Positions 1-64,000 of a stretch of DNA of 64,000 nucleotides are shown here, one piece after another. The position numbers and the translations under genes were made by a program. The notes beneath the pieces were generated by a model. That model was given only the letters and a program-made list of their open reading frames with translations. It had not been told where the DNA came from and made no database searches. Source of the DNA: Synechococcus sp. RCC307 (lineage in GTDB: Bacteria > Cyanobacteriota > Cyanobacteriia > PCC-6307 > Cyanobiaceae); NCBI GenBank assembly GCA_000063525.1, contig CT978603.1:987105-1051104 (forward strand), in the 5' to 3' direction. The stretch's first letter is position 1, and every line of letters begins with the position of its first letter.

Positions 1-962
1 CTGCTTGTGATGTGAGCGTTAGCTCGCTGGCCTTCAGCTCCTACATCTCTTGGATGATCCTGATTTGGTCGGTCTGTTTGGTGCTGACCCTCTTGGTGGT
101 CACTGTGTTGGTGCGGCGCATTGTTCGGCCCTTGCGGCAACTCAGCGAGCTCACCGAAACGGTGACAGCCGACACGTTGCAGAACTCCCACGTGCAGTTC
201 AGCGCTGCCCCTGAAGAGATCAGCCGCCTGGCGGAGAACTATGAGGAGCTGTTGCAGCGTTTGTCGCTGTCGTGGAGCCATCAACGCCAGTTCGTGAGCG
301 CTGTGAGCCATGAGCTGCGTACACCGCTCACGATTGTTGGCGGTTACATCAAGCGCACCCTCCGCACCGGAGACACTCTCGAGGCTTCCCAGCGCAAGGG
401 GTTGCAAACCGCTGAGCAGGAAACCCTGCGCATGCGCCATTTGCTCGATGATTTGCTCGATTTATCCCGCGGTGATTCAGGTCGGCTCAGCGTGAGCCAG
501 CAGCCGGTGGCGTTGCTGCCGTTGCTGGAGCAGGTGCAGGAGTTGGCCCAGAGCACGCAGCAGCGCAGCATCGTTTTGCTGCTGCCAGATTCCGCTGAGC
601 TGATCGCCAATGCCGATCCCGATCGCTTGCAGCAGGTGCTGCTGAATTTGATTGAAAATGCCTGTAAGTATTCCGGGCCCCAAGCGCCGGTTGAGCTGGC
701 CCTGCTGTCATCCCCCGACGAGCTGACGATCGAAGTGCGTGATCAGGGCATTGGGGTGCCGCCTGAGGATCAAGAACGCATCTTTGAGCGCTTCCAGCGC
801 GCCACCAATGCCCCTGCTGGTGAGGGCTCTGGCTTGGGCTTATCGGTGGTGCGATTGTTGGTGGAGGGCATGGGCGGCCAGGTCAGCCTGCGCAGCCAGC
901 TCGGCAGAGGCAGTGTGTTCAGCCTGCACCTGCGTCCCGTTGAACGCGCCGATCACACCTGA
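1..962 (+). CDS. Sensor histidine kinase, 5' end outside window
   Basis: Two-component sensor kinase of the inner membrane. The frame is open back to base 1, so the N-terminus and any periplasmic sensing domain are missing. The GTG at base 12 is probably internal. Visible parts in order: one membrane segment, a HAMP-like linker, the HisKA dimerisation helix with the phospho-accepting His in SHELRTP (codon 309-311), then an HATPase_c domain with N box (NLIENACKYS), G1 (DQGIGVP) and G2 (GSGLGLSVV). The family autophosphorylates and passes phosphate to a response regulator, which is probably encoded to the left of the window. The signal cannot be told from this fragment. The stop overlaps the next start by one base, so the two genes are likely co-transcribed. 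Confidence 0.9.
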   Translation, partial: ACDVSVSSLAFSSYISWMILIWSVCLVLTLLVVTVLVRRIVRPLRQLSELTETVTADTLQNSHVQFSAAPEEISRLAENYEELLQRLSLSWSHQRQFVSAVSHELRTPLTIVGGYIKRTLRTGDTLEASQRKGLQTAEQETLRMRHLLDDLLDLSRGDSGRLSVSQQPVALLPLLEQVQELAQSTQQRSIVLLLPDSAELIANADPDRLQQVLLNLIENACKYSGPQAPVELALLSSPDELTIEVRDQGIGVPPEDQERIFERFQRATNAPAGEGSGLGLSVVRLLVEGMGGQVSLRSQLGRGSVFSLHLRPVERADHT

Positions 963-1309
963 TGCTCGCCTACCTCGTTGCCACATCACTGCTGATCCCG
1001 GCCAACCTCTGGGCTGCGATCACCCCGCACCTGCATAGCGAAGTGTCGATGCGGATCCTGCATGGGCTCTCCACGCTGGCGCTGCTGCCGTTGCTCTGGC
1101 AGCTCTGGGTGCGCCGCAAGCAAGATCTGCTCGTTTTCAGCCTGGTGTTGGCGGTGTTTTTGCTGGTGATGGTGGTGGTGAACGGTTGGATCACCTTTAT
1201 GGGGATGGGCGTGCAATTTGGCTGGCTGGATCACATCTTTTTGGCGATCGCCTGCAGCAGCGTGATTGCCTATTTCTTTGCTGAGCCCTCGTTGAGCGAA
1301 GGCGGCTAG
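962..1309 (+). CDS. Small multi-pass membrane protein, unknown function
   Basis: A 115-residue protein with about three to four hydrophobic segments (residues 1-20, 33-50, 57-78 and 88-108) separated by short basic or polar loops, so it is almost certainly an integral membrane protein. It starts within the stop of the histidine kinase (TGATG), which suggests translational coupling and perhaps a role with that kinase, such as signal input. I do not recognise the family. Its 3' end overlaps the convergent DUF1028 gene by four bases. Confidence 0.75.
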   Translation: MLAYLVATSLLIPANLWAAITPHLHSEVSMRILHGLSTLALLPLLWQLWVRRKQDLLVFSLVLAVFLLVMVVVNGWITFMGMGVQFGWLDHIFLAIACSSVIAYFFAEPSLSEGG

Positions 1310-2010
1310 GCCACCCCGGCGTTCAAGCCGCCGTCATCAGCGGGCCTGGGCCTGCCGTCGGGAAGGGCTGCGAATTGATCACGCCAGTGCTGCACCCAGT
1401 TCTGCTGGCTGTGCTCATAGAGGTGTTGCAGCTCGCCGACGGCAGTGGCGTTGAAATCCACGCGCAGATCCAGCAGCGGGAAATCCAGCTCGCCGCTGAC
1501 CTGCAGCGCTGCTGAGCTGGCCATCGGTGAGCGCCGATCACCACCAGCGGCTTCACCGGCCGCCAGCGCGCTCAACACCCGCCGGCCAATCTTCCAGCTG
1601 GGGTTGCTGTCGCGGAAGGTTTCGGCCATGGCCTCCAGCACCGCTGTGTTCTCGAGCCAATTGCCAGCCACGCTGAAGTTCTCGCCGCAGAGATGGCCGG
1701 CAAAGCCATTGCACTCTCCACCGGTCCAGGCCGATGAGCGCCCCTCGGCGTCCACCAGTTGAATCTGCCGGGCGTTGCGTTGCTCATCGCCTTTGAGCAG
1801 CCATTCGAGGGCTTCATTGGCGCTCAGTCCATTGCCGAGGGCTTCCAGTCCGCGGTGGGCCAGATAAGGGTTGGTGGCGCCTTGGCTGGCAGCAGCTCCA
1901 ATGTTCCTGCGCAGATGAGGAACGGTGGCGCCCACAGCGAGGTGGAACGTCGCCACAGCGACAGCAAATCGACCATTCCCAGGGTCTCGGGCAACGATCG
2001 AAAAGGTCAT
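1306..2010 (-). CDS. DUF1028 family protein (Ntn-hydrolase fold)
   Basis: A 234-residue protein beginning MTFSIVARDP, the typical start of DUF1028 proteins, which adopt the Ntn-hydrolase fold. The family pattern continues with conserved Gly/Ala-rich stretches (AVAVATFHLAVGATVPH, GAAASQGATNP) and a region around GRSSAWTG. The biochemical role of the family is not established. The ATG at 2010 overlaps the stop of the upstream amidohydrolase (TGATG), so it is the last gene of the carbamoyltransferase-asparagine synthetase-amidohydrolase operon. This suggests a role in the same nitrogen pathway, for example hydrolysis of a related amide. A longer upstream frame exists but would overlap the neighbour heavily. 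Confidence 0.85.
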   Translation of the reverse strand: MTFSIVARDPGNGRFAVAVATFHLAVGATVPHLRRNIGAAASQGATNPYLAHRGLEALGNGLSANEALEWLLKGDEQRNARQIQLVDAEGRSSAWTGGECNGFAGHLCGENFSVAGNWLENTAVLEAMAETFRDSNPSWKIGRRVLSALAAGEAAGGDRRSPMASSAALQVSGELDFPLLDLRVDFNATAVGELQHLYEHSQQNWVQHWRDQFAALPDGRPRPADDGGLNAGVA

Positions 2011-3290
2011 CAGCCCGGCACCTTGTTCAAGCGCTGATCCAGGCGCACCAGGCTTTGCATCAATACAGCGGTGCCGTCGGCGCACTGACGGCTGCTGGTG
2101 AATTCAGCTGCTGAGTGGCTCAATCCGCCGCGGCTGGGCACAAAGATCATTCCCATGGGCCAGCGTCGGCCCATTTCCTGCGAGTCGTGGCTGGCGCGGC
2201 TCGGCAGGGCGCTGCAACTCAAACCCAGGGTTTGGGCGGAGGCAGCAATGGCCTCAGTAACGCTCAGATGGGCGGGGGTGGGATCAACGCTGAATTGAGG
2301 CAGCAAAGAGATGGGGCAACCGCTCGCCCTGCTGATGCTGTGGAGCCGGCTTTCCAAGTCCTCCACCAATTCGCTCAGAACCTCGAGGCTGAGGTCGCGC
2401 AGATCAACGCTCAGCTCCACCTGGCCTGGCACCACGTTGGCGGCATTGGGCCAGAGCTGGAGTTTGCCAACGGTGCCCACGGGATCACCGGGGTGGTTGT
2501 TGGCCAGCTCTTGCACCGCCAGGATCACTTGGGCCGCAGTGGCCAAGGCGTCCTGACGGGCATCCATGGGTGTGGTGCCGGCATGGTTGGCCTGGCCTTC
2601 AATGCGCACCAAAAAACGGCGCTGGCCCACAACGCCCTCCACCAAACCGATGGCATCACCGCGGCTCTCGAGAATGCCGCCCTGCTCCACATGGAGCTCA
2701 ACAAAAGCGGCGATGGCGTCGTCAGAACGCCGTGCTTGCGCCAGCTGCTGCCAATTGCCGCCTGTGCGGGGCAGGTTGTCGCTGATCGATTGGCCGTTGC
2801 TGCAGGTGTAGTCAGCCGGGTTGTCGCTGGCGACTCCAGTCATTCCCTTGCAACCCACCATCGTGGACTCTTCATCGGCAAAGGCCACCACTTCCAAGGG
2901 GTGGCGCAGGCTGATGGCTTGATCCTTAAAGCTGCGGATCACTTCCAGCCCAGCCAACACTCCGAGGGCACCGTCAAAGCGGCCGCCGGTGGGCACGGTG
3001 TCGAGATGGGATCCCGTCACTAGGGCGGGCAGGCCTGGTTCTGTGCCTTCAATGCGGCCAATCAAATTGCCAGCGGCATCAATGCGAATGCTGGCTCCAG
3101 CGGCGATCAACCACTCGCTGAACAGGGTGCGGGCGCGGCAGTCGTCCTCTGTGAAGGCCAAACGCTTGACTGAGCCATCGTTTTGCAGGCCGATGGCGGC
3201 CATGGCATCCAAACTCGCGCTGAGGCGAGCCTCATCAACTGTTGCTGTCCAACTGGGTGTTTGGAGTGAAAGAGCAACCGATGGAGGCAT
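2010..3290 (-). CDS. M20 amidohydrolase, N-carbamoyl-L-amino-acid hydrolase / allantoate amidohydrolase type
   Basis: Zinc-dependent amidohydrolase of the M20 family, 426 residues. Family members remove the carbamoyl group from N-carbamoyl amino acids, ureidopropionate or allantoate, releasing ammonia and CO2. Visible metal-site motifs in order: GSHLDTVPTGGRFDG, DEEST, ELHVEQG, the lid-domain segment NHAGTTPM, the SHDSQEMG stretch and the C-terminal GGLSHSAAE. I chose the ATG at 3290 because the extra upstream residues (TTG at 3332) lack family character. It follows asnB by about 80 bases and overlaps the DUF1028 gene by one base, so it is likely the third gene of the nitrogen operon. The exact substrate cannot be read from sequence. 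Allantoate, ureidoglycine and N-carbamoyl amino acids are all possible. Confidence 0.85.
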   Translation of the reverse strand: MPPSVALSLQTPSWTATVDEARLSASLDAMAAIGLQNDGSVKRLAFTEDDCRARTLFSEWLIAAGASIRIDAAGNLIGRIEGTEPGLPALVTGSHLDTVPTGGRFDGALGVLAGLEVIRSFKDQAISLRHPLEVVAFADEESTMVGCKGMTGVASDNPADYTCSNGQSISDNLPRTGGNWQQLAQARRSDDAIAAFVELHVEQGGILESRGDAIGLVEGVVGQRRFLVRIEGQANHAGTTPMDARQDALATAAQVILAVQELANNHPGDPVGTVGKLQLWPNAANVVPGQVELSVDLRDLSLEVLSELVEDLESRLHSISRASGCPISLLPQFSVDPTPAHLSVTEAIAASAQTLGLSCSALPSRASHDSQEMGRRWPMGMIFVPSRGGLSHSAAEFTSSRQCADGTAVLMQSLVRLDQRLNKVPG

Positions 3291-3370
3291 GCAGCACAGC
3301 AGACGCCCCGTAACAATGGCCACTGTGGCCAATCACTGAGGTAGCGCAGGCGACTATTTCGCGGAGCCAG

Positions 3371-5392
3371 TTAAAAAACCTGTGCCGGTTCGCTCACATG
3401 CCAGCCCCGTGCATCGGCGGCCTGGCGGGCCTGGGCGGGCACATCGGTCTGCACAAACAGCTTGTGCAGGATTTGCACTCCCAATAAGTGATTCACCATT
3501 GCATCGAGCTGAACCTTTTCTGCTGCTGGTGTTTCTGGGTTGCGGTGGCGCTCGAGCAGCTGCGCAACACCCTCTGGATCCAACAAACCGCAGGTTCCGA
3601 TCGCCTCGCGGCTGAGATGGGCCGCTACGAGCTGATCAAGCTTTTGCAGCTTCTCCTCATCGGCATGGGCCGGTGGGGCCATGAACGCAAATTTCTCGCG
3701 GTGATAGAGCCGCTCAGGCAGCAGTCCAGCGACGGCTTCGCGCAGCACATGCTTTTCGCGCTGGTCTTTGATCCTTAGGTCGGGGGGAACCTGCACCGCC
3801 ACGGCGGCGAGATGGTGATCCAGGAACGGTGGCCTGGCCTCCATCGAATTGGCCATGTCCACCCGGTCTCCGCCCCAGGTGAGGATTTGGCCCTCCAGCA
3901 TCGTTTTGATCCACACGTACTGGGCCCGGTCCAGCACATGGCGCTCGTCGAGTTGTGAGCGATCCAGGGTGGCGGCAATGGCTTTGCCTGGCTCATAGCC
4001 AGCCATCGCTTCGCGGCGTTCGCTGGCCAGCAGTCCTGGCACCAGCGGGGCGCAGGCCAGCCACGGCTGCAGGCAGCTAGGGGTGAAGCCCACCGTTGCT
4101 GTGAGGTGGGGATCATCCACGGGCTTGGCGGCGAGCATGGCTCCTGTCACCAGGGCATTGGCTTGATCCAGCCGTTTTTGGCTCTGGTCTTGGTCGCCCC
4201 CATCGCTGCCGTGCAGGAACATGTCGCGCCGGAAGGCGGGGTAGCCGGCAAACAGTTCATCGGAGCCTTCGCCGGTCAGCACCACCTTGTAGTTGACGTG
4301 CCGCACATGGCGGCTCATCAGATATTTCGCCACGCCGAGAGTGTTGTAGATCGTGCGCTCGGTGTGCCAGAGGGTCGTTTCGAAATGGTCGTAGAGGTCA
4401 TCGCCTGAGAGGCGCATCACGTCCTGTTCGGCACCGGTGGCCTCAGCCATCTCCTTGGCGATATCGGTTTCGTCGTAGCGGCTGTCGTCAAAGCCGATCG
4501 TGAAGGCCTTCACCGGGGTTTGATTCACCGCGGCGGCCAACCCCAAGATCGAGCAGCTGTCGATGCCGCCGGAGAGATAACAACCCACCGGCACATCAGC
4601 CACCAGCCGCATTTCGATCGCCTCCAACAGCGAGCGGCGGATGGCGTTGATGTGCTGCTCTTCGCTGATGCTTTGGTCGCGCTCGTGGTCCTTGGGGAAA
4701 TCAAGGTCCCAATATTTATGGCCGGATGTGCGCAACAGCCCGCCTTCGCGCTGCACTTTCACCACATGGCCTGGTTGCACTTGGAAAATGCCGGCAAAGG
4801 CGGTGCTGCCCGGCACCATCGTTTGCATCAGTTGGTGGAACAGGCCTTCGGAGCTGAAATCCCGCTTCACTGCGGGGTGGGCAAACAACACCTTCAGCTC
4901 AGAGCCAAACACCAGTCCCTGGCTGGTCATCGTCCAGTACAGGGGCTTGATACCGAAGCGATCGCGCACCAGATAGAGGCAGTCCTCGTCGCGATCAAAC
5001 AGGGCAAAACCAAATTCGCCGCGCAGTTGCGGCAGGGTCGCCTCGAGCCCCTCGCGCAGATAAAGATGCAGCAGGATTTCTGAGTCGCTCTTGCTGTTGA
5101 AGCGCACGCCTTGCGCCACCAGTTCAGCGCGAATCCTCTGGAAGTCGTAGAACTCGCCGTTGTGGGCCATCAGCACCCGATCACAGCTGGATCGGAATGG
5201 CTGGCGGGCGCGGTTGCCCTCGAGATCAATGATCGAGAGGCGCGCATGGGTCATGCCGACGCCACTGTCGTGGATTTGGTAGCCAAAGCCATCCGGACCG
5301 CGATGGGCCTGGATCGCGGCCATGTTCACCAGCAGCTGGGGATCGATTGAATCACCCGCGTGGTGTGTGAAAACGCCTCCGATGCCGCACAT
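3371..5392 (-). CDS. asnB: Asparagine synthase (glutamine-hydrolysing), AsnB family
   Basis: Cytosolic class II glutamine amidotransferase, 673 residues, the usual length for the longer bacterial AsnB type. The N-terminal glutaminase domain begins MCGIGG with the nucleophile Cys2 and shows RGPDG, NGEFYD and SDSE. The synthetase domain carries the ATP pyrophosphatase loop LSGGIDS and the TGEGSDELFAGYP segment. The family activates an aspartate-like carboxylate with ATP and transfers ammonia from glutamine to it. It lies one base after the carbamoyltransferase stop and upstream of an M20 amidohydrolase. This operon is unusual for plain asparagine synthesis, so the acceptor could be a related or carbamoylated acid. 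That last point is inference. Confidence 0.92.
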   Translation of the reverse strand: MCGIGGVFTHHAGDSIDPQLLVNMAAIQAHRGPDGFGYQIHDSGVGMTHARLSIIDLEGNRARQPFRSSCDRVLMAHNGEFYDFQRIRAELVAQGVRFNSKSDSEILLHLYLREGLEATLPQLRGEFGFALFDRDEDCLYLVRDRFGIKPLYWTMTSQGLVFGSELKVLFAHPAVKRDFSSEGLFHQLMQTMVPGSTAFAGIFQVQPGHVVKVQREGGLLRTSGHKYWDLDFPKDHERDQSISEEQHINAIRRSLLEAIEMRLVADVPVGCYLSGGIDSCSILGLAAAVNQTPVKAFTIGFDDSRYDETDIAKEMAEATGAEQDVMRLSGDDLYDHFETTLWHTERTIYNTLGVAKYLMSRHVRHVNYKVVLTGEGSDELFAGYPAFRRDMFLHGSDGGDQDQSQKRLDQANALVTGAMLAAKPVDDPHLTATVGFTPSCLQPWLACAPLVPGLLASERREAMAGYEPGKAIAATLDRSQLDERHVLDRAQYVWIKTMLEGQILTWGGDRVDMANSMEARPPFLDHHLAAVAVQVPPDLRIKDQREKHVLREAVAGLLPERLYHREKFAFMAPPAHADEEKLQKLDQLVAAHLSREAIGTCGLLDPEGVAQLLERHRNPETPAAEKVQLDAMVNHLLGVQILHKLFVQTDVPAQARQAADARGWHVSEPAQVF

Positions 5393-5393
5393 G

Positions 5394-6518
5394 TCAGATC
5401 ACATCCATGACTTGGTCGGTGCGCTCAACCATGCAGGTGAGCAGCGCCATGCGCAGGAACACCGCTCCCCTGGCCTGCGCGAAATACCAGTTTTGGGGGG
5501 TTTCATCCAGCGAAGAGCAGAGCTCGCGGCCCCGTGCCAGGGGGTGCAACACGATTGAGCCCTCCTTGAAATCGGTGTCGGAGCTGAGCTGGAAGTTGCT
5601 GCCATGCACTTCAAAGCCATCGCCAACCCAGGCGATCGCGTTGATGTAGGTGACATCGAAGCGGCCCACTTCATCGTTGAGGCGGGTGGCTAAGCGCAGC
5701 TTCAAGCCGCTTTGCTCGAGCGCTTCGCGTTGGCCCGCATCGAACATCGTCTCGGCGGGATCGGTTTTGGGGTCGTGCAGGATCACGATCTCCTCAACGA
5801 TCTGCGGGAATTTGCCGAGGATCTGCAGCAGCGAGCGAACGGTGCGCATGCGCGATGGCACCCCAATGATTCCGATGCGGATGCGATCGGAGCGCTCCAC
5901 TTCTTGGCGGCACAGCGATGGCCTCCACTTGAGGATCGTGTAGAGATCCGTCATCGCCTGGGTCGGATGCTCACCGATCCCGTTGCCGGCATTGATGATC
6001 GGAATCTTCAGCGAGGTGGCCATCTCGTAGATGGCGGTCTCGCTGGTGTCGCGCAGCACCACGCAATCGCCGTAGTGGTTGAACATCTCAGCGATGTCGC
6101 TGAGGGATTCCCCTTTGGCAAGCCCTGTGGTGGAGGGGTCGGTGATGTTGATGGAGTCACCGCCTAAGCGGTGCCAGGCGCTGTCAAAGGACAGCCGGGT
6201 GCGGGTGCTGGGCTCATAGAAGGCATTGATGAGGATCTTGCCCTTGAGCGGCGAGTTGAAGCGGATGTAGCGCGCTGGATTGCTTTCAAATTTCGCCGAC
6301 AAACGAAACAGCTGACGCAAGGTGCGCGGGCTGTAGGCGTTGATCGAGATGACGTGCTGATTGATCAGCTCATGCAGCGCTTCGCCGTCTTCATGGATCC
6401 ACGACAGCAAATCCGTTGGAGAGGCAATCCCTGCGGTGTCGGCCTTCTCTCGGTTGAGCCGCAGCTGTTGCTTGAATTCCAACTGGTCAGGTTGCAAATG
6501 GCTAACGGCTTGGCCCAT
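5394..6518 (-). CDS. Aspartate/ornithine carbamoyltransferase family protein with altered amino-acid site
   Basis: A 374-residue homologue of PyrB with a roughly 50-residue N-terminal extension over the usual 310. Carbamoyl-phosphate contacts are intact: STRTR (104-108), Lys135 in the AKGES loop, Arg156 in VVLRD, HPTQ (184-187) and Arg225 in RMRTV. The second-substrate side differs. Where E. coli PyrB has the MTRVQ loop that binds aspartate, this protein has YINAIAW (291-297), and HPLPR is HPLARG (325-330). The C-terminus still aligns well (TPQNWYFAQA). It is therefore probably a carbamoyltransferase, but perhaps not for aspartate. It is the first gene of the asnB operon, and a perfect GTAN8TAC box lies about 140 bases upstream. 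The ATG at 6518 gives the longest convincing frame. Confidence 0.85.
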   Translation of the reverse strand: MGQAVSHLQPDQLEFKQQLRLNREKADTAGIASPTDLLSWIHEDGEALHELINQHVISINAYSPRTLRQLFRLSAKFESNPARYIRFNSPLKGKILINAFYEPSTRTRLSFDSAWHRLGGDSINITDPSTTGLAKGESLSDIAEMFNHYGDCVVLRDTSETAIYEMATSLKIPIINAGNGIGEHPTQAMTDLYTILKWRPSLCRQEVERSDRIRIGIIGVPSRMRTVRSLLQILGKFPQIVEEIVILHDPKTDPAETMFDAGQREALEQSGLKLRLATRLNDEVGRFDVTYINAIAWVGDGFEVHGSNFQLSSDTDFKEGSIVLHPLARGRELCSSLDETPQNWYFAQARGAVFLRMALLTCMVERTDQVMDVI

Positions 6519-6659
6519 AGCGTGGATCCAACTGAGCAGTGCTTGATGGGCCGAAAAGTATCGATCGACTCCATCAACCCGTCATAGCAAAGTGATCCAG
6601 GTGTGAATCAGGGCTGCGATATTCAGCTTTCCTTCGTGATTGAGAGCGTTGAGATTTCA

Positions 6660-6673
6660 GTATCAAGAGCTAC
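6660..6673. promoter_or_regulatory. Predicted NtcA-binding site (GTA-N8-TAC)
   Basis: The sequence GTATCAAGAGCTAC matches the NtcA consensus GTAN8TAC exactly. NtcA is the global nitrogen regulator of cyanobacteria. The box is in the 239-base gap between the 72-residue membrane protein gene and the carbamoyltransferase gene, about 140 bases before the latter's ATG. No clear -10 hexamer (TAN3T) stands at the usual 20-24 base spacing on the minus strand, which weakens the call. A six-base match is expected about 0.06 times by chance in a gap this size with equal base use. The rest of the gap shows no other clear element. Confidence 0.5.
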
Positions 6674-6757
6674 TGGCGTGAGGTGTTTTGGCTCGTTCAG
6701 CAACAGCCTGAGCAGCAGAAAATACGAATTAATTGATGACGGTTGGTTTCGCTGATG

Positions 6758-6976
6758 TCACCAGAGCTTTCCCTTCTGCCATTCCCGAAACCAGATCGTC
6801 AACAAAACCACCGTGGCGAGTAAAAGCCCGAACAATCCGCCGTAGACAATCCAGCGGAATCCTTCGGCTCCTACTTCCAAGCTCGGGGTTGAGGGCGCGT
6901 CTTGCTCGGCGGCATGGGCTGCGATGGCGAGACAGCTGCTAACCCCACTCAGCGACAACCAGGAACGGCGCTTCAT
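6758..6976 (-). CDS. Small membrane protein with signal peptide, next to symporter
   Basis: A 72-residue protein. Residues 1-22 (MKRRSWLSLSG...AHA) look like a cleavable signal peptide. After a short polar stretch, residues 41-63 form one hydrophobic segment, and the tail is basic and aromatic (FREWQKGKLW). Predicted topology is N-out, C-in after cleavage. Its ATG overlaps the stop of the sodium/solute symporter (ATGA), so the two are co-translated. A dedicated small partner of the transporter is likely by context. I do not recognise a named family. Confidence 0.75.
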   Translation of the reverse strand: MKRRSWLSLSGVSSCLAIAAHAAEQDAPSTPSLEVGAEGFRWIVYGGLFGLLLATVVLLTIWFREWQKGKLW

Positions 6977-8394
6977 GCTTCCTCCTGCAATTGGGACCAG
7001 CGGAATTCAGCGGGCCAGAAGCGGCTCGCCACGATCATCACCACAGCTGATACAGCGGCCGAAAGCACCGCAGCGCAGTAGGGCGCAATCAGCCAGTAGG
7101 CCGCTAGTCCGCAGGCCGTTCCGGCGAGCATGGCAGCGATGGCACCGCTGCGGCTCGCTGTTGGCCAATACAGCCCGCAGGCCACTGGCCACACCGTGGA
7201 AGCCACCAAGGCACCGGTGAAGAACAGCACGCTGGCGAGCGAATCCAAACGCGGCCAGGAGAGCAGCAGCGTCAGCCCGCCCAGCAGCACCACCATCCAC
7301 TGGGTGGCGAGCTTGAGTTCCCGGTCGCTGGCTTCTGGTTTGAACAGCTTTAAAAACACGTCTTCCGCCAACAGATCAGCGGTGGAGGCCAGCAAGGAAT
7401 CCAGCGTTGAAGTGAGCGAGGCGAAGACCACGATGAATACCAAGGCAGCGCCGCCGGCCCCCAGCAATTGCGCCGTCATCACGGGGAACACCATGTTCAC
7501 TTGGGGCACCTCGAGCTTGCTGGCCAGGGCCAATAAGCCAATCGATCCGGTGACGATCGGAATCGTCATCCAGCCCAAACCGCCCAACACAAATGAGCGG
7601 AACACCACATTGCGGCGCGAGGCAAACACCCGCGACCACCAGATATTGCTGTGAAACACCTCTCCCATCGAAAACAGGGCGGAGTTCCAAGCGATGAGCA
7701 AGCCCGCTGGCAGCAGCAGGTTGAGCCGCTGCGGGTGGCTAGCGATTAGGGCCTGGTGCACCTCACTGCTGGGGAAGCGCATGTAGGCCAGTGCTGCCAC
7801 CACCAGCAGCAACACCATGATCAGCAGCGACTGGATGAAGTCGGTTCCCACCACCGCGCGCATGCCGCCAAACAGCGTGTAGATCGTCGACACCCCAATC
7901 ACCACCACCATCCCAAGGCGGTAGTCAAAACCGGAGAGGGCCTCCAGCAAGATCCCCGCCCCCATCGCCTGGGTGATCAAAAAGCCCAGGGTGTAAATCG
8001 CTGTGATCACCATGAACACCCACCAGGCGGCGCGGCCATAGCGCAGGCGAATGAAGTCGCCGCTGGTGCGGGCCGATGGCATCAAGTCCTTGATGCGCAG
8101 GGCCAAAGGGGCAAACAGGATCAGCCCTAGACCCGCCAGGGCGTAGCTGAACATTCCCCAGAGGCCGTTGCGGTAGCCGAATTCAGGCGCCAATAGGGTT
8201 GTGTTGCCAGTGACCCACGACGCCATCAAGGTCGCTGTGCTCAGGGCCAGGCCGATGTTGCGGCCGGCCAGCATGAACTCATCGGCGTCGCCTTTGCCTT
8301 GGTGACCCCACCAGATGCCCAGGGCAATCCATAAAACAGAGAACAGCACCACCAGCATCCAGGCGATGCCGGGGGCCAAGAACGGTTCAGCCAT
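6973..8394 (-). CDS. Sodium:solute symporter (SSS family), urea/ureide-transporter-like
   Basis: A 473-residue integral membrane protein with about 13 hydrophobic segments, the normal size for SSS transporters, which import small solutes with Na+. The segment after TM2 (ASWVTGNTTLLAPEFGYRNG, then GDFIRLRYG) resembles the DUR3-type urea/polyamine branch more than the proline branch. The family signature region includes GGMRAVVGTDFIQ and STLDSLLASTADL. It overlaps a 41-residue membrane ORF at its start and the 72-residue membrane protein at its end. Downstream lie carbamoyltransferase, AsnB and carbamoyl-hydrolase genes, so urea, an ureide or an N-carbamoyl compound is a plausible cargo. Substrate assignment is inference. 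Confidence 0.88.
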   Translation of the reverse strand: MAEPFLAPGIAWMLVVLFSVLWIALGIWWGHQGKGDADEFMLAGRNIGLALSTATLMASWVTGNTTLLAPEFGYRNGLWGMFSYALAGLGLILFAPLALRIKDLMPSARTSGDFIRLRYGRAAWWVFMVITAIYTLGFLITQAMGAGILLEALSGFDYRLGMVVVIGVSTIYTLFGGMRAVVGTDFIQSLLIMVLLLVVAALAYMRFPSSEVHQALIASHPQRLNLLLPAGLLIAWNSALFSMGEVFHSNIWWSRVFASRRNVVFRSFVLGGLGWMTIPIVTGSIGLLALASKLEVPQVNMVFPVMTAQLLGAGGAALVFIVVFASLTSTLDSLLASTADLLAEDVFLKLFKPEASDRELKLATQWMVVLLGGLTLLLSWPRLDSLASVLFFTGALVASTVWPVACGLYWPTASRSGAIAAMLAGTACGLAAYWLIAPYCAAVLSAAVSAVVMIVASRFWPAEFRWSQLQEEA

Positions 8395-8512
8395 GGCGCT
8401 CGCCCAACTCAGCGGCGTAGCGGCGATGGCCTTGGATGATCATCACCACCGTGGCCGCTGTGACTAGGCCTCCAGTGATGAAGATCAGCAAGGCCCAATG
8501 GAACTCCTGCAT
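8387..8512 (-). CDS. 41-residue single-span membrane protein upstream of symporter
   Basis: A short frame from ATG at 8512 (MQEFHWALLIFITGG...) to a TGA that overlaps the symporter start by eight bases. Residues 6-26 form one clear hydrophobic helix, followed by a basic and polar tail (QGHRRYAAELGERHG), giving a small type I/III-like membrane protein. Overlap with the symporter start favours real translation. Small partner subunits (DUF485, DUF4212) are known next to some SSS transporters, and this could be an analogous subunit, though it is shorter. It faces rsmE across a 48-base divergent gap that must hold both promoters. Confidence 0.6.
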   Translation of the reverse strand: MQEFHWALLIFITGGLVTAATVVMIIQGHRRYAAELGERHG

Positions 8513-8560
8513 CGGCAGATCTGATCAAGCCGTTTCCATCCTTACGCTGCGGCTGGCGCC

Positions 8561-9271
8561 ATGAATTTGATCCTGCTGCAGCCTGACGATGCCTGGATCA
8601 GCGCTGATCAGGTGCGATTGGTTGGCCGCCGCGCCGATCACATTCGCCAGCAGCTCAAAGCCGTTCTGGGGCAAACCGTTCGCGTTGGCCTGATGGGCGG
8701 TCCTCAAGGCACAGCCGAGATCACTGCACTCGATGCCGATGCTGTTGTGCTGTCGGTGGCGTTGGATCAGCCGCCGCCACCACGCCATCGTTTCGACGTG
8801 GTGCTGGCCTTGCCTCGCCCCAAAATGCTGCGCCGCATTTTTCGCACTGCCGCTGAATTTGGCGTTGGCCAGTTGCACTTGATCAACAGTGCGCGTGTTG
8901 AGAAGAGCTTTTGGCAAACGCCACTGTTGAAGCCGGCCAAGGTGGCGGAGGCGTTGCAGGCCGGCATGGAGCGCGCGCGAGACACGATCGCTCCGCAGGT
9001 TCATCTCCACCAGCGCTTCCGTCCTTTTGTGGAAGACGAGCTCTCTGCACTCTGCGCTGGCCGGCCTTGCTGGATCACCGATCAAGGGGCGCCCTTGGCG
9101 CTCGCTTCAGCGCCAGCCGGCCATGCCGTGGTGATGGTGGGCCCCGAGGGCGGGTTTGTGCCCTTTGAAATTGAGCTGGCCTGCTCTGTGGTGGCCCAGC
9201 GTGTTCATCTCGGTGAGCGCACCCTCAGCGTCGATACGGCCCTCACAGCAACCCTGGCATTGGGCGCGTAG
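8561..9271 (+). CDS. rsmE: 16S rRNA (uracil(1498)-N3)-methyltransferase
   Basis: RsmE methylates N3 of U1498 in the decoding region of 16S rRNA using S-adenosylmethionine. The 236 residues fit the family length. The SPOUT knot motifs are visible near the C-terminus: VMVGPEGGF (about residues 190-198), then LGERTLSVDTA. The N-terminal RNA-binding part has the usual GRRADHIRQQL segment. It is transcribed away from the symporter operon and converges on the rubrerythrin gene, with seven bases between the ends. Confidence 0.93.
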   Translation: MNLILLQPDDAWISADQVRLVGRRADHIRQQLKAVLGQTVRVGLMGGPQGTAEITALDADAVVLSVALDQPPPPRHRFDVVLALPRPKMLRRIFRTAAEFGVGQLHLINSARVEKSFWQTPLLKPAKVAEALQAGMERARDTIAPQVHLHQRFRPFVEDELSALCAGRPCWITDQGAPLALASAPAGHAVVMVGPEGGFVPFEIELACSVVAQRVHLGERTLSVDTALTATLALGA

Positions 9272-9278
9272 CCAGCCG

Positions 9279-9989
9279 TCAGGCTGCCTTGAGATCCACC
9301 GGCCGGTAGGGCACAAAGCTTGATTTGCGAGCTCCGCAGATGGTGCAGACCCAGTCTTCGGGGATGTCTTCGAACGGCGTACCAGGCGCGATGCCCGAAT
9401 CCGGATCACCGTCTTTGGGGTCGTAGATCATCGAGCACACCTTGCAGATCCACAGCCCAGCCACTGGCTCTGCAGCCAGGCCAGCCTCGCCGCCGCCCTG
9501 CAAACCCTGCAGGGCGGCGGTGTAGCGATCGGCGTGGTGATGCTCAATCGGTGTTAGCAGCCCGAAGTTGCGGGCTGCGCGGCGAAAGATGCCGGCGTGC
9601 TCTTTCGATTCAGCGGTTTGCTCATCAAATTCTGCTTCTGCTCCGCTGTCGCGGTCTTGGCGGGCTTGGGCCGCAAAATCGGGATACATCGTTGTGTATT
9701 CGTAGGTTTCGCCTTCAATCGCCAACTCCAGGCAACGGGCCAAGATGGCCTGCTTTTGCTCTTCGCTGAGGCTGGCTGGATCAGCGATCGTCAGCTCTGG
9801 ATGCAGCAGCCGGAAGTGGGCGAAGGCGTGCTCGGTTTCTTGGGCTGCCGTTTCGCGGAACAGCTTGGAGAGCTCGTTGTGGCCGAGTGCATGGGCCACA
9901 TCGGCAAAGAACAGGTATTGGCGATTGGCCATGCTCTCGCCGCCAAAGGCGGCTTCGAGGTTGGCGCCGGTTGAGGTTGTATCAGCCAT
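9279..9989 (-). CDS. Rubrerythrin with C-terminal rubredoxin domain
   Basis: A non-haem iron peroxide-reducing protein of 236 residues. The N-terminal ferritin-like diiron domain shows the expected Glu ligands in [32 protein letters not shown] and ESKEHAGIF. The C-terminus is a rubredoxin module with CKVC and CTIC Cys pairs separated by the usual [16 protein letters not shown] loop. The ATG at 9989 starts the conserved region. An in-frame ATG at 10013 is an alternative. The family removes hydrogen peroxide using electrons passed through the rubredoxin iron, which suits a phototroph. It is a single gene with about 110 bases to the next. Confidence 0.92.
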
Positions 9990-10101
9990 TCCCTGGTCCT
10001 GAATCGGTTCCATCAACAACTAACCCCGTTGGCGTGTTCTGGGACCGGTTGTGATGGCGAAGAAACCGAACGGCTCAGCCAATACTCAGCTCTGCGGGGA
10101 C

Positions 10102-10812
10102 TCAGCCAAAACCGCGGCCGTTGGCAACCGCCTTGGCCCCTGCTTTGAGGAAATCAACGCGGTCGCTGCCCGCGTCGTAAATGGTGTAGTGGGCACCGGC
10201 ACCGATGCCAATCACGCTGCGTTTGGGCACCGGCTGCTGTTGCTTGTGCTCACCCCCAAGGGCTTTGACATGGGAGTCGATCCCACCACCGGTGAGCTCC
10301 AGGCGGAATTGTTGGGCGCTGCGGGCGGTGAACAAGCGGTTCACGTCGAGCCGCGTGAGGCGATCAATCAAGATCAGCGGGGATGTCTCGGGTGTGAGCT
10401 CATCGCCAATGTCGGCTGAGCTGCCATGGATCAAGCCGCAGTCCAATTCAACAAATCCAAACTGCAGCGACACCAACCAGCGCAGGTGCGCCGGATCCAC
10501 AGCGCGCAGCAGGGCATCAACAACCTCCTCGCCATGATTGAGGCGCAAGGCATCGGCTTTGCGATCACCCCGAAAGCCGGTTTCAGCCAGCAGCTGTTCT
10601 TCCCACCAGCCATAGATGCAGTTGGGGCGCAGGTCTCCCCGCTTCGGATTTTGCAACCGGTCCCAGAGCGCATCACAGTTGCGCTCTGGGCTGATCACAT
10701 CACCGAGCACAAACAGGGTGTTCACCCCACGGGTGGCTTGTAGATCCCGTTGAATCTGCTCATAGAGCTCAAGGTCTCCCTTGAGTCCGCTAATCAGGGC
10801 CCAGCGTTCCAT
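10102..10812 (-). CDS. Degenerate metallophosphoesterase homologue
   Basis: A 236-residue protein built like a YfcE-type calcineurin-fold phosphoesterase but with the active site lost. The first motif, normally SDIHGN, reads SGLKGD. GDV is kept in FVLGDVIS. The later HG motif remains (LIHGSS), but the GHTH position reads ARSA. It therefore probably does not hydrolyse phosphoesters and may serve as a binding or regulatory partner. Its ATG overlaps the stop of a second, better-preserved phosphoesterase (TGATG), which suggests the two proteins are made together and may form a heterodimer. That pairing is inference. Confidence 0.75.
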   Translation of the reverse strand: MERWALISGLKGDLELYEQIQRDLQATRGVNTLFVLGDVISPERNCDALWDRLQNPKRGDLRPNCIYGWWEEQLLAETGFRGDRKADALRLNHGEEVVDALLRAVDPAHLRWLVSLQFGFVELDCGLIHGSSADIGDELTPETSPLILIDRLTRLDVNRLFTARSAQQFRLELTGGGIDSHVKALGGEHKQQQPVPKRSVIGIGAGAHYTIYDAGSDRVDFLKAGAKAVANGRGFG

Positions 10813-11627
10813 CAGCGCTCACACACGTGGGAGGCGTCGTCGGCCCGTTCGGCGTACTCAAAGCCATGGCTCAAGCGCCAGGCGAACACCTCAGGGAGTC
10901 CACCGTCAACAATCGCCCGGCAGGTGCGTTCAATGTCGTAGGCCACCTCGCGAATCTCAATCTCATCGCTGTCCTCGTGGTGGATCACGTAGGTGGCTTC
11001 GGTGCTCCCATGGCGTGGTTCTCCCACGGAGCCGGCATTCACGATGCGGCGCATGGGCAGCTCGAGCTTGCGTTCGCTGGCCGCTTCCTCGCCGGCCTGT
11101 TTCACCTTCACCCGAATCGAGCCGCCGCTGAGTTCACGCACATAGGGCATGTGGGTATGGCCGCAAAACAAGGTGTTGGCGCCGGAGCTCTCAACGCGCT
11201 CCAGGGCGGCAAACGCATCCATGTCAGGCAGCAGATACTCGTGCTGGCTGTTGGGGCTGCCATGGACAAACAGCAGCCGCTCGCGCCGCACGGTCATGGG
11301 CAAGGAAGCCAAAAAGGCTTTGTTCTCCTCACTCAGCTGCGCGTCAGTCCATTGGTGGGCACGGTGGCCACGGCGCTCAGCGAGTTGGGAGGGATAGCTG
11401 CACTCGCAGGAATTGAGCCCATCGATGATGTCTTCATCCCAGCAGCCTTGGCAGGTTGGGATCTGGCGTTGGCGGATTAGCTCCACCACCTCATTGGGCT
11501 GCGGGCCATACCCCACCAGATCACCCAGGCAGGTGATGTGTTCAATCCCCTGTCGATCGATATCGGCCAGCACCGCTTCGGTGGCGGCAAGGTTGGCGTG
11601 CAGGCAGGAGATGACGGCGTGGCTCAT
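10812..11627 (-). CDS. Metallophosphoesterase (YfcE-like)
   Basis: A 271-residue calcineurin-fold phosphoesterase. Visible motifs: SCLHAN at 7-12 (family SDIHGN, so the first metal-binding Asp is Cys8), CLGDLVGYGP (Asp36), GCWDED at 61-66 (family GNxD, Asn replaced by Cys), FVHGS (His122) and CGHTHMPY (His157, His159), then NAGSVGEPR. Most ligands are intact, but two key residues are Cys, which is odd and could alter metal choice. The ATG at 11627 is preferred over the 11741 start because homology begins there. It lies four bases after a CobW-like GTPase and overlaps the degenerate homologue downstream. Confidence 0.8.
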   Translation of the reverse strand: MSHAVISCLHANLAATEAVLADIDRQGIEHITCLGDLVGYGPQPNEVVELIRQRQIPTCQGCWDEDIIDGLNSCECSYPSQLAERRGHRAHQWTDAQLSEENKAFLASLPMTVRRERLLFVHGSPNSQHEYLLPDMDAFAALERVESSGANTLFCGHTHMPYVRELSGGSIRVKVKQAGEEAASERKLELPMRRIVNAGSVGEPRHGSTEATYVIHHEDSDEIEIREVAYDIERTCRAIVDGGLPEVFAWRLSHGFEYAERADDASHVCER

Positions 11628-11631
11628 CGGA

Positions 11632-12411
11632 TCAGAGGGCTTGGGTGAGTTCGGCTTGTTGGCGCTGGGGCTCTTGATGCAGCTCGAGCACCTCATCGCT
11701 GAGTAGGCAGTCGGCGATGGTGGCTTGAATCCCTCCGCCATCGAGGGCTTTGCCTTGCACGCTCAGCATCGAGCAGCGCTTGGGCCTGCCATCGGGTGGT
11801 GCCACCGATTCCAACGGCAGGAATTGAGAGCCTCCTTGGCTCACCATCCAGTTGCAGAAAAACGCGCGGCCATCAGGCAGATTCATCAAGGCCTTGGCGC
11901 GGTAGACATCGCCGTAGGCGCCATTGACCAGCTCAAACCAAAAGCTGCTGAGGCTGTTGGGATCCCAAACGCATCTCTCCAGGGGCATGCTCCAGGCCTC
12001 CAGCCGGCTGAACTCCAAGGTGTCGTCTTTGGGGAGGTCGTCGTCTCGCCCGAAATGCAGGGCCCGATCCAGGCGCAGGCCCAGGGCTTCAAGCTGCTGG
12101 ATCACGCTCGAGTCCACGCCCTCCAGAGCGCTTGACGATGGCGGCTCAAATTGGGTCAGCTCGATGAGATTGAGCTGCTGCTCCTGATCGTTTGGCGCCT
12201 GATCGGTGTTGGAGAGGTCAATCAGATCGGTGATCTGATCCTGCAAATAGGTCTGATCAATGGCGCCATCATCTGCTTGCTCGAGGCCAGTTGTTGAGAT
12301 GCCCGGTAGGCGCAGGTAGCCCCGCTGCCCCTGATGGTTTTTCAGGGTGTTGAGCATCCAAGTTGTTTTGCCGCAACCCGGAGGCCCGGAGATCAGCCAG
12401 GTTTGGGCCAT
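11632..12411 (-). CDS. CobW-like (G3E) P-loop GTPase, divergent
   Basis: A 259-residue protein beginning with a Walker A motif, GPPGCGKTT (residues 9-17). A Walker B-like ELTQFEPPSS stands where G3E GTPases have ETTGLADP, and the C-terminal part (RAKALMNLPDGRAFF) resembles the CobW C-terminal domain. The CxCC metal-binding motif common in the family is absent, and the NKxD motif is not obvious. G3E GTPases deliver or insert metals. A Zur/Fur-like box lies 18 bases upstream, and two metallophosphoesterase homologues follow. A role in supplying a metal to these or other enzymes under metal shortage is a reasonable inference. Confidence 0.72.
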   Translation of the reverse strand: MAQTWLISGPPGCGKTTWMLNTLKNHQGQRGYLRLPGISTTGLEQADDGAIDQTYLQDQITDLIDLSNTDQAPNDQEQQLNLIELTQFEPPSSSALEGVDSSVIQQLEALGLRLDRALHFGRDDDLPKDDTLEFSRLEAWSMPLERCVWDPNSLSSFWFELVNGAYGDVYRAKALMNLPDGRAFFCNWMVSQGGSQFLPLESVAPPDGRPKRCSMLSVQGKALDGGGIQATIADCLLSDEVLELHQEPQRQQAELTQAL

Positions 12412-12429
12412 GGAGCACTCAGCTCTTGG

Positions 12430-12444
12430 CGGGAATCATTCTCA
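12430..12444. promoter_or_regulatory. Zur/Fur-like operator upstream of CobW-like operon
   Basis: CGGGAATCATTCTCA on the plus strand (minus: TGAGAATGATTCCCG) has the 7-1-7 layout of cyanobacterial Zur boxes (TGAnAAT-n-ATTnTCA). One half-site matches perfectly and the other partly. It ends 18 bases before the GTPase ATG, where a repressor would block transcription. A Fur site is an alternative, since AATGAGAATGAT also fits Fur hexamers. Confidence 0.4.
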
Positions 12445-12497
12445 TTGTGGTCAAGCGGGGTTGGCTGTGTCCAGCGTCCACTCGGCGCCAGCAGCAG

Positions 12498-12755
12498 CTA
12501 GCGCCCTTCGCAGTGCTCCACCGCTTTGAGGTAATTCAATTTCCCTGGTGAGGTGGCGCCTTGCGGGTTCACGGCAACCCGCATCTGAACTTGAGCATCA
12601 ATGCAGCGGTTGTAGCGATGGGTTTTCACCGCTTGGGGGATCAACAGCACCGTGATCGCCAGCAAGCTGATTGTGCTGATGGCGGCCAGCAGTGGGTAGG
12701 TGTGGGCCCGCACCATCTCGCGAGCTGAGAGCTGTTGGTCGCTGTGGTCAGCCAT
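12498..12755 (-). CDS. Small single-span membrane protein, unknown
   Basis: An 85-residue protein from ATG at 12755. The N-terminal part is polar (MADHSDQQLSAREMV), one hydrophobic helix spans about residues 21-44, and a soluble C-terminal part has two Cys (CIDAQV, EHCEGR) that could pair outside the membrane. I recognise no named family. An in-frame TTG at 12770 would add five residues. It points the same way as the CobW-like operon but is separated by about 86 bases that hold the Zur/Fur-like box, so it is likely its own unit. Confidence 0.65.
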   Translation of the reverse strand: MADHSDQQLSAREMVRAHTYPLLAAISTISLLAITVLLIPQAVKTHRYNRCIDAQVQMRVAVNPQGATSPGKLNYLKAVEHCEGR

Positions 12756-12836
12756 AACGTCTGCCTTCAAGCCCCCATAGTCTCCCGTGCCGTTGCAACC
12801 ATGTGTCGCCTTTAAACCGCCGCCCCTACGGTTTCC

Positions 12837-14042
12837 ATGTCATGGAGGCCAATGATGGCTCCTGCCTTTGAGGTCTTCCGCCAGTTCTTGCTGCTGGGCT
12901 GCAGCTCCTTTGGCGGACCCACAGCCCATCTGGGCTATTTCCGTGAGCGATTTGTGGAACGCGAGCGGTGGCTCACCGATGCGGCTTATGCCGATTTGAT
13001 GGCCCTGGCGAGCCTGTTGCCTGGACCATCGAGCTCCCAGGTCGGCATGGGCATTGGCCTGTTGCGCGCCGGATGGTTTGGTGCGGTGGCGGCTTGGGTG
13101 GGATTCACCTTGCCATCGGCTGTGCTGATGATCCTGGCGGCAGCGCTGCTGACCAGCTATCCGGATTGGATGTCTGCTCCATGGCTGCAAGGTCTGATGG
13201 TGGCTGCTGTTGCGGTGGTGGCGCAGGCTGTCTTCGGCATGCAGCGTCGTCTAGCGCCAGATCCGCAGCGGGCCAGCGTCATGGTGGGCTCGGCTGTGCT
13301 TGTGCTGCTGGTGCAGACCAGTTGGGTTCAGGTTTTGGCTTTGGTTGCCGGTGCTCTGGCTGGGCTGAGTTGGCTGGCGCCTCCTCCAGCGGGAGCCGCA
13401 CCTCAGGCGATGTTGCAGGTGCCTGTGCGGCGATCGATTGCCGTCCTGTTGCTTGCTTTGTTCGCGCTCGTGGTGCTCGCCTTGCCCTGGCTGGGGGCGT
13501 CCGCCAGGCCGGTTGTGATCCAGCAGTTGAGCAGCTTCCTGCGCGCTGGTGCTCTGGTGTTTGGGGGCGGCCATGTGGTGTTGCCGCTGCTTGAGCAATC
13601 GCTCGTGCCGCCGGGATGGCTTGGCCTTGATCAGTTTTTGGCGGGTTACGGATTGGCGCAGTCGGTGCCTGGTCCCATGTTCAGCTTCTCGGCGTTCCTG
13701 GGTTTTGATCTGCAGGGCGGATTGCATGGGGTGATCGGTGCATTGTTGGCGTTGATCGCCCTGTTCACCCCGGCGTTCCTGTTGATTGGCGGTGTCTTGC
13801 CGTTTTGGGGCGACCTGGGTCGCTTGGGTTCCATGCGGCGTGCTCTTCAAGGCATCAACGCGGCGGTGGTTGGCATCCTTTTGGCGGCCCTGTTTCAACC
13901 GCTCTGGCAAGTCGCGATTCGTGGTGTCGCTGACTTTTGCTTGGCCTTGGTGGCCTTTCTGCTGTTAGTCGGCTGGAAACAGCCGGCATGGCGGGTGGTG
14001 ATGGCTTGCGCTCTTGTTGGCGCCGTGCTGTTGCCGGCTTAA
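12837..14042 (+). CDS. chrA: Chromate transporter (CHR family, long form)
   Basis: A 401-residue inner-membrane protein of the long, two-domain CHR type. The signature FRQFLLLGCSSFGGPTAH followed by GYFRERFVERERWL opens the first domain. A second similar block (ALVFGGGHVVLPLLEQ, then AQSVPGPMFSFS) opens the second. The family exports chromate, often competing with sulfate, though many members have never been tested. The ATG at 12837 is followed by two further ATGs at codons 6 and 7 that could also serve. The next gene starts one codon after its stop. Confidence 0.88.
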   Translation: MSWRPMMAPAFEVFRQFLLLGCSSFGGPTAHLGYFRERFVERERWLTDAAYADLMALASLLPGPSSSQVGMGIGLLRAGWFGAVAAWVGFTLPSAVLMILAAALLTSYPDWMSAPWLQGLMVAAVAVVAQAVFGMQRRLAPDPQRASVMVGSAVLVLLVQTSWVQVLALVAGALAGLSWLAPPPAGAAPQAMLQVPVRRSIAVLLLALFALVVLALPWLGASARPVVIQQLSSFLRAGALVFGGGHVVLPLLEQSLVPPGWLGLDQFLAGYGLAQSVPGPMFSFSAFLGFDLQGGLHGVIGALLALIALFTPAFLLIGGVLPFWGDLGRLGSMRRALQGINAAVVGILLAALFQPLWQVAIRGVADFCLALVAFLLLVGWKQPAWRVVMACALVGAVLLPA

Positions 14043-14045
14043 GTG

Positions 14046-15215
14046 ATGCCGAAGCCTTGCTTCTTTGCCATTGATGTTCTGGTGGTTGGCGGCAGCGGCC
14101 GGGTGGGCGGCTCCACCTTGCGCTGGTTGCATCGGCTCAGTCGCCGAGCTGATGCTGGCTTGGCGCCACTGAAGCTCGCCAGCGGCGGTCGCAGCGTCTC
14201 CCGATTTCAGGCCAGTCAACGGCGCCTCAAGCAGCCGGATTTGGCCTTTGTTGAGATTGATCTAGGCCGATCGGTGGAGCAGCTCACCGCAGCCGTGCGT
14301 GGGGTCCAGTTGGTGGTGCACACCGCCGGGCCCTTTCAAGGGCGCAACCAGCCCAAGTTGCTTCAGGCCTGCATTGCGGCCGGCGTTGCCTACTGCGACG
14401 TTTGTGATGAGTGGCCCTTAAGCCAGCAGGCCAAGCTGCTCAGTGTTGATGCGGCCGTTGCTGGCATTCCGGCGGTGGTCTCCTGTGGCATTTGGCCTGG
14501 GGCCAGTGCCTTGATGGCTGCTGAAGCCGTGGATCGCTTGGGCGGCCCTGGTGCCTGTGATGAGCTGGAGCTGAGCTTTTTCACAGCAGGCACTGGAGGG
14601 GCTGGGCCCACCATCGTCAGCGCCACGTTTTTATTGCTGGCCAGTGATGCGCTCACCTTGAGCGCTGGTCAGCTCAGCGGCCAACCAGCTTGGAGTGGGC
14701 GCCGCATCGTCGACTTTGGCCATGGTGTTGGCCGTCGCGCCTGCTTCCTGCTCGACAACCCCGATGTGCCCAGCACTGCCGGGGCGCTGCAAATCGCCAA
14801 TTGCGCATCACGCTTTGGCACGGCACCCGCGCTGTGGAACCGGTTGTTTGCCGCGATGCAAAAGCTGCCTAGGCCGCTGCTACTGAATCGCCAGGCCATG
14901 CATGCCTTCTCGCTGGTTTCGATGCCGGTGATTCGTGCGGTTGATGCAGTCATTGGCAGCACCAATGCCATGCGCATCGATGCCCATGGCGCTGCCGGGA
15001 GCCTCTCTTTGCGTTGCGTGCACCACAGCCTGGAGGACTGTGTTGGTCAGGCCACAGCTGCTTTTGCGTTGGAAATGCTGCGCGGCCGTAGCAGTGGATC
15101 AATAGGTGCATCCAGTATCCCAGCCGGCGTGTGGTTCCCGGCTGAGCTGAATCCGGTGGCACGGCGCAACATTCTCGAGGTTGTGCGCCAGAAGGCTCTC
15201 ATCTGGGAGCTGTGA
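14046..15215 (+). CDS. Saccharopine dehydrogenase-like NAD(P)-binding protein
   Basis: A 389-residue protein. An N-terminal Rossmann fold is shown by VLVVGGSGRVGGSTLRWL, followed by HTAGPFQGRNQ and CDVCDEWPL, a pattern of the saccharopine-dehydrogenase NADP-binding family. It probably acts on a small substrate or as a trans-acting enoyl-reductase-type enzyme. True lysine-pathway saccharopine dehydrogenase is unlikely in a cyanobacterium. It starts immediately after chrA (a GTG at 14043 is an alternative start) and so may be co-transcribed with it. Its 3' end overlaps the convergent glycosidase gene by 17 bases. Confidence 0.75.
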   Translation: MPKPCFFAIDVLVVGGSGRVGGSTLRWLHRLSRRADAGLAPLKLASGGRSVSRFQASQRRLKQPDLAFVEIDLGRSVEQLTAAVRGVQLVVHTAGPFQGRNQPKLLQACIAAGVAYCDVCDEWPLSQQAKLLSVDAAVAGIPAVVSCGIWPGASALMAAEAVDRLGGPGACDELELSFFTAGTGGAGPTIVSATFLLLASDALTLSAGQLSGQPAWSGRRIVDFGHGVGRRACFLLDNPDVPSTAGALQIANCASRFGTAPALWNRLFAAMQKLPRPLLLNRQAMHAFSLVSMPVIRAVDAVIGSTNAMRIDAHGAAGSLSLRCVHHSLEDCVGQATAAFALEMLRGRSSGSIGASSIPAGVWFPAELNPVARRNILEVVRQKALIWEL

Positions 15216-16644
15216 GCAGTAACGCGGCCGATTGCGCTGCAATCGCGCCTGCAGGTGTGGCCGCTTCTGTGCTCCACAGCACTTCGGCGCTGGCTTGGGG
15301 ATCGGGCAAAGCCAGGGCGTTGTTGCGGCTTCGGTTGATCCAGATTTCCCATCCATCGGCCTGCGCCACCAGGCCATCGCTGCCAACGCTGCGCCAGCTC
15401 AGCTCCCCTTGCTGGATCACCGCATGGTGGCGCCTGAGTTCAGCGAGTTGCTGGATGTAAGCGCCCAGATCGGCAGGCCAGTCTTCATCCCAGGGAAATG
15501 CTTCACGGCAGGCTGGCTCGGGCCCGCTGGACCTGTCTGAGTTCGGCCCTCCCGCCAGGCCTGCCTCAGTGCCGTAGTAGATGCACGGCGCACCAGGCTG
15601 CAGAAACAGCAGCAACAAGGCCAGCTTCAACGCCTTGAGATCGCCATTGAGGCTGTGCAGAGCCCGGGGTACATCGTGGCTGTCGAGCAAATTCAGCTGA
15701 GCCCGGTTCACATCGGGGCGATACCAACTGGTGGTGGCCCTCCAGATGTTGAGTAACTCCTCGGTGCTTCGTGGTTGCAGGGGGTAGTCCGGGTTTTGGT
15801 AGCCCTGGCGCAAACCTTTGCCTCCGGCCCAGCCGAGCGTGCTCCAGCCGATGCGGTAGTTCATCACCCCATCGAACTGATCGCCTTGCAGCCAGGAGCG
15901 TGCATCGCCCCAGATCTCTCCAACGATCCAGGCATCGCCTTTCACGGCTCGCACCGTCTGCCGGAAGTCAATCCAAAACTCCTGCGGCACCTCATCGGGA
16001 ACATCGAGGCGCCAGCCATCAATTCCCCGCTCCAGCCAATGGCGGGCCACCCTCAGCAGGTAGTCCTGAACGGCGGGGTTGGCGTGGTTGAACTTCGGCA
16101 GGTCGGGGATGGCCCACCAGCAGTCGTAGCCGCAGCTCTCTCCTTCGCCCGGATAGGGCTTGAGCGGCCATTGCTGGATGTGGAACCAATCTCGGTAGGG
16201 AGAGGCCGCTTCGTTCTCCACCACGTGATGGAAGGCCCAGAACCCGCGGCCGCAGTGGTTGAACACACCATCGAGCACCAGGCGCATGCCCCGGCTATGC
16301 ACAGCGCTGATCAGCGCATCGAGTGCCGCATCGCCCCCCAAAAGGGGATCGACCTGGAGATAGTCGTAGGCGTGGTAGCGGTGATTGGCGGCTGAGCTGA
16401 AGATCGGCGTCAGGTAGAGGCAGGTCACCCCCATCGCCTGGATGTGATCGAGGGCATCGATCACGCCATAGAGATCGCCGCCTTGAAAGCCCTGTTCGGT
16501 GGGATCGCTTCCCCAGGGTTTCAAGGCCAACAAGCGCTGCTCGTCAACACGTCCGCTGCGGCGGAAGCGGTCGGGAAAGATCTGATAGATCACAGCCTCG
16601 GCCACCCAAGCCGGTGGATCGCTGTAGGCCGTATCTGCCGGCAA
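15199..16644 (-). CDS. GH13 alpha-amylase family glycosidase
   Basis: A 481-residue (beta/alpha)8 glycosidase resembling neopullulanase/cyclomaltodextrinase enzymes without their N-terminal domain. Conserved regions: DGVFNH (125-130), GWRLDVPDE with nucleophile Asp214, VGEIWG with acid/base Glu243 and LDSHDVPR with Asp324. No signal peptide is visible, so it should be cytosolic, acting on maltodextrins released from glycogen. The glycogen synthase gene lies about 6 kb away but is not in the same unit. The C-terminal beta domain is short. Its end overlaps the convergent upstream gene by 17 bases. Confidence 0.88.
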   Translation of the reverse strand: MPADTAYSDPPAWVAEAVIYQIFPDRFRRSGRVDEQRLLALKPWGSDPTEQGFQGGDLYGVIDALDHIQAMGVTCLYLTPIFSSAANHRYHAYDYLQVDPLLGGDAALDALISAVHSRGMRLVLDGVFNHCGRGFWAFHHVVENEAASPYRDWFHIQQWPLKPYPGEGESCGYDCWWAIPDLPKFNHANPAVQDYLLRVARHWLERGIDGWRLDVPDEVPQEFWIDFRQTVRAVKGDAWIVGEIWGDARSWLQGDQFDGVMNYRIGWSTLGWAGGKGLRQGYQNPDYPLQPRSTEELLNIWRATTSWYRPDVNRAQLNLLDSHDVPRALHSLNGDLKALKLALLLLFLQPGAPCIYYGTEAGLAGGPNSDRSSGPEPACREAFPWDEDWPADLGAYIQQLAELRRHHAVIQQGELSWRSVGSDGLVAQADGWEIWINRSRNNALALPDPQASAEVLWSTEAATPAGAIAAQSAALLLTAPR

Positions 16645-16689
16645 TGCTGCTGAACCCGCTGCCTTCTCGCTAGCAAGTCACCAAGGCAA

Positions 16690-17856
16690 ATGGCCATGCC
16701 CGCTATCAGCGGCAGCCAGCGGCTCTGCAGAATTGAGGCACCACTGACAGATGGCGTGGCGGTAAGCGGAGCCCAACCGGCATATCAGAACTGGGCTTGG
16801 TGGCCGCTGCTGCCCCTATACCCCTTTGGCCGCAGGCGCACGTTGCGCCGTGAGCTGGTGCCTGGTCACATCTGGAGCTTTGAGCAGCTCCAAGGGGTGT
16901 TTTTCGTGGCCGTGCCCATCCGCATGACTGCGGTGAAGCTCAAGGCTGGCTTGTTGCTGTATGCCCCAGTGGCTGCCACAGCCGAGTGCATCGCCCTGGT
17001 GCGCGAGCTGGAAGCTGAGCATGGGCCTGTGGTGAGCATCGTGCATCCCACCAGTTCCGGCCTGGAGCACAAAGTGGGCGTGCCAGCGATGGCGCGGGCG
17101 TTTCCAAGCGCCGATGTGTGGGTTACGCCGGGGCAGTGGAGCTTTCCGCTGCCGCTACCGCTCAGCTGGCTCGGCTTCCCTGCACGCCGCACCAAGGTGC
17201 TGTTCGACGATGGGGTGCCCCATGGCGACGAACTGCATTGGGAGCAGCTTGGTCCCTTGCCCCTGGGGCCTGGCCCTTTTTGTGAGGCCACCATGTTGCA
17301 TCGCGCCAGTGGCACCTTGCTCTGCACCGATGGCTTAATCGCCGTGTCCGAGCGCTGGCCCGAGCTCTTGGATCTCGCCCCCAAGCCGCTGCTGTATCAC
17401 GGCCGCAACGACGGCACAGAACCCATGGACGACTGCCCGCAACGTCGCTTGCGGGGGTGGAAACGTCTGGTGCTGTTTGCCACCTGCCTCAAGCCGCAGG
17501 CTGTTGAGCAGGTGTGGAGGCGCTTCCCTTTTCGTTGGCGCAGCGGCTGGGAGCAGGATTTTGCAGCGATCAGCCGTGGTGGGCAGCTGCGCGTGGCGCC
17601 AATCCTCGAGGATCTGGTGTTTCCGCGGCAGCGCCCCTTGATGGCCCAGTGGCTGCGGCGCTGCGCTCAATTGCCGGTTAGGCGGCTTGTGCCCGCCCAT
17701 TTCGATGCACCCATTGCCTGCACGCCAGAGCAACTCAACGCCTTAGCCGATGCCTGGGAGCAGCAGGATCAACCTGCCGCTGAGTTGCAAGACAGAGCTT
17801 TCCTGCGGGCGTTCAACCGACAAGTGGAACGCTTTGGCTTGGTGCCGAAGCCTTAG
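16690..17856 (+). CDS. DUF4336 domain protein
   Basis: A 388-residue soluble protein matching the DUF4336 pattern found in cyanobacteria and plants. It begins with an N-terminal WWPLLPLYPFGRRRT stretch, continues with SIVHPTSSGLEHKVGVP and DEL.. segments, and ends with a PAHFDAPI stretch. The domain is thought to be related to metallo-beta-lactamase folds, but no function is known. Metal-ligand His residues are only partly evident. It diverges from the glycosidase gene (45 bases) and overlaps the DUF760 gene end by four bases. Confidence 0.78.
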   Translation: MAMPAISGSQRLCRIEAPLTDGVAVSGAQPAYQNWAWWPLLPLYPFGRRRTLRRELVPGHIWSFEQLQGVFFVAVPIRMTAVKLKAGLLLYAPVAATAECIALVRELEAEHGPVVSIVHPTSSGLEHKVGVPAMARAFPSADVWVTPGQWSFPLPLPLSWLGFPARRTKVLFDDGVPHGDELHWEQLGPLPLGPGPFCEATMLHRASGTLLCTDGLIAVSERWPELLDLAPKPLLYHGRNDGTEPMDDCPQRRLRGWKRLVLFATCLKPQAVEQVWRRFPFRWRSGWEQDFAAISRGGQLRVAPILEDLVFPRQRPLMAQWLRRCAQLPVRRLVPAHFDAPIACTPEQLNALADAWEQQDQPAAELQDRAFLRAFNRQVERFGLVPKP

Positions 17857-18188
17857 AGATCGATGGGCTCGTCGCCGTCGGGGCCAAACACAGCGCCTTC
17901 GAGTTCCATGCGCTGCTCCATCTGCCGCAGGAAGTAGCCCGTCATCATCGCGGAGGCCAACAGGCCAGCGAGGTTGTCGCGACTGGTTTGAATCTTGACT
18001 TCGAACTGTTCGCCGGGAAGCAGGCCCAGCAGGCCCTGCACGTTGTGGCGAATGATCTCCTGGATTTCAGGGCTGGCCGAGCGGGCGACTCGCTGCAGCA
18101 CATCCGGGCTCTGTTCCTGGAGGTACTTGATCAGGTCATTTCCACTGATCGCGTCGGACTCCGAGGTCAGAAATTCCGGATTGAACAT
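17853..18188 (-). CDS. DUF760 domain protein
   Basis: A 111-residue soluble protein typical of the DUF760 family of cyanobacteria and chloroplasts. Features are an N-terminal helical part (LIKYLQEQSPDVLQRVA), a central HNVQGLLGLLPGEQFEV segment, which is the family hallmark, and then SRDNLAGLLASAMMTGYFLR. The function is unknown. Plant relatives are reported in photosynthesis-related contexts. It overlaps the convergent DUF4336 gene by four bases and lies downstream of lepB on the same strand, with 55 bases between. Confidence 0.85.
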   Translation of the reverse strand: MFNPEFLTSESDAISGNDLIKYLQEQSPDVLQRVARSASPEIQEIIRHNVQGLLGLLPGEQFEVKIQTSRDNLAGLLASAMMTGYFLRQMEQRMELEGAVFGPDGDEPIDL

Positions 18189-18243
18189 TCCGCCCTTGGC
18201 TGTTGTCCAGGAAACAACTTAACAGCATCAGCAGATTTGTCCC

Positions 18244-18795
18244 TCAGCCCATCGCCGGCGCGCTGATCGGGCCAAAACCCGCTAGAGGCCAGTAGCGCCA
18301 ACGGGCTGTGCCGACAACATCGGCCTCCTTGAGCAGGCCCCAGAGGTGGGAATCAAGGCTGGCATTGCGGTTATCCCCCAAAACCAGCAATGTCCCCTCC
18401 TCCACCGTCAGTGGCTCGAGTTGGTAGTCCATCGCTTCGGCGATCCAGGGCTCGCTGACCGGCAGGCCATTGCGTTGCAACGTGCCGCTTTCAACGGCAA
18501 TGGCATCACCGGGAACCCCCACCACCCGTTTGATCAGTGCTGCGTTGGGGTCATACCCGGCGGCAGCCAACACCTCTGGGGTGCGGAACACCACCACCGC
18601 ATTGCGGCCGGGGCTGAGCCCCAAACGATGCCCGAGCTTCCAAACCAAAATTCGATCTTGCGGTTGCAGGCCTGGTTGCATCGATTCCGAGGGGATCCAG
18701 CGCGGTTCCACCACGCCCCAGCGCAGGGCGATGGCCACCACCACCACCAGCAAGAGCCCCTGCAGCTGCTGGCGCCATGTGTTGCGTTGTTCCAT
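18244..18795 (-). CDS. lepB: Signal peptidase I
   Basis: A 183-residue type I signal peptidase that cleaves signal peptides from exported and lumenal proteins. It has one N-terminal membrane anchor (about residues 10-28). The catalytic Ser38 is in PSESMQPG and Lys89 is in ALIKRVVGVPGD, and the box E segment LGDNRNASLDSH follows. The ATG at 18795 places the anchor correctly, and the longer frame to 19002 runs into menD antisense. It diverges from menD with 47 bases between starts. Confidence 0.92.
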   Translation of the reverse strand: MEQRNTWRQQLQGLLLVVVVAIALRWGVVEPRWIPSESMQPGLQPQDRILVWKLGHRLGLSPGRNAVVVFRTPEVLAAAGYDPNAALIKRVVGVPGDAIAVESGTLQRNGLPVSEPWIAEAMDYQLEPLTVEEGTLLVLGDNRNASLDSHLWGLLKEADVVGTARWRYWPLAGFGPISAPAMG

Positions 18796-18842
18796 CACTG
18801 GGCGATCGGCGAGCACAATCGTGACGCGCCACCAGGCCCCCG

Positions 18843-20567
18843 TTGAGCATCGAGGCTGCTGAGAATCTCCGCGCCGCTGAAGCCCTGCTGTCGGCTTTGA
18901 TGGGGTTGGGGCTCCAACGGGTTGTGCTGTGCCCAGGAAGCCGCAGCGGTCCGTTGGCCCTGGCCGCCTCGCGCTTGGAATCCCATGGCCTGGCGCTGAC
19001 AACAGGCATTGATGAGCGCTCAGCTGGCTTTTTTGCCTTGGGCCAAACCCGCGCCGATGGCCAACCCACCGCTGTGATCACCACCTCTGGAACGGCGGTG
19101 GCCAATCTGTTGCCGGCAGCGGTGGAGGCTGATTTCAGCGCTTTGCCGCTGCTCTTGCTCACGGCTGATCGCCCCGAGCGACTGAAGGCCTGCGGCGCCA
19201 ATCAAACGGTGAACCAGGAGGCCTATTTGCAGCCGGCCTGCCGTGCCCTGCTTCAAGGGCCCGCTGCGGGGTTGCATGACGCCAGTGATGAGCGTTTGCT
19301 GCGCCTAGCTCAGTCGGCCATGCGCCACGCCCTCGGTGCGCCTGCAGGGCCGGTGCACCTCAACCTGGCCTTTGATGAGCCGCTGCATGCCGATCTCAGC
19401 GGGCTGCCAGCTGCTGCTCCGCCGGCAGCGCAAGAGCTGCCCCCCTTGTTTGAGCCGCCAGGGCTGGGGAGCTTGGAGCCTTTGGATCCCGATCAGCCCG
19501 GGGTGATTGTGGTGGGCCCTTGGCGGCGCGGCCATGGCGGCCGCTTTGTTGCCGCGTTGCAGCAGCTCAACCGGCGCACGGGCTGGCCGATCCTGGCGGA
19601 TGCCTCCTCCGGGCTTCGGGGCCTGCCTTTGCCGCTCGTCAGCGGTTACGACCTGCTGCTGGCTGAGCCGCAGCGGTTGCCGCCAGCCCATCAGGTGTTG
19701 CGCTTGGGCTCGATGCCTGCCAGCCGCCGCCTGCAGCAATGGCTGCAGACCTTTGAAGGGCCCCAGCTCGTGATCACCGAAGCCGAACCGAGGCGGCAGG
19801 ACCCCTTGGCCAGTGGTTGCGCCCAGCATCCCCATGGGTTGGCTGCTTGGGTGGAACTGCTGCCTACAGGTGAGCCGTCGGCCACCAGCCGCGCCGATGC
19901 CGCTCGCTGGCAACAAGCGGAATCCTTGCTGCAACAGCAACTCGATCACGACCTCCCCCTGCAGGGCCCCTGCAGCGAACCGGCCTTGGCCCGGGCCCTG
20001 CAGAACCTGATTCCTTCGGAGTGGCCGGTGATGTTGGCCAGCAGCTCACCGGTGAGGGATTGGGAAAGCTTTGCCGGGCGCCAGAGCGGCCACCGCACGA
20101 TCGTGAGCTTTCGGGGCGCCTCGGGCATTGATGGCACTCTCTCACTGGCCGCTGGGATCGCGCAGCAGTGGCAGCGACTGGTGCTGGTCACCGGTGATTT
20201 GGCCCTGCTGCATGACGCCAACGGTTGGCTCTGGCGCCGTCAGCTTTCTGGAGAGCTGCGCCTTGTTGTGATCGACAACGGCGGCGGTGGCGTCTTTGAG
20301 CAGTTGCCAATCCCTAGGCAGTCGATGGATTTTGATCGTCTCTTCGCCATGCCCCAGAGCTGTGATGCCATGGCCCTCGCGGCAGCACACGGTGTGGCGG
20401 CCCGTGACTGCAGTGCCATGGAGACCTTGGCCGCCGATCTGCAGTGGTTGCTTGAGCCTGGTGATGCGATGCGCCTGCTGCGATGCTCCACCGACCGGTC
20501 CCGTGATGCCCAGCTGCGCCAGCAGTTGCGTGACAAGCCATGGTGGGAGCAGACACCAGCTCCTTGA
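18843..20567 (+). CDS. menD: 2-succinyl-5-enolpyruvyl-6-hydroxy-3-cyclohexene-1-carboxylate synthase
   Basis: MenD, a thiamine-diphosphate enzyme that joins 2-oxoglutarate and isochorismate in phylloquinone synthesis, the quinone of photosystem I. The 574 residues fit the family. Visible are [12 protein letters not shown] and the catalytic-Glu region [14 protein letters not shown] near the N-terminus, [16 protein letters not shown]-like [13 protein letters not shown], and the C-terminal thiamine-binding [11 protein letters not shown] with [13 protein letters not shown]. The start is TTG at 18843, since the next in-frame ATG would cut into the conserved region. Its stop overlaps the menB ATG by one base. 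Confidence 0.95.
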
Positions 20568-21415
20568 TGGCTGTGCCCGCCTACCCATGGATCCGTCAGG
20601 GCAACTACGACGACGTGCTCTTCGAGCTGTCGGCTGATGAGGGGATTGCGCGCATCAGCATCAATCGACCTGAAAAACGCAATGCTTTTCGGCCTCGCAC
20701 CGTCAGCGAGCTGTATGACGCCTTTGCCAGGGTGCGCGATAACCCCCGCATTGGCGTGGTGCTGTTCACCGGTGCCGGTCCAGCGGCCGATGGTGCCTAT
20801 GCCTTTTGCGCCGGTGGTGATCAGTCGGTGCGCGGCGATGGCGGCTACCTCGATGAGGAGGGCACCCCGCGGCTGAATGTGCTCGACCTGCAGCGCTTGA
20901 TCCGCAGCCTGCCGAAGGTGGTGATTGCCTTGGTGGCTGGCTACGCCATTGGTGGCGGCCAGGTGTTGCATCTCCTTTGTGATCTGAGCATTGCGGCCGA
21001 CAATGCTCAATTTGGTCAAACCGGTCCGCGGGTTGGCAGCTTTGATGGCGGCTATGGCTGCGCCCACCTCGCCCGGCTGGTGGGCCAGCGCAAGGCACGC
21101 GAAATCTGGTTCCTCTGCCGCCGTTACAACGCTGAGCAAGCCTTGGCGATGGGGCTGGTGAACACGGTGGTTCCCCTCGCTGAGCTCGAGAGTGAGGGCC
21201 TGTGCTGGGCGCGGGAGGTGCTGCAGCACAGCCCCACAGCGATCCGCTGTCTCAAAGCCGCTTTCAACGCCGACACCGATGGCATGGCCGGATTGCAGGA
21301 ATTGGCCGGGCAGGCCACCCATCTCTTCTACCGAACCGAAGAGGGCCAAGAAGGACGCAATGCCTTCCTCGAAAAACGCGCTCCAGATTTCTCCGATCAG
21401 CCCTGGCTGCCTTAA
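20567..21415 (+). CDS. menB: 1,4-dihydroxy-2-naphthoyl-CoA synthase
   Basis: MenB closes the naphthoquinone ring in phylloquinone synthesis. It is a crotonase-fold protein of 282 residues. Characteristic stretches are [35 protein letters not shown] and [17 protein letters not shown]. The ATG at 20567 lies inside the menD stop (TGATG), so menD and menB are translationally coupled. The upstream frame from 20540 is not needed. It is followed by a 76-base gap with two inverted repeats before the first transpeptidase gene. Confidence 0.95.
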
Positions 21416-21445
21416 ACCCTGAGAAATAAATAAAGCCTGATGAGT

Positions 21446-21486
21446 CCAGTGAGACGCACTGGCTAGCAGAAGGGGGAATTCCCCCT
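21446..21486. repeat. Hairpin and 16-base perfect palindrome before transpeptidase gene
   Basis: Two inverted repeats fill the 76-base gap after menB. CCAGTG-AGACG-CACTGG (21446-21462) has a 6-base stem. AGGGGGAATTCCCCCT (21471-21486) is a perfect 16-base palindrome ending five bases before the ATG at 21492. Neither is followed by a T-run, so they are not simple terminators. The palindrome includes a purine-rich AGGGGG that could act as or mask a ribosome-binding site, or it could be an operator. Confidence 0.5.
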
Positions 21487-21491
21487 CGCCA

Positions 21492-22037
21492 ATGAAAAGT
21501 CTGCTGGTGCCCCTGGCCTTACTTCTCGGCCTGCCCTCGGCGGCGAGTGCCGGAGCCCTTCCTTGGGAAGAGCCCGACCTGGCCCTCAAAAAATCCCCCA
21601 CCACCTTGCTGGAGCTCAGTCGCAGCACCAAGAAGGTGAAGGTGTTCCACGACGGTCAGGTGGTGGCCACCTTCCCCGTGGCAGTGGGTCGCTCCGACGC
21701 GCCAACCCCACTGGGTGAGCACACCGTCCACCGCATGATGAAAAACCCGGTTTGGTCGAGCCCTTGGACCGGCCGCCAGGTCAAGCCCCATGCCCTCGGC
21801 CCCATCGGCACCCGTTGGATTGGCTTTTGGTACACCTGCGGAAATCGCTCCTCGCTCGACGCCAACCCTCCGGTATTTCGTCCCGGCGCCTGCAATGAAA
21901 TTGGTTTCCATGGCACCGGCAGCGTGAAGTCGATCGGCACGGCGGCAAGCAACGGTTGCGTTCGAATGTTTGACCGCGATGCCGTGGCTCTCTATGACCT
22001 GGTGAAGGAAGGCACTCGCGTCCGCGTTATCGACTGA
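21492..22037 (+). CDS. L,D-transpeptidase (YkuD domain), exported
   Basis: A 181-residue exported enzyme. Residues 1-20 are a signal peptide (MKSLLVPLALLLG...SAASA). The YkuD domain follows, with TFPVAVGRSDAPTPLGEH and the catalytic HGTGSVKSIG...SNGCVRM, which holds the conserved His and nucleophile Cys. The family forms 3-3 cross-links in peptidoglycan or attaches proteins to it. A second paralogue begins five bases after its stop, so the pair forms an operon. Confidence 0.9.
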   Translation: MKSLLVPLALLLGLPSAASAGALPWEEPDLALKKSPTTLLELSRSTKKVKVFHDGQVVATFPVAVGRSDAPTPLGEHTVHRMMKNPVWSSPWTGRQVKPHALGPIGTRWIGFWYTCGNRSSLDANPPVFRPGACNEIGFHGTGSVKSIGTAASNGCVRMFDRDAVALYDLVKEGTRVRVID

Positions 22038-22041
22038 AGTC

Positions 22042-22626
22042 ATGCGGCTCTTTCAACCTCTGCTCCTCTCAGCGCTGATCGCTGCAGCCACCCCGCTGCA
22101 GGCCGGCCCCCTCAGTGATCTCGATCATCCCCTGCGTCCTTTGGAGCTGCAGCTTGCCGAGCTGCCCTCCAATGTGGTCGGTCGCGCAGGACGGCATTTG
22201 GTGCTGCATCGCAGCCGCCGTCAGCTGCTGTTGATCGAGCAGGGGCAGTTAGTGAGCCGCTATCCGGTTGCAGTGGGAATGGCCGGCTGGGAAACCCCAG
22301 CCGGCACCTTCCGGGTGCTCAACAAGGTCAGCGAACCTTCCTGGGCCCATCCCCAAACCGGGGAGGTGGTCACTGGCGAAGACCCCAAGAATCCGCTGGG
22401 TAGCCGCTGGATCGGCTTTTACAAAGACTGTGTTGGCCGCAAAGGCTTTGACGGCGAGCAAATGCTCGACATCAAAGGCTGCACCACCGTTGGCTTCCAC
22501 GGAACACCCCACCGCTGGACCATCGGCCATGCGGTCTCCCATGGCTGCGTGCGGCTCTTTGATGAGGACATCCGCGATTTGTTTGACCGTGTGCGCACCG
22601 GCACTCCCGTAACGGTTCTGCCTTGA
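22042..22626 (+). CDS. L,D-transpeptidase (YkuD domain), second copy
   Basis: A 194-residue exported paralogue of the preceding gene. It has a signal peptide at about residues 1-21 (ending LQA), then [17 protein letters not shown] and the catalytic motif [10 protein letters not shown]...SHGCVRLF with the nucleophile Cys. It shares layout with the first copy, but the two are clearly diverged outside the motifs, which suggests an old duplication with separate roles. A hairpin lies between its stop and glgA. Confidence 0.9.
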
Positions 22627-22635
22627 TTACTTCGT

Positions 22636-22662
22636 AAAGTCCCCCGCACATGGCGGGACTTT
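22636..22662. terminator. Hairpin between transpeptidase gene and glgA
   Basis: AAAGTCCC (22636-22643) pairs with GGGACTTT (22655-22662), giving an eight-base stem with an 11-base loop. Only three T residues follow before the glgA ATG at 22664, so it is a weak terminator at best. Because its right arm ends next to the start codon, it could instead reduce glgA translation. Both readings are inference. Confidence 0.45.
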
Positions 22663-22663
22663 G

Positions 22664-24187
22664 ATGCGCATCCTCTTTGCTGCGGCCGAATGCGCACCGA
22701 TGGTGAAAGTCGGCGGCATGGGAGATGTGGTGGGATCTCTGCCTCCAGCCCTCGCTGAGTTGGGTCACGACGTGCGCGTGATCATGCCCGGCTACGGCAA
22801 GCTCTGGTCCCAGCTTGATGTGCCCAGCGAGCCGATCTGGCGTGCCCAAACCATGGGCACCGATTTTGCTGTCTATGAGACCCGTCACCCCAAGACCGGG
22901 CTCACGATCTATTTGGTGGGCCATCCGGTTTTTGATGGTGAGCGCATCTATGGAGGTGAAGACGAGGACTGGCGCTTCACCTTCTTCGCTAGCGCCACCT
23001 CCGAATTTGCCTGGAACGCTTGGAAGCCCCAGGTGCTGCATTGCCATGACTGGCACACCGGCATGATTCCGGTGTGGATGCACCAAGACCCCGAGATCAG
23101 CACGGTCTTCACCATCCACAACCTCAAATATCAAGGTCCCTGGCGCTGGAAGCTCGAGCGCATGACCTGGTGCCCCTGGTACATGCAGGGCGACCACACC
23201 ATGGCGGCAGCCTTGCTGTATGCCGACCGCGTCAATGCGGTTTCACCCACCTACGCCCAAGAGATCCGCACGCCGGAATACGGCGAACAACTGGAGGGGT
23301 TGCTGAACTACATCAGCGGCAAGCTGCGAGGCATCCTCAATGGCATCGATGTGGAGGCTTGGAATCCCGCCACTGATTCGCGGATTCCGGCCACCTACAG
23401 CACTGCTGACCTCAGTGGCAAAGCCGTCTGCAAGCGGGCTCTGCAAGAGCGCATGGGGCTTCAGGTGAACCCCGACACCTTTGTGATCGGTTTGGTGAGC
23501 CGTTTGGTGGACCAAAAAGGCGTCGACCTGCTGCTGCAGGTTGCCGAACGCTTCCTTGCCTACACCGATACGCAGATCGTTGTGTTGGGCACCGGGGATC
23601 GCCATTTGGAATCGGGCCTGTGGCAAATGGCGAGTCAGCACAGCGGCCGCTTCGCTTCCTTCCTCACCTACGACGATGATCTCTCCCGGCTGATCTACGC
23701 CGGCAGTGATGCCTTCTTGATGCCCTCGCGCTTTGAGCCCTGCGGCATCAGCCAGTTGCTCTCGATGCGCTACGGCACCATCCCGGTGGTGCGCCGCGTC
23801 GGTGGACTGGTCGACACCGTGCCTCCCTATGTTCCCGCCACCCAAGAGGGCAATGGCTTCTGCTTCGACCGCTATGAAGCGATCGACCTTTACACCGCCT
23901 TGGTGCGCGCCTGGGAGGCCTACCGCCATCAAGACAGCTGGCAGCAATTGATGAAGCGGGTGATGCAGGTTGATTTCAGCTGGGCTCGTTCCGCCTTGGA
24001 ATACGACCGCATGTATCGCGATGTTTGCGGAATGAAGGAGCCCACGCCGGAAGCCGATGCGGTGGCGGCCTTCTCCATTCCCCAGCCGCCTGAACAGCAG
24101 GCCGCACGTGCTGCCGCTGAAGCCGCTGACCCCAACCCCCAACGGCGCTTTAATCCCCTTGGATTGCTGCGCCGAAACGGCGGTTGA
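22664..24187 (+). CDS. glgA: Glycogen synthase (ADP-glucose)
   Basis: GT5-family enzyme that extends alpha-1,4-glucan from ADP-glucose, making glycogen as the carbon store. It has 507 residues. The substrate motif [13 protein letters not shown] is near residue 15-27 (KxGGL family pattern with Met for Leu), and the C-terminal lobe shows [13 protein letters not shown] and the [17 protein letters not shown] region. The last roughly 40 residues are Ala/Pro-rich and variable. The ATG at 22664 fits the family start [12 protein letters not shown]. Its stop overlaps the next ATG by one base. Confidence 0.95.
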
Positions 24188-24894
24188 TGGACGGCCCCCA
24201 GACCACACCGGAGAAGCCATCGCTGCTGCCCGTTCCCTGGAGCAGCCCCTGGAAGCAACTTCGGCAGGATCTGGCGCGCGACCTACCGGCTGTTGGCTCC
24301 GCGAGCGTGCTGCGCCTGCGTGAGCTGTGGCGCCGCAATCGCGAAGGCGATTTGTCGGTTCCAGGTTTTTGGCCCCAAGCGCTGAGCGCCTGGTTCTGGC
24401 CGCTGCTGCTGGCTGTGGCCCTGAGCCTGCTGAGCCTGCCGTTGCTGCTGGGGCGCGGAACCACACCAGCACCGGCTGTGGTGCTGGAGCAACCGCTGCC
24501 TGTAGAGCAGCAGTTGCAGCAAGCCTTTGAGCCAACGCCCCCAGCTCCTCAACCCCTGCCGGCCGCTGAGCTGGAGGTGGATCCCCTGCCCTTGCCAGCT
24601 GAACCGCTGGTGAGTCTGGATCCCTTGCTGGCCTTGTTGGACGAGGGCTCAACGGCTGATCTGATCGCTTTGATTCATCCGCTGCCGGATCAAGGCGTGC
24701 TGGAGCTCACCCCAAGCGATGGGTTTGCCGCGCTCTCAACATCTGCCCGTCAGCAACAAGCCGATCACTGGTTGGATCTGAGCCGTTCGATCGGTTACGA
24801 CAACCTGCAGCTCGTTGATGCCACTGGCAAGCTTGTGGGGCGTTCAGCCCAGGTTGGCGAGGGCATGATTCTTTGGAACCTGGCCAACCCATGA
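24187..24894 (+). CDS. Hypothetical single-span membrane protein between glgA and murF
   Basis: A 235-residue protein. A polar, basic N-terminal half (QLRQDLARD, RLRELWRRNR) leads to one strong membrane helix at about residues 65-86. Next is a Pro/Leu/Glu-rich linker (about 90-150), then a small folded C-terminal domain (WLDLSRSIGYDNLQLVDATG). Topology suggests a cytoplasmic N-terminus and a periplasmic C-terminus. It overlaps glgA by one base and murF by four bases. I do not recognise a family. Coupling to murF hints at the cell envelope. Confidence 0.75.
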   Translation: MDGPQTTPEKPSLLPVPWSSPWKQLRQDLARDLPAVGSASVLRLRELWRRNREGDLSVPGFWPQALSAWFWPLLLAVALSLLSLPLLLGRGTTPAPAVVLEQPLPVEQQLQQAFEPTPPAPQPLPAAELEVDPLPLPAEPLVSLDPLLALLDEGSTADLIALIHPLPDQGVLELTPSDGFAALSTSARQQQADHWLDLSRSIGYDNLQLVDATGKLVGRSAQVGEGMILWNLANP

Positions 24895-26285
24895 GCCCCT
24901 CGCTTTGCCTGCAGGATCTGGCCCGCTTGTTGGATGCTCCGGTGCAGCGGCGCAGCGCCCCTGCTGATCCAACGACCTTGGCATGGACGTTTGAACACAT
25001 CAGCACCGATAGCCGCGCGCTGCAGCCGGGTGATTTGTTTATCCCGTTGCGGGGCGAACGTTTTGATGGCCACGATTTTCTTGATGCGGCCGTCAGTGTT
25101 GGCGTTGCCGGTGCCCTGATCGCCCGCGATTGGGCTGGTTACGTGCCTGAGCAGCTGGCCACTGTGGTGGTCGATGACACCCTCAGCGCTTATCAGCAGA
25201 TCGCCTTGGCCTGGCGCCGACAGCTCCATTGCCCCGTGGTGGCCGTGACCGGTTCAGCCGGTAAAACCACAACCCGTGAGCTAATCAAGGCTTGCTTGTC
25301 TCCATTAGGAGCCATTGAGAGCAGTGTTGGCAACGAAAACAACGACATCGGTGTTCCCCGCACGATGTTGCGCAGCAATAGCAGTCATGCCGGATTGGTG
25401 CTGGAGATGGGGATGCGCGGCCTGGGCGAAATTCATCGCCTCAGCGTTTGCGCGGAACCCGATGTGGCGGTGATCACCAACATCGGCACCGCCCACATCG
25501 GGCGCCTGGGGAGTCGGGCTGCCATTGCCCAGGCCAAATGTGAGATCACCGATCGCCTTAAGCCCTCGGGTTTGCTCGTGATTCCCGCTGGTGATCCACT
25601 GCTGGAAGCCGAGGTCAGCCGTGTCTGGAGCGGGCGTGTACAACGGGTGGCGCTCAGTGATGACCCCCTGGAGCCAGGCACACCAGCCCCCGATTGGGTC
25701 GCTCAACTCCAGGGGCAGAGCATCGAATTGGCCAGCCAAGGGTTGAAGCTCATCAACCCATTGGAGGGGCGCCACAACGCCCGTAATTTCCTGCTGGCTC
25801 TCGCTGCTGCTCAGGAGTTGGGCGTCACGGCAGAACAGCTGCGTGATCTCTCGGTGTCGCTGCCTGGTGGCCGCGCGCGGCGCTTGAGGATCAATGGGGT
25901 CAACATCCTCGATGAGACCTACAACGCTTCACCAGAAGCGATGTTGGCCAGCCTGGAGCTGCTGAAGCAGCAGCCCGGCGGCCATCGTTATGCCGTGGTG
26001 GGCACGATGCTGGAGCTGGGCGATCAAAGTTTGTCCCTGCATCGCCAAGTGGGGGAAAAAGCGACGGCCCTGGGCCTCGATGGGCTGGTGGTGGTGGCCT
26101 CTGGGCCCGAAGCCAGCGCTCTGATGCAGGGTGCTGCTGGGCTCAGCAAGTTGGTCTGTGTCGCAAGCCCGGAAGCGGCCGCTGAACCCTTGAAGCAGTT
26201 GTTGCGCCCAGGTGATCATGTGCTGCTGAAAGCCAGCCGAGGGATTGCCTTGGAGCGGTTGATACCTCTGCTTGAGACAGGCTGA
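24891..26285 (+). CDS. murF: UDP-N-acetylmuramoyl-tripeptide--D-alanyl-D-alanine ligase
   Basis: MurF adds D-Ala-D-Ala to the UDP-MurNAc-tripeptide in the last cytoplasmic step of peptidoglycan precursor synthesis. It has 464 residues. The ATP-binding loop AVTGSAGKTTTRELI is followed by VGNENNDIGVP and EMGMRGLGEI, then NIGTAHIGRLGS. The C-terminal domain has LDETYNASPEAMLASL. The ATG at 24891 overlaps the upstream stop (ATGA). An extended frame to 24873 is unlikely. Confidence 0.95.
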   Translation: MSPSLCLQDLARLLDAPVQRRSAPADPTTLAWTFEHISTDSRALQPGDLFIPLRGERFDGHDFLDAAVSVGVAGALIARDWAGYVPEQLATVVVDDTLSAYQQIALAWRRQLHCPVVAVTGSAGKTTTRELIKACLSPLGAIESSVGNENNDIGVPRTMLRSNSSHAGLVLEMGMRGLGEIHRLSVCAEPDVAVITNIGTAHIGRLGSRAAIAQAKCEITDRLKPSGLLVIPAGDPLLEAEVSRVWSGRVQRVALSDDPLEPGTPAPDWVAQLQGQSIELASQGLKLINPLEGRHNARNFLLALAAAQELGVTAEQLRDLSVSLPGGRARRLRINGVNILDETYNASPEAMLASLELLKQQPGGHRYAVVGTMLELGDQSLSLHRQVGEKATALGLDGLVVVASGPEASALMQGAAGLSKLVCVASPEAAAEPLKQLLRPGDHVLLKASRGIALERLIPLLETG

Positions 26286-26349
26286 TGGACGCGTTGTTTG
26301 GTCCATTCATTCGATCACACATGAGGTGGTGATTGAACTCAACCCAATT

Positions 26350-26377
26350 ACACTGATTGGAGCTAATCAGCAAGTGT
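26350..26377 (+). promoter_or_regulatory. Hairpin covering start codon of MscS-like gene
   Basis: CTGATT (26353-26358) pairs with AATCAG (26365-26370) around a GGAGCT loop, and ACA (26350-26352) can pair with TGT (26375-26377) beyond a bulge. The GTG start at 26376 is thus at the edge of the structure, and the loop contains a GGAG that could be the ribosome-binding site. Folding could lower translation. The rest of the 90-base gap shows nothing clear. Confidence 0.35.
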
Positions 26378-28562
26378 GATCAAGCGTCAGTTTTTGCGAT
26401 CATTCTTGCTCGGACTGGTTTGTGTCTTTGTCTTTTCAGGACTGCCATCGTTGGCAGCGCTGAAGTCCACCGACTCAACTTCAATCAATTCCAAATACGA
26501 GAGCTCGTATCCTGTTATACCGATTGAAGAGCAGCCCTTTTACGAAGAATTGGTTAGTCGCGCTGATCTTTGGTTGCACACCCCTCTTGGTCAGGTGGTT
26601 GGCAATAGTCCAAGAGATACGTTGCTTAATTTCTATGCTGTGATGGCCGATGTTGGCATTGTGATTGACGATGTCACGGCTGCGCATATTAACGATCCGG
26701 GCTGGTTTTGGGATCGCCAGACATTGGCTGAGATGGAAGAAGCCGAAGAGCTGTTCAGCGCTGCAGTGGCGTCGCTTGATGCTTCCCTATTCCCGCAGGC
26801 TGTTCGTCCCTATTTGGCCGATGAGGCGGCGATCCAGCTGAAGCATGTCCTTGATTATGTGTTCCATAACAGCCGGCAGGAATTAACCATTCCTGATGCC
26901 AGCGGCATGAGGGTGATTAACGACGGTCGTAGCAAAGACACACAGTCATGGACGCTTCCTGGCTCATCCATCGTTATGACCAGTCAGCTGGCTGATGACC
27001 CTGTTAACACGGATTACTTCTTTTCAGCTGAAACTGTTCTGTCGGCAGCTCAGATGTATGACCATATTCGTTTACAGGCTGAGGAATTAGCCGCTGAGCC
27101 TTTTGTTGCCGCCACTTTTTACCAAGACTTTATTCACACTCCAGGTCACCTTTTCCCTCCTAAGTGGTATCTAATGATGCCGAAGCCTTTAAGAGGAGCT
27201 TTTGAGACAGAGGTATTGCTGGGTGAGACATTGTTCCAGGTAGCGCTGTCAATCATCGCTGTTGCTTTGTTTGCGCTTGTCTCGTTAAAGCTTATTCAAA
27301 ACTTGGTTTTGTCCTATCGAGATCACGCGCCGTCAAGGGACGATTTGCAGGGTATCTGGATGCTTGATGGTATCGCTTGGAAAAGGGTGTTAATTGTCCT
27401 TCCAATTCTGCCTTTGACCAAGCTAACAGAGCTGTTTGTGGATGAATATCTGAACTTTACTGGTGTTCCGCTGCTTGTATTCACCATTGTGTTTGAGGTC
27501 CTATTTTTTGGGATTTGCATTGTTTTCTCCTTCCTCTTTTTTGAAGCTCTTGGGCGATCGTTGTCAGAGGCATTCGTCAAATTTAGCGGCAGTCATGAGT
27601 CCTGGAAGTTATTGCGCACAAGCAATCGGATCATGCCTTTGTGTCGCATCAGTGCCGGCATTATTTCGATCTTTTTGATTTACAACATGCTTCTGCAGCT
27701 TGGCCTTTCTCCAACTTTGGTGCTTGCTCTTTCCACTGTTCCTGGCTTGGCCATTGGCCTTGGGGCCTCAAAGCTGCTTAGCAATTTATTTGCCGGGCTT
27801 TCACTGCAGACTGATCGTCCACTGCGTGTTGGAGAATTTTGCGAAATCGGAGGCGATCTGGGTTTCATCAGAAAAATCGGCCTGCGTTCAGTGGAACTTC
27901 AGACCGTTACTGGGATCGTGACGATTCCTAATTCTGTTGCTGAAGAAACTGTTGTTAATAACTTTTCCCGGAACAAAACTAATGCTGGATCCGTTCAAAG
28001 TCAGGGCCTTGAGTTGCGCATCGATCTGGATCAAGACCCTGCCTTTGGGCCTGATCAAATCACAGATCTTTTGGAGCTTGTCCGCCATAATCTCGCCTCA
28101 TCCGCCGAATTCTCTTGCACCTGTGTAACCGTTGAAGTTGATAGTGGCGATCAAGCGGTTCTTGTTTGCATTGGTTTGATCAAGGCTCAAGGCTGGTCCG
28201 ACTATCTTGCGATGAAAGAGAGAATTGCTGTTCGGCTGAAGCAATTAATTGACCAGGTCGAGCGATCTCACTTTGTCCTGCCGGTTGCCTATGAAACCAG
28301 TGCAGAAAAGCTGCAAGTCATCCCCAGTCTTTTGCGGTCGGTTGTTGCTGCAAATCCAGGCTTTTCGATGCGCGCGTGCCGATTGATGGAGATTTCAGAG
28401 TTTAGTTACGATTTCAAATGCCACCTTTTTGCTGATGGCATTGACTACAAATGCTTCAATGATTCGATTGACCGGATCAACAAAGCCATTCTTGCTGAAA
28501 TGGCGGCTCAACAGATCGTGATCCCTTATCCCACAGCGATTGAGATTCAAAGAGATGATTGA
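26376..28562 (+). CDS. MscS-family mechanosensitive channel, large form
   Basis: A 728-residue protein. Residues 1-29 look like a signal peptide. A roughly 250-residue extracytoplasmic region precedes a set of membrane helices (from about residue 288). The MscS core then follows, with pore helix ALSTVPGLAIGLGASKLLSNLFAG and the beta domain DRPLRVGEFCEIGG...VTIPNSVAEETVVNNFSR. The family opens under membrane tension to release solutes. G+C and codon use look clearly lower than in murF and glmU on either side, which suggests a different history. The start is GTG. The C-terminus carries an extra roughly 150-residue domain. It converges on glmU with 16 bases between. Confidence 0.85.
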   Translation: MIKRQFLRSFLLGLVCVFVFSGLPSLAALKSTDSTSINSKYESSYPVIPIEEQPFYEELVSRADLWLHTPLGQVVGNSPRDTLLNFYAVMADVGIVIDDVTAAHINDPGWFWDRQTLAEMEEAEELFSAAVASLDASLFPQAVRPYLADEAAIQLKHVLDYVFHNSRQELTIPDASGMRVINDGRSKDTQSWTLPGSSIVMTSQLADDPVNTDYFFSAETVLSAAQMYDHIRLQAEELAAEPFVAATFYQDFIHTPGHLFPPKWYLMMPKPLRGAFETEVLLGETLFQVALSIIAVALFALVSLKLIQNLVLSYRDHAPSRDDLQGIWMLDGIAWKRVLIVLPILPLTKLTELFVDEYLNFTGVPLLVFTIVFEVLFFGICIVFSFLFFEALGRSLSEAFVKFSGSHESWKLLRTSNRIMPLCRISAGIISIFLIYNMLLQLGLSPTLVLALSTVPGLAIGLGASKLLSNLFAGLSLQTDRPLRVGEFCEIGGDLGFIRKIGLRSVELQTVTGIVTIPNSVAEETVVNNFSRNKTNAGSVQSQGLELRIDLDQDPAFGPDQITDLLELVRHNLASSAEFSCTCVTVEVDSGDQAVLVCIGLIKAQGWSDYLAMKERIAVRLKQLIDQVERSHFVLPVAYETSAEKLQVIPSLLRSVVAANPGFSMRACRLMEISEFSYDFKCHLFADGIDYKCFNDSIDRINKAILAEMAAQQIVIPYPTAIEIQRDD

Positions 28563-28578
28563 TCCATAGTCGTTTTTG

Positions 28579-29931
28579 TTATCCCTGAGGGCCCGCCCAG
28601 TTCTCTTTGATCAGCTGCTTGGCGCGGCCCAGGGCCAAGGCCCCATCAGGAACGTTTTTGGTGAGCGTGGATCCAGCGGCCACCGTCACCTTGTTGCCCA
28701 GTTGGATCGGCGCCACCAACACCGAGTTGGCACCGGTTTTGCTGCCATCACCAATCACGGTGCGGTGTTTGTTGACGCCGTCGTAGTTGGCCGTGATGGT
28801 TCCGGCTCCAACATTGACGCTGGCTCCCAGCTCGGCATCGCCGATGTAGCTCAGGTGGTTCACCTTGCTGGCCTCGCCAACGGTGCTCTTTTTCACCTCC
28901 ACAAAGTTGCCAATGCGGCAGTTGTTGCCGATCACCGCAGCAGGACGCAGGTGGGCAAAGGGGCCAATGCACACCCCATCACCAACGCTCGCCTCGCGAA
29001 CCACTGACATGACCACCGTGACGCCTCGGCCCAACTCGGCGTCTTCGATCAACGAGCCAGGCCCGAGCCTGCTCTCATCGCCGATCTGACAGCGACCACG
29101 TAGGTGGGTTTGCGGTTCGATCACCACATCACGTCCGAATTGGCAGCCCTCGCTCAAGGTGCAGCTCGCCGGATCCACAAAGGTGACCCCTTCCGCCATC
29201 CAGTGATGTCGCAGGCGTTCTTGCAGCATCGTTTCGCACTGTGCCAGCTGCTGTCGGTTGTTGATGCCATTGACCTCATCAGGGTCAGCCACCTCCACGT
29301 GCATGGCTTTGGTCAACATCGCCACCGTGTCGGTGAGGTAGAGCTCGCCCTGGTCGTTGTCGGTGCTCAGCTTGGGCAGCACCTCTGCCAAGGCCGTCCA
29401 GTTGAAGCAATAAATCCCTGCGTTGGTGAGGTTGTTGCGGCGCTGCTCCTCGCTGCAGTCGCGATGCTCAATGATGCTGCTCACAGCGCCTTGCTCGTCG
29501 GCAAAGACGCGCCCATAGCCGGTTGGATCGTCCAGGCGAGCCGTGAGCAGGGTCACCTGGGCACCACTGCTGCGATGGGTGCTCACGAGTTGGTCAATGG
29601 TTTCAGCGCGCAGGAGCGGCACATCACCATTGAGCACCAGCAATTCACCCTCGAAGTTGGCCAGAGGGTCCAGCAGCTGTTGCACGGCGTGGCCTGTGCC
29701 GTTTTGGGGTTGCTGCAGCACAAATTCCAGGCCGTCCACAGCGCTGAGCTGCTGCTCCACCCGCTCGGCTTGATGGCCAACGATCAACAGCCGCCGCTCG
29801 GGCCTGAGATTGCGGGCACTGGCCAGCACCCGTTCCACCAGGGTGGCTCCAGCGAGGGGTTGCAACACCTTGGGCAGATTGCTCTTCATGCGGGTTCCCT
29901 TCCCCGCGGCCAGAACGGCAACCGCCAGCAT
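28579..29931 (-). CDS. glmU: Bifunctional N-acetylglucosamine-1-phosphate uridyltransferase / glucosamine-1-phosphate acetyltransferase
   Basis: GlmU makes UDP-GlcNAc for peptidoglycan and lipopolysaccharide. It has 450 residues. The N-terminal nucleotidyltransferase domain opens with [11 protein letters not shown], followed by QNGTGHAVQ and LNGDVPLL. The C-terminal left-handed beta-helix acetyltransferase has [24 protein letters not shown] and [17 protein letters not shown]. The ATG at 29931 is preferred to the GTG one codon earlier. It follows the MnmC-like gene by nine bases. Confidence 0.96.
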
Positions 29932-29940
29932 CACGACGTG

Positions 29941-30858
29941 TCAACTGGGCGGGAATCTACCGGCATTCCGCAGGCCCTCCCCCTGCTGCCAGCGGCGGCG
30001 CCAAGCGCTGGTGCTCAACTGTCCGCTGCTCTGCTGCTGTTGGCGGCGCTGCTCTTGGATTTCAGCAGCCGTGCCTTGGCCAGTGGGATCGAGGTAGGGC
30101 ACAGCGGCCTGGGTTCGCAGATGCTCTTGCTCCATCAGCGAAAACGCCACCAGCGGTTCAGCCAGTGGCAACTCAGATGGACTGGCCACGGTGCCGCCGC
30201 TCCACTGGTGGCGAGCGCTGCCGGCGTGCGGCTTCAATCCAGCCAACTGCAACCCATGGGTCAGCAGGCTTTGGCGCACGGATGCGGCTGAGCAATAGGT
30301 GGTCAACCGACCTTGGGGCGCCAGGCATTGGCTCACCAGCGCGAGGAACTCCAGGCTCCAAAGCTGCGGGCACACCCCTGGGGAGAAGGCGTCATGGATC
30401 ACCAGATCGCAGCGCCCAACCAATTGGCTTTGCAGCCCACGCAGGGTTTGACGCGCATCCCCCCAATGAATCGAGGCTGTTTGCTTCTTCAGCGCTTCGA
30501 CGGTCTGGTGCGGCCACTGCTGTTGAAAGCGCTGGTCAGCCAAGGCCAGCTGCAGTGGCTGGGGGTCGAGCTCAAGCCCCCACCACTGCAGCTGCAGTTG
30601 GCGCTGCTGACAGGCCTCGAGCAACACAGCGGTGTTGGTGCCGGTGCCAACGCACAGTTCCAAAACCCGCAGCGTGCTGCCAGGCGCAAATCGCTCAAGT
30701 CCTGCCGGTGCCAGGAAGGTGTCTTGGGCCTCTTGGATGGCCCCTCGCTCGCTATGAAATGCCTGCCCGTAATCCTCACTCCAGAGGCTGAAGCTGCCGT
30801 CCTTGCAGCGGCACGGCTTCAGCAGCCCTTCAGCTCCGCTGTAATCGGGCCAATTCAT
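29941..30858 (-). CDS. MnmC-like SAM-dependent methyltransferase (DUF752 type)
   Basis: A 305-residue protein. The SAM-binding motif is [18 protein letters not shown], and the family pattern [18 protein letters not shown] and [19 protein letters not shown] matches the methyltransferase domain of MnmC. That enzyme finishes 5-methylaminomethyl-2-thiouridine in tRNA wobble positions. The oxidase domain of MnmC is absent, as in other cyanobacteria, so substrate identity is likely but not certain. The ATG at 30858 overlaps the end of aroA by 29 bases. Confidence 0.8.
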
Positions 30859-32143
30859 CCCAGAAACTTGGGTAGGAGACCGCTGCAGCCTCGCTTTGGT
30901 CAATGGAGGTGTCGCCGCTGGCGATCAGTGCTGCCACCGCCAAGCTCATGGCCACGCGGTGATCGGTCTCGCTATCAACCTGAGCACCAGTGAGGCGCTG
31001 GCCACCGGGGATCACCATGCCGTCTGTGGTTTCCTCCAGCTCGGCCCCCATGGCCCGCAGCTGTCTGGCCATCACGGCTAAGCGGTCGGTTTCTTTGACC
31101 CGCAGCTCAGCGGCATCGCGCATCACGCTGGTGCCTTCGGCGCAGAGGGCCGCCACCGAGAGGATCGGAATTTCATCCACCAGCCTGGGGATGAGCTCAC
31201 CACCAATCTCAAAGGCTTTCAGCGGGCTGTAGCGAACACGCAGATCCGCGACCGGTTCGCCGGCCACATCCCGTTGGTTGAGGACTTCAAGTGGTGCACC
31301 CATCTGCTCCAACACATCCAGGATTCCGGTGCGGGTGGGATTGATGCCCACGTTTTCAATCGTGAGCTCGGTGCCGGGCACCACCAAGGCGGCGATCAGC
31401 CAAAACGCAGCGGAACTGATGTCACCTGGCACCACCACATGTTGTCCATGGAGTTCAGCGCCGGGCCGCACGATCGCGGTGGGGCCTTCCGCCGCGTGTG
31501 GCTCACTGATCAGTTCAGCTCCAAAGGCGCGCAGCATGCGCTCGCTGTGATCTCTCGATAGTGCTGGCTCGATCACGGTGGTGCTGCCCTTGGCTGTTAA
31601 TCCCGCCAGTAGCAGCGCACTTTTCACTTGAGCGCTGGCAACGGGCGTGCGAATCGTGCCGCCGCTCAGGGTTTGGCCCGCAATGGCCAGTGGTGCTTTG
31701 TTGCCTCCCTCGCGGCCACCGATTTCGGCTCCCATCTGAGCGAGCGGTTGGGCCACTCGGGCCATGGGCCGGCGCCGCAAGGAGCCATCCCCATCGAGCA
31801 CAAAATGGCGGCCATGACGGCCAGCCAAAAGGCCCAGCATCAACCGCATCGTTGTGCCGGAATTGCCGCAATCGAGCACCTGGGCTGGTTCTTGCAACCC
31901 ATCGAGGCCCACGCCTTCCACGCGCACCACACCGCTGCTGTCGATCGCTGAGACCGTGACGCCCATGGCCCTGAGGCAAGCGGCGGTGCTCAAGGGGTCT
32001 TCTGCAGGCAGCAGCCCTTCGATGGTGGTGGTGCCTGTCGCGATGGCTCCAAACAACAGAGCGCGATGGGAAATCGATTTATCACCGGGGACGCGCACTG
32101 AGCCGTGAAGGCTGCCGCCACCGCTGAGGCAGACGCTGCCCAT
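30830..32143 (-). CDS. aroA: 3-phosphoshikimate 1-carboxyvinyltransferase (EPSP synthase)
   Basis: AroA makes EPSP in the shikimate pathway to chorismate, which also feeds phylloquinone synthesis. It has 437 residues. Motifs include [13 protein letters not shown] at the N-terminus, [19 protein letters not shown], and C-terminal [14 protein letters not shown] and [15 protein letters not shown] chose the ATG at 32143. A GTG at 32188 would add 15 residues. It is the first gene of the aroA-methyltransferase-glmU run. Confidence 0.95.
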
Positions 32144-32201
32144 AGCCGCTCGGAAGTTGCCCCCATGCTGCAGGACGACCCAGAACACAAAAGTTCAAAA
32201 C

Positions 32202-32217
32202 GGTAGCGATTGCTACC
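32202..32217. repeat. Perfect hairpin in the aroA/DUF4278 intergenic region
   Basis: GGTAGC-GATT-GCTACC forms a perfect six-base stem with a four-base loop. It is located 59 bases upstream of the aroA ATG and 95 bases before the divergent small gene. There is no T-run, so it is more likely an operator or leader element than a terminator. The remainder of the 168-base gap shows no feature I can name. Confidence 0.4.
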
Positions 32218-32311
32218 AAATGACTTACATTGTGTTCACGTTGGCCCCGGCAAGGGGTGCAGTCAGACCCGCGCCAGGCAACGGGGACGCGGGCAATACG
32301 TGGAGGTCCCC

Positions 32312-32488
32312 ATGAACGTCCTCTCGATGATCAAAGACCGGCAAATCAAGGCTCAGCGCCGCTTTGAAGCTGAGTTGTTGATGGCCAAGGCCTATCGCGG
32401 CGTCGCCTATGTCGACGTCCATCACGACACCCCCATCGAGCAGCCCAGCCAGTGCTCGTATCGCGGGCAGAACTACACCTGCTCTTGA
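32312..32488 (+). CDS. DUF4278-like small protein
   Basis: A 58-residue soluble protein. The N-terminal half is a charged helix (MIKDRQIKAQRRFEAELLMAK). The C-terminal half has two YRG repeats, AYRGVAYVD and SYRGQNYTC, as in the cyanobacterial DUF4278 family. The function is unknown. The ATG at 32312 is chosen because a GGAGG sits nine bases upstream (TGGAGGTCCCC), one of the few good Shine-Dalgarno matches in this window. The frame open from 32210 is unlikely. Confidence 0.72.
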   Translation: MNVLSMIKDRQIKAQRRFEAELLMAKAYRGVAYVDVHHDTPIEQPSQCSYRGQNYTCS

Positions 32489-32550
32489 GGTTCAGGGGCT
32501 TGCATCGCAGCGCTGACGCCATACCTTGCGCCCAGTGCTGATCAACTCCC

Positions 32551-32913
32551 ATGCGCTCCGGCTTGTTGCTGTTGGTGCTCAGTTCCTTGGCCATTCCCCA
32601 GGCCGTTCGCTCTGAGCCCCAACCGCCACCGGGCCTTTGGCTTCGCCAAGGCTGCGTGGATGGTCAGCAACTCATTTGTGATTACCGCTGGCAAGACAGC
32701 GACACCAGCGGCTTTCCGCTGATGTACAAGCAGGTCTCCAGCGGCCGGTCTCAGTCGGCTGAGGCCTTCGAATTTCTCTATCGCTGCACGCCCCAACCCA
32801 AGGTGGTGCGCATCACCCGGGCTCGTTCATTGGCCAGTGTTCAGCGTTGGACGGCTCCGTCCGCGTTGCGTCAGTACTGCCGCAGCGCAACTCAACCCAA
32901 CATCAAGCCCTGA
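32551..32913 (+). CDS. Small exported protein, unknown function
   Basis: A 120-residue protein with a signal peptide at residues 1-21 (MRSGLLLLVLSSLAIPQAVRS). The mature part contains four Cys (GCVDG, LICDY, YRCTP, YCRS), which suggests two disulfides outside the cytoplasm. No family was recognised. Its 3' end overlaps the convergent Rrf2 gene by 22 bases. Confidence 0.7.
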   Translation: MRSGLLLLVLSSLAIPQAVRSEPQPPPGLWLRQGCVDGQQLICDYRWQDSDTSGFPLMYKQVSSGRSQSAEAFEFLYRCTPQPKVVRITRARSLASVQRWTAPSALRQYCRSATQPNIKP

Positions 32914-33341
32914 TCGGGGTCCAGGCTGGCTTCCCAGCTGCGCTGGTCATAGAGCAATTCCGCCACGGTCAGCTGGGAGAGCTCCCGCTCCATAGCCCGT
33001 TGCAACCGCTGTTGCAGTTGCTGTTCCAGCCGTTGTCCGGCTTGGCCAATCGCTCCTTCTGCTGACTCAATCTCAAGGTTGAGCTGCCTGCGGCCACCAA
33101 CGGCGTCGAGCACGTCTTGAACACTGAGATCGTCGGCGCGTCGGCTCAAGCGATAGCCCCCACTGCGACCACGACGGGCCTCGACCAGCTGGGCCTGCCG
33201 CAATTGCAGCAGGATTTGCTCGAGGCGAGCCTCCGGAAGCTCCTGGCGTTTGGCCAGTTCAGGCCCCGAGATCACGCTGTGCGGAGACCGGGCCAGCTCC
33301 ACCAAGGCGCGCAGGGCAATGGTTCCGGCGCGCGTCAGCAT
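32892..33341 (-). CDS. Rrf2 family transcriptional regulator
   Basis: A 149-residue winged-helix regulator beginning [17 protein letters not shown]. The recognition region is LAKRQELPEARLEQILLQLRQAQLVEARRGRSGGYRLS, the usual Rrf2 layout. The three Cys that bind the Fe-S cluster in IscR and NsrR are absent, as the sequence has no Cys, so it should not sense through a cluster in the standard way. Its start overlaps the stop of the ubiD-type gene (TGATG), so the two share a transcript and it may regulate that or a related locus. Confidence 0.88.
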   Translation of the reverse strand: MLTRAGTIALRALVELARSPHSVISGPELAKRQELPEARLEQILLQLRQAQLVEARRGRSGGYRLSRRADDLSVQDVLDAVGGRRQLNLEIESAEGAIGQAGQRLEQQLQQRLQRAMERELSQLTVAELLYDQRSWEASLDPDQGLMLG

Positions 33342-34873
33342 CAGCTCAGCCGTTTCAGCACGTGTTCCAGCTGCAATCCAAACAGGCTGGGATCGGGTTC
33401 ATGGCCCACCAGATCACCCAATCCCAGCTCCTGCCAGCGGGAATCGAGTTTGGCTTCGCTCTCGGCATCACGGCTCAGGGGCTCGCCCCAGTCGTGTCGT
33501 TTTTCAGGGCCCACTTTGGTGGTGGCATCGATTGCCAAGCGACCCCCTAGCCCGAGCCGTTCACTGGCGAAATCCAATGAATCAAACGGCGTGTCGTCGA
33601 GAACAAAAAGATCCCGCTGCGGATCCACTTGAGCGGCAATGGCCCACACCACTTGACGGGGATCGCGCACGTTGATGCTCTTATCAACCACCACCACAAA
33701 CTTGGTGTAGGTGAACTGGGGCAGGGCACTCCAGAAGGCCATGGCGGCTCGCCGGGCCTGCCCGGGGTAGGCCTTATCGATGGAAATCACCGCGAGCTTG
33801 TAGCTCAAGGCTTCCATCGGCAAAAAGAAGTCGACGATCTCGCTGACTTGCTGACGCAGGATCGGCGTGTAGATGCGATTCAGCGCAATCGCCAGCATCG
33901 CTTCCTCTTTGGGAGGCCGGCCACTAAAAGTGGTGAGCATCACCGGTTCGCGCTTCTGGGTCATGCAGTGGAAGCGCACCAACGGCGAGGGTTCCTCCAA
34001 GCCGTAGAAGCCCATGTGGTCGCCAAAGGGGCCATCCCCGAGGGTTTCGCCCGGGGTGATGGTTCCTTCCAGCACAATTTCGCTGTGGCTGGGCACCTCC
34101 AGATCAACGGTTTTGCAGCGTGCCAAATGCACACCTTGGCCGGCATACAACCCGGCAAAGAGCCATTCGCTGAGTTGCACAGGAATCGGCGTGGCGGCAG
34201 CCATTACCAGCAGCGGGTGCACCCCTAGGGCAACGGCTACCTCGAGTTTTTCGCCTCGTTCTGCAGCCTTACGCAGGTGACGCGCGCCGCCGCGCACGCT
34301 CAACCAGTGCACGGTCATGCTGCGGGCATCCTGTTGTTGCAGCCGGTAGACCCCCACATTGGGAACCTTGGTTTCCGGGTCTTTGGTGATCACCAAGCCC
34401 AGGGTGATCACCCGTCCTGCATCGCCTGGCCAGGGGCGGATCAGCGGCAGCTGGTTGAGATCCAGCTCAGCCTCAGGCACAACCTTTTGGTGGCAGCGGG
34501 GTGTGAGGTCACGATCGGGTCTGGCCTTGACCAGATCCCAGAGCACTCGTGAAAAGCTGGTCAGCTCCTTGAGGCCCTTGGGTGGTTTGGGCTGTTGCAA
34601 CAGGGCTAGGCGGCTGCCCAGGTCTTCGAGCTCTTCGACCCGCTCGAGACCCATGCTCCAGGCGACCCGCTCAACGGTGCCCAAGAGATTGAGCACCAAG
34701 GGCATCGAGCTGCCCTTCACGTTTTCAAACAGCAGCGCCGGCCCGCCCATGGCCAAAACCCGATCGGCGATGGCAGCGGCTTCGAGGTCGCCATCGACAG
34801 GAGCGGTGATACGACGCAGTTGGCCTCGCTGCTCAACGAGCCGCAGGAAATCCTGTAGATCCTTTTGGCCCAT
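33341..34873 (-). CDS. ubiD: UbiD family decarboxylase
   Basis: A 510-residue decarboxylase of the UbiD family, which uses prenylated FMN. In cyanobacteria the homologue is linked to 4-hydroxybenzoate decarboxylation in plastoquinone synthesis. Family stretches are [34 protein letters not shown], the [13 protein letters not shown] motif carrying the Glu/Asp environment, and the C-terminal [21 protein letters not shown]. The ATG at 34873 starts the conserved [10 protein letters not shown]. It diverges from comB (54 bases) and overlaps rrf2. The sds gene 4 kb away would supply the side chain of the same quinone. Confidence 0.88.
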
Positions 34874-34927
34874 GGCCCCGCGGCAAAGGGCCCTACTGTC
34901 GCGCACGCAAAAGCCAGCTGTTGCCCC

Positions 34928-35665
34928 ATGCGCCTGAGCTACTTCCACAGCCCCGATCGCGTCCCTGCCGAAGGGATGGCCGATGCCGCTGTTGCGATCG
35001 ATGTGCTGCGGGCCACCACAACCATGGCTTGGGCCCTGCACAACGGAGCTGAAGCGATTCAGGCCTTTGCCGATTTGGCTCAACTGGATGCAGCCGCATC
35101 GGCTTGGCCGGATGACCAATCACTCCGCGCTGGTGAGCGCGGCGGCCAAAAGCTGGAAGGCTTTGATCTGGGGAATTCCCCCTTGGCGGTCACGCCTGAG
35201 CGGATCGGCGGCCGGCGCATTTTCATGAGCACCACCAATGGCACCCGAGCCCTGGATCGTGTGCGCTCTGCTCCGATGCTGCTCACGGCTGCCCTTGTGA
35301 ACCGCAGCGCTGTGGCGCAGCGGCTGCTGCAGCACCGCCCTGAGCAGATTTGGATGGTGGGTAGCGGTTGGGAAGGGGCGTACTCCCTGGAGGACAGCCT
35401 GGCGGCCGGTGCCCTGGCGGATGCCCTGCTCGAGGGCAGTGGGGCGAGCCTGCTGGACTTGGCCGGCAACGATGAAACCTGCGCCGCCCATGCCCTCTGG
35501 CAGCAATGGAAAGATCAACCCGAAGCCCTGCTCAGGTTGGCCAGCCACGGCCAGCGCTTGCAGCGCTTGGGCGACCACGATGCTGATCTGGCTTGCTGCG
35601 CGACGGTTGACAGCCTCACGGTGGTTCCGAGCCAGGACGAACCGGGTGTTTTGCGGTTGAGCTGA
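34928..35665 (+). CDS. comB: 2-phosphosulfolactate phosphatase family protein
   Basis: ComB-family Mg-dependent phosphatase, 245 residues. It shows [33 protein letters not shown] and [11 protein letters not shown]. In methanogens the enzyme acts in coenzyme M synthesis. Cyanobacteria do not make that cofactor, so the native substrate here is unknown, perhaps a sulfonate or other small phosphoester. The ATG at 34928 starts the conserved region. It is the first of a plus-strand run through sds. Confidence 0.88.
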
Positions 35666-35692
35666 TTACAGTCATTAGCGATTGGGTGATCT

Positions 35693-36514
35693 GTGGTGAA
35701 GAGCTTTCTGGCTGCGGCGTTGCAGTGCACGAGCACCCCTGATCCAGATTCGAATTTTGCCCAGATTGAGGAGCTCATTGATCTGGCGGCCCGTCGCGGG
35801 GCTGAGTTGGTTGGTCTGCCCGAAAATTTCGCCTTCTTAGGTGCTGAGAACAAACGTCTCGAGCTGGCACCAACCCTGGCTGAGCGCTGCAGCCGCTTTC
35901 TGGTGACCATGGCGCGTCGCTACCAAGTGGCGATCCTTGGCGGTGGTTTCCCGGTTCCAGCCGGTGAAGCCGCCACGTTCAATCGCTCCGAGCTGGTGAG
36001 CCGCGATGGTCAGGTGCTGGCCACCTACGACAAGATCCACCTCTTCGATGTCGATCTGCCCGACGGCAACACCTACACCGAATCAGACACGATCACAGCT
36101 GGGAGTTCCTTGCCACCGGTGGCAGACCTTCCAGGGCTCTGCCGCGTTGGTCTCTCCATTTGCTACGACGTTCGCTTCCCCGAGCTCTACCGCCATTTGG
36201 CAGGAGCCGGCGCTGAGTTGTTGATGGTGCCGGCCGCCTTTACGGCCTACACCGGCAAAGACCACTGGCAGGTGCTACTTCAAGCCCGTGCCATCGAAAA
36301 CACCAGCTATGTGCTGGCGCCGGCGCAAACCGGGCTGCACTATGGGCGCCGACAGAGTCACGGCCATGCGCTGGTCATTGATCCCTGGGGCACCGTTCTC
36401 GCCGATGCAGGCGTGGGCCCTGGTGTGGCCATCGCCCCGATCGACACCGACCATCTGCAGCGCATTCGCGCGCAGATGCCGAGCCTGCGTCACCGTCGCC
36501 CAGCCCTGTTCTGA
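35693..36514 (+). CDS. Nitrilase-family amidohydrolase (Nit1/Nit2 type)
   Basis: A 273-residue carbon-nitrogen hydrolase with the catalytic triad visible: Glu in LPENFAFL, Lys in YDKIHLFDVD and Cys in SICYDVRFPELYR. The FDVD and RFPELYR contexts match the Nit1/Nit2 branch, which hydrolyses deaminated glutathione or omega-amides, i.e. metabolite repair. The start is GTG at 35693, 27 bases after comB. A nearby amidase gene follows after eight bases. Confidence 0.88.
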   Translation: MVKSFLAAALQCTSTPDPDSNFAQIEELIDLAARRGAELVGLPENFAFLGAENKRLELAPTLAERCSRFLVTMARRYQVAILGGGFPVPAGEAATFNRSELVSRDGQVLATYDKIHLFDVDLPDGNTYTESDTITAGSSLPPVADLPGLCRVGLSICYDVRFPELYRHLAGAGAELLMVPAAFTAYTGKDHWQVLLQARAIENTSYVLAPAQTGLHYGRRQSHGHALVIDPWGTVLADAGVGPGVAIAPIDTDHLQRIRAQMPSLRHRRPALF

Positions 36515-36522
36515 GCCCGCCC

Positions 36523-37611
36523 ATGTTTGAGGCTCGCCGTTGGGCTTCCAGCCTGATGGCGGGAGTTCTGGCTGCTCAGCTCATCCCCGTGCTGCCGGCC
36601 CGTGCCTTCAGCCGTCTTGCGGCTTGGGCCATCACGGCCAAGGGTGAACTGCTGCTGCGCACCTCTCCAAACCTTGATCTCGACGCGTTTTTCAAAGACG
36701 GCGATGGCCGCTATGGCGATCGCATTTGGATTGATTTCCCTGGCAGCCCCCAGCGGCCGCGAAAGATCCCAGGCAAAGGCGCCGTTCGCGAAATTCGTGT
36801 GGGTATGCCCGAGCGCGGTGTGACGCGCCTGGTGATCGAGTTCAAGCGTGGCGTTGAACTCGACCCATCGAAGCTGCGTTTGGTGGGCCTCGACTGGGAC
36901 AGCTGGCGAATGCGCTTCCCGCTCCAGGACGCCCGCTTTGTGGCCATGGGTGAAGGCATCCTCGAGCGGGAGGTGCCCTTCCCCAGCGGGCCAACGATGC
37001 CCGGACTCTCGAGGGCCCCACTGCGAACTCTCACGGTGGCGAGTCTGCCGTGGGTTCGGCGCGGGGCCTACCGGGTGATGCTTGATCCTGGCCATGGGGG
37101 CAAAGACCCGGGCGCTATCGGCATTGGTGGCACCCGCGAAAAAGATGTGGTGCTGGATGTCTCGCGGCAGGTGGCCTCACATCTGCGCAGCAAAGGTGTG
37201 GTCGTGAAGATGACGCGCAGATCAGACGCCACGGTCGATTTGCCTCCCCGCGCCCGGCTATCGAACCAATGGCGCCCTGATGCCTTTGTGAGCATCCACG
37301 CCAATGCGATCAGCATGCGCAGGCCGGAGGTCAACGGACTCGAGACGTTCTATTTCCAAAGCTTTCAGGGAAAAAAACTCTCCTCCTTGATTCATGACTC
37401 AATCCTGAGGACAGTCAGGCGCAAAGACCGAGGGGTCAAGGAGGCGCGGTTCTACGTGATCCGCCGCACCAACAGCCCCGCGAGCCTTGTGGAGCTCGGT
37501 TTCCTTACCGGAACCGCCGATGCTGCCGATCTGGCTGACCCTGCCCACCGTCGTCAGCTGGCACTGGCGATCGCCGTGGGAATCCTCAACTATCTGAGAG
37601 TGGCCGGATGA
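36523..37611 (+). CDS. N-acetylmuramoyl-L-alanine amidase with AMIN-like domain
   Basis: A 362-residue exported cell-wall hydrolase. It has a signal peptide at about 1-28 and an N-terminal AMIN-like beta domain (about 35-150). The Amidase_3 catalytic domain then opens with VMLDPGHGGKDPGAIG, with the second zinc ligand Glu in TREKDVVL and His in SIHANA, and ends with Glu in LVELGFLTG. Such AmiC-type enzymes split daughter cells by cutting the peptide from MurNAc. Its stop overlaps the murI start by four bases. Confidence 0.92.
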   Translation: MFEARRWASSLMAGVLAAQLIPVLPARAFSRLAAWAITAKGELLLRTSPNLDLDAFFKDGDGRYGDRIWIDFPGSPQRPRKIPGKGAVREIRVGMPERGVTRLVIEFKRGVELDPSKLRLVGLDWDSWRMRFPLQDARFVAMGEGILEREVPFPSGPTMPGLSRAPLRTLTVASLPWVRRGAYRVMLDPGHGGKDPGAIGIGGTREKDVVLDVSRQVASHLRSKGVVVKMTRRSDATVDLPPRARLSNQWRPDAFVSIHANAISMRRPEVNGLETFYFQSFQGKKLSSLIHDSILRTVRRKDRGVKEARFYVIRRTNSPASLVELGFLTGTADAADLADPAHRRQLALAIAVGILNYLRVAG

Positions 37612-38486
37612 CCCTGAGCTCTTCTGCTGATGCCCTGAGCCTCTCGTTGCAGCGCGTGGCCACATCGGAGTTCACCGGGTTGCGGCCTCAGGCCCTGTTG
37701 GGATTGTTCGATAGCGGTTTGGGTGGCCTAACCGTGTTGCGCCGCTTGCTGAGCCAGCGGCCAGGCCAGCGGTGCGTGTACGTGGGGGATACGGCCCGCG
37801 TTCCCTACGGCAGCCGCGACCGCGCTGAAATCCGCTGCATTGCCGCTGAGGTGGTGGGCTGGCTGCGTGAGCAAGGAGCGGAAGCCGTGGTGATGGCCTG
37901 CAACACCACCAATGCTTTGGCCCTTGATGTGGCCCAGTCCGAAGCCGGGGTGCCGGTGTTGGGTCTGATTGATGCGGTGGCCCGTCAGGTGCAGCAACAG
38001 CGCATTGGCGTCCTTGCCACGGAAGCCACAGCCTCCAGTGGCGCCTACGGCCGCGCATTGCAGGCTCAGCGCCAGGGTTTAACCATCGTTGAGATGGGTT
38101 GTCCCGCCTTTGTTCCAGCTGTCGAGGCCCATCAGCTCGACACACCGGCCTTGCGGCGAGCAGCGCAGCGCTATCTCGAACCCCTGCTGGATGCTCGCGT
38201 CGAAGCCATCGTTTTGGGCTGCAGCCACTACCCGCTGCTCGAGCCGATGCTGCGCGATCTGCTGCCAGCGGGCGTTGAGCTGATTGATCCAGCCCATGCT
38301 CTGGTCGATCTCACCCTGTCGCTTTTTCCTGATCAACGGCGGCCCGCCATTGAGCCAGATCTCAGTGGCTGCCGGGTTGTGGCCACGGGCGATCCCGCTG
38401 AATTTGCTGCAGGATCGGCCCGTTGGTTGGGTCAACGGCCCCCGGTTGAGCAGATTTCTCTCCAGCCAGAGGGTCACGGCCACTAG
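37608..38486 (+). CDS. murI: Glutamate racemase
   Basis: MurI supplies D-glutamate for peptidoglycan. It has 292 residues. The opening GLFDSGLGGLTVLR, the two catalytic Cys in MACNTTNALA and LGCSHYPLLEP, and GDTARVPYG are all present. The first 25 or so residues are an extra N-terminal stretch before the usual start. The ATG at 37608 overlaps the amidase stop (ATGA), which groups two cell-wall genes in one operon. Confidence 0.95.
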   Translation: MTLSSSADALSLSLQRVATSEFTGLRPQALLGLFDSGLGGLTVLRRLLSQRPGQRCVYVGDTARVPYGSRDRAEIRCIAAEVVGWLREQGAEAVVMACNTTNALALDVAQSEAGVPVLGLIDAVARQVQQQRIGVLATEATASSGAYGRALQAQRQGLTIVEMGCPAFVPAVEAHQLDTPALRRAAQRYLEPLLDARVEAIVLGCSHYPLLEPMLRDLLPAGVELIDPAHALVDLTLSLFPDQRRPAIEPDLSGCRVVATGDPAEFAAGSARWLGQRPPVEQISLQPEGHGH

Positions 38487-38509
38487 GATCGGCTCACTCA
38501 GGCGGAGCC

Positions 38510-39481
38510 ATGTCGACGGTTGCCCAGCTTCTTCAGCCCGTCGAGTCTGACCTCGAGCAGCTTCTCAGCGATTTGCGCGCCTTAATCGGCGCCGGTCACC
38601 CCATTCTTCAGGCGGCAGCTGAGCATCTCTTCAGTGCCGGCGGTAAGCGCTTACGGCCCGGAATTGTCTTGTTGCTGAGCCGGGCCCTGGATCCCGCTGG
38701 TGAGCTCAGCCTGCGCCACCGGCGCCTGGCCCAGATCACCGAGATGATCCACACGGCCTCGCTGGTTCACGACGATGTTGTCGATGAGGCCAATACCCGC
38801 CGCGGTGTGCCCACGGTTCACAGCCGTTTCAACAGTCGTGTGGCGGTGTTAGCCGGTGATTTTCTGTTTGCCCAGTCCAGTTGGCATCTCGCCAATTTGG
38901 ATGACCTTGAAGTGGTCAAGCTGCTCAGCCGCGTGATCATGGATCTGGCGGAAGGTGAAATCCGTCAGGGTCTATTCCGCTACGACACCGGTCAAAGCCT
39001 CGAGACCTATCTCGAAAAGAGCTATTGGAAAACAGCGTCTTTGATCGCCAACAGCGCTAAAGCCGCTGGTGTGCTCTCAGAGCTCGAGCGCGATCAGCTC
39101 AACCAGCTGCACAGCTTTGGTCGTCAACTTGGTCTGGCTTTTCAAATCGTGGACGACATCCTCGACTTCACGGGCAGTGACGATCAGCTTGGTAAGCCAG
39201 CTGCTTCCGATTTGGCGTCTGGAACCCTCACAGCCCCAGTGATCTATGCCATGGAGGAGCACCCCTCCTTGGCGGTGTTGATTGAGCGGGAGTTCAGCGA
39301 ACCCGACGATCTCGATCAAGCTTTGGGCCTTGTGCGTCAGAGCCAGGGCATCCAGCGGGCGAGGGCCCTAGCTGAATCCATGGCCCGTGAATCCACCACC
39401 AATCTCAAGTTCCTGCCGGCGAGCGCTTCGCGTGATGCCTTGATGGAGCTCCCGGACTTTGTGCTGAGCCGGCTGTACTAA
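38510..39481 (+). CDS. sds: Solanesyl diphosphate synthase
   Basis: A trans-prenyl diphosphate synthase of 323 residues that makes the C45 side chain of plastoquinone. The first Asp-rich motif is LVHDDVVDEANTRRG and the second is FQIVDDILDFTGSDDQLGK. The GGKRLRPG motif and the small residues before the first motif fit a long-chain enzyme. It follows murI by 23 bases. The 3' flank is a change of context from core to small hypothetical genes. Confidence 0.92.
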   Translation: MSTVAQLLQPVESDLEQLLSDLRALIGAGHPILQAAAEHLFSAGGKRLRPGIVLLLSRALDPAGELSLRHRRLAQITEMIHTASLVHDDVVDEANTRRGVPTVHSRFNSRVAVLAGDFLFAQSSWHLANLDDLEVVKLLSRVIMDLAEGEIRQGLFRYDTGQSLETYLEKSYWKTASLIANSAKAAGVLSELERDQLNQLHSFGRQLGLAFQIVDDILDFTGSDDQLGKPAASDLASGTLTAPVIYAMEEHPSLAVLIEREFSEPDDLDQALGLVRQSQGIQRARALAESMARESTTNLKFLPASASRDALMELPDFVLSRLY

Positions 39482-39487
39482 GCCGCT

Positions 39488-39757
39488 CTATTGCTGGCGG
39501 TAGCGGGGCAACTCATCGCCAATGGTGAACAGAGGTTTGTTCTTTTTGAACCACAGCCAATCCCGTAAAGGAGGCGTTGTGGCCAGCTCTTGGCGGCTGA
39601 GTCCCAACTTCAGTTTGTTGCTAGCTGACTCCAGCAAATCAAGCATCGCGTCCGCCGTTGGAGCTTTGGCAAGAGCTGTGTTCCAGCGTTTGTCTCCTTC
39701 AATGCCACGCACCAGGGCACTGATTTTTTGTGCTGCCGTGTAGCCGCTGAAATCCAA
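39488..39757 (-). CDS. Small Nif11-like hypothetical protein
   Basis: An 89-residue soluble, helical protein. The middle part (ALAKAPTADAMLDLLESA, then LGLSRQEL) has the spacing of Nif11-type domains, but the match is weak and no peptide-maturation gene is close by. The C-terminus is basic and aromatic (DWLWFKKNKPLF). The start appears to be TTG at 39757. It converges on sds with six bases between. Confidence 0.55.
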   Translation of the reverse strand: MDFSGYTAAQKISALVRGIEGDKRWNTALAKAPTADAMLDLLESASNKLKLGLSRQELATTPPLRDWLWFKKNKPLFTIGDELPRYRQQ

Positions 39758-39888
39758 CCAGCCTGTCCCAAAGGTGCTGGGAAGGTATCAGAAATTCTCT
39801 GGCCAGGAAGTGGAATTTATGGTGATGAAGCATCCGATTGTGGGCCGACCAGGATTAGGAGTGCTAAGTCACCAGGTGGATCCCGGTC

Positions 39889-40119
39889 GTGCCGACGCTT
39901 GCCCCCTCTTGCATCACCTTGACGGATCAATGGGGTCACCCATGCCTGATTTGTGAGCTGCCACCGCAGATCAATCCAAAGGAAATCAGCCGACTGCACC
40001 ACCAAATCTTGGTGCATTGTCAACAGGAGCTGCAGCGACACAGTGCATCACGTCCACTGCACTTGTCCTGGCCGCAGGTGGTCAGCTTGCTCGAACAGCG
40101 GATTGGTTGTCTGGCCTAA
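39889..40119 (+). CDS. Possible small protein, unknown
   Basis: A 76-residue frame from GTG at 39889. The later part (INPKEISRLHHQILVHCQQELQRH...LSWPQVVSLLEQRIGCLA) reads like a helical coding sequence rather than chance, and it ends three bases before a convergent small gene. A CLIC pair is the only Cys motif. There is no family match, and the start is uncertain. The 39758-39888 stretch before it shows nothing I can name. Confidence 0.4.
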   Translation: MPTLAPSCITLTDQWGHPCLICELPPQINPKEISRLHHQILVHCQQELQRHSASRPLHLSWPQVVSLLEQRIGCLA

Positions 40120-40122
40120 GAA

Positions 40123-40380
40123 TCAGGCTTTGTGGCGCTTGGTTGGAATCGGACGCTGAGGAAATAGCACTGCCCGACCTTCTTGCTGACAGGGGTATTG
40201 CAGGGTTCGCCAGCTGCCGCTGCGTGTACTGACTTCGACACCAATAGGGATTGGTTCTTGTTCGGTATGGCCATGATTTTGCCACCAGGATGAAGCATCA
40301 GTCCAGGCGGAATCAAAGCTTTCGTAAACATCATCCAGAACGGGATGGGGGTCCCCGTTCAGGCTTGTTAAGCGATACAT
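40123..40380 (-). CDS. Small hypothetical protein
   Basis: An 85-residue soluble protein beginning MYRLTSLNGDPHPVLDDVYESF, with an aromatic-rich centre (SAWTDASSWW) and a basic tail (RPIPTKRHKA). The style resembles small conserved proteins of picocyanobacteria. The frame stays open upstream to 40611, but that extension overlaps the next gene and looks non-coding, so I place the start at ATG 40380. An AT-rich stretch with TTATAAAAG on the minus strand about 90 bases upstream could hold its promoter. Confidence 0.6.
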   Translation of the reverse strand: MYRLTSLNGDPHPVLDDVYESFDSAWTDASSWWQNHGHTEQEPIPIGVEVSTRSGSWRTLQYPCQQEGRAVLFPQRPIPTKRHKA

Positions 40381-40534
40381 CCGCTGGCTATGCAGGTTCA
40401 ACAGGCCAGCCAACGTCGCTCCTAACCAACTCTTATCACTATGCCTGATGTGTTGAAACTTTGACGGGCTTTTATAAGTTCTTTGTGCCAACACGATGAA
40501 TCTTTGCGATTCAATAACTTTTCTCTTCCTAGGT

Positions 40535-40993
40535 TTATCTACTGAGAAGCGGTCCGCCGTGGTGGTCCTGGCCTTGGCTCCAGTTCCGGGTCGCAACAAC
40601 AGCCACGGCAATGAGCTCAGAAGGGATGTAGCGACTGGCGAGTCGGGCTTCCAGTTCGCCGTTGATCTCGTGGTTGGGGTACTGCATCAGGACAGCCATC
40701 ACCTCTTTTTGAGGCAGTAGTTCGCGCACCAGCGGCGAAAGCAGCGAACTCGGCATCAAGGCATCGCCGTTGCGTCCCATGCGGTGTTGAACCACATGGG
40801 CCAGTTCGTGCTTGATGACATTGAGATAGGAGTTTTTTTCTCTATTGAGATTCTTTCTGCAGAGGGTCACGCTGCCCACGGCAGGGTCAAATCCGCCCAT
40901 GGAATGGCGATTGTCTTGACAAAAAGCTGCATGGCTATTGAGGGGGATCCCGCCGAGAACCGCTGCAGCCAGAAGTAGTGGGAAATGAATCAA
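40535..40993 (-). CDS. Exported protein with HExxH zinc-protease-like motif
   Basis: A 152-residue protein with a signal peptide at about 1-22 (ending SHA). The motif VIKHELAHVVQH contains HELAH, the zinc-binding and catalytic HExxH of zincin metalloproteases, in a helix as expected. A third ligand cannot be fixed. Two Cys (FCQDN, TLCRK) may pair. The protein is much smaller than typical secreted proteases, so it may be a minimal or inactive form. The region is lower in G+C than its surroundings. Confidence 0.6.
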   Translation of the reverse strand: MIHFPLLLAAAVLGGIPLNSHAAFCQDNRHSMGGFDPAVGSVTLCRKNLNREKNSYLNVIKHELAHVVQHRMGRNGDALMPSSLLSPLVRELLPQKEVMAVLMQYPNHEINGELEARLASRYIPSELIAVAVVATRNWSQGQDHHGGPLLSR

Positions 40994-41158
40994 TAATCGA
41001 CCTCTGAACTATTAAGAGGACCTTAAGCCGCTGGTGTTACTGCCTTGTAACCGCCGCAACAGTTCGCATGGATTTATTCCCCTGTTTTGTGTCTGTTCAT
41101 GACTGAGCGAAGGGGTTTTGCCTCTGGCACAGGGCATGGGGACGAATCGCCAGTAGTA

Positions 41159-41172
41159 CGCTAGAACTAGCG
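41159..41172. promoter_or_regulatory. Inverted repeat touching sbcD start
   Basis: CGCTAG-AA-CTAGCG lies directly before the GTG start of sbcD. The overlapping AGTACGCTAGAACT is one base from a symmetrical AGTnC-N4-GnACT site and is near the cyanobacterial LexA consensus. LexA control of a DNA-repair pair would make sense, but the match is imperfect. The other bases of the 179-base upstream gap (40994-41158) show nothing definite. Confidence 0.3.
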
Positions 41173-42351
41173 GTGTTTGGGGTTCTGCGCTTGGTTCGCT
41201 TTCTGCACACGGCGGACTGGCAGATCGGCAAGCCCTATGCCCGGGTGGTTGATCCAGACCACCGCGCTCGCCTCAAGCAGGTTCGGATTGCTGTGATCCA
41301 ACGCATGGCGCTGTTCGTGCAACGGCAGCAGCTGGATTTCGTTCTGGTGGCGGGGGATCTATTTGACTCGCCAGCACCAGCCCGCTCAGAGGTTGCTCAA
41401 GCGTTGAGTGCCATCGGCCAAATCCCTGCTCCTGTGCTGGTCATTCCCGGGAACCACGACCATGGCGGTCCTGGCAGCCTTTGGCATCAGGGCTGGTTTC
41501 AGGAGCTCAGCGCCGATGTCGCCCCCAATCTTCAGATCTTGCTCGAGCGGCAGCCGGTGTCGTTATGCGGGGCTGTGGTGTTGCCGTGTCCCCTGATGCG
41601 CCAAACCGCTGTCGAGGATCCGCTCAGCTGGCTGACGCAGCTCAACACCAGTGAATTGCCCGACGGTCCCCGGATTGTTTTGGCCCACGGATCTGTTCAA
41701 AGCTTTGCGGCCCTTGATTCCCAGGAGGCCAGCTCCAACCAGCTGTCTCTTGAGCAGCTTCCGCAGGGCCTCTGCGATTACATCGCCTTGGGTGATTGGC
41801 ACGGCCTCAAGCAGGTCAGCGCCAACGCCTGGTATTGCGGCTGTCCTGAACAGGATCGCTTCCCTCGCACTGCCGATTACGCCAGTTCCCAGGTGTTGCT
41901 GGTGGAGCTGGAGCGTGGCTGCTCTCCTGCCGTCAGCATCGAGCCCACAGGCGCCCTGCAGTGGCATCACATCACCATGCGGCTGCAGGGGGATGCTGAT
42001 CTCGAGTTGCTCGAGCGCCAGGTTCAACAGCATCTGGGTCAGCGCAGTGGTGAAGACCTGTTGCTGCTGGAGCTCGACGGCCAGCTGTCCTTGACCGGTG
42101 CCGCACGGCTGGAAGCTTGGCTGACGTCGCTGTCAAGCCGTCTGTTGCGTTTAAAACATCGCCAGCGGGTGCGAACTCTCCCGAGTGACGCCGAACTGGC
42201 ACCTTTGTTGGACCGGCCTGGTGATCCGTTGTTTGCTCGGGTGGTGAGCTCTTTGAAAGAGCAGAGCCTCCAACAGGACAATGCCGAAGAATCGCGCTTG
42301 GCCGTTCTGGCCTTGCGGGAGTTGCAACTGCTGGCATCCCAGGAGATCTGA
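41173..42351 (+). CDS. sbcD: SbcD/YhaO-like DNA repair exonuclease subunit
   Basis: A 392-residue Mre11/SbcD-type metallophosphoesterase. Motifs: HTADWQIGK (family DxH, with Gln in place of His, as seen in many YhaO-like proteins), VAGDLFDS, IPGNHDHGG, VLAHGS and LGDWHG. With its partner ATPase it trims DNA ends and hairpins. The start is GTG at 41173. An in-frame GTG at codon 8 could give a shorter form starting at the conserved RFLHTADW. It lies two bases before the sbcC-like gene. Confidence 0.85.
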   Translation: MFGVLRLVRFLHTADWQIGKPYARVVDPDHRARLKQVRIAVIQRMALFVQRQQLDFVLVAGDLFDSPAPARSEVAQALSAIGQIPAPVLVIPGNHDHGGPGSLWHQGWFQELSADVAPNLQILLERQPVSLCGAVVLPCPLMRQTAVEDPLSWLTQLNTSELPDGPRIVLAHGSVQSFAALDSQEASSNQLSLEQLPQGLCDYIALGDWHGLKQVSANAWYCGCPEQDRFPRTADYASSQVLLVELERGCSPAVSIEPTGALQWHHITMRLQGDADLELLERQVQQHLGQRSGEDLLLLELDGQLSLTGAARLEAWLTSLSSRLLRLKHRQRVRTLPSDAELAPLLDRPGDPLFARVVSSLKEQSLQQDNAEESRLAVLALRELQLLASQEI

Positions 42352-42353
42352 CC

Positions 42354-44915
42354 ATGCAGTTGCTTCAGATCACCCTTGAGCATGTGCGCCTGCACCGGCA
42401 GTTGAACCTGCCGCTGGCCAGTGGCATCACGGTCCTTGAGGGGGCCAACGAATCGGGCAAGAGCACCTTGGCTGAGGCCATACATCGGGCGCTGTTTTTG
42501 CCAGCGCGCACTGCCGGGGCTGCTTTGAACCAACTCCGCACACGCCCCTTTGAGGCCGATCCCACCATCAGCCTGCAGTTCAGTGCAGATGGCAACACCT
42601 ACCAGCTGCGCAAAACCTTCGCGGGAAGCCGCGGCAGCGTCAGCCTCAGCGACGCCGCCGGCAACGTTCTGGAAGGGGAACGGGCTGAAGAGCGCCTGGC
42701 CCAGTTGGTCGGCGCATCAGCCGTTCGTGGCGGCAATCTCGGACGTTTGCGCGAGCGTTGGGCTCACCTTTGGGTGTGGCAAGGGCAGGCAGGTGTTGAT
42801 CCCCTGAGCCTGGCTCCGGCCACGATTGATCAAGAGCGCTTGCTCCAACAGCTCCAGCATCAAGCCCAAACCATCCAATCAGGCTTTGATCAGCAGATTC
42901 AACAGGCGATTCGCCAGCGTTGGTCCCTCAGCTACACCGATGGTGGACGCGAAGGGCGTGCGGGCTCTGAACTTGATCGTGCGCTGAAAGCGGAAGCCAA
43001 GGCCGCTGAAAACCTCAGCCAATTGGAGCAGGACGAGCAAGCGCAGCAGCAGGCCCAGCGGGATTTTGCTGAAGCATCGAGTGCATTGCAGGCCCTCGAT
43101 GCCCAGTTGCCATTGCTCAAGCAACGTCAACAGCTCCAGGACCAACAGCAGCGCGTGCAAGAGCAGTTGTCGCAATGGCAACCCGTGTTGCAGCGCGGCG
43201 AGCAAGCAGCCGAACACCTTCAGAAGCTGTGGCAGTCACTTGCTCCAGCGCAAGCGCAGCTCGAGGCACTGCAACAACGCCTGCCAGAGACCGAGCTCAG
43301 CTTTAAAGCCGCCAGCGAAGCATTGGATCAAGCCATCGCTCAGGCGGAAACCTTGCAGCAGTGGATGCGCTTTTTGCAGTTGCAACAGCAGGCTGATCAG
43401 CTGCAAGCGCTGGCCATCCGCAGCGCTGAGCTCAAGCAGAGAGCCGAGCAGCTACCAGCCCTGGAGCCGGCGGATCTTGAGTCTCTGCAACAGCTCGAGC
43501 GTTCACGTCAGGATGCGGCCGTTGCCTTGGCGTGCCTCAGCACGGGCCTCGAGCTCACAGCCACCGATCAAGCCCTGTTGCTCAACGACCAACCGCTTCG
43601 GGCAGGGGATGCGCTCGATCTGGATCAAGACGCTGAATTGCGCTCGGCTTCAGGTGGCTTTGTGTTGCAGATTCGTCCTGGCGGTGCCGGTCGCTTGAAC
43701 CAGCTGCGCCAAACCAAGGCCCTGTTGGACCAGCAGCTTTCAGCAGCGCTGCAGCGCTGGAACCTGCCGGATGTGAAGGCCGCCAAAGCTTCCGAGCGCG
43801 AACGACGCGAGTTGATCGCTGAATGGCGCCAACTCCGCTCCCAACAGGGAGCGATTGCCGTGGATCAGCTACGCCAACAGATCGCTGCCTTGCCAGAACC
43901 GCCAAAGGATGCCGATCTGAGCCAACTGCGGGAGCAGCTGGATGCCCTGGTGCCCCAAGGCAAAGCGTTGCGGCTACAGCGCAATCAAGCCGAGGCCGAT
44001 CTCAGCCAGCAGCGCCAGCAGTTGGAGCAATTGCAGGCCTCCTGCCAGAGCGACTTGCAACATCAGACCCGGGCGCAAACCGTGCTGGAGGAAGTGCAAC
44101 AAAGCCATGGTGGATTAGAGAGCTTTCGGCAGCAGGTCTCTCGTCTGCAGCAGGAGCTCAAGCAGGGTCAGCAGCAGCTGCAACGGCTCGATGAGCAATT
44201 GCAACGTCAGGGTGTGCACCGTCTTGATGGCGTGAGCCCTGTTGCGGTTCAACACCAGCGTGATCAATGGCTGCAGCAACGGGCCGCTAGCCGTGCCCTC
44301 TTGGAAAGCCAAGGGGAGCGGGGCTTACAGGAACAACTGGAGATGGCCCGGGCTGATCTCGAGGATTGCGCCTCACAGCGCCAAAGCCTGCAGGATGAAG
44401 CTCGGATGCTGAATCTTCTGCTCCAAACTTTTGAGCAGGAGCAGGCCCAGCTTTCTGAGAGCTACAGCGCTCCTTTGGCCGACTCCCTTGAGGCCTATCT
44501 GCGTTGTTTCACCAAGGCCCCATCACGGCTTGGCCTGCGGTTTGATCCGCGCCAAGGTTTTGTTGATCTCGATTGGCAGCGGGAGTCAGGCGTTGCTTGG
44601 GGATTCGACGATCTCAGCGGCGGAACACGGGAGCTCTTGGCTGCTGCTGTGCGCATGGCGATGGCAGAGGTGTTGGCACCTGCCTACGACGGCGTCTTGC
44701 CGGTGCTTTTCGACGATGCCTTCACCAATGTCGACCCCAGCCGCTGGTCTGCCCTCAACGCCATGTTCCAACGCGCCCGGGAGCGAGGCGTTCAGGTGTT
44801 GCTGCTCAGCTGTGATCCAAATTTCAGTGCTGCCATTCAGCCGGATGTGCTGCACCAGCTGCCGCTGCGGACGGCATCGCCAACAGCGCTCCATCGGCGC
44901 CGTAGTGCCGCTTAA
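42354..44915 (+). CDS. sbcC: SbcC/YhaN-like SMC-type ATPase
   Basis: An 853-residue Rad50/SbcC-family ATPase that works with the adjacent nuclease. Walker A is GANESGKST (30-38). Two long Gln/Leu-rich coiled coils (about 150-380 and 480-710) surround a short central segment, and the signature LSGGTREL and Walker B VLFDDAFTNVD stand near the C-terminus. The central hook has no clear CxxC zinc motif, as in the YhaN branch. Its last 92 bases are overlapped on the other strand by the DUF3598 gene. Confidence 0.87.
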   Translation: MQLLQITLEHVRLHRQLNLPLASGITVLEGANESGKSTLAEAIHRALFLPARTAGAALNQLRTRPFEADPTISLQFSADGNTYQLRKTFAGSRGSVSLSDAAGNVLEGERAEERLAQLVGASAVRGGNLGRLRERWAHLWVWQGQAGVDPLSLAPATIDQERLLQQLQHQAQTIQSGFDQQIQQAIRQRWSLSYTDGGREGRAGSELDRALKAEAKAAENLSQLEQDEQAQQQAQRDFAEASSALQALDAQLPLLKQRQQLQDQQQRVQEQLSQWQPVLQRGEQAAEHLQKLWQSLAPAQAQLEALQQRLPETELSFKAASEALDQAIAQAETLQQWMRFLQLQQQADQLQALAIRSAELKQRAEQLPALEPADLESLQQLERSRQDAAVALACLSTGLELTATDQALLLNDQPLRAGDALDLDQDAELRSASGGFVLQIRPGGAGRLNQLRQTKALLDQQLSAALQRWNLPDVKAAKASERERRELIAEWRQLRSQQGAIAVDQLRQQIAALPEPPKDADLSQLREQLDALVPQGKALRLQRNQAEADLSQQRQQLEQLQASCQSDLQHQTRAQTVLEEVQQSHGGLESFRQQVSRLQQELKQGQQQLQRLDEQLQRQGVHRLDGVSPVAVQHQRDQWLQQRAASRALLESQGERGLQEQLEMARADLEDCASQRQSLQDEARMLNLLLQTFEQEQAQLSESYSAPLADSLEAYLRCFTKAPSRLGLRFDPRQGFVDLDWQRESGVAWGFDDLSGGTRELLAAAVRMAMAEVLAPAYDGVLPVLFDDAFTNVDPSRWSALNAMFQRARERGVQVLLLSCDPNFSAAIQPDVLHQLPLRTASPTALHRRRSAA

Positions 44916-45441
44916 TAGCCAGCCAGGTTCCATTGGTTTGTTGCCATTGCAGTGAACAGTTGCGGCCATCCAGCAGCATCTGTAGATCTGGTTGCAAGCT
45001 CCAGCAGTGGCGATCGCCATGGCTTTCGATCGAGCAGCTCAATGGCGTTTCTGGCTCCTCGAGTGGAATGCCGGCGCGGGCTTCTTGCACCATCACGAGT
45101 GAGTGCAGACCACCACTGTTGCCTCGGACGATCAAACGACGGCGCTGTTGTCCAACGGTCAAACACAGCTCATAGTTCCAATTCCAGGGGGTGAACGGAT
45201 CAGGCCCCAGGCTCCAATGGCCCGCTGGATCCACTTGCATCGCAGCCGGCAACTCGCCAAAGCGCATCGTGCGGGTTTGTCCGGTGCTGCAGTCGGTCAA
45301 CGCTGCGACGACCTGATCAGCTTCGTCATGCACCCGCAGCACTGTGTTGAAGCGCGTTTGCTCAACGCCGGCATGATCCAGCCGGATGAAGAGTCCATGC
45401 CACTCGCCGCTGTTGTGCTCGAGCAGGGCGCGACGACTCAA
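44824..45441 (-). CDS. DUF3598 family protein (lipocalin-like)
   Basis: A 205-residue soluble protein with the DUF3598 pattern of cyanobacteria: an N-terminal NSGEWHGLFIRLDHAG, a central ELCLTVGQQRRRLIVRG strand pair and a beta-rich remainder. Family structures are calycin-like and are discussed near phycobilin lyases, but function is unproven. It starts four bases inside the fibrillin gene end. The last 30 codons overlap sbcC on the opposite strand, and the tail (AAAAGAAHP) looks like a recent extension. Confidence 0.75.
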   Translation of the reverse strand: MSRRALLEHNSGEWHGLFIRLDHAGVEQTRFNTVLRVHDEADQVVAALTDCSTGQTRTMRFGELPAAMQVDPAGHWSLGPDPFTPWNWNYELCLTVGQQRRRLIVRGNSGGLHSLVMVQEARAGIPLEEPETPLSCSIESHGDRHCWSLQPDLQMLLDGRNCSLQWQQTNGTWLAIKRHYGADGALLAMPSAAAAGAAHPAEWQH

Positions 45442-45965
45442 GGCAGCAAGGCAGAGGCCTCGAGATCATGGCGCTTGCGCAGGGCAAACAGCGTGCCGTT
45501 CTGCCCGCGGCACAGTCGCAGCTCATCGCTGAGGGCGGTGATATCCAGCCAAGCCGGAAAGCGTTGTTGGATGCCCGCCATCAGATTGGCCCGCCAACCC
45601 GCGAGTTGTGGTCCGACTAGGCCGCCGCGTCGAAACCGCACGAGAACCCGTTTGGGCGGTTCCAGGGTCAATTCCGCTTCTACAGCCACCCCGGCTGCGG
45701 CAAGTGGAGGCGGCAGCCGCAGCAGATTCATGCCACGCCCTTGGCTAGGCATCAACACCTGCAAATTTTCAAGCCAGGGCTGCACCTGCAGATAGGGCTG
45801 GCTGGAGCTGCTCCAGCGCAACTCCCAAACTCCCTCGAGCTGTTGCTGTTGAGCCACCTGCGCCAAATCAATCGTGGCGGCAGCCTCAAGAGCCTTGATC
45901 AGGCTTTCAACCTTGTCGCTGTTGGGCTTGGCGTCTTGCAAGAGCGCCAGCAACTCGCTTTCCAT
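45438..45965 (-). CDS. PAP/fibrillin family protein
   Basis: A 175-residue protein of the plastid lipid-associated protein/fibrillin family. It has an N-terminal helix (ELLALLQDAKPNSDKVESLIKALEAA), then LEGVWELRWSSS, the typical WxLxYT-like first strand. The later part is beta-rich and ends with DELRLCRGQNGTLFALRK, a family signature region. Fibrillins bind lipids or quinones at thylakoids. The ATG at 45965 follows the upstream stop by two bases, and the end overlaps the DUF3598 gene by four. Confidence 0.85.
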   Translation of the reverse strand: MESELLALLQDAKPNSDKVESLIKALEAAATIDLAQVAQQQQLEGVWELRWSSSSQPYLQVQPWLENLQVLMPSQGRGMNLLRLPPPLAAAGVAVEAELTLEPPKRVLVRFRRGGLVGPQLAGWRANLMAGIQQRFPAWLDITALSDELRLCRGQNGTLFALRKRHDLEASALLP

Positions 45966-45967
45966 GC

Positions 45968-46225
45968 TCAATCCTCGGTGAGGAAATAGGCCTCGGATTC
46001 CAGGGCTTCCAATTGATCATCCAAGCGGGCTTCCTGCTGTTGTTGGTCCTGCTTGGCTTCCTCCAGCAGGCGCTCCACCAACGCGAGTTTCTCTTGGGTA
46101 TCGCGCAATCCCTCTTTGCGTGCCTGCACGTCCACCCTCTGACGCGCGGCAGCAGCGCTGAGGTTGAGGCAGCTGGCCAAGCGAGCGCAAGCCGTCAGAA
46201 AGTCACGATCGCGGATCCCAGCCAT
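45968..46225 (-). CDS. Small coiled-coil protein, unknown
   Basis: An 85-residue soluble protein. The N-terminal part (RDFLTACARLASCLNLSAAAARQRVD) is a short helical domain, followed by a long charged coiled coil (about 35-75, rich in Glu, Gln and Lys) and an acidic tail (AYFLTED). It lies between the PfkB kinase and the fibrillin gene with gaps of seven and two bases, so it belongs to this operon. No family was recognised. Confidence 0.7.
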   Translation of the reverse strand: MAGIRDRDFLTACARLASCLNLSAAAARQRVDVQARKEGLRDTQEKLALVERLLEEAKQDQQQQEARLDDQLEALESEAYFLTED

Positions 46226-46232
46226 GGATGCC

Positions 46233-47051
46233 TCAGAGTCCCACCATCATCGCTGCGTAAGCGCCAACCCCATCGATGCAGTGGGAACCGCAGCGGCATC
46301 CGAGGGAGATGGCCTGCTGCGAGCCCATGCCCATGGCCAAACCCGCGGTGACACCAGCGGCAAAACAATCCCCGGCTCCGTAGGTGTCGCCTTGGGGCTT
46401 CCCCCGCTCTATGGCGGCAAAGCGTCCCCCAGGTTCACTCCAGCCGCCCTGGTCTCCTTCGGTGGCAATCCGCAGTGTGGGGGGATGGCTTAAGGATCCG
46501 TCTGGCACCTGCTCGCTCGGATCGCGCCCGCTGCCGATCAAGGCATCGAGCTGAACGCCCGACGCCTCCAAGATCCCTAAACCTGTTCGCGGAGTGGCGG
46601 TCAGCACCGCGGCCTTGCGCGCTAACCGCAGTCCTGCTGCATCGGTTGCTGTGACGTACACCCCATCGCAGCGGGTTAACTCATCCCATGGCAGCGCATC
46701 ACCCGCCTGGGGGCTTAACCGTTGCCCCACCACGGTGATGCTTCGCTCACCTTCGGCATCGATGTAGGTGATGGCCCGCCGTGTGGGCTGATCACGCCAC
46801 ACCACCGAAACCCTGAGCCCCAGCGCCTGGAGCTGCTGGAGGGCCTGTTCACCAAGCGAATCACGGCCAAGAGCCGTGATGAAGTGGGCGCTCCCCACCA
46901 AGCGGGCCAGCTGAACTGCCGCCACCGCTCCGCCACCAGCGGGCTGAGCCAACAGGCCCTCAGCATGGAGGATTTGCCCAGGCTTCGGCAGGTGCGGCAC
47001 CCGCAGGAATTCCACCCACTCGGTGTGCCCCACCACCGCCAGCTCGCTCAT
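46233..47051 (-). CDS. PfkB family carbohydrate kinase
   Basis: A 272-residue ribokinase-fold kinase. The N-terminal GG motif is PAGGGAVAAVQLARLG-like (PAGGGAVAAVQ), and the C-terminal catalytic signature is GDTYGAGDCFAAGVTAGLA with the base Asp. It phosphorylates a sugar or nucleoside, but the substrate is not evident. It is somewhat shorter than typical (about 300). It overlaps the SnoaL-like gene stop by four bases and precedes the coiled-coil gene. Confidence 0.87.
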   Translation of the reverse strand: MSELAVVGHTEWVEFLRVPHLPKPGQILHAEGLLAQPAGGGAVAAVQLARLVGSAHFITALGRDSLGEQALQQLQALGLRVSVVWRDQPTRRAITYIDAEGERSITVVGQRLSPQAGDALPWDELTRCDGVYVTATDAAGLRLARKAAVLTATPRTGLGILEASGVQLDALIGSGRDPSEQVPDGSLSHPPTLRIATEGDQGGWSEPGGRFAAIERGKPQGDTYGAGDCFAAGVTAGLAMGMGSQQAISLGCRCGSHCIDGVGAYAAMMVGL

Positions 47052-47491
47052 GAGACAAAGCGCTTGTACATCCAGCGCACGAAGGGGCCGAGGAGGGGAA
47101 CCGGGCCAAAGGTTGGACCCACGAAATCGAAGTAGTCGCGGTGATCGTCGATCAACCCTTGCCCATCAAAGTGCAAGCGACTCACCCCGGGGTACACAAA
47201 TTCGATGCCGCGAATCTTCAGGCCCAGGGTCCACTCCACAAAGGCCACATCCCCCTCGATGGCAACGGCCGCTGGTTTGAGCATCACGTCGTCGCAGCGT
47301 TTGACCAACCCTTCTTGCGCTTCGAGGTAGGCCTTGAGACCTTGCTTCTCTTGGGTTGGATCAATGAAATGCACCCCTTCGGCGTAGAACGCTCGCCACT
47401 GGTCTTCCGTTGGCGCGGTCTCCCCATACGGTTTGTCGAACAGTTGCTCAAGTCGTTCGCGGCTGGGCAGCATCTCTGCGGTACGAGGCAT
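47048..47491 (-). CDS. SnoaL/NTF2-like protein
   Basis: A 147-residue protein of the NTF2-like fold: an N-terminal helix, WRAFYAEGVHFIDPTQEK, a segment typical of SnoaL-like proteins (FYA.D..F.DP), then paired beta strands (VAFVEWTLGLKIRGIEFVYPGVSRLHFDGQG) and a membrane-leaning C-terminus (LLGPFVRWMYKRFV). Some members are isomerases and others bind ligands. The ATG at 47491 is preferred. It is the first gene of the five-gene minus-strand operon, and the Yfr1-type RNA starts about 55 bases away in the other direction. Confidence 0.8.
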   Translation of the reverse strand: MPRTAEMLPSRERLEQLFDKPYGETAPTEDQWRAFYAEGVHFIDPTQEKQGLKAYLEAQEGLVKRCDDVMLKPAAVAIEGDVAFVEWTLGLKIRGIEFVYPGVSRLHFDGQGLIDDHRDYFDFVGPTFGPVPLLGPFVRWMYKRFVS

Positions 47492-47545
47492 AGGCCACTG
47501 TGCCAAGCGTCCCGGCGCAAGTCCAGTTCGAGAATTTTGAGACGA

Positions 47546-47615
47546 GATTGAAGGTGTAGCCCATCAGCTACTCCTCACACACCCCCAGAGGCTCCGTGCA
47601 GACGGGGCTTTTTTT
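47546..47615 (+). ncRNA. yfr1: Yfr1-type small RNA
   Basis: The sequence ACTCCTCACACACC (47570-47583) contains the 11-base ACUCCUCACAC motif that is the hallmark of Yfr1, a 54-69 nt RNA found across cyanobacteria. As in Yfr1, the motif lies between two stem-loops. The first is GTAGC (47556-47560) with GCTAC (47567-47571). The second is a terminator hairpin at 47588-47611 ending in seven T. In Prochlorococcus, Yfr1 base-pairs with porin mRNAs and blocks translation. The 5' end is approximate. The usual trxA/guaB neighbours are not here. Confidence 0.78.
47588..47615 (+). terminator. Rho-independent terminator of the Yfr1-type RNA
   Basis: GAGGCTCCGT (47588-47597) pairs with ACGGGGCTTT (47602-47611) as a ten-base stem, including G-U pairs, around a GCAG loop. 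The T-run covers 47609-47615. It is the clearest intrinsic terminator in the window. It abuts the GTG start of the cupin gene at 47616. Confidence 0.85.
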
Positions 47616-48056
47616 GTGTCTCTCAACAATCTCAGCCAGCAGCTGATCTCTGATCTGAAACTTCAGCCCCATCCAGAGGGTGGTTTCTACCGCGAGTGCC
47701 ATCGCTCTGAGGTGGTGGTTCAACGCAGCGACGGGCAGCCGCGTCAGGCCTGCACGGTGATCGATTTCTTGCTTCCAGCTGGTGTGGTGAGCGCCTGGCA
47801 TCGGGTCTTGGGTGCCGAGGAGATATGGCACTACAGCGCCGGCGCCCCCGTGGAGTTACTGCGTCAGCAGCCCGGAGGTCGCGTGGAAACCCTCGAGCTC
47901 GGACCATTCCCGCAGCCCACCTGGCAATTGATCAAGGCTGATCAGTGGCAAAGCGCCCGCAGCCTGGGCGACTGGAGCCTGGTGCATTGCACGGTGTCGC
48001 CAGGATTTTGTTTTGATGACTTCGAGTTGATCGCTGGCGATGGCCGTACTGACTGA
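47616..48056 (+). CDS. DUF985 (cupin_5) family protein
   Basis: A 146-residue cupin-fold protein. It begins with the family pattern LQPHPEGGFYRECHRS, then SAWHRVLGAEEIWHYSAGAPVEL, which holds the metal-site His residues, and ends SLVHCTVSPGFCFDDFEL. The function is unknown, and some relatives are proposed sugar epimerase-like proteins. The GTG start at 47616 directly follows the Yfr1 T-run, so this gene may be expressed by readthrough or from a promoter inside the RNA gene. Its end overlaps the next gene by 17 bases. Confidence 0.85.
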   Translation: MSLNNLSQQLISDLKLQPHPEGGFYRECHRSEVVVQRSDGQPRQACTVIDFLLPAGVVSAWHRVLGAEEIWHYSAGAPVELLRQQPGGRVETLELGPFPQPTWQLIKADQWQSARSLGDWSLVHCTVSPGFCFDDFELIAGDGRTD

Positions 48057-48684
48057 AGACCAACGCCGCAAGTGGGACGAAAGCAACGACGATCTGTTTT
48101 ATGCCGAGCCGCGCTTTGTTCAGCACCTCGATGAGGCGTTTCGTCGCCGCTTAACGCAGCTCTACCGGCAGAGGATCCCCCCCTGTGCGGTGGTGCTGGA
48201 TTTAATGAGCAGTTGGGTCAGTCATCTGCCCGATGAAATCAGCTATCAGACGGTGATCGGCCATGGACTGAACACCGCTGAATTGGAGGCCAACCCGCGG
48301 CTCGATCGCCATTGGCGCCAAAACCTCAACCGTGATCAACAGCTGCCTTTGGAGGATGCCAGTGTTGATGCCTGCTTGATCGTGGCGGGTTGGCAGTACC
48401 TGCAACAGCCCGAGGCGGTGGCCCATGAGCTGTGGCGTGTGCTTCGGCCCGATTCGCAATTGATCGTGGCCTTCAGCAATCGCATGTTTTTCACCAAGGC
48501 GCCCCAGATATGGGCCGATGGTTCCGATCGTGATCACCTCAGCTACGTGGCTGAGGTGTTGATGGCCCAAGGCTGGCCGCAACCGGAGTTGATTGCTGAA
48601 GACACGCAGGCCAGCGGTGTGATGGGCTGGATTGGTGGCAAAGGCGATCCCTTTTTCGCGGTCATCGCCACCAAGCCAGCCTGA
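48040..48684 (+). CDS. Class I methyltransferase-like protein
   Basis: A 214-residue protein with a class I methyltransferase outline, but the SAM-binding loop is degraded. The usual VLDxGxG stands as VVLDLMSSWVSHLPDE. Later parts fit better: DASVDACLIVAGWQYLQQPEAVAHELWRVLRPDSQLIVAFSN. It may bind SAM differently or be non-catalytic. It overlaps the cupin gene by 17 bases and the next small gene by one base, so it belongs to a tight four-gene run. Confidence 0.75.
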   Translation: MAVLTEDQRRKWDESNDDLFYAEPRFVQHLDEAFRRRLTQLYRQRIPPCAVVLDLMSSWVSHLPDEISYQTVIGHGLNTAELEANPRLDRHWRQNLNRDQQLPLEDASVDACLIVAGWQYLQQPEAVAHELWRVLRPDSQLIVAFSNRMFFTKAPQIWADGSDRDHLSYVAEVLMAQGWPQPELIAEDTQASGVMGWIGGKGDPFFAVIATKPA

Positions 48685-48914
48685 TGCTGGATCCCTCAGA
48701 ACAACTGCGCTTGCGAGCCAGGCTGCTGGAATTTCTCAAATTTCGGGTCTTGGCCTCCCAAGAGGCATTTTTTGAGCCGTGGCAACGGGGGGATGGGAGC
48801 GATGCCGAGCGCTTTCGTCAATGGCTTGGCGGCCTTTGGCCTGAGGCGTTGCGGCTCAACGATCACGACCTTTTGGCCGTTCTCGATCAAGCCCGAACGC
48901 TCTACGTGAATTGA
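48684..48914 (+). CDS. Small hypothetical protein in methyltransferase cluster
   Basis: A 76-residue soluble, helical protein (LRLRARLLEFLKFRVLASQEAFFEPWQRG...). There is no signal peptide or membrane segment. The start overlaps the upstream stop (TGATG) and the end is two bases from the next methyltransferase start, so it is translated within the cluster. No family was recognised. A partner of one of the two methyltransferases is possible by context only. Confidence 0.68.
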   Translation: MLDPSEQLRLRARLLEFLKFRVLASQEAFFEPWQRGDGSDAERFRQWLGGLWPEALRLNDHDLLAVLDQARTLYVN

Positions 48915-48916
48915 CG

Positions 48917-49585
48917 ATGCTGAAGCGCCAAGTTGAACCGGAATTGATGAATGCCACCGACCAGGTGGAGGCCTATGCCGCTGCTGACTTTTCCCACAGC
49001 GATCAAGCCTTGGTGGAGTGGATCGCGCAGCGCTTCCCCGCCGGTTTGGGCGAGCGGGTGATCGATTTGGGGTGCGGGCCAGGCAACATTGCCCTGCTTT
49101 TGGTCCAGCGCTGGCCGCAGCTTGAGGTGTTGGGCGTCGATGGCGCGCCAAAGATGCTGGCGGTGGCTAAGGAGCGCGCCCAATTTCTTCCGTCAGATCA
49201 AGCCAGGCGATTGGAATGGCAACAGGCCTGTTTGCCTGACCCCACACTCCCGGGTGGGGTGAGCGCTGTGGTGAGCAACAGCCTGCTGCATCACTTGCAC
49301 GAGCCTGCCGTGCTGTGGAATTCCATCAAACACGTCGCTGCTCCGGGTTGTGTTGTGGTGATTCATGACCTGCGCCGGCCCCAAAACGAAGAGGGGCTGC
49401 AGCAGCTGGTCAAGCGCTATGCCGCAACGGCACCTGCCGTTCTCAAGCGCGACTATGAAGCCTCCTTGCGGGCCGCCTTCAGCGCCGAAGAGGTGCAACA
49501 GCAGCTGCAGCAGGCCCAGTTACCGCAACTCAAGGTGATGGAACGGGAGGATCGATACCTCACGGTGTGGGGGCAACTGGCTTGA
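48917..49585 (+). CDS. Class I SAM-dependent methyltransferase
   Basis: A 222-residue methyltransferase with intact motifs: VIDLGCGPGNIALLLVQRWP (motif I), VLGVDGAPKMLAVAKERA (motif II), SNSLLHHLHEP and APGCVVVIHDLRRP. The substrate is unknown, and the shape is that of small-molecule (UbiE-like) enzymes. The ATG at 48917 is preferred to a TTG two codons earlier. It is the last gene of the cupin cluster, and it overlaps the convergent transporter gene by 26 bases. Confidence 0.87.
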   Translation: MLKRQVEPELMNATDQVEAYAAADFSHSDQALVEWIAQRFPAGLGERVIDLGCGPGNIALLLVQRWPQLEVLGVDGAPKMLAVAKERAQFLPSDQARRLEWQQACLPDPTLPGGVSAVVSNSLLHHLHEPAVLWNSIKHVAAPGCVVVIHDLRRPQNEEGLQQLVKRYAATAPAVLKRDYEASLRAAFSAEEVQQQLQQAQLPQLKVMEREDRYLTVWGQLA

Positions 49586-50279
49586 CATCGCTGATCTCAC
49601 TCCCTTCCCCCGGGATCTCCAACCACTGGCGCAGCCAATGCACCAGCACATACAAGGGCCCAGTGTCGAGCAAGGCGGCGAGCACCTTGAACAGGTAGCC
49701 ACTGGCAATGAACCCGATCAGTTGCGGCATCAGCCGCTCCTCGACATTCACAGGCAACACATGGCCGGCGTAGTGGCTGATGAGCACCACAGCTGTGGTG
49801 TCCACCAGTTGGCTCACCAACGTCGAGCCGTTGTTGCGTAGCCATAGGGCACGGCCCTTGGTGAGGCGTTTCCAGAAATGGAATAAACGCACATCGGTGA
49901 ACTGGGCAACCATGTAGGCGACCATTGAGGCGCCAACGGCTCCAAAGGCGAGCCGTTGCACAGCAAAGAAAACATCGCCATCGGTGCCGGGCAGCAACCC
50001 GCCCAACCAGAGGATGAACACCACCCAGCCATTGAGCAGCAGGCCCACCCAAACCAGCTGTGAGGCTTTCTGCTCACCCCACAGCTCACTGATTAAGTCA
50101 GTGCAGAGGAAGGTGATCGGATAGGGAAGGGCGCCAATGGCCACCACAATCGGCCACTGACCAATCGTGCCCAGCGTCAAAAAGCGCGTGAGCCCGAGGA
50201 TGTTCAACATCCCCATCGTTCCGAGAAACAAACCAGCCAGGATCAAAAAGGCAAGATCTCGGCGGTCTTGAACGCTCAT
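49560..50279 (-). CDS. yhhQ: Queuosine precursor transporter (YhhQ/DUF165)
   Basis: A 239-residue membrane protein with about six helices matching the YhhQ/DUF165 family: ALPYPITFLCTDLISELWG is the signature, followed by WVGLLLNG and the C-terminal QLVDTTAVVLISHYAG region. E. coli YhhQ imports 7-cyano-7-deazaguanine and related bases for tRNA queuosine. It is the last gene of the 52707-49560 minus-strand run, overlapping the DUF1460 stop by four bases, and it overlaps the convergent methyltransferase by 26 bases. Confidence 0.9.
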   Translation of the reverse strand: MSVQDRRDLAFLILAGLFLGTMGMLNILGLTRFLTLGTIGQWPIVVAIGALPYPITFLCTDLISELWGEQKASQLVWVGLLLNGWVVFILWLGGLLPGTDGDVFFAVQRLAFGAVGASMVAYMVAQFTDVRLFHFWKRLTKGRALWLRNNGSTLVSQLVDTTAVVLISHYAGHVLPVNVEERLMPQLIGFIASGYLFKVLAALLDTGPLYVLVHWLRQWLEIPGEGSEISDVKPVAPTP

Positions 50280-51058
50280 CGCGGCAGGGGGCGGAAAAAA
50301 CTCATCCCGATCACATTGTCGATCGATCCTCCATAACGGACCAGATCAGGGCTGCGGATCACCCCATGGCCTGGGGCCGCATGCAGCCCGTTCACTTGGT
50401 TGCCGTTGCGCTCCACCAGGCCCACATGGGTGACATCCAAGCCGTTGATATCCGTCACCAGGGCAAAGATGTCGCCATTGCGGAGCTTGGCCAACGCCGC
50501 GGGCAAAGCCTTGAGAGGGACAAAGCTTTGGCTCACGAGCAAGTTGCGCTCAAGCTTGCCAATGCAGTCGCGGTTTCGTCGCTGTTGCATGGGTTGGTAG
50601 CTGTCGGGGTGACGGCTCATGAAATTGAGGCGTCGTTGGCGGCTCGTCACACCCGGTAGAGCTGGATTGAGATCTCTAATCGCCCCTTGGTCGATGGCGG
50701 TTTGGGCCCAGCGGGTGAAGTAGTGCTGCCGGTGGCAGTAGTCGGTTGATTGGCCGCCGTAGCGCAGCTGCTGCAATGCCTGTTCAAATCCGGTTTTGGT
50801 TTGGCTGCGGGCCAAGGCCAGCGCTTGCTCCACCAGCAAAAAGCAATCAAAACCTTGCAAATCAACCTGCAAGCGCTCCTGAGGCGATTGATCCAAGCTG
50901 AAGGCCCGGTAAGGAGCACCAAGCCAGCGGCGGCTGAGCTGCACCATGGTGCTTCCCACATCGCCGTGGTTGCTGCGAACCGCCTGCTCAGCTTGCTGGC
51001 CTGAACCGCCGATATAGATCACCGCTGCCGCAGCGGCTTGGGCAAGCAAAAGCATCAC
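50276..51058 (-). CDS. DUF1460 family N-acetylmuramoyl-L-alanine amidase-like protein
   Basis: A 260-residue protein of the DUF1460 family, whose characterised members cut peptidoglycan fragments as NlpC/P60-like amidases. An N-terminal hydrophobic stretch (MMLLLAQAAAAAVIYIGG) could be a signal peptide. The catalytic Cys is likely in LQGFDCFLLVEQALAL, and the His in DVTHVGLVERNGNQVNGLHAAPG. It follows the DOMON-like gene with a four-base overlap. Together with the APH-fold kinase upstream, it suggests handling of cell-wall sugars or fragments. Confidence 0.83.
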   Translation of the reverse strand: MMLLLAQAAAAAVIYIGGSGQQAEQAVRSNHGDVGSTMVQLSRRWLGAPYRAFSLDQSPQERLQVDLQGFDCFLLVEQALALARSQTKTGFEQALQQLRYGGQSTDYCHRQHYFTRWAQTAIDQGAIRDLNPALPGVTSRQRRLNFMSRHPDSYQPMQQRRNRDCIGKLERNLLVSQSFVPLKALPAALAKLRNGDIFALVTDINGLDVTHVGLVERNGNQVNGLHAAPGHGVIRSPDLVRYGGSIDNVIGMSFFRPLPR

Positions 51059-51588
51059 ACCTCCAACACAAAGCCAGCCCTGGCATGAAAGTCAGCCTCG
51101 TGGCCGGGATGGCACACAGCCCAGTAGCTGTTGGTGTTGTTCACGTGTTGCAGCACCGCGCAAAGGTTGGCTTGCAGCTTGGGCGCTTTGAGCAGTGCTG
51201 GAGGAACCTGGAGCATCGCCTGGAGCTGATGGTGATCAGCGTCTGAGTTCGAGCGAATGTTGATGGGCTCGATGCCTGGCTCTGGCTTCAGTCCTTGGCG
51301 GTAGTCGTCCAATTGGTAGAGGTTCCAATCGCCAGTGGGTGAGAGGTTGATCTCCCAATACGGCTGACCAGCGGGGGTGGCGATGAACAGCTCCAGGCAG
51401 GTGCTCAGCCACAGCTCATCACGGCGTTGAGGGCTGATCGAGGCGGTCGGCCAGATCACTTCAGCCGCTGGGGCCACGAGTTCATAGTCCAGAGCAAGAC
51501 ATCGATGGCTGACACGCTTAAGGCGTGCCTTCAAGAGCCAATCGGGTGCGACCGTGTCGCCGAAGCAGGTGAGCTGCTGCCAGGTCAT
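51055..51588 (-). CDS. DOMON-like (CBM9-type) domain protein
   Basis: A 177-residue soluble beta-sandwich protein. The pattern DELWLSTCLELFIATPAG, then YWEINLSPTGDWNLYQLDDYRQG, matches cyanobacterial DOMON-like domain proteins related to CBM9 carbohydrate-binding modules. It probably binds a sugar. There is no signal peptide. It starts directly after the kinase stop (no gap) and overlaps the DUF1460 start by four bases. Confidence 0.83.
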   Translation of the reverse strand: MTWQQLTCFGDTVAPDWLLKARLKRVSHRCLALDYELVAPAAEVIWPTASISPQRRDELWLSTCLELFIATPAGQPYWEINLSPTGDWNLYQLDDYRQGLKPEPGIEPINIRSNSDADHHQLQAMLQVPPALLKAPKLQANLCAVLQHVNNTNSYWAVCHPGHEADFHARAGFVLEV

Positions 51589-52707
51589 TCAGCGCAGCTG
51601 ATCGAGCAGCTCCCGAATTTCGTTTTCTTGCGCTTCGATGCTGGAGGTTAGGGCAAATTGCACCAGGGCACGATCGAGGTTGTGTCCCGCTCGATCTGCC
51701 TTGAAGTAGGTGTTGCCCCTGAGGTGATCGGTAAAAAATCGCAGTCCCAATTCAAAGGGGATCAAGCGAATCGCATCAAAGAGGTAGCGGTGATCGGCTT
51801 CGCTCAGGGTTTGTCCTGCTGTTTCCAGGTAACCGCTCAAAATCGCTCCGCAGCGCTCGAGGTCAAACACCACGGCTTCAGGCTCGCGGGTTTCTTCTCC
51901 CAAGGGGTTACACCCGGAACGCAAGCAATCGCCGATGTCGTAATGCACCAGGCCCGGCTTCACCGTGTCGAGATCAACCAGGGCAATGGCTTTGCCTGAC
52001 TCGGCATCCATCATCAAATTGTTGACCTTGGGGTCTCCATGGATGGGCCGCAGGCTTAAATCGCCGGCCTGCTTGGCATCTTCCAAAACCGATGCCCACC
52101 GGGCGCGCTCAGCAATGAACTGATGGCAGTGGCTTTCCTGGGTGGTGAGCGGAACGGAAGCCTGGGCCGCAACCGCGTCGTAATCAGCCAGGTAAGAGGG
52201 GGTGATGTGGAAACCCTCCAAGGTGTCACGCAACTGCTCACTGGGGAGATCGGCAATGAGCTGATGGAACATGCCGAGGCCATAGCCGACCTCGTAGGCC
52301 TGCTTGAGGCTGCTAACCACATCAACACTGATCGCTGCACCGATGTAGCTGATGCCGCGCCAAAACGACCCTTCCGCTTCCACCCAGTGCCCTTCGCTGA
52401 AATGCAGGGGAATCACCCGCGGCATCTCCCACAGCCGCTCTCCTGGCTGAGTGGGCTCTTGGCTGAGTTTGCGCTCCACGTGCTGGCTGACTTGCACGAG
52501 GTTGTGCATCACCTCTTCCGGACGTTCGAAGACACTGGTGTTGATGCGCTGCATCACAAACCGCTGGGGAACACCATCGCCGTGTTCCACCAAGAAGGTG
52601 TCGTTGACATTGCCGTTGCCCAAGGGCTGAATCGAGGCGATCTCGCCATGACCCGTGAACCAGCGGGCAATGCTGGTGAGCTCGTGTTGGGGCTGTGACT
52701 CCTGCAC
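51589..52707 (-). CDS. APH-fold small-molecule kinase (N-acetylhexosamine kinase-like)
   Basis: A 372-residue kinase of the aminoglycoside phosphotransferase fold. It has a Gly-rich loop (IQPLGNGNVNDTFLVE), the catalytic loop IHGDPKVNNLMMD and metal motif IALVDLDTVKPGLVHYDIGD. The sequence resembles proteins annotated as N-acetylhexosamine 1-kinase or mucin-desulfatase-like, so an amino sugar is a plausible acceptor. Antibiotic resistance is unlikely. It is the first gene of a four-gene operon with DOMON-like, DUF1460 and YhhQ proteins. Confidence 0.83.
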   Translation of the reverse strand: MQESQPQHELTSIARWFTGHGEIASIQPLGNGNVNDTFLVEHGDGVPQRFVMQRINTSVFERPEEVMHNLVQVSQHVERKLSQEPTQPGERLWEMPRVIPLHFSEGHWVEAEGSFWRGISYIGAAISVDVVSSLKQAYEVGYGLGMFHQLIADLPSEQLRDTLEGFHITPSYLADYDAVAAQASVPLTTQESHCHQFIAERARWASVLEDAKQAGDLSLRPIHGDPKVNNLMMDAESGKAIALVDLDTVKPGLVHYDIGDCLRSGCNPLGEETREPEAVVFDLERCGAILSGYLETAGQTLSEADHRYLFDAIRLIPFELGLRFFTDHLRGNTYFKADRAGHNLDRALVQFALTSSIEAQENEIRELLDQLR

Positions 52708-52788
52708 GCCAATGGAGCATCAAGGCTCAAATTGGCACTGGTGAGACCAAAATCAGACCAGATCAGTGCCAGATCCTCTGTTGGTTAC

Positions 52789-53709
52789 TTACAGCGGCTC
52801 GGTCTCGTTATCCCAGCGGAAGTTTCGGTCTTGCCAGCTGAGCGGATCTTCGATCGGCTCGAGATGGGTGAACACGTGGGACTCAGGCACCAGCGCTGCG
52901 ATTTCACGTTCGATGGTTTCGCAATAGTCGTGGCCCTCTTTGACGCTCCAGCCACCGGGCACCAGCACATGCAGAGAGATGAATCGCCTTGAGCCAGCCA
53001 CGCGAGTGCGCAGGGCGTGGAAGTCAATCCCATTGCCACTGCGCTGGGTGAGGAAAGCCTCCAGGCTCTGCAGTTCCGCCTCAGGGAGGGAATGATCCAT
53101 TAATCCAGAGGCGGTCTCTCGAAACAGATGCACTCCGGTGAGCGTGATGTTGATGGCCACGGCAATGGCGATCAATGGATCCAGCACCAGCCAACCTGTG
53201 AGCTTCACCAGCACGATCCCCACCACGATTCCCACCGATGTCCAGACATCGCTCAGCAGGTGTTGAGCATCGGCCCGCAGCGTGATCGAACGGAACCGCC
53301 GCGCTGCCCGTAGGAGCAGCCAGGCAACAGCGCCGTTGAGCGCCGTGGCGATCAATGAGAGCGTTAGGCCCAGATCCACCGAACTGATCGGCACGGGGTT
53401 GAGTAGCCGTCCGGCAGCAGTCCAGATGATTCCGATCGCTGCAACAACGATCAGGGCACTTTCAAGGCCGCTGGAGAAGTACTCCGCTTTGGAATGGCCG
53501 AAGCTGTGGTTGCGATCAGCGGGCTTGGAGGCTTGGCCTAAGGCCCAAAACGCTGTGAGCGCTGCCACCAAATTGACGCAGGATTCAAGGGCGTCGGAGA
53601 GCAAGCCCACAGAGCCGGTGATTGACCAGGCCAGCGTCTTGAGGGCAATGGTCAGCAGTGCCGCCGCAACGGAAAGCAGCGCGTAGGAGCGGGCACTGGC
53701 CAGACGCAT
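52789..53709 (-). CDS. Cation diffusion facilitator (CDF) metal transporter
   Basis: A 306-residue metal/proton antiporter with six membrane helices and a C-terminal cytoplasmic domain. The metal-site Asp residues are in GLLSDALESCVN (TM2) and AQHLLSDVWTSVG (TM5), and HSFGHSKAEYFSSGLE follows TM2. Family members export Zn, Fe, Mn or Co, and the LSDALES/HLLSD pattern does not settle which. The ATG at 53709 is preferred. The next gene upstream, a DCC protein, is 39 bases away on the same strand. Confidence 0.9.
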   Translation of the reverse strand: MRLASARSYALLSVAAALLTIALKTLAWSITGSVGLLSDALESCVNLVAALTAFWALGQASKPADRNHSFGHSKAEYFSSGLESALIVVAAIGIIWTAAGRLLNPVPISSVDLGLTLSLIATALNGAVAWLLLRAARRFRSITLRADAQHLLSDVWTSVGIVVGIVLVKLTGWLVLDPLIAIAVAINITLTGVHLFRETASGLMDHSLPEAELQSLEAFLTQRSGNGIDFHALRTRVAGSRRFISLHVLVPGGWSVKEGHDYCETIEREIAALVPESHVFTHLEPIEDPLSWQDRNFRWDNETEPL

Positions 53710-53748
53710 GGTCAGCCCAAACAACCTCGTTGACTCAATTTTGATGCC

Positions 53749-54165
53749 TTAGCTGATCGGTGCTGATGATCGTGTGATGTCGCAGCGGCTGTCACAGAGC
53801 TGATCGAGGTTGGGCCGGCGCGTGAGTTGCAAGCGTTTGGCTGCCCACCAGCCGTACAGCGCATTCACAACAGGGCCCACCACCGGCCAGTTCGTCGGCG
53901 CGTATAGCCAGCCCCAACCCACCAATCCGTAGGCCCGCCGGAACACAGCCACGTCGGTAACGATCTCACCATCGCCTGCAATGGCGTGAATGCGTCCCAT
54001 GGCCTGGCGGTAACTAATGCCCTGGTGGAGATCTGGGGAGTAATGGGGATCATCGATATCAACAAATGCCAACCGCCGACGTCCCCCATCGAGACGCTTG
54101 AGGGTGTTGACCTCACGCAGACAGAGGGGGCAACCACCATCAAATAGAAGTGTCAGCTCAGCCAT
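53749..54165 (-). CDS. DCC family thiol-disulfide oxidoreductase-like protein (DUF393)
   Basis: A 138-residue protein beginning MAELTLLFDGGCPLCLREV, the hallmark of the DUF393/DCC family with its DGxCxLC motif, which is likely redox-active. The middle (AVFRRAYGLVGWGWLYAPTNWPVVGPVVNALYGWWA) is the usual conserved hydrophobic region. No substrate is known. The ATG at 54165 follows a 59-residue ORF by one base, so the two are co-translated. Confidence 0.88.
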   Translation of the reverse strand: MAELTLLFDGGCPLCLREVNTLKRLDGGRRRLAFVDIDDPHYSPDLHQGISYRQAMGRIHAIAGDGEIVTDVAVFRRAYGLVGWGWLYAPTNWPVVGPVVNALYGWWAAKRLQLTRRPNLDQLCDSRCDITRSSAPIS

Positions 54166-54166
54166 T

Positions 54167-54346
54167 TCAGATTTGCTTGCGCTTAAATCCGAGGAGCTCG
54201 GCACCGTAGGTCTCGGTCACTGAGGCCTGCAGTTGCCAAATCCTCAGCAGTGATTTGGCGACATCACGCAGTTCTTCGATGTCTTGGCAGGCATCAATCG
54301 AACGCTCGTGCAGGGCAACGGAGAATTCGCGATTCAGCGGAAGCAT
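54167..54346 (-). CDS. 59-residue helical protein upstream of DCC gene
   Basis: A short frame from ATG at 54346 to TGA at 54167, one base before the DCC start. The sequence (MLPLNREFSVALHERSIDAC, later IEELRDVAKSLLRIWQLQAS) is helical, charged, well balanced and looks coding. The tight spacing supports translation. No family was recognised. It would be the first gene of this small operon. Confidence 0.65.
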   Translation of the reverse strand: MLPLNREFSVALHERSIDACQDIEELRDVAKSLLRIWQLQASVTETYGAELLGFKRKQI

Positions 54347-54400
54347 GGGTAGACCCCGAGCTGTTTCGCCAATGTTACGAAATGTTGAGTGACGGCGCGA

Positions 54401-55024
54401 CTAGGCCTGTTGGAGGTGCTGCACAAACCCATCCAAGCTCCCGGCGTTGATCCACCCCGTGGCAATGGTTTTGGTCTGCTCTTGGCTCACACGGCCGCGA
54501 TGCACGTGGCTCAAGCCGGCTGGAAAAATCGCCAAGGTGCCGCGGCGGGCTTCGACGTGGTGATCCTGCCAGTGAAACTCCGTGCCGCCGTTGTCGACGT
54601 CATTGAGATAAAGGATCCAAGCCAAGACCCGTCGAATCGGTTGGGTGATGTCATCAGCCGTGCTCCAGTCGGCATGCCATGCCTTGAAACCTTCACCTGG
54701 CGCATAACGCTGCAAGTTGAACAAAGGCACCACAAACAGCGATCCCTCAGGGGTCACTTGGCTGAAGAGCTCCCGTTCTTTGAGGTATTGATTCAATCCA
54801 GCGGAAACAGCTCGCATTAACAGGTCGCTAATGCCAAAGGCCTCGGGATCACTGCGGTCCACCCACACCAGCGAGATGTCGGTTGACACCTTGCGGGGGT
54901 TGCTGGGGTCGTCGCCAAAGCTGAGTCCGCTGGTGTGTAGATCAGGGCGGCGCTCGTAAAACGCCAAGGCGGCATCTGCTGTGGCTTGCAAGCCAGCGTT
55001 TGAGTAGGTGCCGATCAACCGCAT
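54401..55024 (-). CDS. 2OG-Fe(II) oxygenase
   Basis: A 207-residue dioxygenase of the prolyl-hydroxylase-like 2-oxoglutarate/iron family. Iron ligands are His117 and Asp119 in WHADWS, with the distal His in LSHVHRG (about 173-175). The jelly-roll core shows RVLAWILYLNDVDNGGTEFHW and RRGTLAIFPAG. It may hydroxylate a protein or small molecule. The ATG at 55024 is chosen because the longer frame runs into the divergent rhomboid gene. A 54-base gap separates it from the 59-residue ORF. Confidence 0.87.
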   Translation of the reverse strand: MRLIGTYSNAGLQATADAALAFYERRPDLHTSGLSFGDDPSNPRKVSTDISLVWVDRSDPEAFGISDLLMRAVSAGLNQYLKERELFSQVTPEGSLFVVPLFNLQRYAPGEGFKAWHADWSTADDITQPIRRVLAWILYLNDVDNGGTEFHWQDHHVEARRGTLAIFPAGLSHVHRGRVSQEQTKTIATGWINAGSLDGFVQHLQQA

Positions 55025-55066
55025 GAGCTTTGGGTTCGTTTGAATACGGGTCCTTGATGCGCCGGC

Positions 55067-55609
55067 ATGCTGCTGCTGCCGCTTGTGCTGCTGGGGATTG
55101 CCTGGTTTCAGGAAAGTCTCGACCAGCTGCTTTTTGGAGGCCGTTGGGCCCTGCCGATGGTCCATGGCGGGCCGTTTTGGGGTGTGTTGACAGCCCCGTT
55201 CAGCCATAGCGATTGGTCACACCTGGTGTCCAACAGTCTCTGGTTCCTTCCGCTGTCCTATCTCGTCCTACTCAATGGCGTCCGGGCCTATGTGGCCGTT
55301 TGGATTGGTGTGTATGCCACAGCAGCCATCGTGTGGTTGTGGCTGCCTGTGGCAAGCCATGGGCTGTCTGGCGTGGTGTATGGCCTGCTGGCCTATCTGC
55401 TGCTGATTGGTTGGTTGGAGAAGCGACCGTTGAGCGTGATCTTGTCGGTGGGGTGCTTGCTCGCCTATGGCGGTTTGCTTCCCGCCTTGTTGCCCTTTCT
55501 CAATCCGCCGGGTGTGAGCTGGATCGGCCATCTCTCTGGCTTTGTCGGTGGCTTGATCGCCGCCGTGGCCGTGCAGCGTCGTCCATCCCCACCTGAGCTG
55601 CTGCGGTGA
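55067..55609 (+). CDS. Rhomboid family intramembrane serine protease
   Basis: A 180-residue six-helix membrane protease. The catalytic Ser101 is in SHGLSGVVYG (GxSG motif) and His155 in WIGHLSGFVGG. HxxxN (HLVSN, about 52-56) in TM2 completes the conserved set. It cleaves membrane proteins within the bilayer, and its target is unknown. It is short, lacking extra domains, like other compact bacterial rhomboids. It diverges from the 2OG oxygenase with 42 bases between. Confidence 0.92.
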   Translation: MLLLPLVLLGIAWFQESLDQLLFGGRWALPMVHGGPFWGVLTAPFSHSDWSHLVSNSLWFLPLSYLVLLNGVRAYVAVWIGVYATAAIVWLWLPVASHGLSGVVYGLLAYLLLIGWLEKRPLSVILSVGCLLAYGGLLPALLPFLNPPGVSWIGHLSGFVGGLIAAVAVQRRPSPPELLR

Positions 55610-55711
55610 GTGCGCTGCCAATGGGTTGATCCAATCAATCCTCCGTTGTCTTTTTGAACCGGCTCAAATCACTGACACTGATTGATTCAAATACCAAGTT
55701 GATAAAGCTGG

Positions 55712-55945
55712 TTAGGCAGCCTCTTGGCATGGATAAAGCTCCCTGCCAACTTGCCTCCAAACACGTCTGTTCTGTTCTCTCATCTGGAGTAATAACTGTC
55801 TGGCTCCAGAGTCAGTGGGCCAACAGCTCTTGAACTCTGAACACTCCATTAGGGCTTTGAAGTCTTTCTCGTGTTTCCGCAAGACCCATTGAGCTCTCAG
55901 CATCAACAGATCCTCTTTTGAGTAGTTATCGAGACCGTCTTGCAT
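55712..55945 (-). CDS. Small hypothetical protein
   Basis: A 77-residue soluble, charged, helical protein (SKEDLLMLRAQWVLRKHEKDFKALMECSEFKSCW...). It has three Cys and no signal or membrane segment. It lies in a lower-G+C pocket between the rhomboid and photolyase genes. Coding is supported by composition only. An inverted repeat in the 55610-55711 gap (AATCA..TGATT, about 55665-55685) is unremarkable. Confidence 0.55.
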   Translation of the reverse strand: MQDGLDNYSKEDLLMLRAQWVLRKHEKDFKALMECSEFKSCWPTDSGARQLLLQMREQNRRVWRQVGRELYPCQEAA

Positions 55946-56306
55946 CGGCTGCCTGCGATTTCAAAGGGAATGTAGGGAGTGCGTTATGGAAGTCCACTAC
56001 TCTGATTATTCTCTGTTGAGCTTTTATTTCCTGTTCACAATCTCTCTTCAGGGGGGCTTTGGTCCTCTCGCGAAGAGAGGCGCTCAGAAGCACGCTCTGT
56101 AGGGACTAAAACCGATCCCCGTTAAAAAAACTTGTCTCCAGACGCTGACAGCTCGTTGATTTCATCTGCCAACTGAGGGCTTTCTTGGTCGTCTCGTCGA
56201 CCGAGACAGGCGTGACGCATTGGTGGTCTAGGGCTGGATGGTCAAGAGGCGCAGAGTGGTTTGGCTAATCGCTAGAACCTTTGCCTAGTTGTGCAGCAGG
56301 GACAAG
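55946..56306. other. Structured 360-base intergenic region
   Basis: No convincing protein gene lies here. Two perfect six-base stems are visible: CCTCTC-GCGAA-GAGAGG (56064-56080) and GTCTCG-TCGAC-CGAGAC (56191-56207). A TTAAAAAAA tract stands at about 56131-56139. The density of structure and the low G+C suggest an untranslated leader or an unlisted small RNA, but no known family was recognised. Confidence 0.4.
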
Positions 56307-57800
56307 GTGTCCAGCAGGAGTACAACCGCCGAATCTGTTTCAGAGCCAAACCAACCACTGCAAGTGGTGTGGTTCAAGCGTGATCTGCGCACGATTGACC
56401 ACGGGGCGCTGTCGCAGGCGAGCCGCTCGGGCCCCGTGCTGCCGTTGTTCATCGTTGAGCCGATGTTCTGGGCTCAGCCCGATGCCTCAGCTCGTCAATG
56501 GGAGTTCTGCGCTGAATCCCTGGCGGAGCTGCGCGAAGCATTGGCTGCTCTCGGTCAGCCGTTGGTGATCCGCACCGGTGAAGCCTTGGCGGTGCTGAAA
56601 GCGCTGCACCGCCAACGGGGTATCGCCCAACTTTGGAGCCATCAGGAAACCGGCAATGACTTCACCTATCGCCGCGACCGCTTGGTGGCGAGATGGTGCC
56701 GTGAGCAATCGATTCGGTGGCATCAGCCCCGCAGCTTTGGTGTGATCCGTGCCATGGGCAACCGAGATGGTTGGGCCCCGGCTTGGGAATTGTTGATGCG
56801 CCAATCCGTTTGCGCTGATCCAGCGCCCTTGACCAGACTCGGAGGGATTGATCCCGGTGGGATTCCCAGCGCCGACGATCTCAAGCTTCCAAGTGATCCT
56901 TGCCCAGGTCGCCAACGGGGCGGGCGGTCCCAGGGTGCGGCGCTGCTGGAGAGTTTTTTGCACCATCGCGGCCGCCGCTATGCCAAGGAACTCTCCAGTC
57001 CTCTGACAGCGTTTGAGTCCTGTTCTCGCCTCTCGGCTCACCTCACCTTTGGCACGTTGTCGATGCGTGAAATCGTCCAGACCGCGCGCCTGAACAACGG
57101 ACCAAAAGCCTTCGTCGAACGCCTCCATTGGCATTGCCACTTCATCCAGAAACTGGAGAGCCAGCCGTCGTTGGAATATCAAAATGCCCATCGCGCCTAC
57201 GACGGTTTGCGCGCTGATGATCCCCAGAGGCTGGCGCTGTGGATTGAAGGCCGCACCGGCTGGCCGTTTGTGGATGCCTGCATGCGTGCTCTACGGCACC
57301 ACGGCTGGATCAATTTCCGCATGCGAGCGATGTTGATGTCGGTGGCGAGTTATCAGCTTTGGCTGCCATGGCGGCAGAGCGGTGAAGCCCTTGCCCGTTT
57401 GTTTGTCGATTACGAGCCCGGAATCCATTGGAACCAATGCCAGATGCAATCGGGCACCTCGGGCATCAACACCGTTCGTATCTACAACCCGATCAAGCAA
57501 GGCCTTGATCACGACCCCGAAGGAGCGTTTATCCGTCAATGGCTACCGGAATTGCAGGGTGTTCCCGTTTCTGGGATTCACACCCCATGGTTGTTGGCTC
57601 AACCACCTGAGACCTATCCGCATCCCGTGGTCGATTATGAAGCGGCCGCGCGCCAAGCCCGTGATCAGGTCTGGGGCCTGCGAAAGGGACAGGGGTATCG
57701 CTGCGAAGCCGAGGCGATTCAACGCCGCCATGGTTCACGCCGTCGCCGCCGGGCGCGGCCGCCTGCGGATAACGGCCAGCTCAGCTTGGAGTTGGGCTAA
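56307..57800 (+). CDS. DNA photolyase/cryptochrome family protein
   Basis: A 497-residue FAD protein of the photolyase family. The N-terminal Rossmann domain opens QVVWFKRDLRTIDHGALSQA. The FAD-binding helical domain has GRTGWPFVDACMRALRHHGWINFRMRAM and NQCQMQSGTSGINTVRIYNPIKQ. The latter reads GTSGIN rather than the usual CPD photolyase AGTGTD, and resembles a bacterial branch annotated as photolyase/cryptochrome. It may repair UV damage or sense light. The start is uncertain: GTG at 56307, or TTG at 56289. It follows the 360-base structured gap. Confidence 0.87.
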   Translation: MSSRSTTAESVSEPNQPLQVVWFKRDLRTIDHGALSQASRSGPVLPLFIVEPMFWAQPDASARQWEFCAESLAELREALAALGQPLVIRTGEALAVLKALHRQRGIAQLWSHQETGNDFTYRRDRLVARWCREQSIRWHQPRSFGVIRAMGNRDGWAPAWELLMRQSVCADPAPLTRLGGIDPGGIPSADDLKLPSDPCPGRQRGGRSQGAALLESFLHHRGRRYAKELSSPLTAFESCSRLSAHLTFGTLSMREIVQTARLNNGPKAFVERLHWHCHFIQKLESQPSLEYQNAHRAYDGLRADDPQRLALWIEGRTGWPFVDACMRALRHHGWINFRMRAMLMSVASYQLWLPWRQSGEALARLFVDYEPGIHWNQCQMQSGTSGINTVRIYNPIKQGLDHDPEGAFIRQWLPELQGVPVSGIHTPWLLAQPPETYPHPVVDYEAAARQARDQVWGLRKGQGYRCEAEAIQRRHGSRRRRRARPPADNGQLSLELG

Positions 57801-57812
57801 GCGCGGTGGTGC

Positions 57813-58280
57813 TCAGATCAGTTCGGGGTGGGCTGGATCACCCTTGAAAGGGCCGATCAGATCCGATGTGATCCAGCCGCCATAGAAGCCTCCCTGTTGG
57901 GGTTGCACGTCTTCACCGTTGACTTGGCAGCGGTCCATGCGACCTGGATAGAGGGCATACCAACCGGCCAGCTCGGCAAAACGATCGGTTGGTCCCTCAT
58001 AACTCCAGATGGCCCCCTCCAGACGTTGGTCTCCCACCTGCAAATCCCAGTAAGTGGCGATCCCTTTCCACTCGCAAAAGCTGCGGCCCCTGCCTGGAAC
58101 CAGCAGATCGCGGCGAATGCTTTCAGGGGGGAGGTAGTAGGTCGGCGGATGGAACGTTTCCAACACCCGCAGGCTGCGGCTGGTGCTGCAGATCACCACC
58201 CCCAAAGCCACCACTTCGATCACGGCAGCCGAACTCACCAAGGCCGGCGGCCGTGGGTAGTCCGCAACGCGCTCAGCCAT
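57813..58280 (-). CDS. DUF427 family protein
   Basis: A 155-residue soluble protein with the DUF427 pattern: TYYLPPESIRRDLLVPGRGRSFCEWKGIATYWDLQVG, then RCQVNGEDVQPQQGGFYGGWITSDLIGPFKG. These are small beta-barrel proteins of unknown function, common in bacteria and some eukaryotes. It converges on the photolyase gene with 12 bases between. Confidence 0.9.
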   Translation of the reverse strand: MAERVADYPRPPALVSSAAVIEVVALGVVICSTSRSLRVLETFHPPTYYLPPESIRRDLLVPGRGRSFCEWKGIATYWDLQVGDQRLEGAIWSYEGPTDRFAELAGWYALYPGRMDRCQVNGEDVQPQQGGFYGGWITSDLIGPFKGDPAHPELI

Positions 58281-58325
58281 GGCCCTGTTGCCTGTGAAAC
58301 CTCAAAACCTACCTAGCCTGGATCC

Positions 58326-58730
58326 ATGGATTGCAGTTCCCATCAACCCAAACTGGTGGCCACTGGCATCTCTCCGTTGGGGATCGTGTCAGTCGGTGTG
58401 GTGCCGATGGGAATCATTGCGATCGGCGTGGTGCCGATGGGTGTGATCTCTCTGGGAGTGGTGAGCATGGGGGTGATCACCGCTGGTTTCACCACCATGG
58501 GATTGATCTGGGGCGGCATGGCTGGCATGGGCCCGATTCAGGTGGGTGGCCAGAGTCACCAGGCCGAAGCGCCACTGATGTTTGCAACCCAGCAAGAAGC
58601 CGAAGCCCGGGCCCGCGAGATGGGATGTGTGGGTGCCCATCCCCATGGACCCGGTGGTCAGCTGTGGATGCCCTGCAGCACCATGCAGCAGTTTTTAGAG
58701 GTCCACTCCAGCGGACACCATCAACACTGA
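58326..58730 (+). CDS. Glycine-pentad repeat protein with DUF3721-like C-terminus
   Basis: A 134-residue protein. Residues about 14-68 are a run of roughly ten five-residue units of the form G-[IV]-[IV]-x-[MLIV] (GIVSV, GVVPM, GIIAI, GVVPM, GVISL, GVVSM, GVITA...). The C-terminal half has EAEARAREMGCVGAHPHG and WMPCSTM, the DUF3721 pattern with two Cys and His that could bind metal. There is no signal peptide. The repeat could form a membrane glycine-zipper or a stacked beta structure. Function is unknown. Confidence 0.75.
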   Translation: MDCSSHQPKLVATGISPLGIVSVGVVPMGIIAIGVVPMGVISLGVVSMGVITAGFTTMGLIWGGMAGMGPIQVGGQSHQAEAPLMFATQQEAEARAREMGCVGAHPHGPGGQLWMPCSTMQQFLEVHSSGHHQH

Positions 58731-58736
58731 GCTCAC

Positions 58737-61331
58737 TCAGGGCACCAGGTTGACGAGCTTGCCCGGCACCACAATCACCCGCTTGGGGGCATTGCCTTCC
58801 AGCCATTTTTGGGCCACATCACTGGCGAGAGCCACCTGCTCCAACTCGTCTTTGCTGATGGCCGCTGGCACTTCCAAATTGCCGCGCACCTTGCCTTTCA
58901 CCTGCAGCACCACCGTGATCGTGTCGCGCACCAACGCGGAGGCATCCACTTCGGGCCAGCGCTGTTGATGAATGCTGCCGCTGCCTTGCAGCTGCTCCCA
59001 GAGCTCATCAGCGAGGTGAGGTGCAAATGGAGCCAGTAGCAGCAACAAGCTGCGCACAGCCTCTTGGGCCACGGCCGTGCTGACAGCCTCCAGTTGTCCA
59101 GCCATGGCGTTGCTGAGCTTCATCAGCTCAGAGACGGCTGTGTTGAACTGCAATTCATCGCCTTGGAGATCGTCGCTGACGGCCTCAATGGCGGTGTGCA
59201 CCGCTCGGCGCAGATCGGTTTCGGCGGGTGTGAGCTCAGCGGGCAACGGCAGTGGTGACTGCAATTGCAATCCAGAGGCTTTGGCTCCATCACACAAGCG
59301 CCAAATGCGCTGCAGGAAACGGAATTGCCCTTCCACATCGGCGTCATCCCATTCCAGATCCTTTTCCGGGGGAGCCTTGAACAGGATGAACATGCGGGCG
59401 GTGTCAGCGCCATAGCGATCCACAACGGCTCCTGGATCGACGCCGTTGTACTTCGACTTCGACATCTTCTCAAAGAACACCTCCAACGCCTCGCCGTCGT
59501 CTGGATCGGTTGGTTGGTTGGGATCGCTCACAGCACTGGGGGCGATGTACTTGCGCGTTTTGGGGTTGCGGTAGGTCACCCCCTGCACCATCCCTTGCGT
59601 CAATAGCTTTTGGAATGGCTCGGAGCAACTCACCAAGTTGCGTTGCTGCAAGACCTTGGTGAAAAACCGGGAATACAGCAGGTGCAAGATCGCGTGCTCA
59701 ACGCCGCCGACGTATTGATCCACGGGCATCCAGGCGTCAATGCTGGCGTTGGTGAAGGCAGCTGAATCGTTGTTGGCGTCGGTGTATCGCAGGTAATACC
59801 AGCTCGAACACATGAAGGTGTCCATCGTGTCGGTCTCGCGCGTGGCGGGTTTGCCGCACTTGGGACAACGCACCTGTTTCCACTCGGTGGCGCGCTCGAG
59901 GGGGCTGCCGCCGCTGCCGCTGAGGTCCACATCACGGGGTAGTTCCACCGGCAAGTCGGATTCCGGCACTGGCACGACGCCACAGTCATCGCAATGAATC
60001 ACCGGGATCGGGCAACCCCAGTAGCGCTGCCTTGAGATCAACCAATCCCGCAAACGGAACGTGATCTTGGCTGCACCAACACCGCGCTGTTCGGCGGCCT
60101 GGATGATCGCGGTTTTGGCCTCCTCACCCTGGAGCCCATCAAAGTCAGCGGAGCCCACCAACTCCCCCAGGCCCGTGAAGGCTTCGCTGGGTTCGCCGGA
60201 GTCAGGAGCTTGCCCTGGCTCCACCACCACCGTGGTGATGGGTAGGTCGTATTGCTTGGCAAAGGCAAAGTCGCGGGAGTCATGGGCCGGAACACCCATC
60301 ACGGCGCCGGTGCCGTAATCCGGCAGAACGTAATCGGCGATCCAAACGGGCACTGCTTGTCCAGTGAAGGGGTGCTGCACCGTGCCGCCGGTGGCTACAC
60401 CGCGCTTGGGCCGGTCGTCGGCCACGCGGTCTTGTTCGCTGATGGATTGCAAGCTCTGCCGGAAAGCCTCAACGGCTTGGCGCTGATCCGCACTGGTGAG
60501 TTGATCCACCAGGTCATGCTCTGGGGCGAGCACCACATAGCTGACGCCAAACACGGTGTCGGGTCGGGTGGTGAACACCTCGATGGCCTGCTTGCCATCC
60601 GCCTCGATGGCAAAGCGCAAGGTGGCCCCGCTCGAGCGACCAATCCAATTGGCCTGCATGGTGCGCACGCGCTCCGGCCATCCCTTGAGTTGCTCGAGGT
60701 CGTCGAGCAGCTCATCGGCAACCGCCGTGATTTTCAAAAACCACTGGCGCAACTTTCTTTTCTCAGCCAAAGCTCCCGATCGCCAAGAGCGACCATCGGC
60801 GTCCACCTGTTCGTTGGCAAGCACCGTTTGGTCAATGGGGTCCCAATTGACGGTGGCTTCTTTGCGGTACGCCAAATCAGCGTTGAGAAATTGCAAAAAC
60901 AGCCACTGGGTCCAGCGGTAGTAGTCGCTGTGGCAGGTCGCCACTTCGCGCGACCAGTCGATCGATAAGCCAAGACGCTGCAGTTGCTCGCGCATCTGGG
61001 CGATGTTGCGGTCGGTCCAGTCGGCCGGATCCACACCCCGTTCAATGGCGGCATTTTCTGCCGGGAGCCCAAAGGCATCCCAGCCCATGGGATGCAAGAC
61101 CCGCTTGCCCTTGAGGCGCATCAAGCGGGCGATGACATCAGTAATGACGTAGTTCCGCACGTGCCCCATGTGCAGGTTCCCCGAGGGATAGGGGAACATC
61201 GACAGGGCATAAAAATTCTCGGCACGCTCTGCACTGGGCTCTGGCGTTTGGTCCAGTCCCATCTCCTGCCAACGCTGTTGCCATTTCGGCTCCAGAGACG
61301 TCGGGCTGTAACGGGACTCGGAACTGGCCAT
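58737..61331 (-). CDS. leuS: Leucyl-tRNA synthetase
   Basis: Class I leucyl-tRNA synthetase, 864 residues as usual for bacteria. It has the HIGH motif as HMGHVRNY and the KMSKS motif intact ([12 protein letters not shown]), with the CP1 editing domain between ([13 protein letters not shown]). A zinc-type Cys pair, CPKCG, is present. The gene starts eight bases after hfq on the same strand, so the two are likely co-transcribed. It converges on the glycine-repeat gene. Confidence 0.97.
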
Positions 61332-61339
61332 CGGCAGGG

Positions 61340-61618
61340 TCAGATGGGCGGCAACGGCAGCCGCGGAGACGGCATTGTGGCCGTTGATGGGTCCCCATCC
61401 AACGAGCGGATCCGTTCAATCCTCCCGCGGGCTACGAGCTCAGGCCGTTCCGCACCCGCCAGCAATAGCGCCAGAAATTCACTGTCTTGCCACAACAGCC
61501 GCCCTTGCAGTTCCAGGCCGCTGGCGAGCTGGATGCTGATCGTGCGCCGCTGGCGGATCCACTGCTGCAGCAGCCGCACCCCGGGTAGTGACGTGTCGAG
61601 TTCGTGGTCGGGGGCCAT
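61340..61618 (-). CDS. hfq: Hfq-like RNA-binding protein (cyanobacterial type)
   Basis: A 92-residue Sm-like protein. Residues about 8-75 match cyanobacterial Hfq: [25 protein letters not shown], then [17 protein letters not shown]. The YKHA-type Sm2 motif of E. coli is missing, as in other cyanobacterial Hfq, which bind RNA poorly and act with the pilus machinery in Synechocystis. A roughly 20-residue Pro/Arg tail is extra. The location beside dapF is the usual cyanobacterial context. Its start lies 27 bases from the dapF start. Confidence 0.88.
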
Positions 61619-61645
61619 ACGATCAGATCAGGTGGCCAAAGCGTT

Positions 61646-62677
61646 TTGACACGTTCGTTTCGGAAATATCAAGGCCTGGGGAATGACTTCATCCTCATGG
61701 ATGGCCGCACAACACCGTTGCCAGAGATGGGCGGTGATCCGGCCAAAGAACTGTGTGATCGCCGCTTTGGCATTGGCGGTGATGGCCTGATCTTGGCGCT
61801 CCCGCCGCAGCAGGGCGGTGATGTGCGCATGCAAATCCTCAATGCCGATGGCAGCGAGGCTGAGATGTGCGGCAATGGCATCCGCTGTTTTGCCCGTTTT
61901 CTGGCGGATCTTGATGGCTCAGCCAGCGGCACCCAGTGGCGCGTGGAAACACCGGCCGGGCTGATGATTCCGCGCTTGCTGGAGGGTGATCAGGTCACGG
62001 TTGACATGGGCGAGCCGTTCCTGGAGCCGGCCTCCATCCCCACCAACCTTGCGGCGGGAACTCCGCTGCCGGATGGCGAATTGCAGGTGGCTGGGATCTC
62101 GCTGCAGGTTGCCGCCGTTGGCATGGGCAATCCCCATGCGGTGGTGCAAGTTGATGACCTGGAGTCGCTGGACTTCGATCGTCTCGGCCCTGCTCTCGAA
62201 CAACACCCAGCCTTCCCGGCCCGCACCAATGTTCATTTTGTGCAGGTGCATGCCCCTGATCAGCTGCAAGTGCGCGTTTGGGAACGGGGTGCTGGCCCCA
62301 CGCTGGCCTGCGGCACCGGTGCCTGCGCCACCGTGGTGGCAACCCATCTGCGTGGTGCCTGTGCTCGCCAGGCGACGGTGCAGCTGCCTGGCGGCCCGCT
62401 GCAAATCGACTGGGACAGCACCAATCACATTCAGATGGCCGGTCCAGCGGTCTTTGTGTTTGAAGGGGTTCTGCCCGCAGCCGGCGGCAGTGATGCCGTT
62501 GAGGCCATTGACTGCGCCAGCCTCTGCAGCGACGGCTGCATCCGGCCTGAGGCCTGCCCCAGTGCTGCGGCACGGGAACAAGCGATGACATTCCTTGATC
62601 GTCTGTCGCTTGATGACATGGTGGGTTTGGCGAATTCATCGCTTGAAGAGCGCACCCGCCGTCGTGCCGGCTTCTAG
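61646..62677 (+). CDS. dapF: Diaminopimelate epimerase with Cys-rich C-terminal extension
   Basis: DapF converts LL- to meso-diaminopimelate for lysine and peptidoglycan. The catalytic Cys75 in EMCGNGIRCFARF and the second Cys in LACGTGACATV are present. The conserved domain ends near MAGPAVFVFEGVLP (about residue 275). About 65 further residues follow, including four Cys at 290, 294, 298 and 304 (CASLCSDGCIRPEAC). This extension is not part of standard DapF and could bind a metal or cluster. The start is likely TTG at 61646. The end overlaps the cysteine desulfurase gene. Confidence 0.92.
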   Translation: MTRSFRKYQGLGNDFILMDGRTTPLPEMGGDPAKELCDRRFGIGGDGLILALPPQQGGDVRMQILNADGSEAEMCGNGIRCFARFLADLDGSASGTQWRVETPAGLMIPRLLEGDQVTVDMGEPFLEPASIPTNLAAGTPLPDGELQVAGISLQVAAVGMGNPHAVVQVDDLESLDFDRLGPALEQHPAFPARTNVHFVQVHAPDQLQVRVWERGAGPTLACGTGACATVVATHLRGACARQATVQLPGGPLQIDWDSTNHIQMAGPAVFVFEGVLPAAGGSDAVEAIDCASLCSDGCIRPEACPSAAAREQAMTFLDRLSLDDMVGLANSSLEERTRRRAGF

Positions 62678-63842
62678 GCCTCTGATCTATCTGGATGCCT
62701 GCGCTGCAACGCCCCTCGCTGAGGGGCTTGGGCAACGGCTGCTGGATTACCAACAGCAGGCTTGGGCTAATCCCTCAAGCCTTCATCCGGCAGGGCTTGC
62801 TGCTGCCGAGTTACTGGAACGCAGCCGTCAGAGGCTGTTGGAGCTATTGGACTGCCCCAATGGCCAGGTCGTCTTCACATCAGGCGGGACAGAAGCAGAC
62901 AACTTGGCCCTGTTCGGGGTCTGCCGCAGGCAAACACCGGGCCGTCTGTTGATTTCAGCCTTTGAGCATGCGGCCATTGGCCGCAGCGCCGATCAGTTGC
63001 GCGCCGAGGGCTGGCAAGTGGAGATCCTGCCCCTGGATCACCACGGGCGGATCGACCTTCAGGCCCTCGAAGGATTGCTGGTTCCACCGACTCGCCTTGT
63101 CAGCGTGGCGTGGGCCAGCTCAGAGCTCGGTGTTCTGCAGCCCATGGAAGCGATCAGCCGCCTGTGCCATCGAGCTGGTGTGCCATTGCACAGCGATGCG
63201 GTGCAGGTGGTCGGTCAACTCCCCGTTGCGCAGTTGCTGCCGTTGCCGGTGGATCTGCTGAGCATCAGCGCCCACAAATTTCAGGGCCCCAGGGGAGTGG
63301 GCGCCCTGGTGATGCCCAAGCCGCAGGCTCTGCAACCTCAGTTGATTGGCGGCGGGCAGGAATCAGGACTGCGATCTGGAACCGAATCACCTTGGTTGGT
63401 GGCGGCCATGGTGGATGCCCTGGAATGTCGCTTCAACCTGCAACCCCAGCTGGCTGAAGCGATGGCTGACCTGCGGGATGAGCTTTGGCAGCGACTAGCC
63501 GCCGTTGCTGGCCTTGAGCGGGTTGGCCGCTGGAGGGGCTCGGAGTGTTTGCCACACCATTTGGCTGTGCTGCTGTCGTCAGTGGAGGGAGAGCCGCTCT
63601 CAGCACGCGCCGCCGTGCGCCAACTGGCCCAAGCCGGTGTGGCGGTGAGCAGTGGTTCGGCTTGCAGCAGCGGCACCGATCAAGCCAACCCGGCGCTGTT
63701 GGCATTGGGTTACAACCCCAGGCAGGCCCGTAGTGGATTGCGCTTCAGTGTGGGGCCCTGGCTGCAGCCACAGGACTTCATTGGCTTACCGCCTCTGCTG
63801 GAATCGGTACTGCGCCAATTGCCCACCGTTGAGTTGCCATGA
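62664..63842 (+). CDS. Cysteine desulfurase family protein
   Basis: A 392-residue PLP-dependent enzyme of the NifS/IscS family, which takes sulfur from cysteine for Fe-S clusters and thio-modifications. The PLP Lys is in SISAHKFQGPRGVGAL, and the active-site Cys is in SGSACSSGTDQANPAL with the short loop. GTEADNLALFG and VPLHSDAVQVVG also match. The start is GTG at 62664, inside the dapF end (14-base overlap). The sulfur acceptor is unknown, and there is no iscU/suf gene in the window. Confidence 0.92.
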   Translation: MPASRPLIYLDACAATPLAEGLGQRLLDYQQQAWANPSSLHPAGLAAAELLERSRQRLLELLDCPNGQVVFTSGGTEADNLALFGVCRRQTPGRLLISAFEHAAIGRSADQLRAEGWQVEILPLDHHGRIDLQALEGLLVPPTRLVSVAWASSELGVLQPMEAISRLCHRAGVPLHSDAVQVVGQLPVAQLLPLPVDLLSISAHKFQGPRGVGALVMPKPQALQPQLIGGGQESGLRSGTESPWLVAAMVDALECRFNLQPQLAEAMADLRDELWQRLAAVAGLERVGRWRGSECLPHHLAVLLSSVEGEPLSARAAVRQLAQAGVAVSSGSACSSGTDQANPALLALGYNPRQARSGLRFSVGPWLQPQDFIGLPPLLESVLRQLPTVELP

Positions 63843-64000
63843 GCCTTCCTGCTGATCTCGTTGCCGCTGAGGCCGAGTTGCTGACAGCGCTGGAGTCGGC
63901 CCTGGCCAGCAATGCAAAAGGCCGCTGGACCTTGGATCTGCGCTTTGAAGGGCTGCGCTTGGCCCCGGTTGCCCTGCGACTGCAACGGAAGTTGGACCAA
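63839..64000 (+). CDS. DUF1995-like protein, 3' end outside window
   Basis: The first 54 codons of a gene that continues past the window. The ATG overlaps the desulfurase stop (ATGA). The visible part (MSLPADLVAAEAELLTALES, later RWTLDLRFEGLRLAPVALRL) resembles the N-terminus of DUF1995 proteins of cyanobacteria and plastids. The match is based on a short stretch, so the call is tentative. Confidence 0.55.
   Translation, partial: MSLPADLVAAEAELLTALESALASNAKGRWTLDLRFEGLRLAPVALRLQRKLDQ

Follow-up and report, generated by a model that had tools for sequence, protein, structure and literature searches.

The closest described system is the operon for N-acetylglutaminylglutamine amide (NAGGN), which comprises a MarR regulator (PA3458 in Pseudomonas aeruginosa), the AsnB-type enzyme AsnO and the N-capping enzyme Ngg (PMC8070244). 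A second amide, N-carbamoyl-glutamine amide (CGA), is cited in PMC3857566 and PMC1224877 as a compatible solute that was described in 1991 in the purple sulfur bacterium Ectothiorhodospira marismortui, which is its only known source and in which it is a minor solute (PMC3857566). Strain DSM 4180T is listed as E. marismortui in the available part of PMC7824335, where Imhoff et al. (2020) name the solute CGA and give no genes. Our literature search, which may miss recent preprints, found no description of genes or enzymes for CGA, nor of the cluster reported here in picocyanobacteria, so that CGA biosynthetic genes appear to be previously undescribed; the initial annotation had likewise presented the locus as a candidate undescribed nitrogen pathway, and this proposal is supported.

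Here we describe a cluster that is likely to make, re-import and recycle CGA as a salt-protecting solute, and we propose genes for a compound whose 1991 report concerns a single bacterium. The proposed pathway resembles NAGGN synthesis in that an N-capping enzyme and an AsnB-type enzyme amidating a terminal α-carboxylate would yield a neutral glutamine-based osmolyte, and the two systems also have in common a MarR regulator nearby and a metallohydrolase-type gene in the cluster. By contrast, the cap would be a carbamoyl group from carbamoyl phosphate instead of an acetyl group, no dipeptide would be formed, and a symporter and a carbamoylase are added.

Organisation of the locus

The window (the whole stretch of 64,000 nucleotides that was analysed) belongs to a 2.22 Mb genome, assembled as a single contig, whose nearest relatives are marine Synechococcus. 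Inspection of the open reading frames at positions 1306-8512 identified seven genes, all on the minus strand, which encode in order of transcription a 41-amino-acid transmembrane (TM) peptide, a sodium:solute symporter (SSS), a 72-amino-acid TM protein, a carbamoyltransferase (hereafter CTase), an AsnB-type amidotransferase, an M20 hydrolase and a DUF1028 protein. The initial annotation had described seven same-strand genes with overlaps or short gaps, in agreement with our finding of an overlap or a 1-bp spacing at four of the six junctions. The gene of the 41-residue peptide overlaps the start of the SSS gene, the SSS gene overlaps that of the 72-residue protein by 4 bp (ATGA), the CTase and AsnB genes are separated by 1 bp, and the DUF1028 ATG at 2010 overlaps the M20 stop codon as TGATG. 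A gap of about 240 bp lies between the genes of the 72-residue protein and the CTase, and a short gap precedes the M20 gene. Regarding the start codons, M20 may begin at an ATG at 3290 instead of 3332, and for DUF1028 the ATG at 2010 is more likely than a GTG at 2085. Scans of the locus for promoters and terminators gave no signal above chance. Among seven relatives from other Synechococcaceae, six carry all the main genes and one carries the 5' part only, ended by the end of its contig.

The carbamoyltransferase and its acceptor pocket

The genome bearing the window encodes three carbamoyltransferases, and exactly three were also found in each of the eight other host genomes checked. Two of them, PyrB (290 bits to TIGR00670, cut-off 237 (236.95)) and ArgF (387 bits to TIGR00658, cut-off 281), are encoded outside the cluster. 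The CTase is therefore not the only PyrB of the genome; had it been so, and fully active with aspartate, the initial annotation would have counted its proposal as refuted. The third, the CTase itself (5394..6518; PF02729/PF00185), reaches 188.4 bits to TIGR00670, below the cut-off of 236.95, and its E. mobilis homologue 182.8 bits. The CTase is also below the cut-offs of the ornithine, putrescine and YgeW carbamoyltransferase models (93, 74 and 25 bits for cut-offs of 281, 500 and 500, respectively).

In the structure of aspartate carbamoyltransferase (ATCase), Arg229 lies within the active site and Arg167 touches the bisubstrate analogue PALA (PMC6056424). Using the numbering of E. coli PyrB, we examined these positions in 81 CTases of the cluster. 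The residues of the carbamoyl-phosphate site (S52, T53, R54, T55, K84, R105, H134 and Q137) and R167 were kept in 81/81, as in PyrB, whereas R229 was replaced by A, S or T, Q231 by A or S, and P268 by A, again in every sequence. The pocket is shared across the family, with Asn 228, Ile 230, Trp 232 and Ala 268 in all 81 CTases, including that of the CGA-producing strain. The loss of R229 and Q231, together with the score under the PyrB cut-off, bears out the earlier description of an altered carbamoyltransferase. Since the carbamoyl-phosphate residues are kept and R229 and Q231 are lost, the CTase should use carbamoyl phosphate to carbamoylate an amino group, on an acceptor without an acidic side chain such as that of aspartate. 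Judged from its sequence, the protein is predicted to be a carbamoyltransferase, and the kept carbamoyl-phosphate site does not imply ATCase activity.

The structural model of the CTase (pLDDT 78.8) has ATCases as its best solved matches, consistent with a fold shared with PyrB, and differs from PyrB by an N-terminal extension, the ATCase match beginning near residue 50. In a quick tree, the CTase family formed a clade of its own (SH-aLRT 97), separate from PyrB; the very long outgroup branches make the rooting unreliable, and no direction of gene transfer is drawn. Cyanobacterial and proteobacterial CTases are about 62% identical. A CTase with 43% identity to that of the window keeps the carbamoyl-phosphate motif and has AsnB, SSS and M20 genes alongside, and distant homologues (four inspected fully, one partly) have neither the motif nor any of the cluster neighbours. 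All matches returned by tblastn searches of plasmids were of the PyrB type, with about 29-32% identity for those listed, and scans of viral contigs returned distant PyrB-like matches only.

The amidotransferase partner and the candidate product

The AsnB-type glutamine-dependent amidotransferase (3371..5392; PF00733 with a GATase domain) is above the TIGR01536 cut-off and below that of the XrtA model TIGR03108. With the NAGGN model TIGR03104, it reaches 299 bits for a cut-off of 570.1, and the E. mobilis AsnB 301 bits. Membership of the NAGGN system was rejected on this low score and on the absence of an Ngg gene, the Pfam families of the seven window genes including no Ngg/GNAT acetyltransferase domain. 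Allantoin and oxamate pathways were likewise considered for the cluster and rejected. E. mobilis carries several other AsnB-like genes.

The cluster is conserved beyond this strain, as the initial annotation required, both in the other Synechococcaceae and in 79 of 80 loci from Cyanobacteria, Gamma- and Alphaproteobacteria (the best 80 of 236 matches), in which AsnB directly follows the CTase; in the exception the locus ends 25 bp past the CTase. Among 369 evenly drawn Gammaproteobacteria (thresholds of E < 1e-100 for the CTase and E < 1e-180 for the AsnB subfamily), the two genes occur in the identical 23 genomes and neither is found in 346, a co-occurrence with a Fisher log10 p of -36, phylogeny not being corrected for. 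Where a single contig of this draw carries both, the distance between them is 22-553 bp, except for one fragmentary AsnB match. Their pairwise identities correlate over 35 loci (r 0.86, Mantel 0/5000). Of the four enzyme genes whose co-occurrence and order had been proposed as a check, the CTase and AsnB genes stay together and form the core of the cluster; M20 and DUF1028 are variable and, like the SSS, accessory and replaceable.

It could be argued that the pair is an ordinary duplicated ATCase and an asparagine synthetase, neighbours by history, given the family resemblance that both proteins keep (188 bits to TIGR00670; above the TIGR01536 cut-off) and the single full-length AsnB-type gene present in Kangiella. 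This explanation is extremely unlikely in view of the CTase score under the PyrB cut-off, the loss of R229 and Q231 in 81/81, the presence of PyrB and ArgF elsewhere in the genomes, and the co-occurrence of the pair across phyla. A new function is instead proposed for a CTase subfamily that family resemblance would label ATCase, its AsnB partner being likely to be labelled asparagine synthetase in the same manner.

The initial annotation had also offered a catabolic reading, in which an imported N-carbamoyl compound of a ureide pathway would be split by the CTase to carbamoyl phosphate. Catabolic carbamoyltransferases exist, and the urea-like symporter, the M20 carbamoylase and the DUF1028 protein would suit such a pathway. 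However, the strictest partner of the CTase, found in the same 23 of 369 genomes, is an ATP-using glutamine amidotransferase, which would be left without a role; M20, SSS and DUF1028 vary between loci; and ATCase is the family nearest to the CTase, whose scores with the YgeW, ornithine and putrescine models are far under the cut-offs. We consider this reading very improbable. By contrast, the synthetic order suggested in the same annotation (carbamoylation, amidation by AsnB and later removal of the carbamoyl group) is close to the best explanation. Glutamine is modified at two positions in CGA, and each of these modifications has its counterpart in one of the two enzymes. Beyond that annotation, we add a proposed product, its osmolyte role, the link to Ectothiorhodospira and the division into core and accessory genes.

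In the proposed pathway, the CTase, a putative N-alpha-carbamoyl-L-glutamine synthase, would use carbamoyl phosphate to carbamoylate the α-amino group of L-glutamine, giving N-carbamoyl-Gln. The AsnB-type enzyme would then convert the α-carboxylate into the 1-carboxamide at the expense of ATP and a second glutamine, as AsnO does in NAGGN synthesis, yielding CGA, in which both glutamine charges would be masked. We strongly infer that CGA is the product of the pair and, more weakly, that the accessory genes serve its transport and breakdown; glutamine as the acceptor we infer from the E. mobilis link and from the loss of the site for an acidic side chain.

The CGA hypothesis had been recorded before the genome scan that found the CTase, with AsnB directly downstream, in E. 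mobilis DSM 4180 (among the best 80 of 236 matches). The proposed product of the locus is the solute accumulated by E. marismortui, and DSM 4180 carries the cluster. The same best 80 of 236 matches include other Ectothiorhodospira (E. mobilis DSM 237, E. shaposhnikovii, E. haloalkaliphila and E. marina), Thioalkalivibrio MAGs, Thiohalobacter, Kangiella, Idiomarina/Pseudidiomarina/Aliidiomarina, the Pseudoalteromonas piscicida group, Kordiimonas and many Prochlorococcus and Synechococcus genomes, hosts which by their names we take to be mostly marine, halophilic or soda-lake bacteria. The CTase occurs in 41 of 47 genomes from the family of E. mobilis and, in Cyanobacteria, in 17 of 386 sampled genomes, all within the family of the window. 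Prochlorococcus MIT 9314 is one of the strains that carry the cluster. The cluster strongly suggests that CGA extends to marine Synechococcus, Prochlorococcus, Idiomarina and Kangiella.

Another N-carbamoyl amino acid amide, made by the same chemistry from a different neutral amino acid or other non-glutamine acceptor or from glutamate amidated twice, is an unlikely product in some or all hosts. The acceptor pocket is deduced from sequence, positions 229 and 231 vary among A, S and T, and the identity of about 62% between cyanobacterial and proteobacterial CTases leaves room for such a difference; against it, the pocket is nearly invariant (N228, I230, W232 and A268 in 81/81), the producing strain included, and CGA is the product reported for that strain.

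Regarding the function of CGA, the compound might serve chiefly to store or exchange nitrogen and not as an osmolyte, which we hold possible although doubtful. Its formula, C6H12N4O3, has four nitrogens per six carbons, uptake and breakdown genes adjoin the synthetic genes, and open-ocean Prochlorococcus carries the cluster. The osmolyte role is favoured by the named hosts, presumably nearly all marine, halophilic or soda-lake bacteria among the best 80 of 236 matches, by the sucrose-synthase and MarR context in Ectothiorhodospira, and by the literature, which reports CGA as a compatible solute. The two roles are mutually compatible. It should be noted that an osmolyte with four nitrogens sits oddly with nitrogen-poor waters, which counts against CGA, as do its minor-solute status in E. 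marismortui, the other AsnB-like genes of E. mobilis and the missing adjacent symporters of some loci. On the CGA assignment, abundant phototrophs and common heterotrophs of the sea are predicted to contain this solute and to have uptake and recycling genes for it; if true, this would bear on salt tolerance and marine organic nitrogen. More tentatively, CGA could be an unrecognised shared marine osmolyte of part of the Synechococcus, Prochlorococcus, Idiomarina and Kangiella populations, passed from cell to cell through the DUR3-like symporter and serving both as a salt protectant and as a dissolved-organic-nitrogen currency.

Proposed transport, breakdown and regulatory genes

The SSS symporter (6973..8394; PF00474 (SSF)) has the DUR3 urea symporters as its nearest solved relatives (E 8e-28), in keeping with its earlier description as urea-like, and a DUR3-like symporter fits a ureido-bearing solute. 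The 41-residue peptide (8387..8512; a single TM segment, KD19 maximum 2.49) is encoded upstream of the SSS gene in 7/7 relatives examined. The 72-residue protein (6758..6976; one C-terminal TM segment, KD19 maximum 2.37) has no Pfam match and has counterparts in several cyanobacterial loci. Both are possible accessory subunits of the symporter, which with these small partners would take up leaked or external CGA and help the cell to retain it.

A drop in salt or a need for nitrogen would trigger breakdown, in which the DUF1028 protein, or a cysteine hydrolase in proteobacteria, would strip the 1-amide from CGA, and M20 would finally convert N-carbamoyl-Gln to Gln, CO2 and NH3. M20 (2010..3332) scores 395.1 bits with the N-carbamoyl-L-amino-acid hydrolase model TIGR01879 (cut-off 204), which it shares with the M20 enzymes of hydantoinase/carbamoylase systems, and its best solved relative is the N-carbamoyl-L-amino acid hydrolase 3n5f (E 3e-85), in agreement with the N-carbamoylase assignment of the initial annotation. 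It differs from ErtE in scoring below the ErtE cut-off (410 versus 520 bits) and in being located in a synthetic cluster. The H/D/E/H and N..R motifs of the family are kept. The 1-amide is proposed to be removed first because the motif for the substrate carboxylate, as we take it, appears to be kept in M20.

The DUF1028 protein (1306..2010; PF06267) is predicted to be an amidohydrolase of the Ntn type, for which Thr2 is the candidate nucleophile, the residues M1-T2-F3-S4-I5 being invariant in 11 homologues. Its AlphaFold model (pLDDT 83.5) matches the DUF1028 structure 2imh well and the Anbu/20S proteasome Ntn folds weakly (TM 0.3-0.44). It is found in cyanobacteria where proteobacteria have the cysteine hydrolase, which in Ectothiorhodospira has an isochorismatase fold and is related to the N-carbamoylsarcosine and biuret amidohydrolases.

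Among 35 proteobacterial loci, an SSS gene is present in 29, M20 in 25 and a MarR regulator in many, and the Ectothiorhodospira and Prochlorococcus clusters have no adjacent symporter. As the proteobacterial M20 and SSS proteins are 31-51% identical to those of the window, it is possible that these accessory genes do not all serve a single substrate. By analogy with the NAGGN system, the surrounding genes would fit uptake, breakdown and control by MarR. In Ectothiorhodospira, a divergent sucrose synthase gene is followed by MarR, M20, cysteine hydrolase, CTase and AsnB genes and then by a pfkB sugar kinase gene on the opposite strand. In some gammaproteobacteria, the M20, cysteine hydrolase, SSS, CTase and AsnB genes lie in a single row.

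Distant homologues of the carbamoyltransferase

Distant homologues, 32-37% identical to the carbamoyltransferase of the window, were found at loci L166:8224-9252, L167:3866-4873, L168:2495-3472, L169:7247-8305 and L174:7892-8656. Most of the STRT, K84, H134 and Q137 carbamoyl-phosphate residues (E. coli PyrB numbering) are missing from these proteins, the L174 match covering the later part only, and none of the cluster neighbours lies beside them at these five loci. They probably constitute a separate, non-carbamoylating family.

Two cluster-type carbamoyltransferases are present in one Synechococcaceae genome (G438:C1:2535827-2536906 and 1682796-1683869; loci L047 and L058).

Split AsnB matches and contig labels

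The AsnB match is in two pieces at L040:5824-7884, L077:9802-11821 and L099:9797-11807, owing to frame changes in L077 and L099, both single-cell assemblies, and to a gap or a frame change in L040; either sequencing error or decay would account for these splits. On contigs L082 and L089, whose titles name Gammaproteobacteria MAG CPC316 and Trichodesmium MAG_R03, the cluster is of the picocyanobacterial type, with Synechococcus/Prochlorococcus gene order and identity; these contigs are probably mis-binned.

Proteobacterial clusters

A protein of 140-190 aa, with a signal-like N-terminus on the L139 copy, is encoded upstream of the SSS symporter in proteobacterial loci L085, L113, L116, L135 and L139, and is possibly the functional counterpart of the 41- and 72-aa TM peptides of the window. 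In Ectothiorhodospira, a sucrose synthase gene stands on one side of the cluster and a pfkB sugar kinase gene on the other (L115:3606-5990 and 11965-12879), which links the cluster to a second osmolyte.

Follow-up and report, generated by a model that had tools for sequence, protein, structure and literature searches.

In the canonical class II NtcA promoter, a -10 element of the form TAN3T lies ~22 nt 3' of the NtcA box, and the box is centered near -41.5 from the start point. The NtcA box has GTN10AC in common with the CRP site, TGTGAN6TCACA. The canonical form is found in the genome of Synechococcus sp. RCC307 itself, where the glnA box is followed by N22-TACGTT and the urtA box by N21-TATTGT. 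For Synechococcus WH7803, section 5 of PMC9430850 reports predicted NtcA sites whose -10 boxes are degenerate or, in one case, absent. The genes studied here are also known in outline: an asnB-pyrB2-pydC cluster (Syn-eCAG_003/Pro-eCAG_007) has already been described, and suggested to serve alternative pyrimidine synthesis and the recycling of complex nitrogen forms, in an article whose main text contains no occurrence of ntcA (PMC10119275). In the open-access literature, we found no paper that brings NtcA and this operon together. Su et al. 2005, which is said to predict the NtcA regulon, might list the operon.

We analyzed a 64,000-nucleotide stretch of the RCC307 genome (the window). Its gene content at this locus equals that of Syn-eCAG_003/Pro-eCAG_007 as given in the main text of PMC10119275, and asnB, pyrB2, and pydC are adjacent here too, as judged by family and gene order; the identity of the two clusters rests on this gene content. 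The features of the locus are as follows.

1306..2085, minus strand: DUF1028 protein (PF06267)
2010..3332, minus strand: hydantoinase/carbamoylase family amidase, the published pydC (TIGR01879, 395 bits, cut-off 204)
3371..5392, minus strand: asnB-type glutamine-hydrolysing synthetase (TIGR01536, 430 bits, cut-off 267)
5394..6518, minus strand: aspartate/ornithine carbamoyltransferase family protein, the published pyrB2 (PF02729 and PF00185, both above cut-off)
6519..6757, no strand: intergenic gap of 239 nt, holding the putative operator and presumably the promoter
6581..6589, minus strand: candidate extended -10, TGCTATGAC, inside a well-conserved block of the window's clade
6660..6673, minus strand: putative NtcA-type operator, GTAGCTCTTGATAC towards the operon, from the palindrome match and orthologue conservation
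6758..6976, minus strand: 72-aa ORF ending where the gap begins, with no Pfam family over cut-off
6973..8394, minus strand: sodium:solute symporter family protein, the upstream neighbor (PF00474)

The carbamoyltransferase and asnB genes are separated by 1 nt and the asnB and carbamoylase genes by 38 nt; the operon is preceded, on its own strand, by the symporter gene and the 72-aa ORF. The carbamoyltransferase scored under every NCBIfam equivalog cut-off, its best match being aspartate carbamoyltransferase. Orthologues were found at E ≤ 1e-100 in 66 of 400 family genomes, and there were 51 related loci in named genomes; among these, the closest relative, a Synechococcus MAG, has a 97% identical carbamoyltransferase. 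The order symporter, pyrB2, asnB, pydC, DUF1028 is mostly conserved among Synechococcus-type loci, and Prochlorococcus has all four genes with the symporter not linked. At seven loci (L038, L078, L080, L086, L089, L090, and L091), a diverged DUF1028 gene (40-42% identical) is reversed between asnB and pydC rather than standing at the operon end. Two loci from MAGs titled Trichodesmium (L048) and Gammaproteobacteria (L058) carry picocyanobacterial sequence here, probably through binning errors. We also observed that, at 6574-6585 (minus strand), GCTATGA occupies in the window's clade the place of GCTATGGC, a likely start in main-clade relatives; in the window this frame runs for three codons before a stop, and the start codon has apparently shifted to 6518.

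The initial annotation had claimed an exact GTAN8TAC at 6660-6673, in the only sizeable gap of the nitrogen block. The 14-mer on the plus strand, GTATCAAGAGCTAC, indeed fits GTAN8TAC exactly, and the minus strand, which is the operon strand, reads GTAGCTCTTGATAC. The box lies 141 nt 5' of the carbamoyltransferase ATG at 6518, in a gap that runs from the stop of the 72-aa ORF to this ATG and that is the sole sizeable one between same-strand genes of the block. CRP half sites (GTGA/TCAC) are absent from the box, where the operon strand reads GTAG...ATAC. The window holds three perfect GTAN8TAC sites against 0.41 expected from dinucleotide shuffles, a count reached in one of 100 window shuffles, and by arithmetic from the shuffle rate ~0.0015 chance sites are expected in the 239-nt gap. 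The other two perfect sites are at 26507-26520 and 32203-32216, the latter in a short space between a minus-strand 452-aa ORF and a plus-strand ORF.

The initial annotation had held that NtcA control would be refuted if the intergenic regions of orthologues did not conserve the site; the site proved to be conserved there. For 77 symporter-linked Synechococcus/Cyanobium loci (89 minus 12 re-fetched copies, L082-L093; second copies of some genomes remained and were removed by clustering), we collected 220 nt of sequence 5' of the Met1-homologous residue. Clustering at 70% identity gave 21 upstream clusters, and one representative of each was scored. GTAN8TAC was matched at all six positions in 5 of the 21 clusters, compared with 0.14 in shuffles, and at no fewer than five positions in 18 of 21, compared with 5.8; the combined score was reached by none of 200 dinucleotide shuffles. 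Of the 704 palindromic dyads formed from 64 trinucleotides with spacers of 3-13, GTAN8TAC ranked first with z = 7.6, and again first with z = 6.9 when the window's cluster was removed, although the clusters are mutually related and the shuffle and dyad controls are therefore not strict probabilities. By raw counts, without correction for chance, it ranks lower, as 33 of the 704 dyads attain its 5/6 count and 18 its 6/6 count.

Both nearest relatives, L002 and L094, have 6/6 sites. Three cluster representatives (L100, L011, and L012) have no 5/6 site, and further 5/6 sites are doubtful: those of L098 and L099 overlap a T[TAG]AAGA element (see below), and that of L155 is without the first G. L170 has a 6/6 site elsewhere than its in-register 5/6 site. 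Within the window's clade, the box is well conserved but not uniquely so: of 224 14-mers, 12 (the box included) equal or exceed it, and it is not the top block. The two orthologues that are non-cyanobacterial by title (L073 and L076) have no 6/6 site in the scanned stretch. Upstream of the symporter gene, we found scattered 5/6 matches only, and the box is not conserved there.

At 35 Prochlorococcus loci without a linked symporter, GTN10AC is present in 33 and a 6/6 site in 12, but this box lies just 3' of a TATAAA in a region conserved throughout and was not counted as independent support. Upstream of pyrB2 at Prochlorococcus-type loci (e.g., L060, L077, and L181), we also noted CTGTAT-N7-ATACAG, an inverted repeat that 29 of 35 loci have in exact form and 34 of 35 in relaxed form. 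This repeat is always 96 nt 5' of a GTN10AC site, occurs at none of the 89 symporter-linked loci, and resembles a binding site for a different regulator.

The genome encodes NtcA (367 bits, cut-off 245), and its 2,224,914 bases hold 43 perfect GTAN8TAC sites. Seven of the 40 outside the window precede nitrogen genes, namely glnA, glnB, urtA, nirA, cynS, a NarK-type (nitrate) transporter gene, and an agmatinase-family gene; by a crude ORF finder, most of the others are in coding sequence or near other kinds of genes. The agmatinase-family gene, preceded by the perfect box G000:C1:2165514 (L149), may be the guanidinase gene speB2 that is discussed in PMC10119275. Two further perfect boxes stand before a gene that by eye resembles pstS (1208615, L137) and before a gene without an NCBIfam match (1727491, L144).

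We put at roughly 80% the probability that the 14-mer functions as an NtcA operator for the carbamoyltransferase-asnB-carbamoylase-DUF1028 operon, with NtcA raising transcription under nitrogen shortage. Judged from sequence, the box is very probably a real control switch, NtcA would most likely be its reader, and NtcA control of the operon appears well supported. The suggestion made at the outset, that such control would tie the operon to nitrogen status, gains support from the perfect palindrome in the gap, the orthologue conservation, the conserved gene order, the presence of ntcA, and the seven boxes before classical nitrogen genes. When nitrogen is short and 2-oxoglutarate high, NtcA would bind the box, and its binding would raise transcription towards the carbamoyltransferase gene; here we infer activation rather than repression, and likewise the start point.

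The promoter itself departs from the canonical form. As with glnA and urtA, a GTAN8TAC stands before a nitrogen-related gene; however, those two have TAN3T ~22 nt 3' of the box, whereas a TAN3T-type -10 is absent at 20-24 nt 3' of the window's box. For want of TAN3T at ~22 nt, the operon promoter is not classed as a canonical class II NtcA promoter. A scan of 6480-6780 also found no sigma-70 consensus promoter or terminator. Across the orthologues, TAN3T at N20-24 occurs in 0 of the 18 box-bearing clusters, compared with 1.0 in shuffles; the caution over a missing -10 that had accompanied the site was thus correct for the window and is general in the orthologue set. The predicted WH7803 sites offer a parallel, in that they too lack a clear -10 and have a similar distance to the start codon, so a missing -10 does not exclude NtcA control. 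Unlike the box studied here, they precede nitrate, cyanate, and cnaT genes, and a term search of the main text gave no mention of the carbamoyltransferase operon (PMC9430850).

Two other arrangements could supply the promoter. In the window's clade, the best conserved gap blocks include TTTGCTATGACGGG, which contains TGCTATGAC. TGCTATGAC could be an extended -10, and NtcA would then act from farther upstream, with the box centered near -92, a position comparable to that of the site in class I CRP promoters. In the main clade, a TGGACG/TGTTA pair noted by eye, with TGTTA ~60 nt after the box, could have a similar promoter role. Alternatively, in many other clades, a second conserved element ~19 nt after the box may take part. 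In 8 of 18 clusters (L003, L102, L104, L107, L113, L155, L163, and L170), T[TAG]AAGA starts 17-21 nt 3' of the box, where one would expect a -10, compared with a shuffle mean of 0.14 and none of 1,000 shuffles reaching eight, a count that is descriptive rather than a blind test since the element was noticed and counted in the same sequences. The element is absent from the window's clade. It was rejected as a -10, being without T at the sixth position, and a general composite of the form GTN10AC-N17-21-TDAAGA was also rejected, as it was not enriched over a reversed control in 10 pooled genomes. We regard it as possible, but rather doubtful, that many picocyanobacteria combine the box with a rigidly placed T[TAG]AAGA ~19 nt downstream that is read unusually by RNA polymerase or by a co-regulator, with a class I-like arrangement in the window's clade instead; such an architecture is not known to have been described for NtcA. 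In the leader, we found no known RNA in Rfam at the gathering score at five loci, and a hairpin considered for the main Synechococcus clusters was discarded as weak, at about -4.9 kcal/mol, and as losing pairs in some rows.

The same observations bear on an unlikely alternative, in which NtcA is a repressor here, or the box is one part of a composite site whose other part, T[TAG]AAGA, serves a second regulator, such that nitrogen status alone would not set expression. The set lacks a canonical -10 throughout, 8 of 18 clusters have T[TAG]AAGA at a fixed position 3' of the box, and there are known cases of genes repressed by NtcA whose box lies downstream of the -35 (PMC3898017). However, the element is missing in the very clade of the window, and the gene functions fit induction on nitrogen shortage.

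We consider it very unlikely that the window's site is a chance match and that NtcA does not control the operon here. The distribution of the 43 genome sites, mostly in coding sequence or before other kinds of genes, and the empty place of the usual -10 are consistent with chance, but the conservation among orthologues, including perfect sites in the two nearest relatives, argues against it. That another CRP-family protein reads the site is scarcely credible: the genome does hold a second, weaker CRP-family match (72 bits to NtcA_cyano), and one-mismatch orthologues include GTG...TAC and GTA...AAC, but the perfect sites read GTA/TAC rather than GTGA/TCAC, and the same box form stands before glnA, urtA, and nirA in the same genome.

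Activation by NtcA fits the proposed role of the cluster in recycling nitrogen from organic compounds. On present sequence evidence, the operon would be a new target of a known regulator, with a non-canonical promoter, and we file the 14-mer as an NtcA-type operator. This would place a widespread, uncharacterized marine picocyanobacterial cluster, with its upstream symporter, under the global nitrogen regulator. NtcA control would support a role in nitrogen recovery over housekeeping pyrimidine synthesis and would indicate the condition under which to seek the substrate of the cluster. The absence of a -10, together with the shared element 3' of the box, makes these loci a concrete case on which to test non-canonical NtcA promoters.
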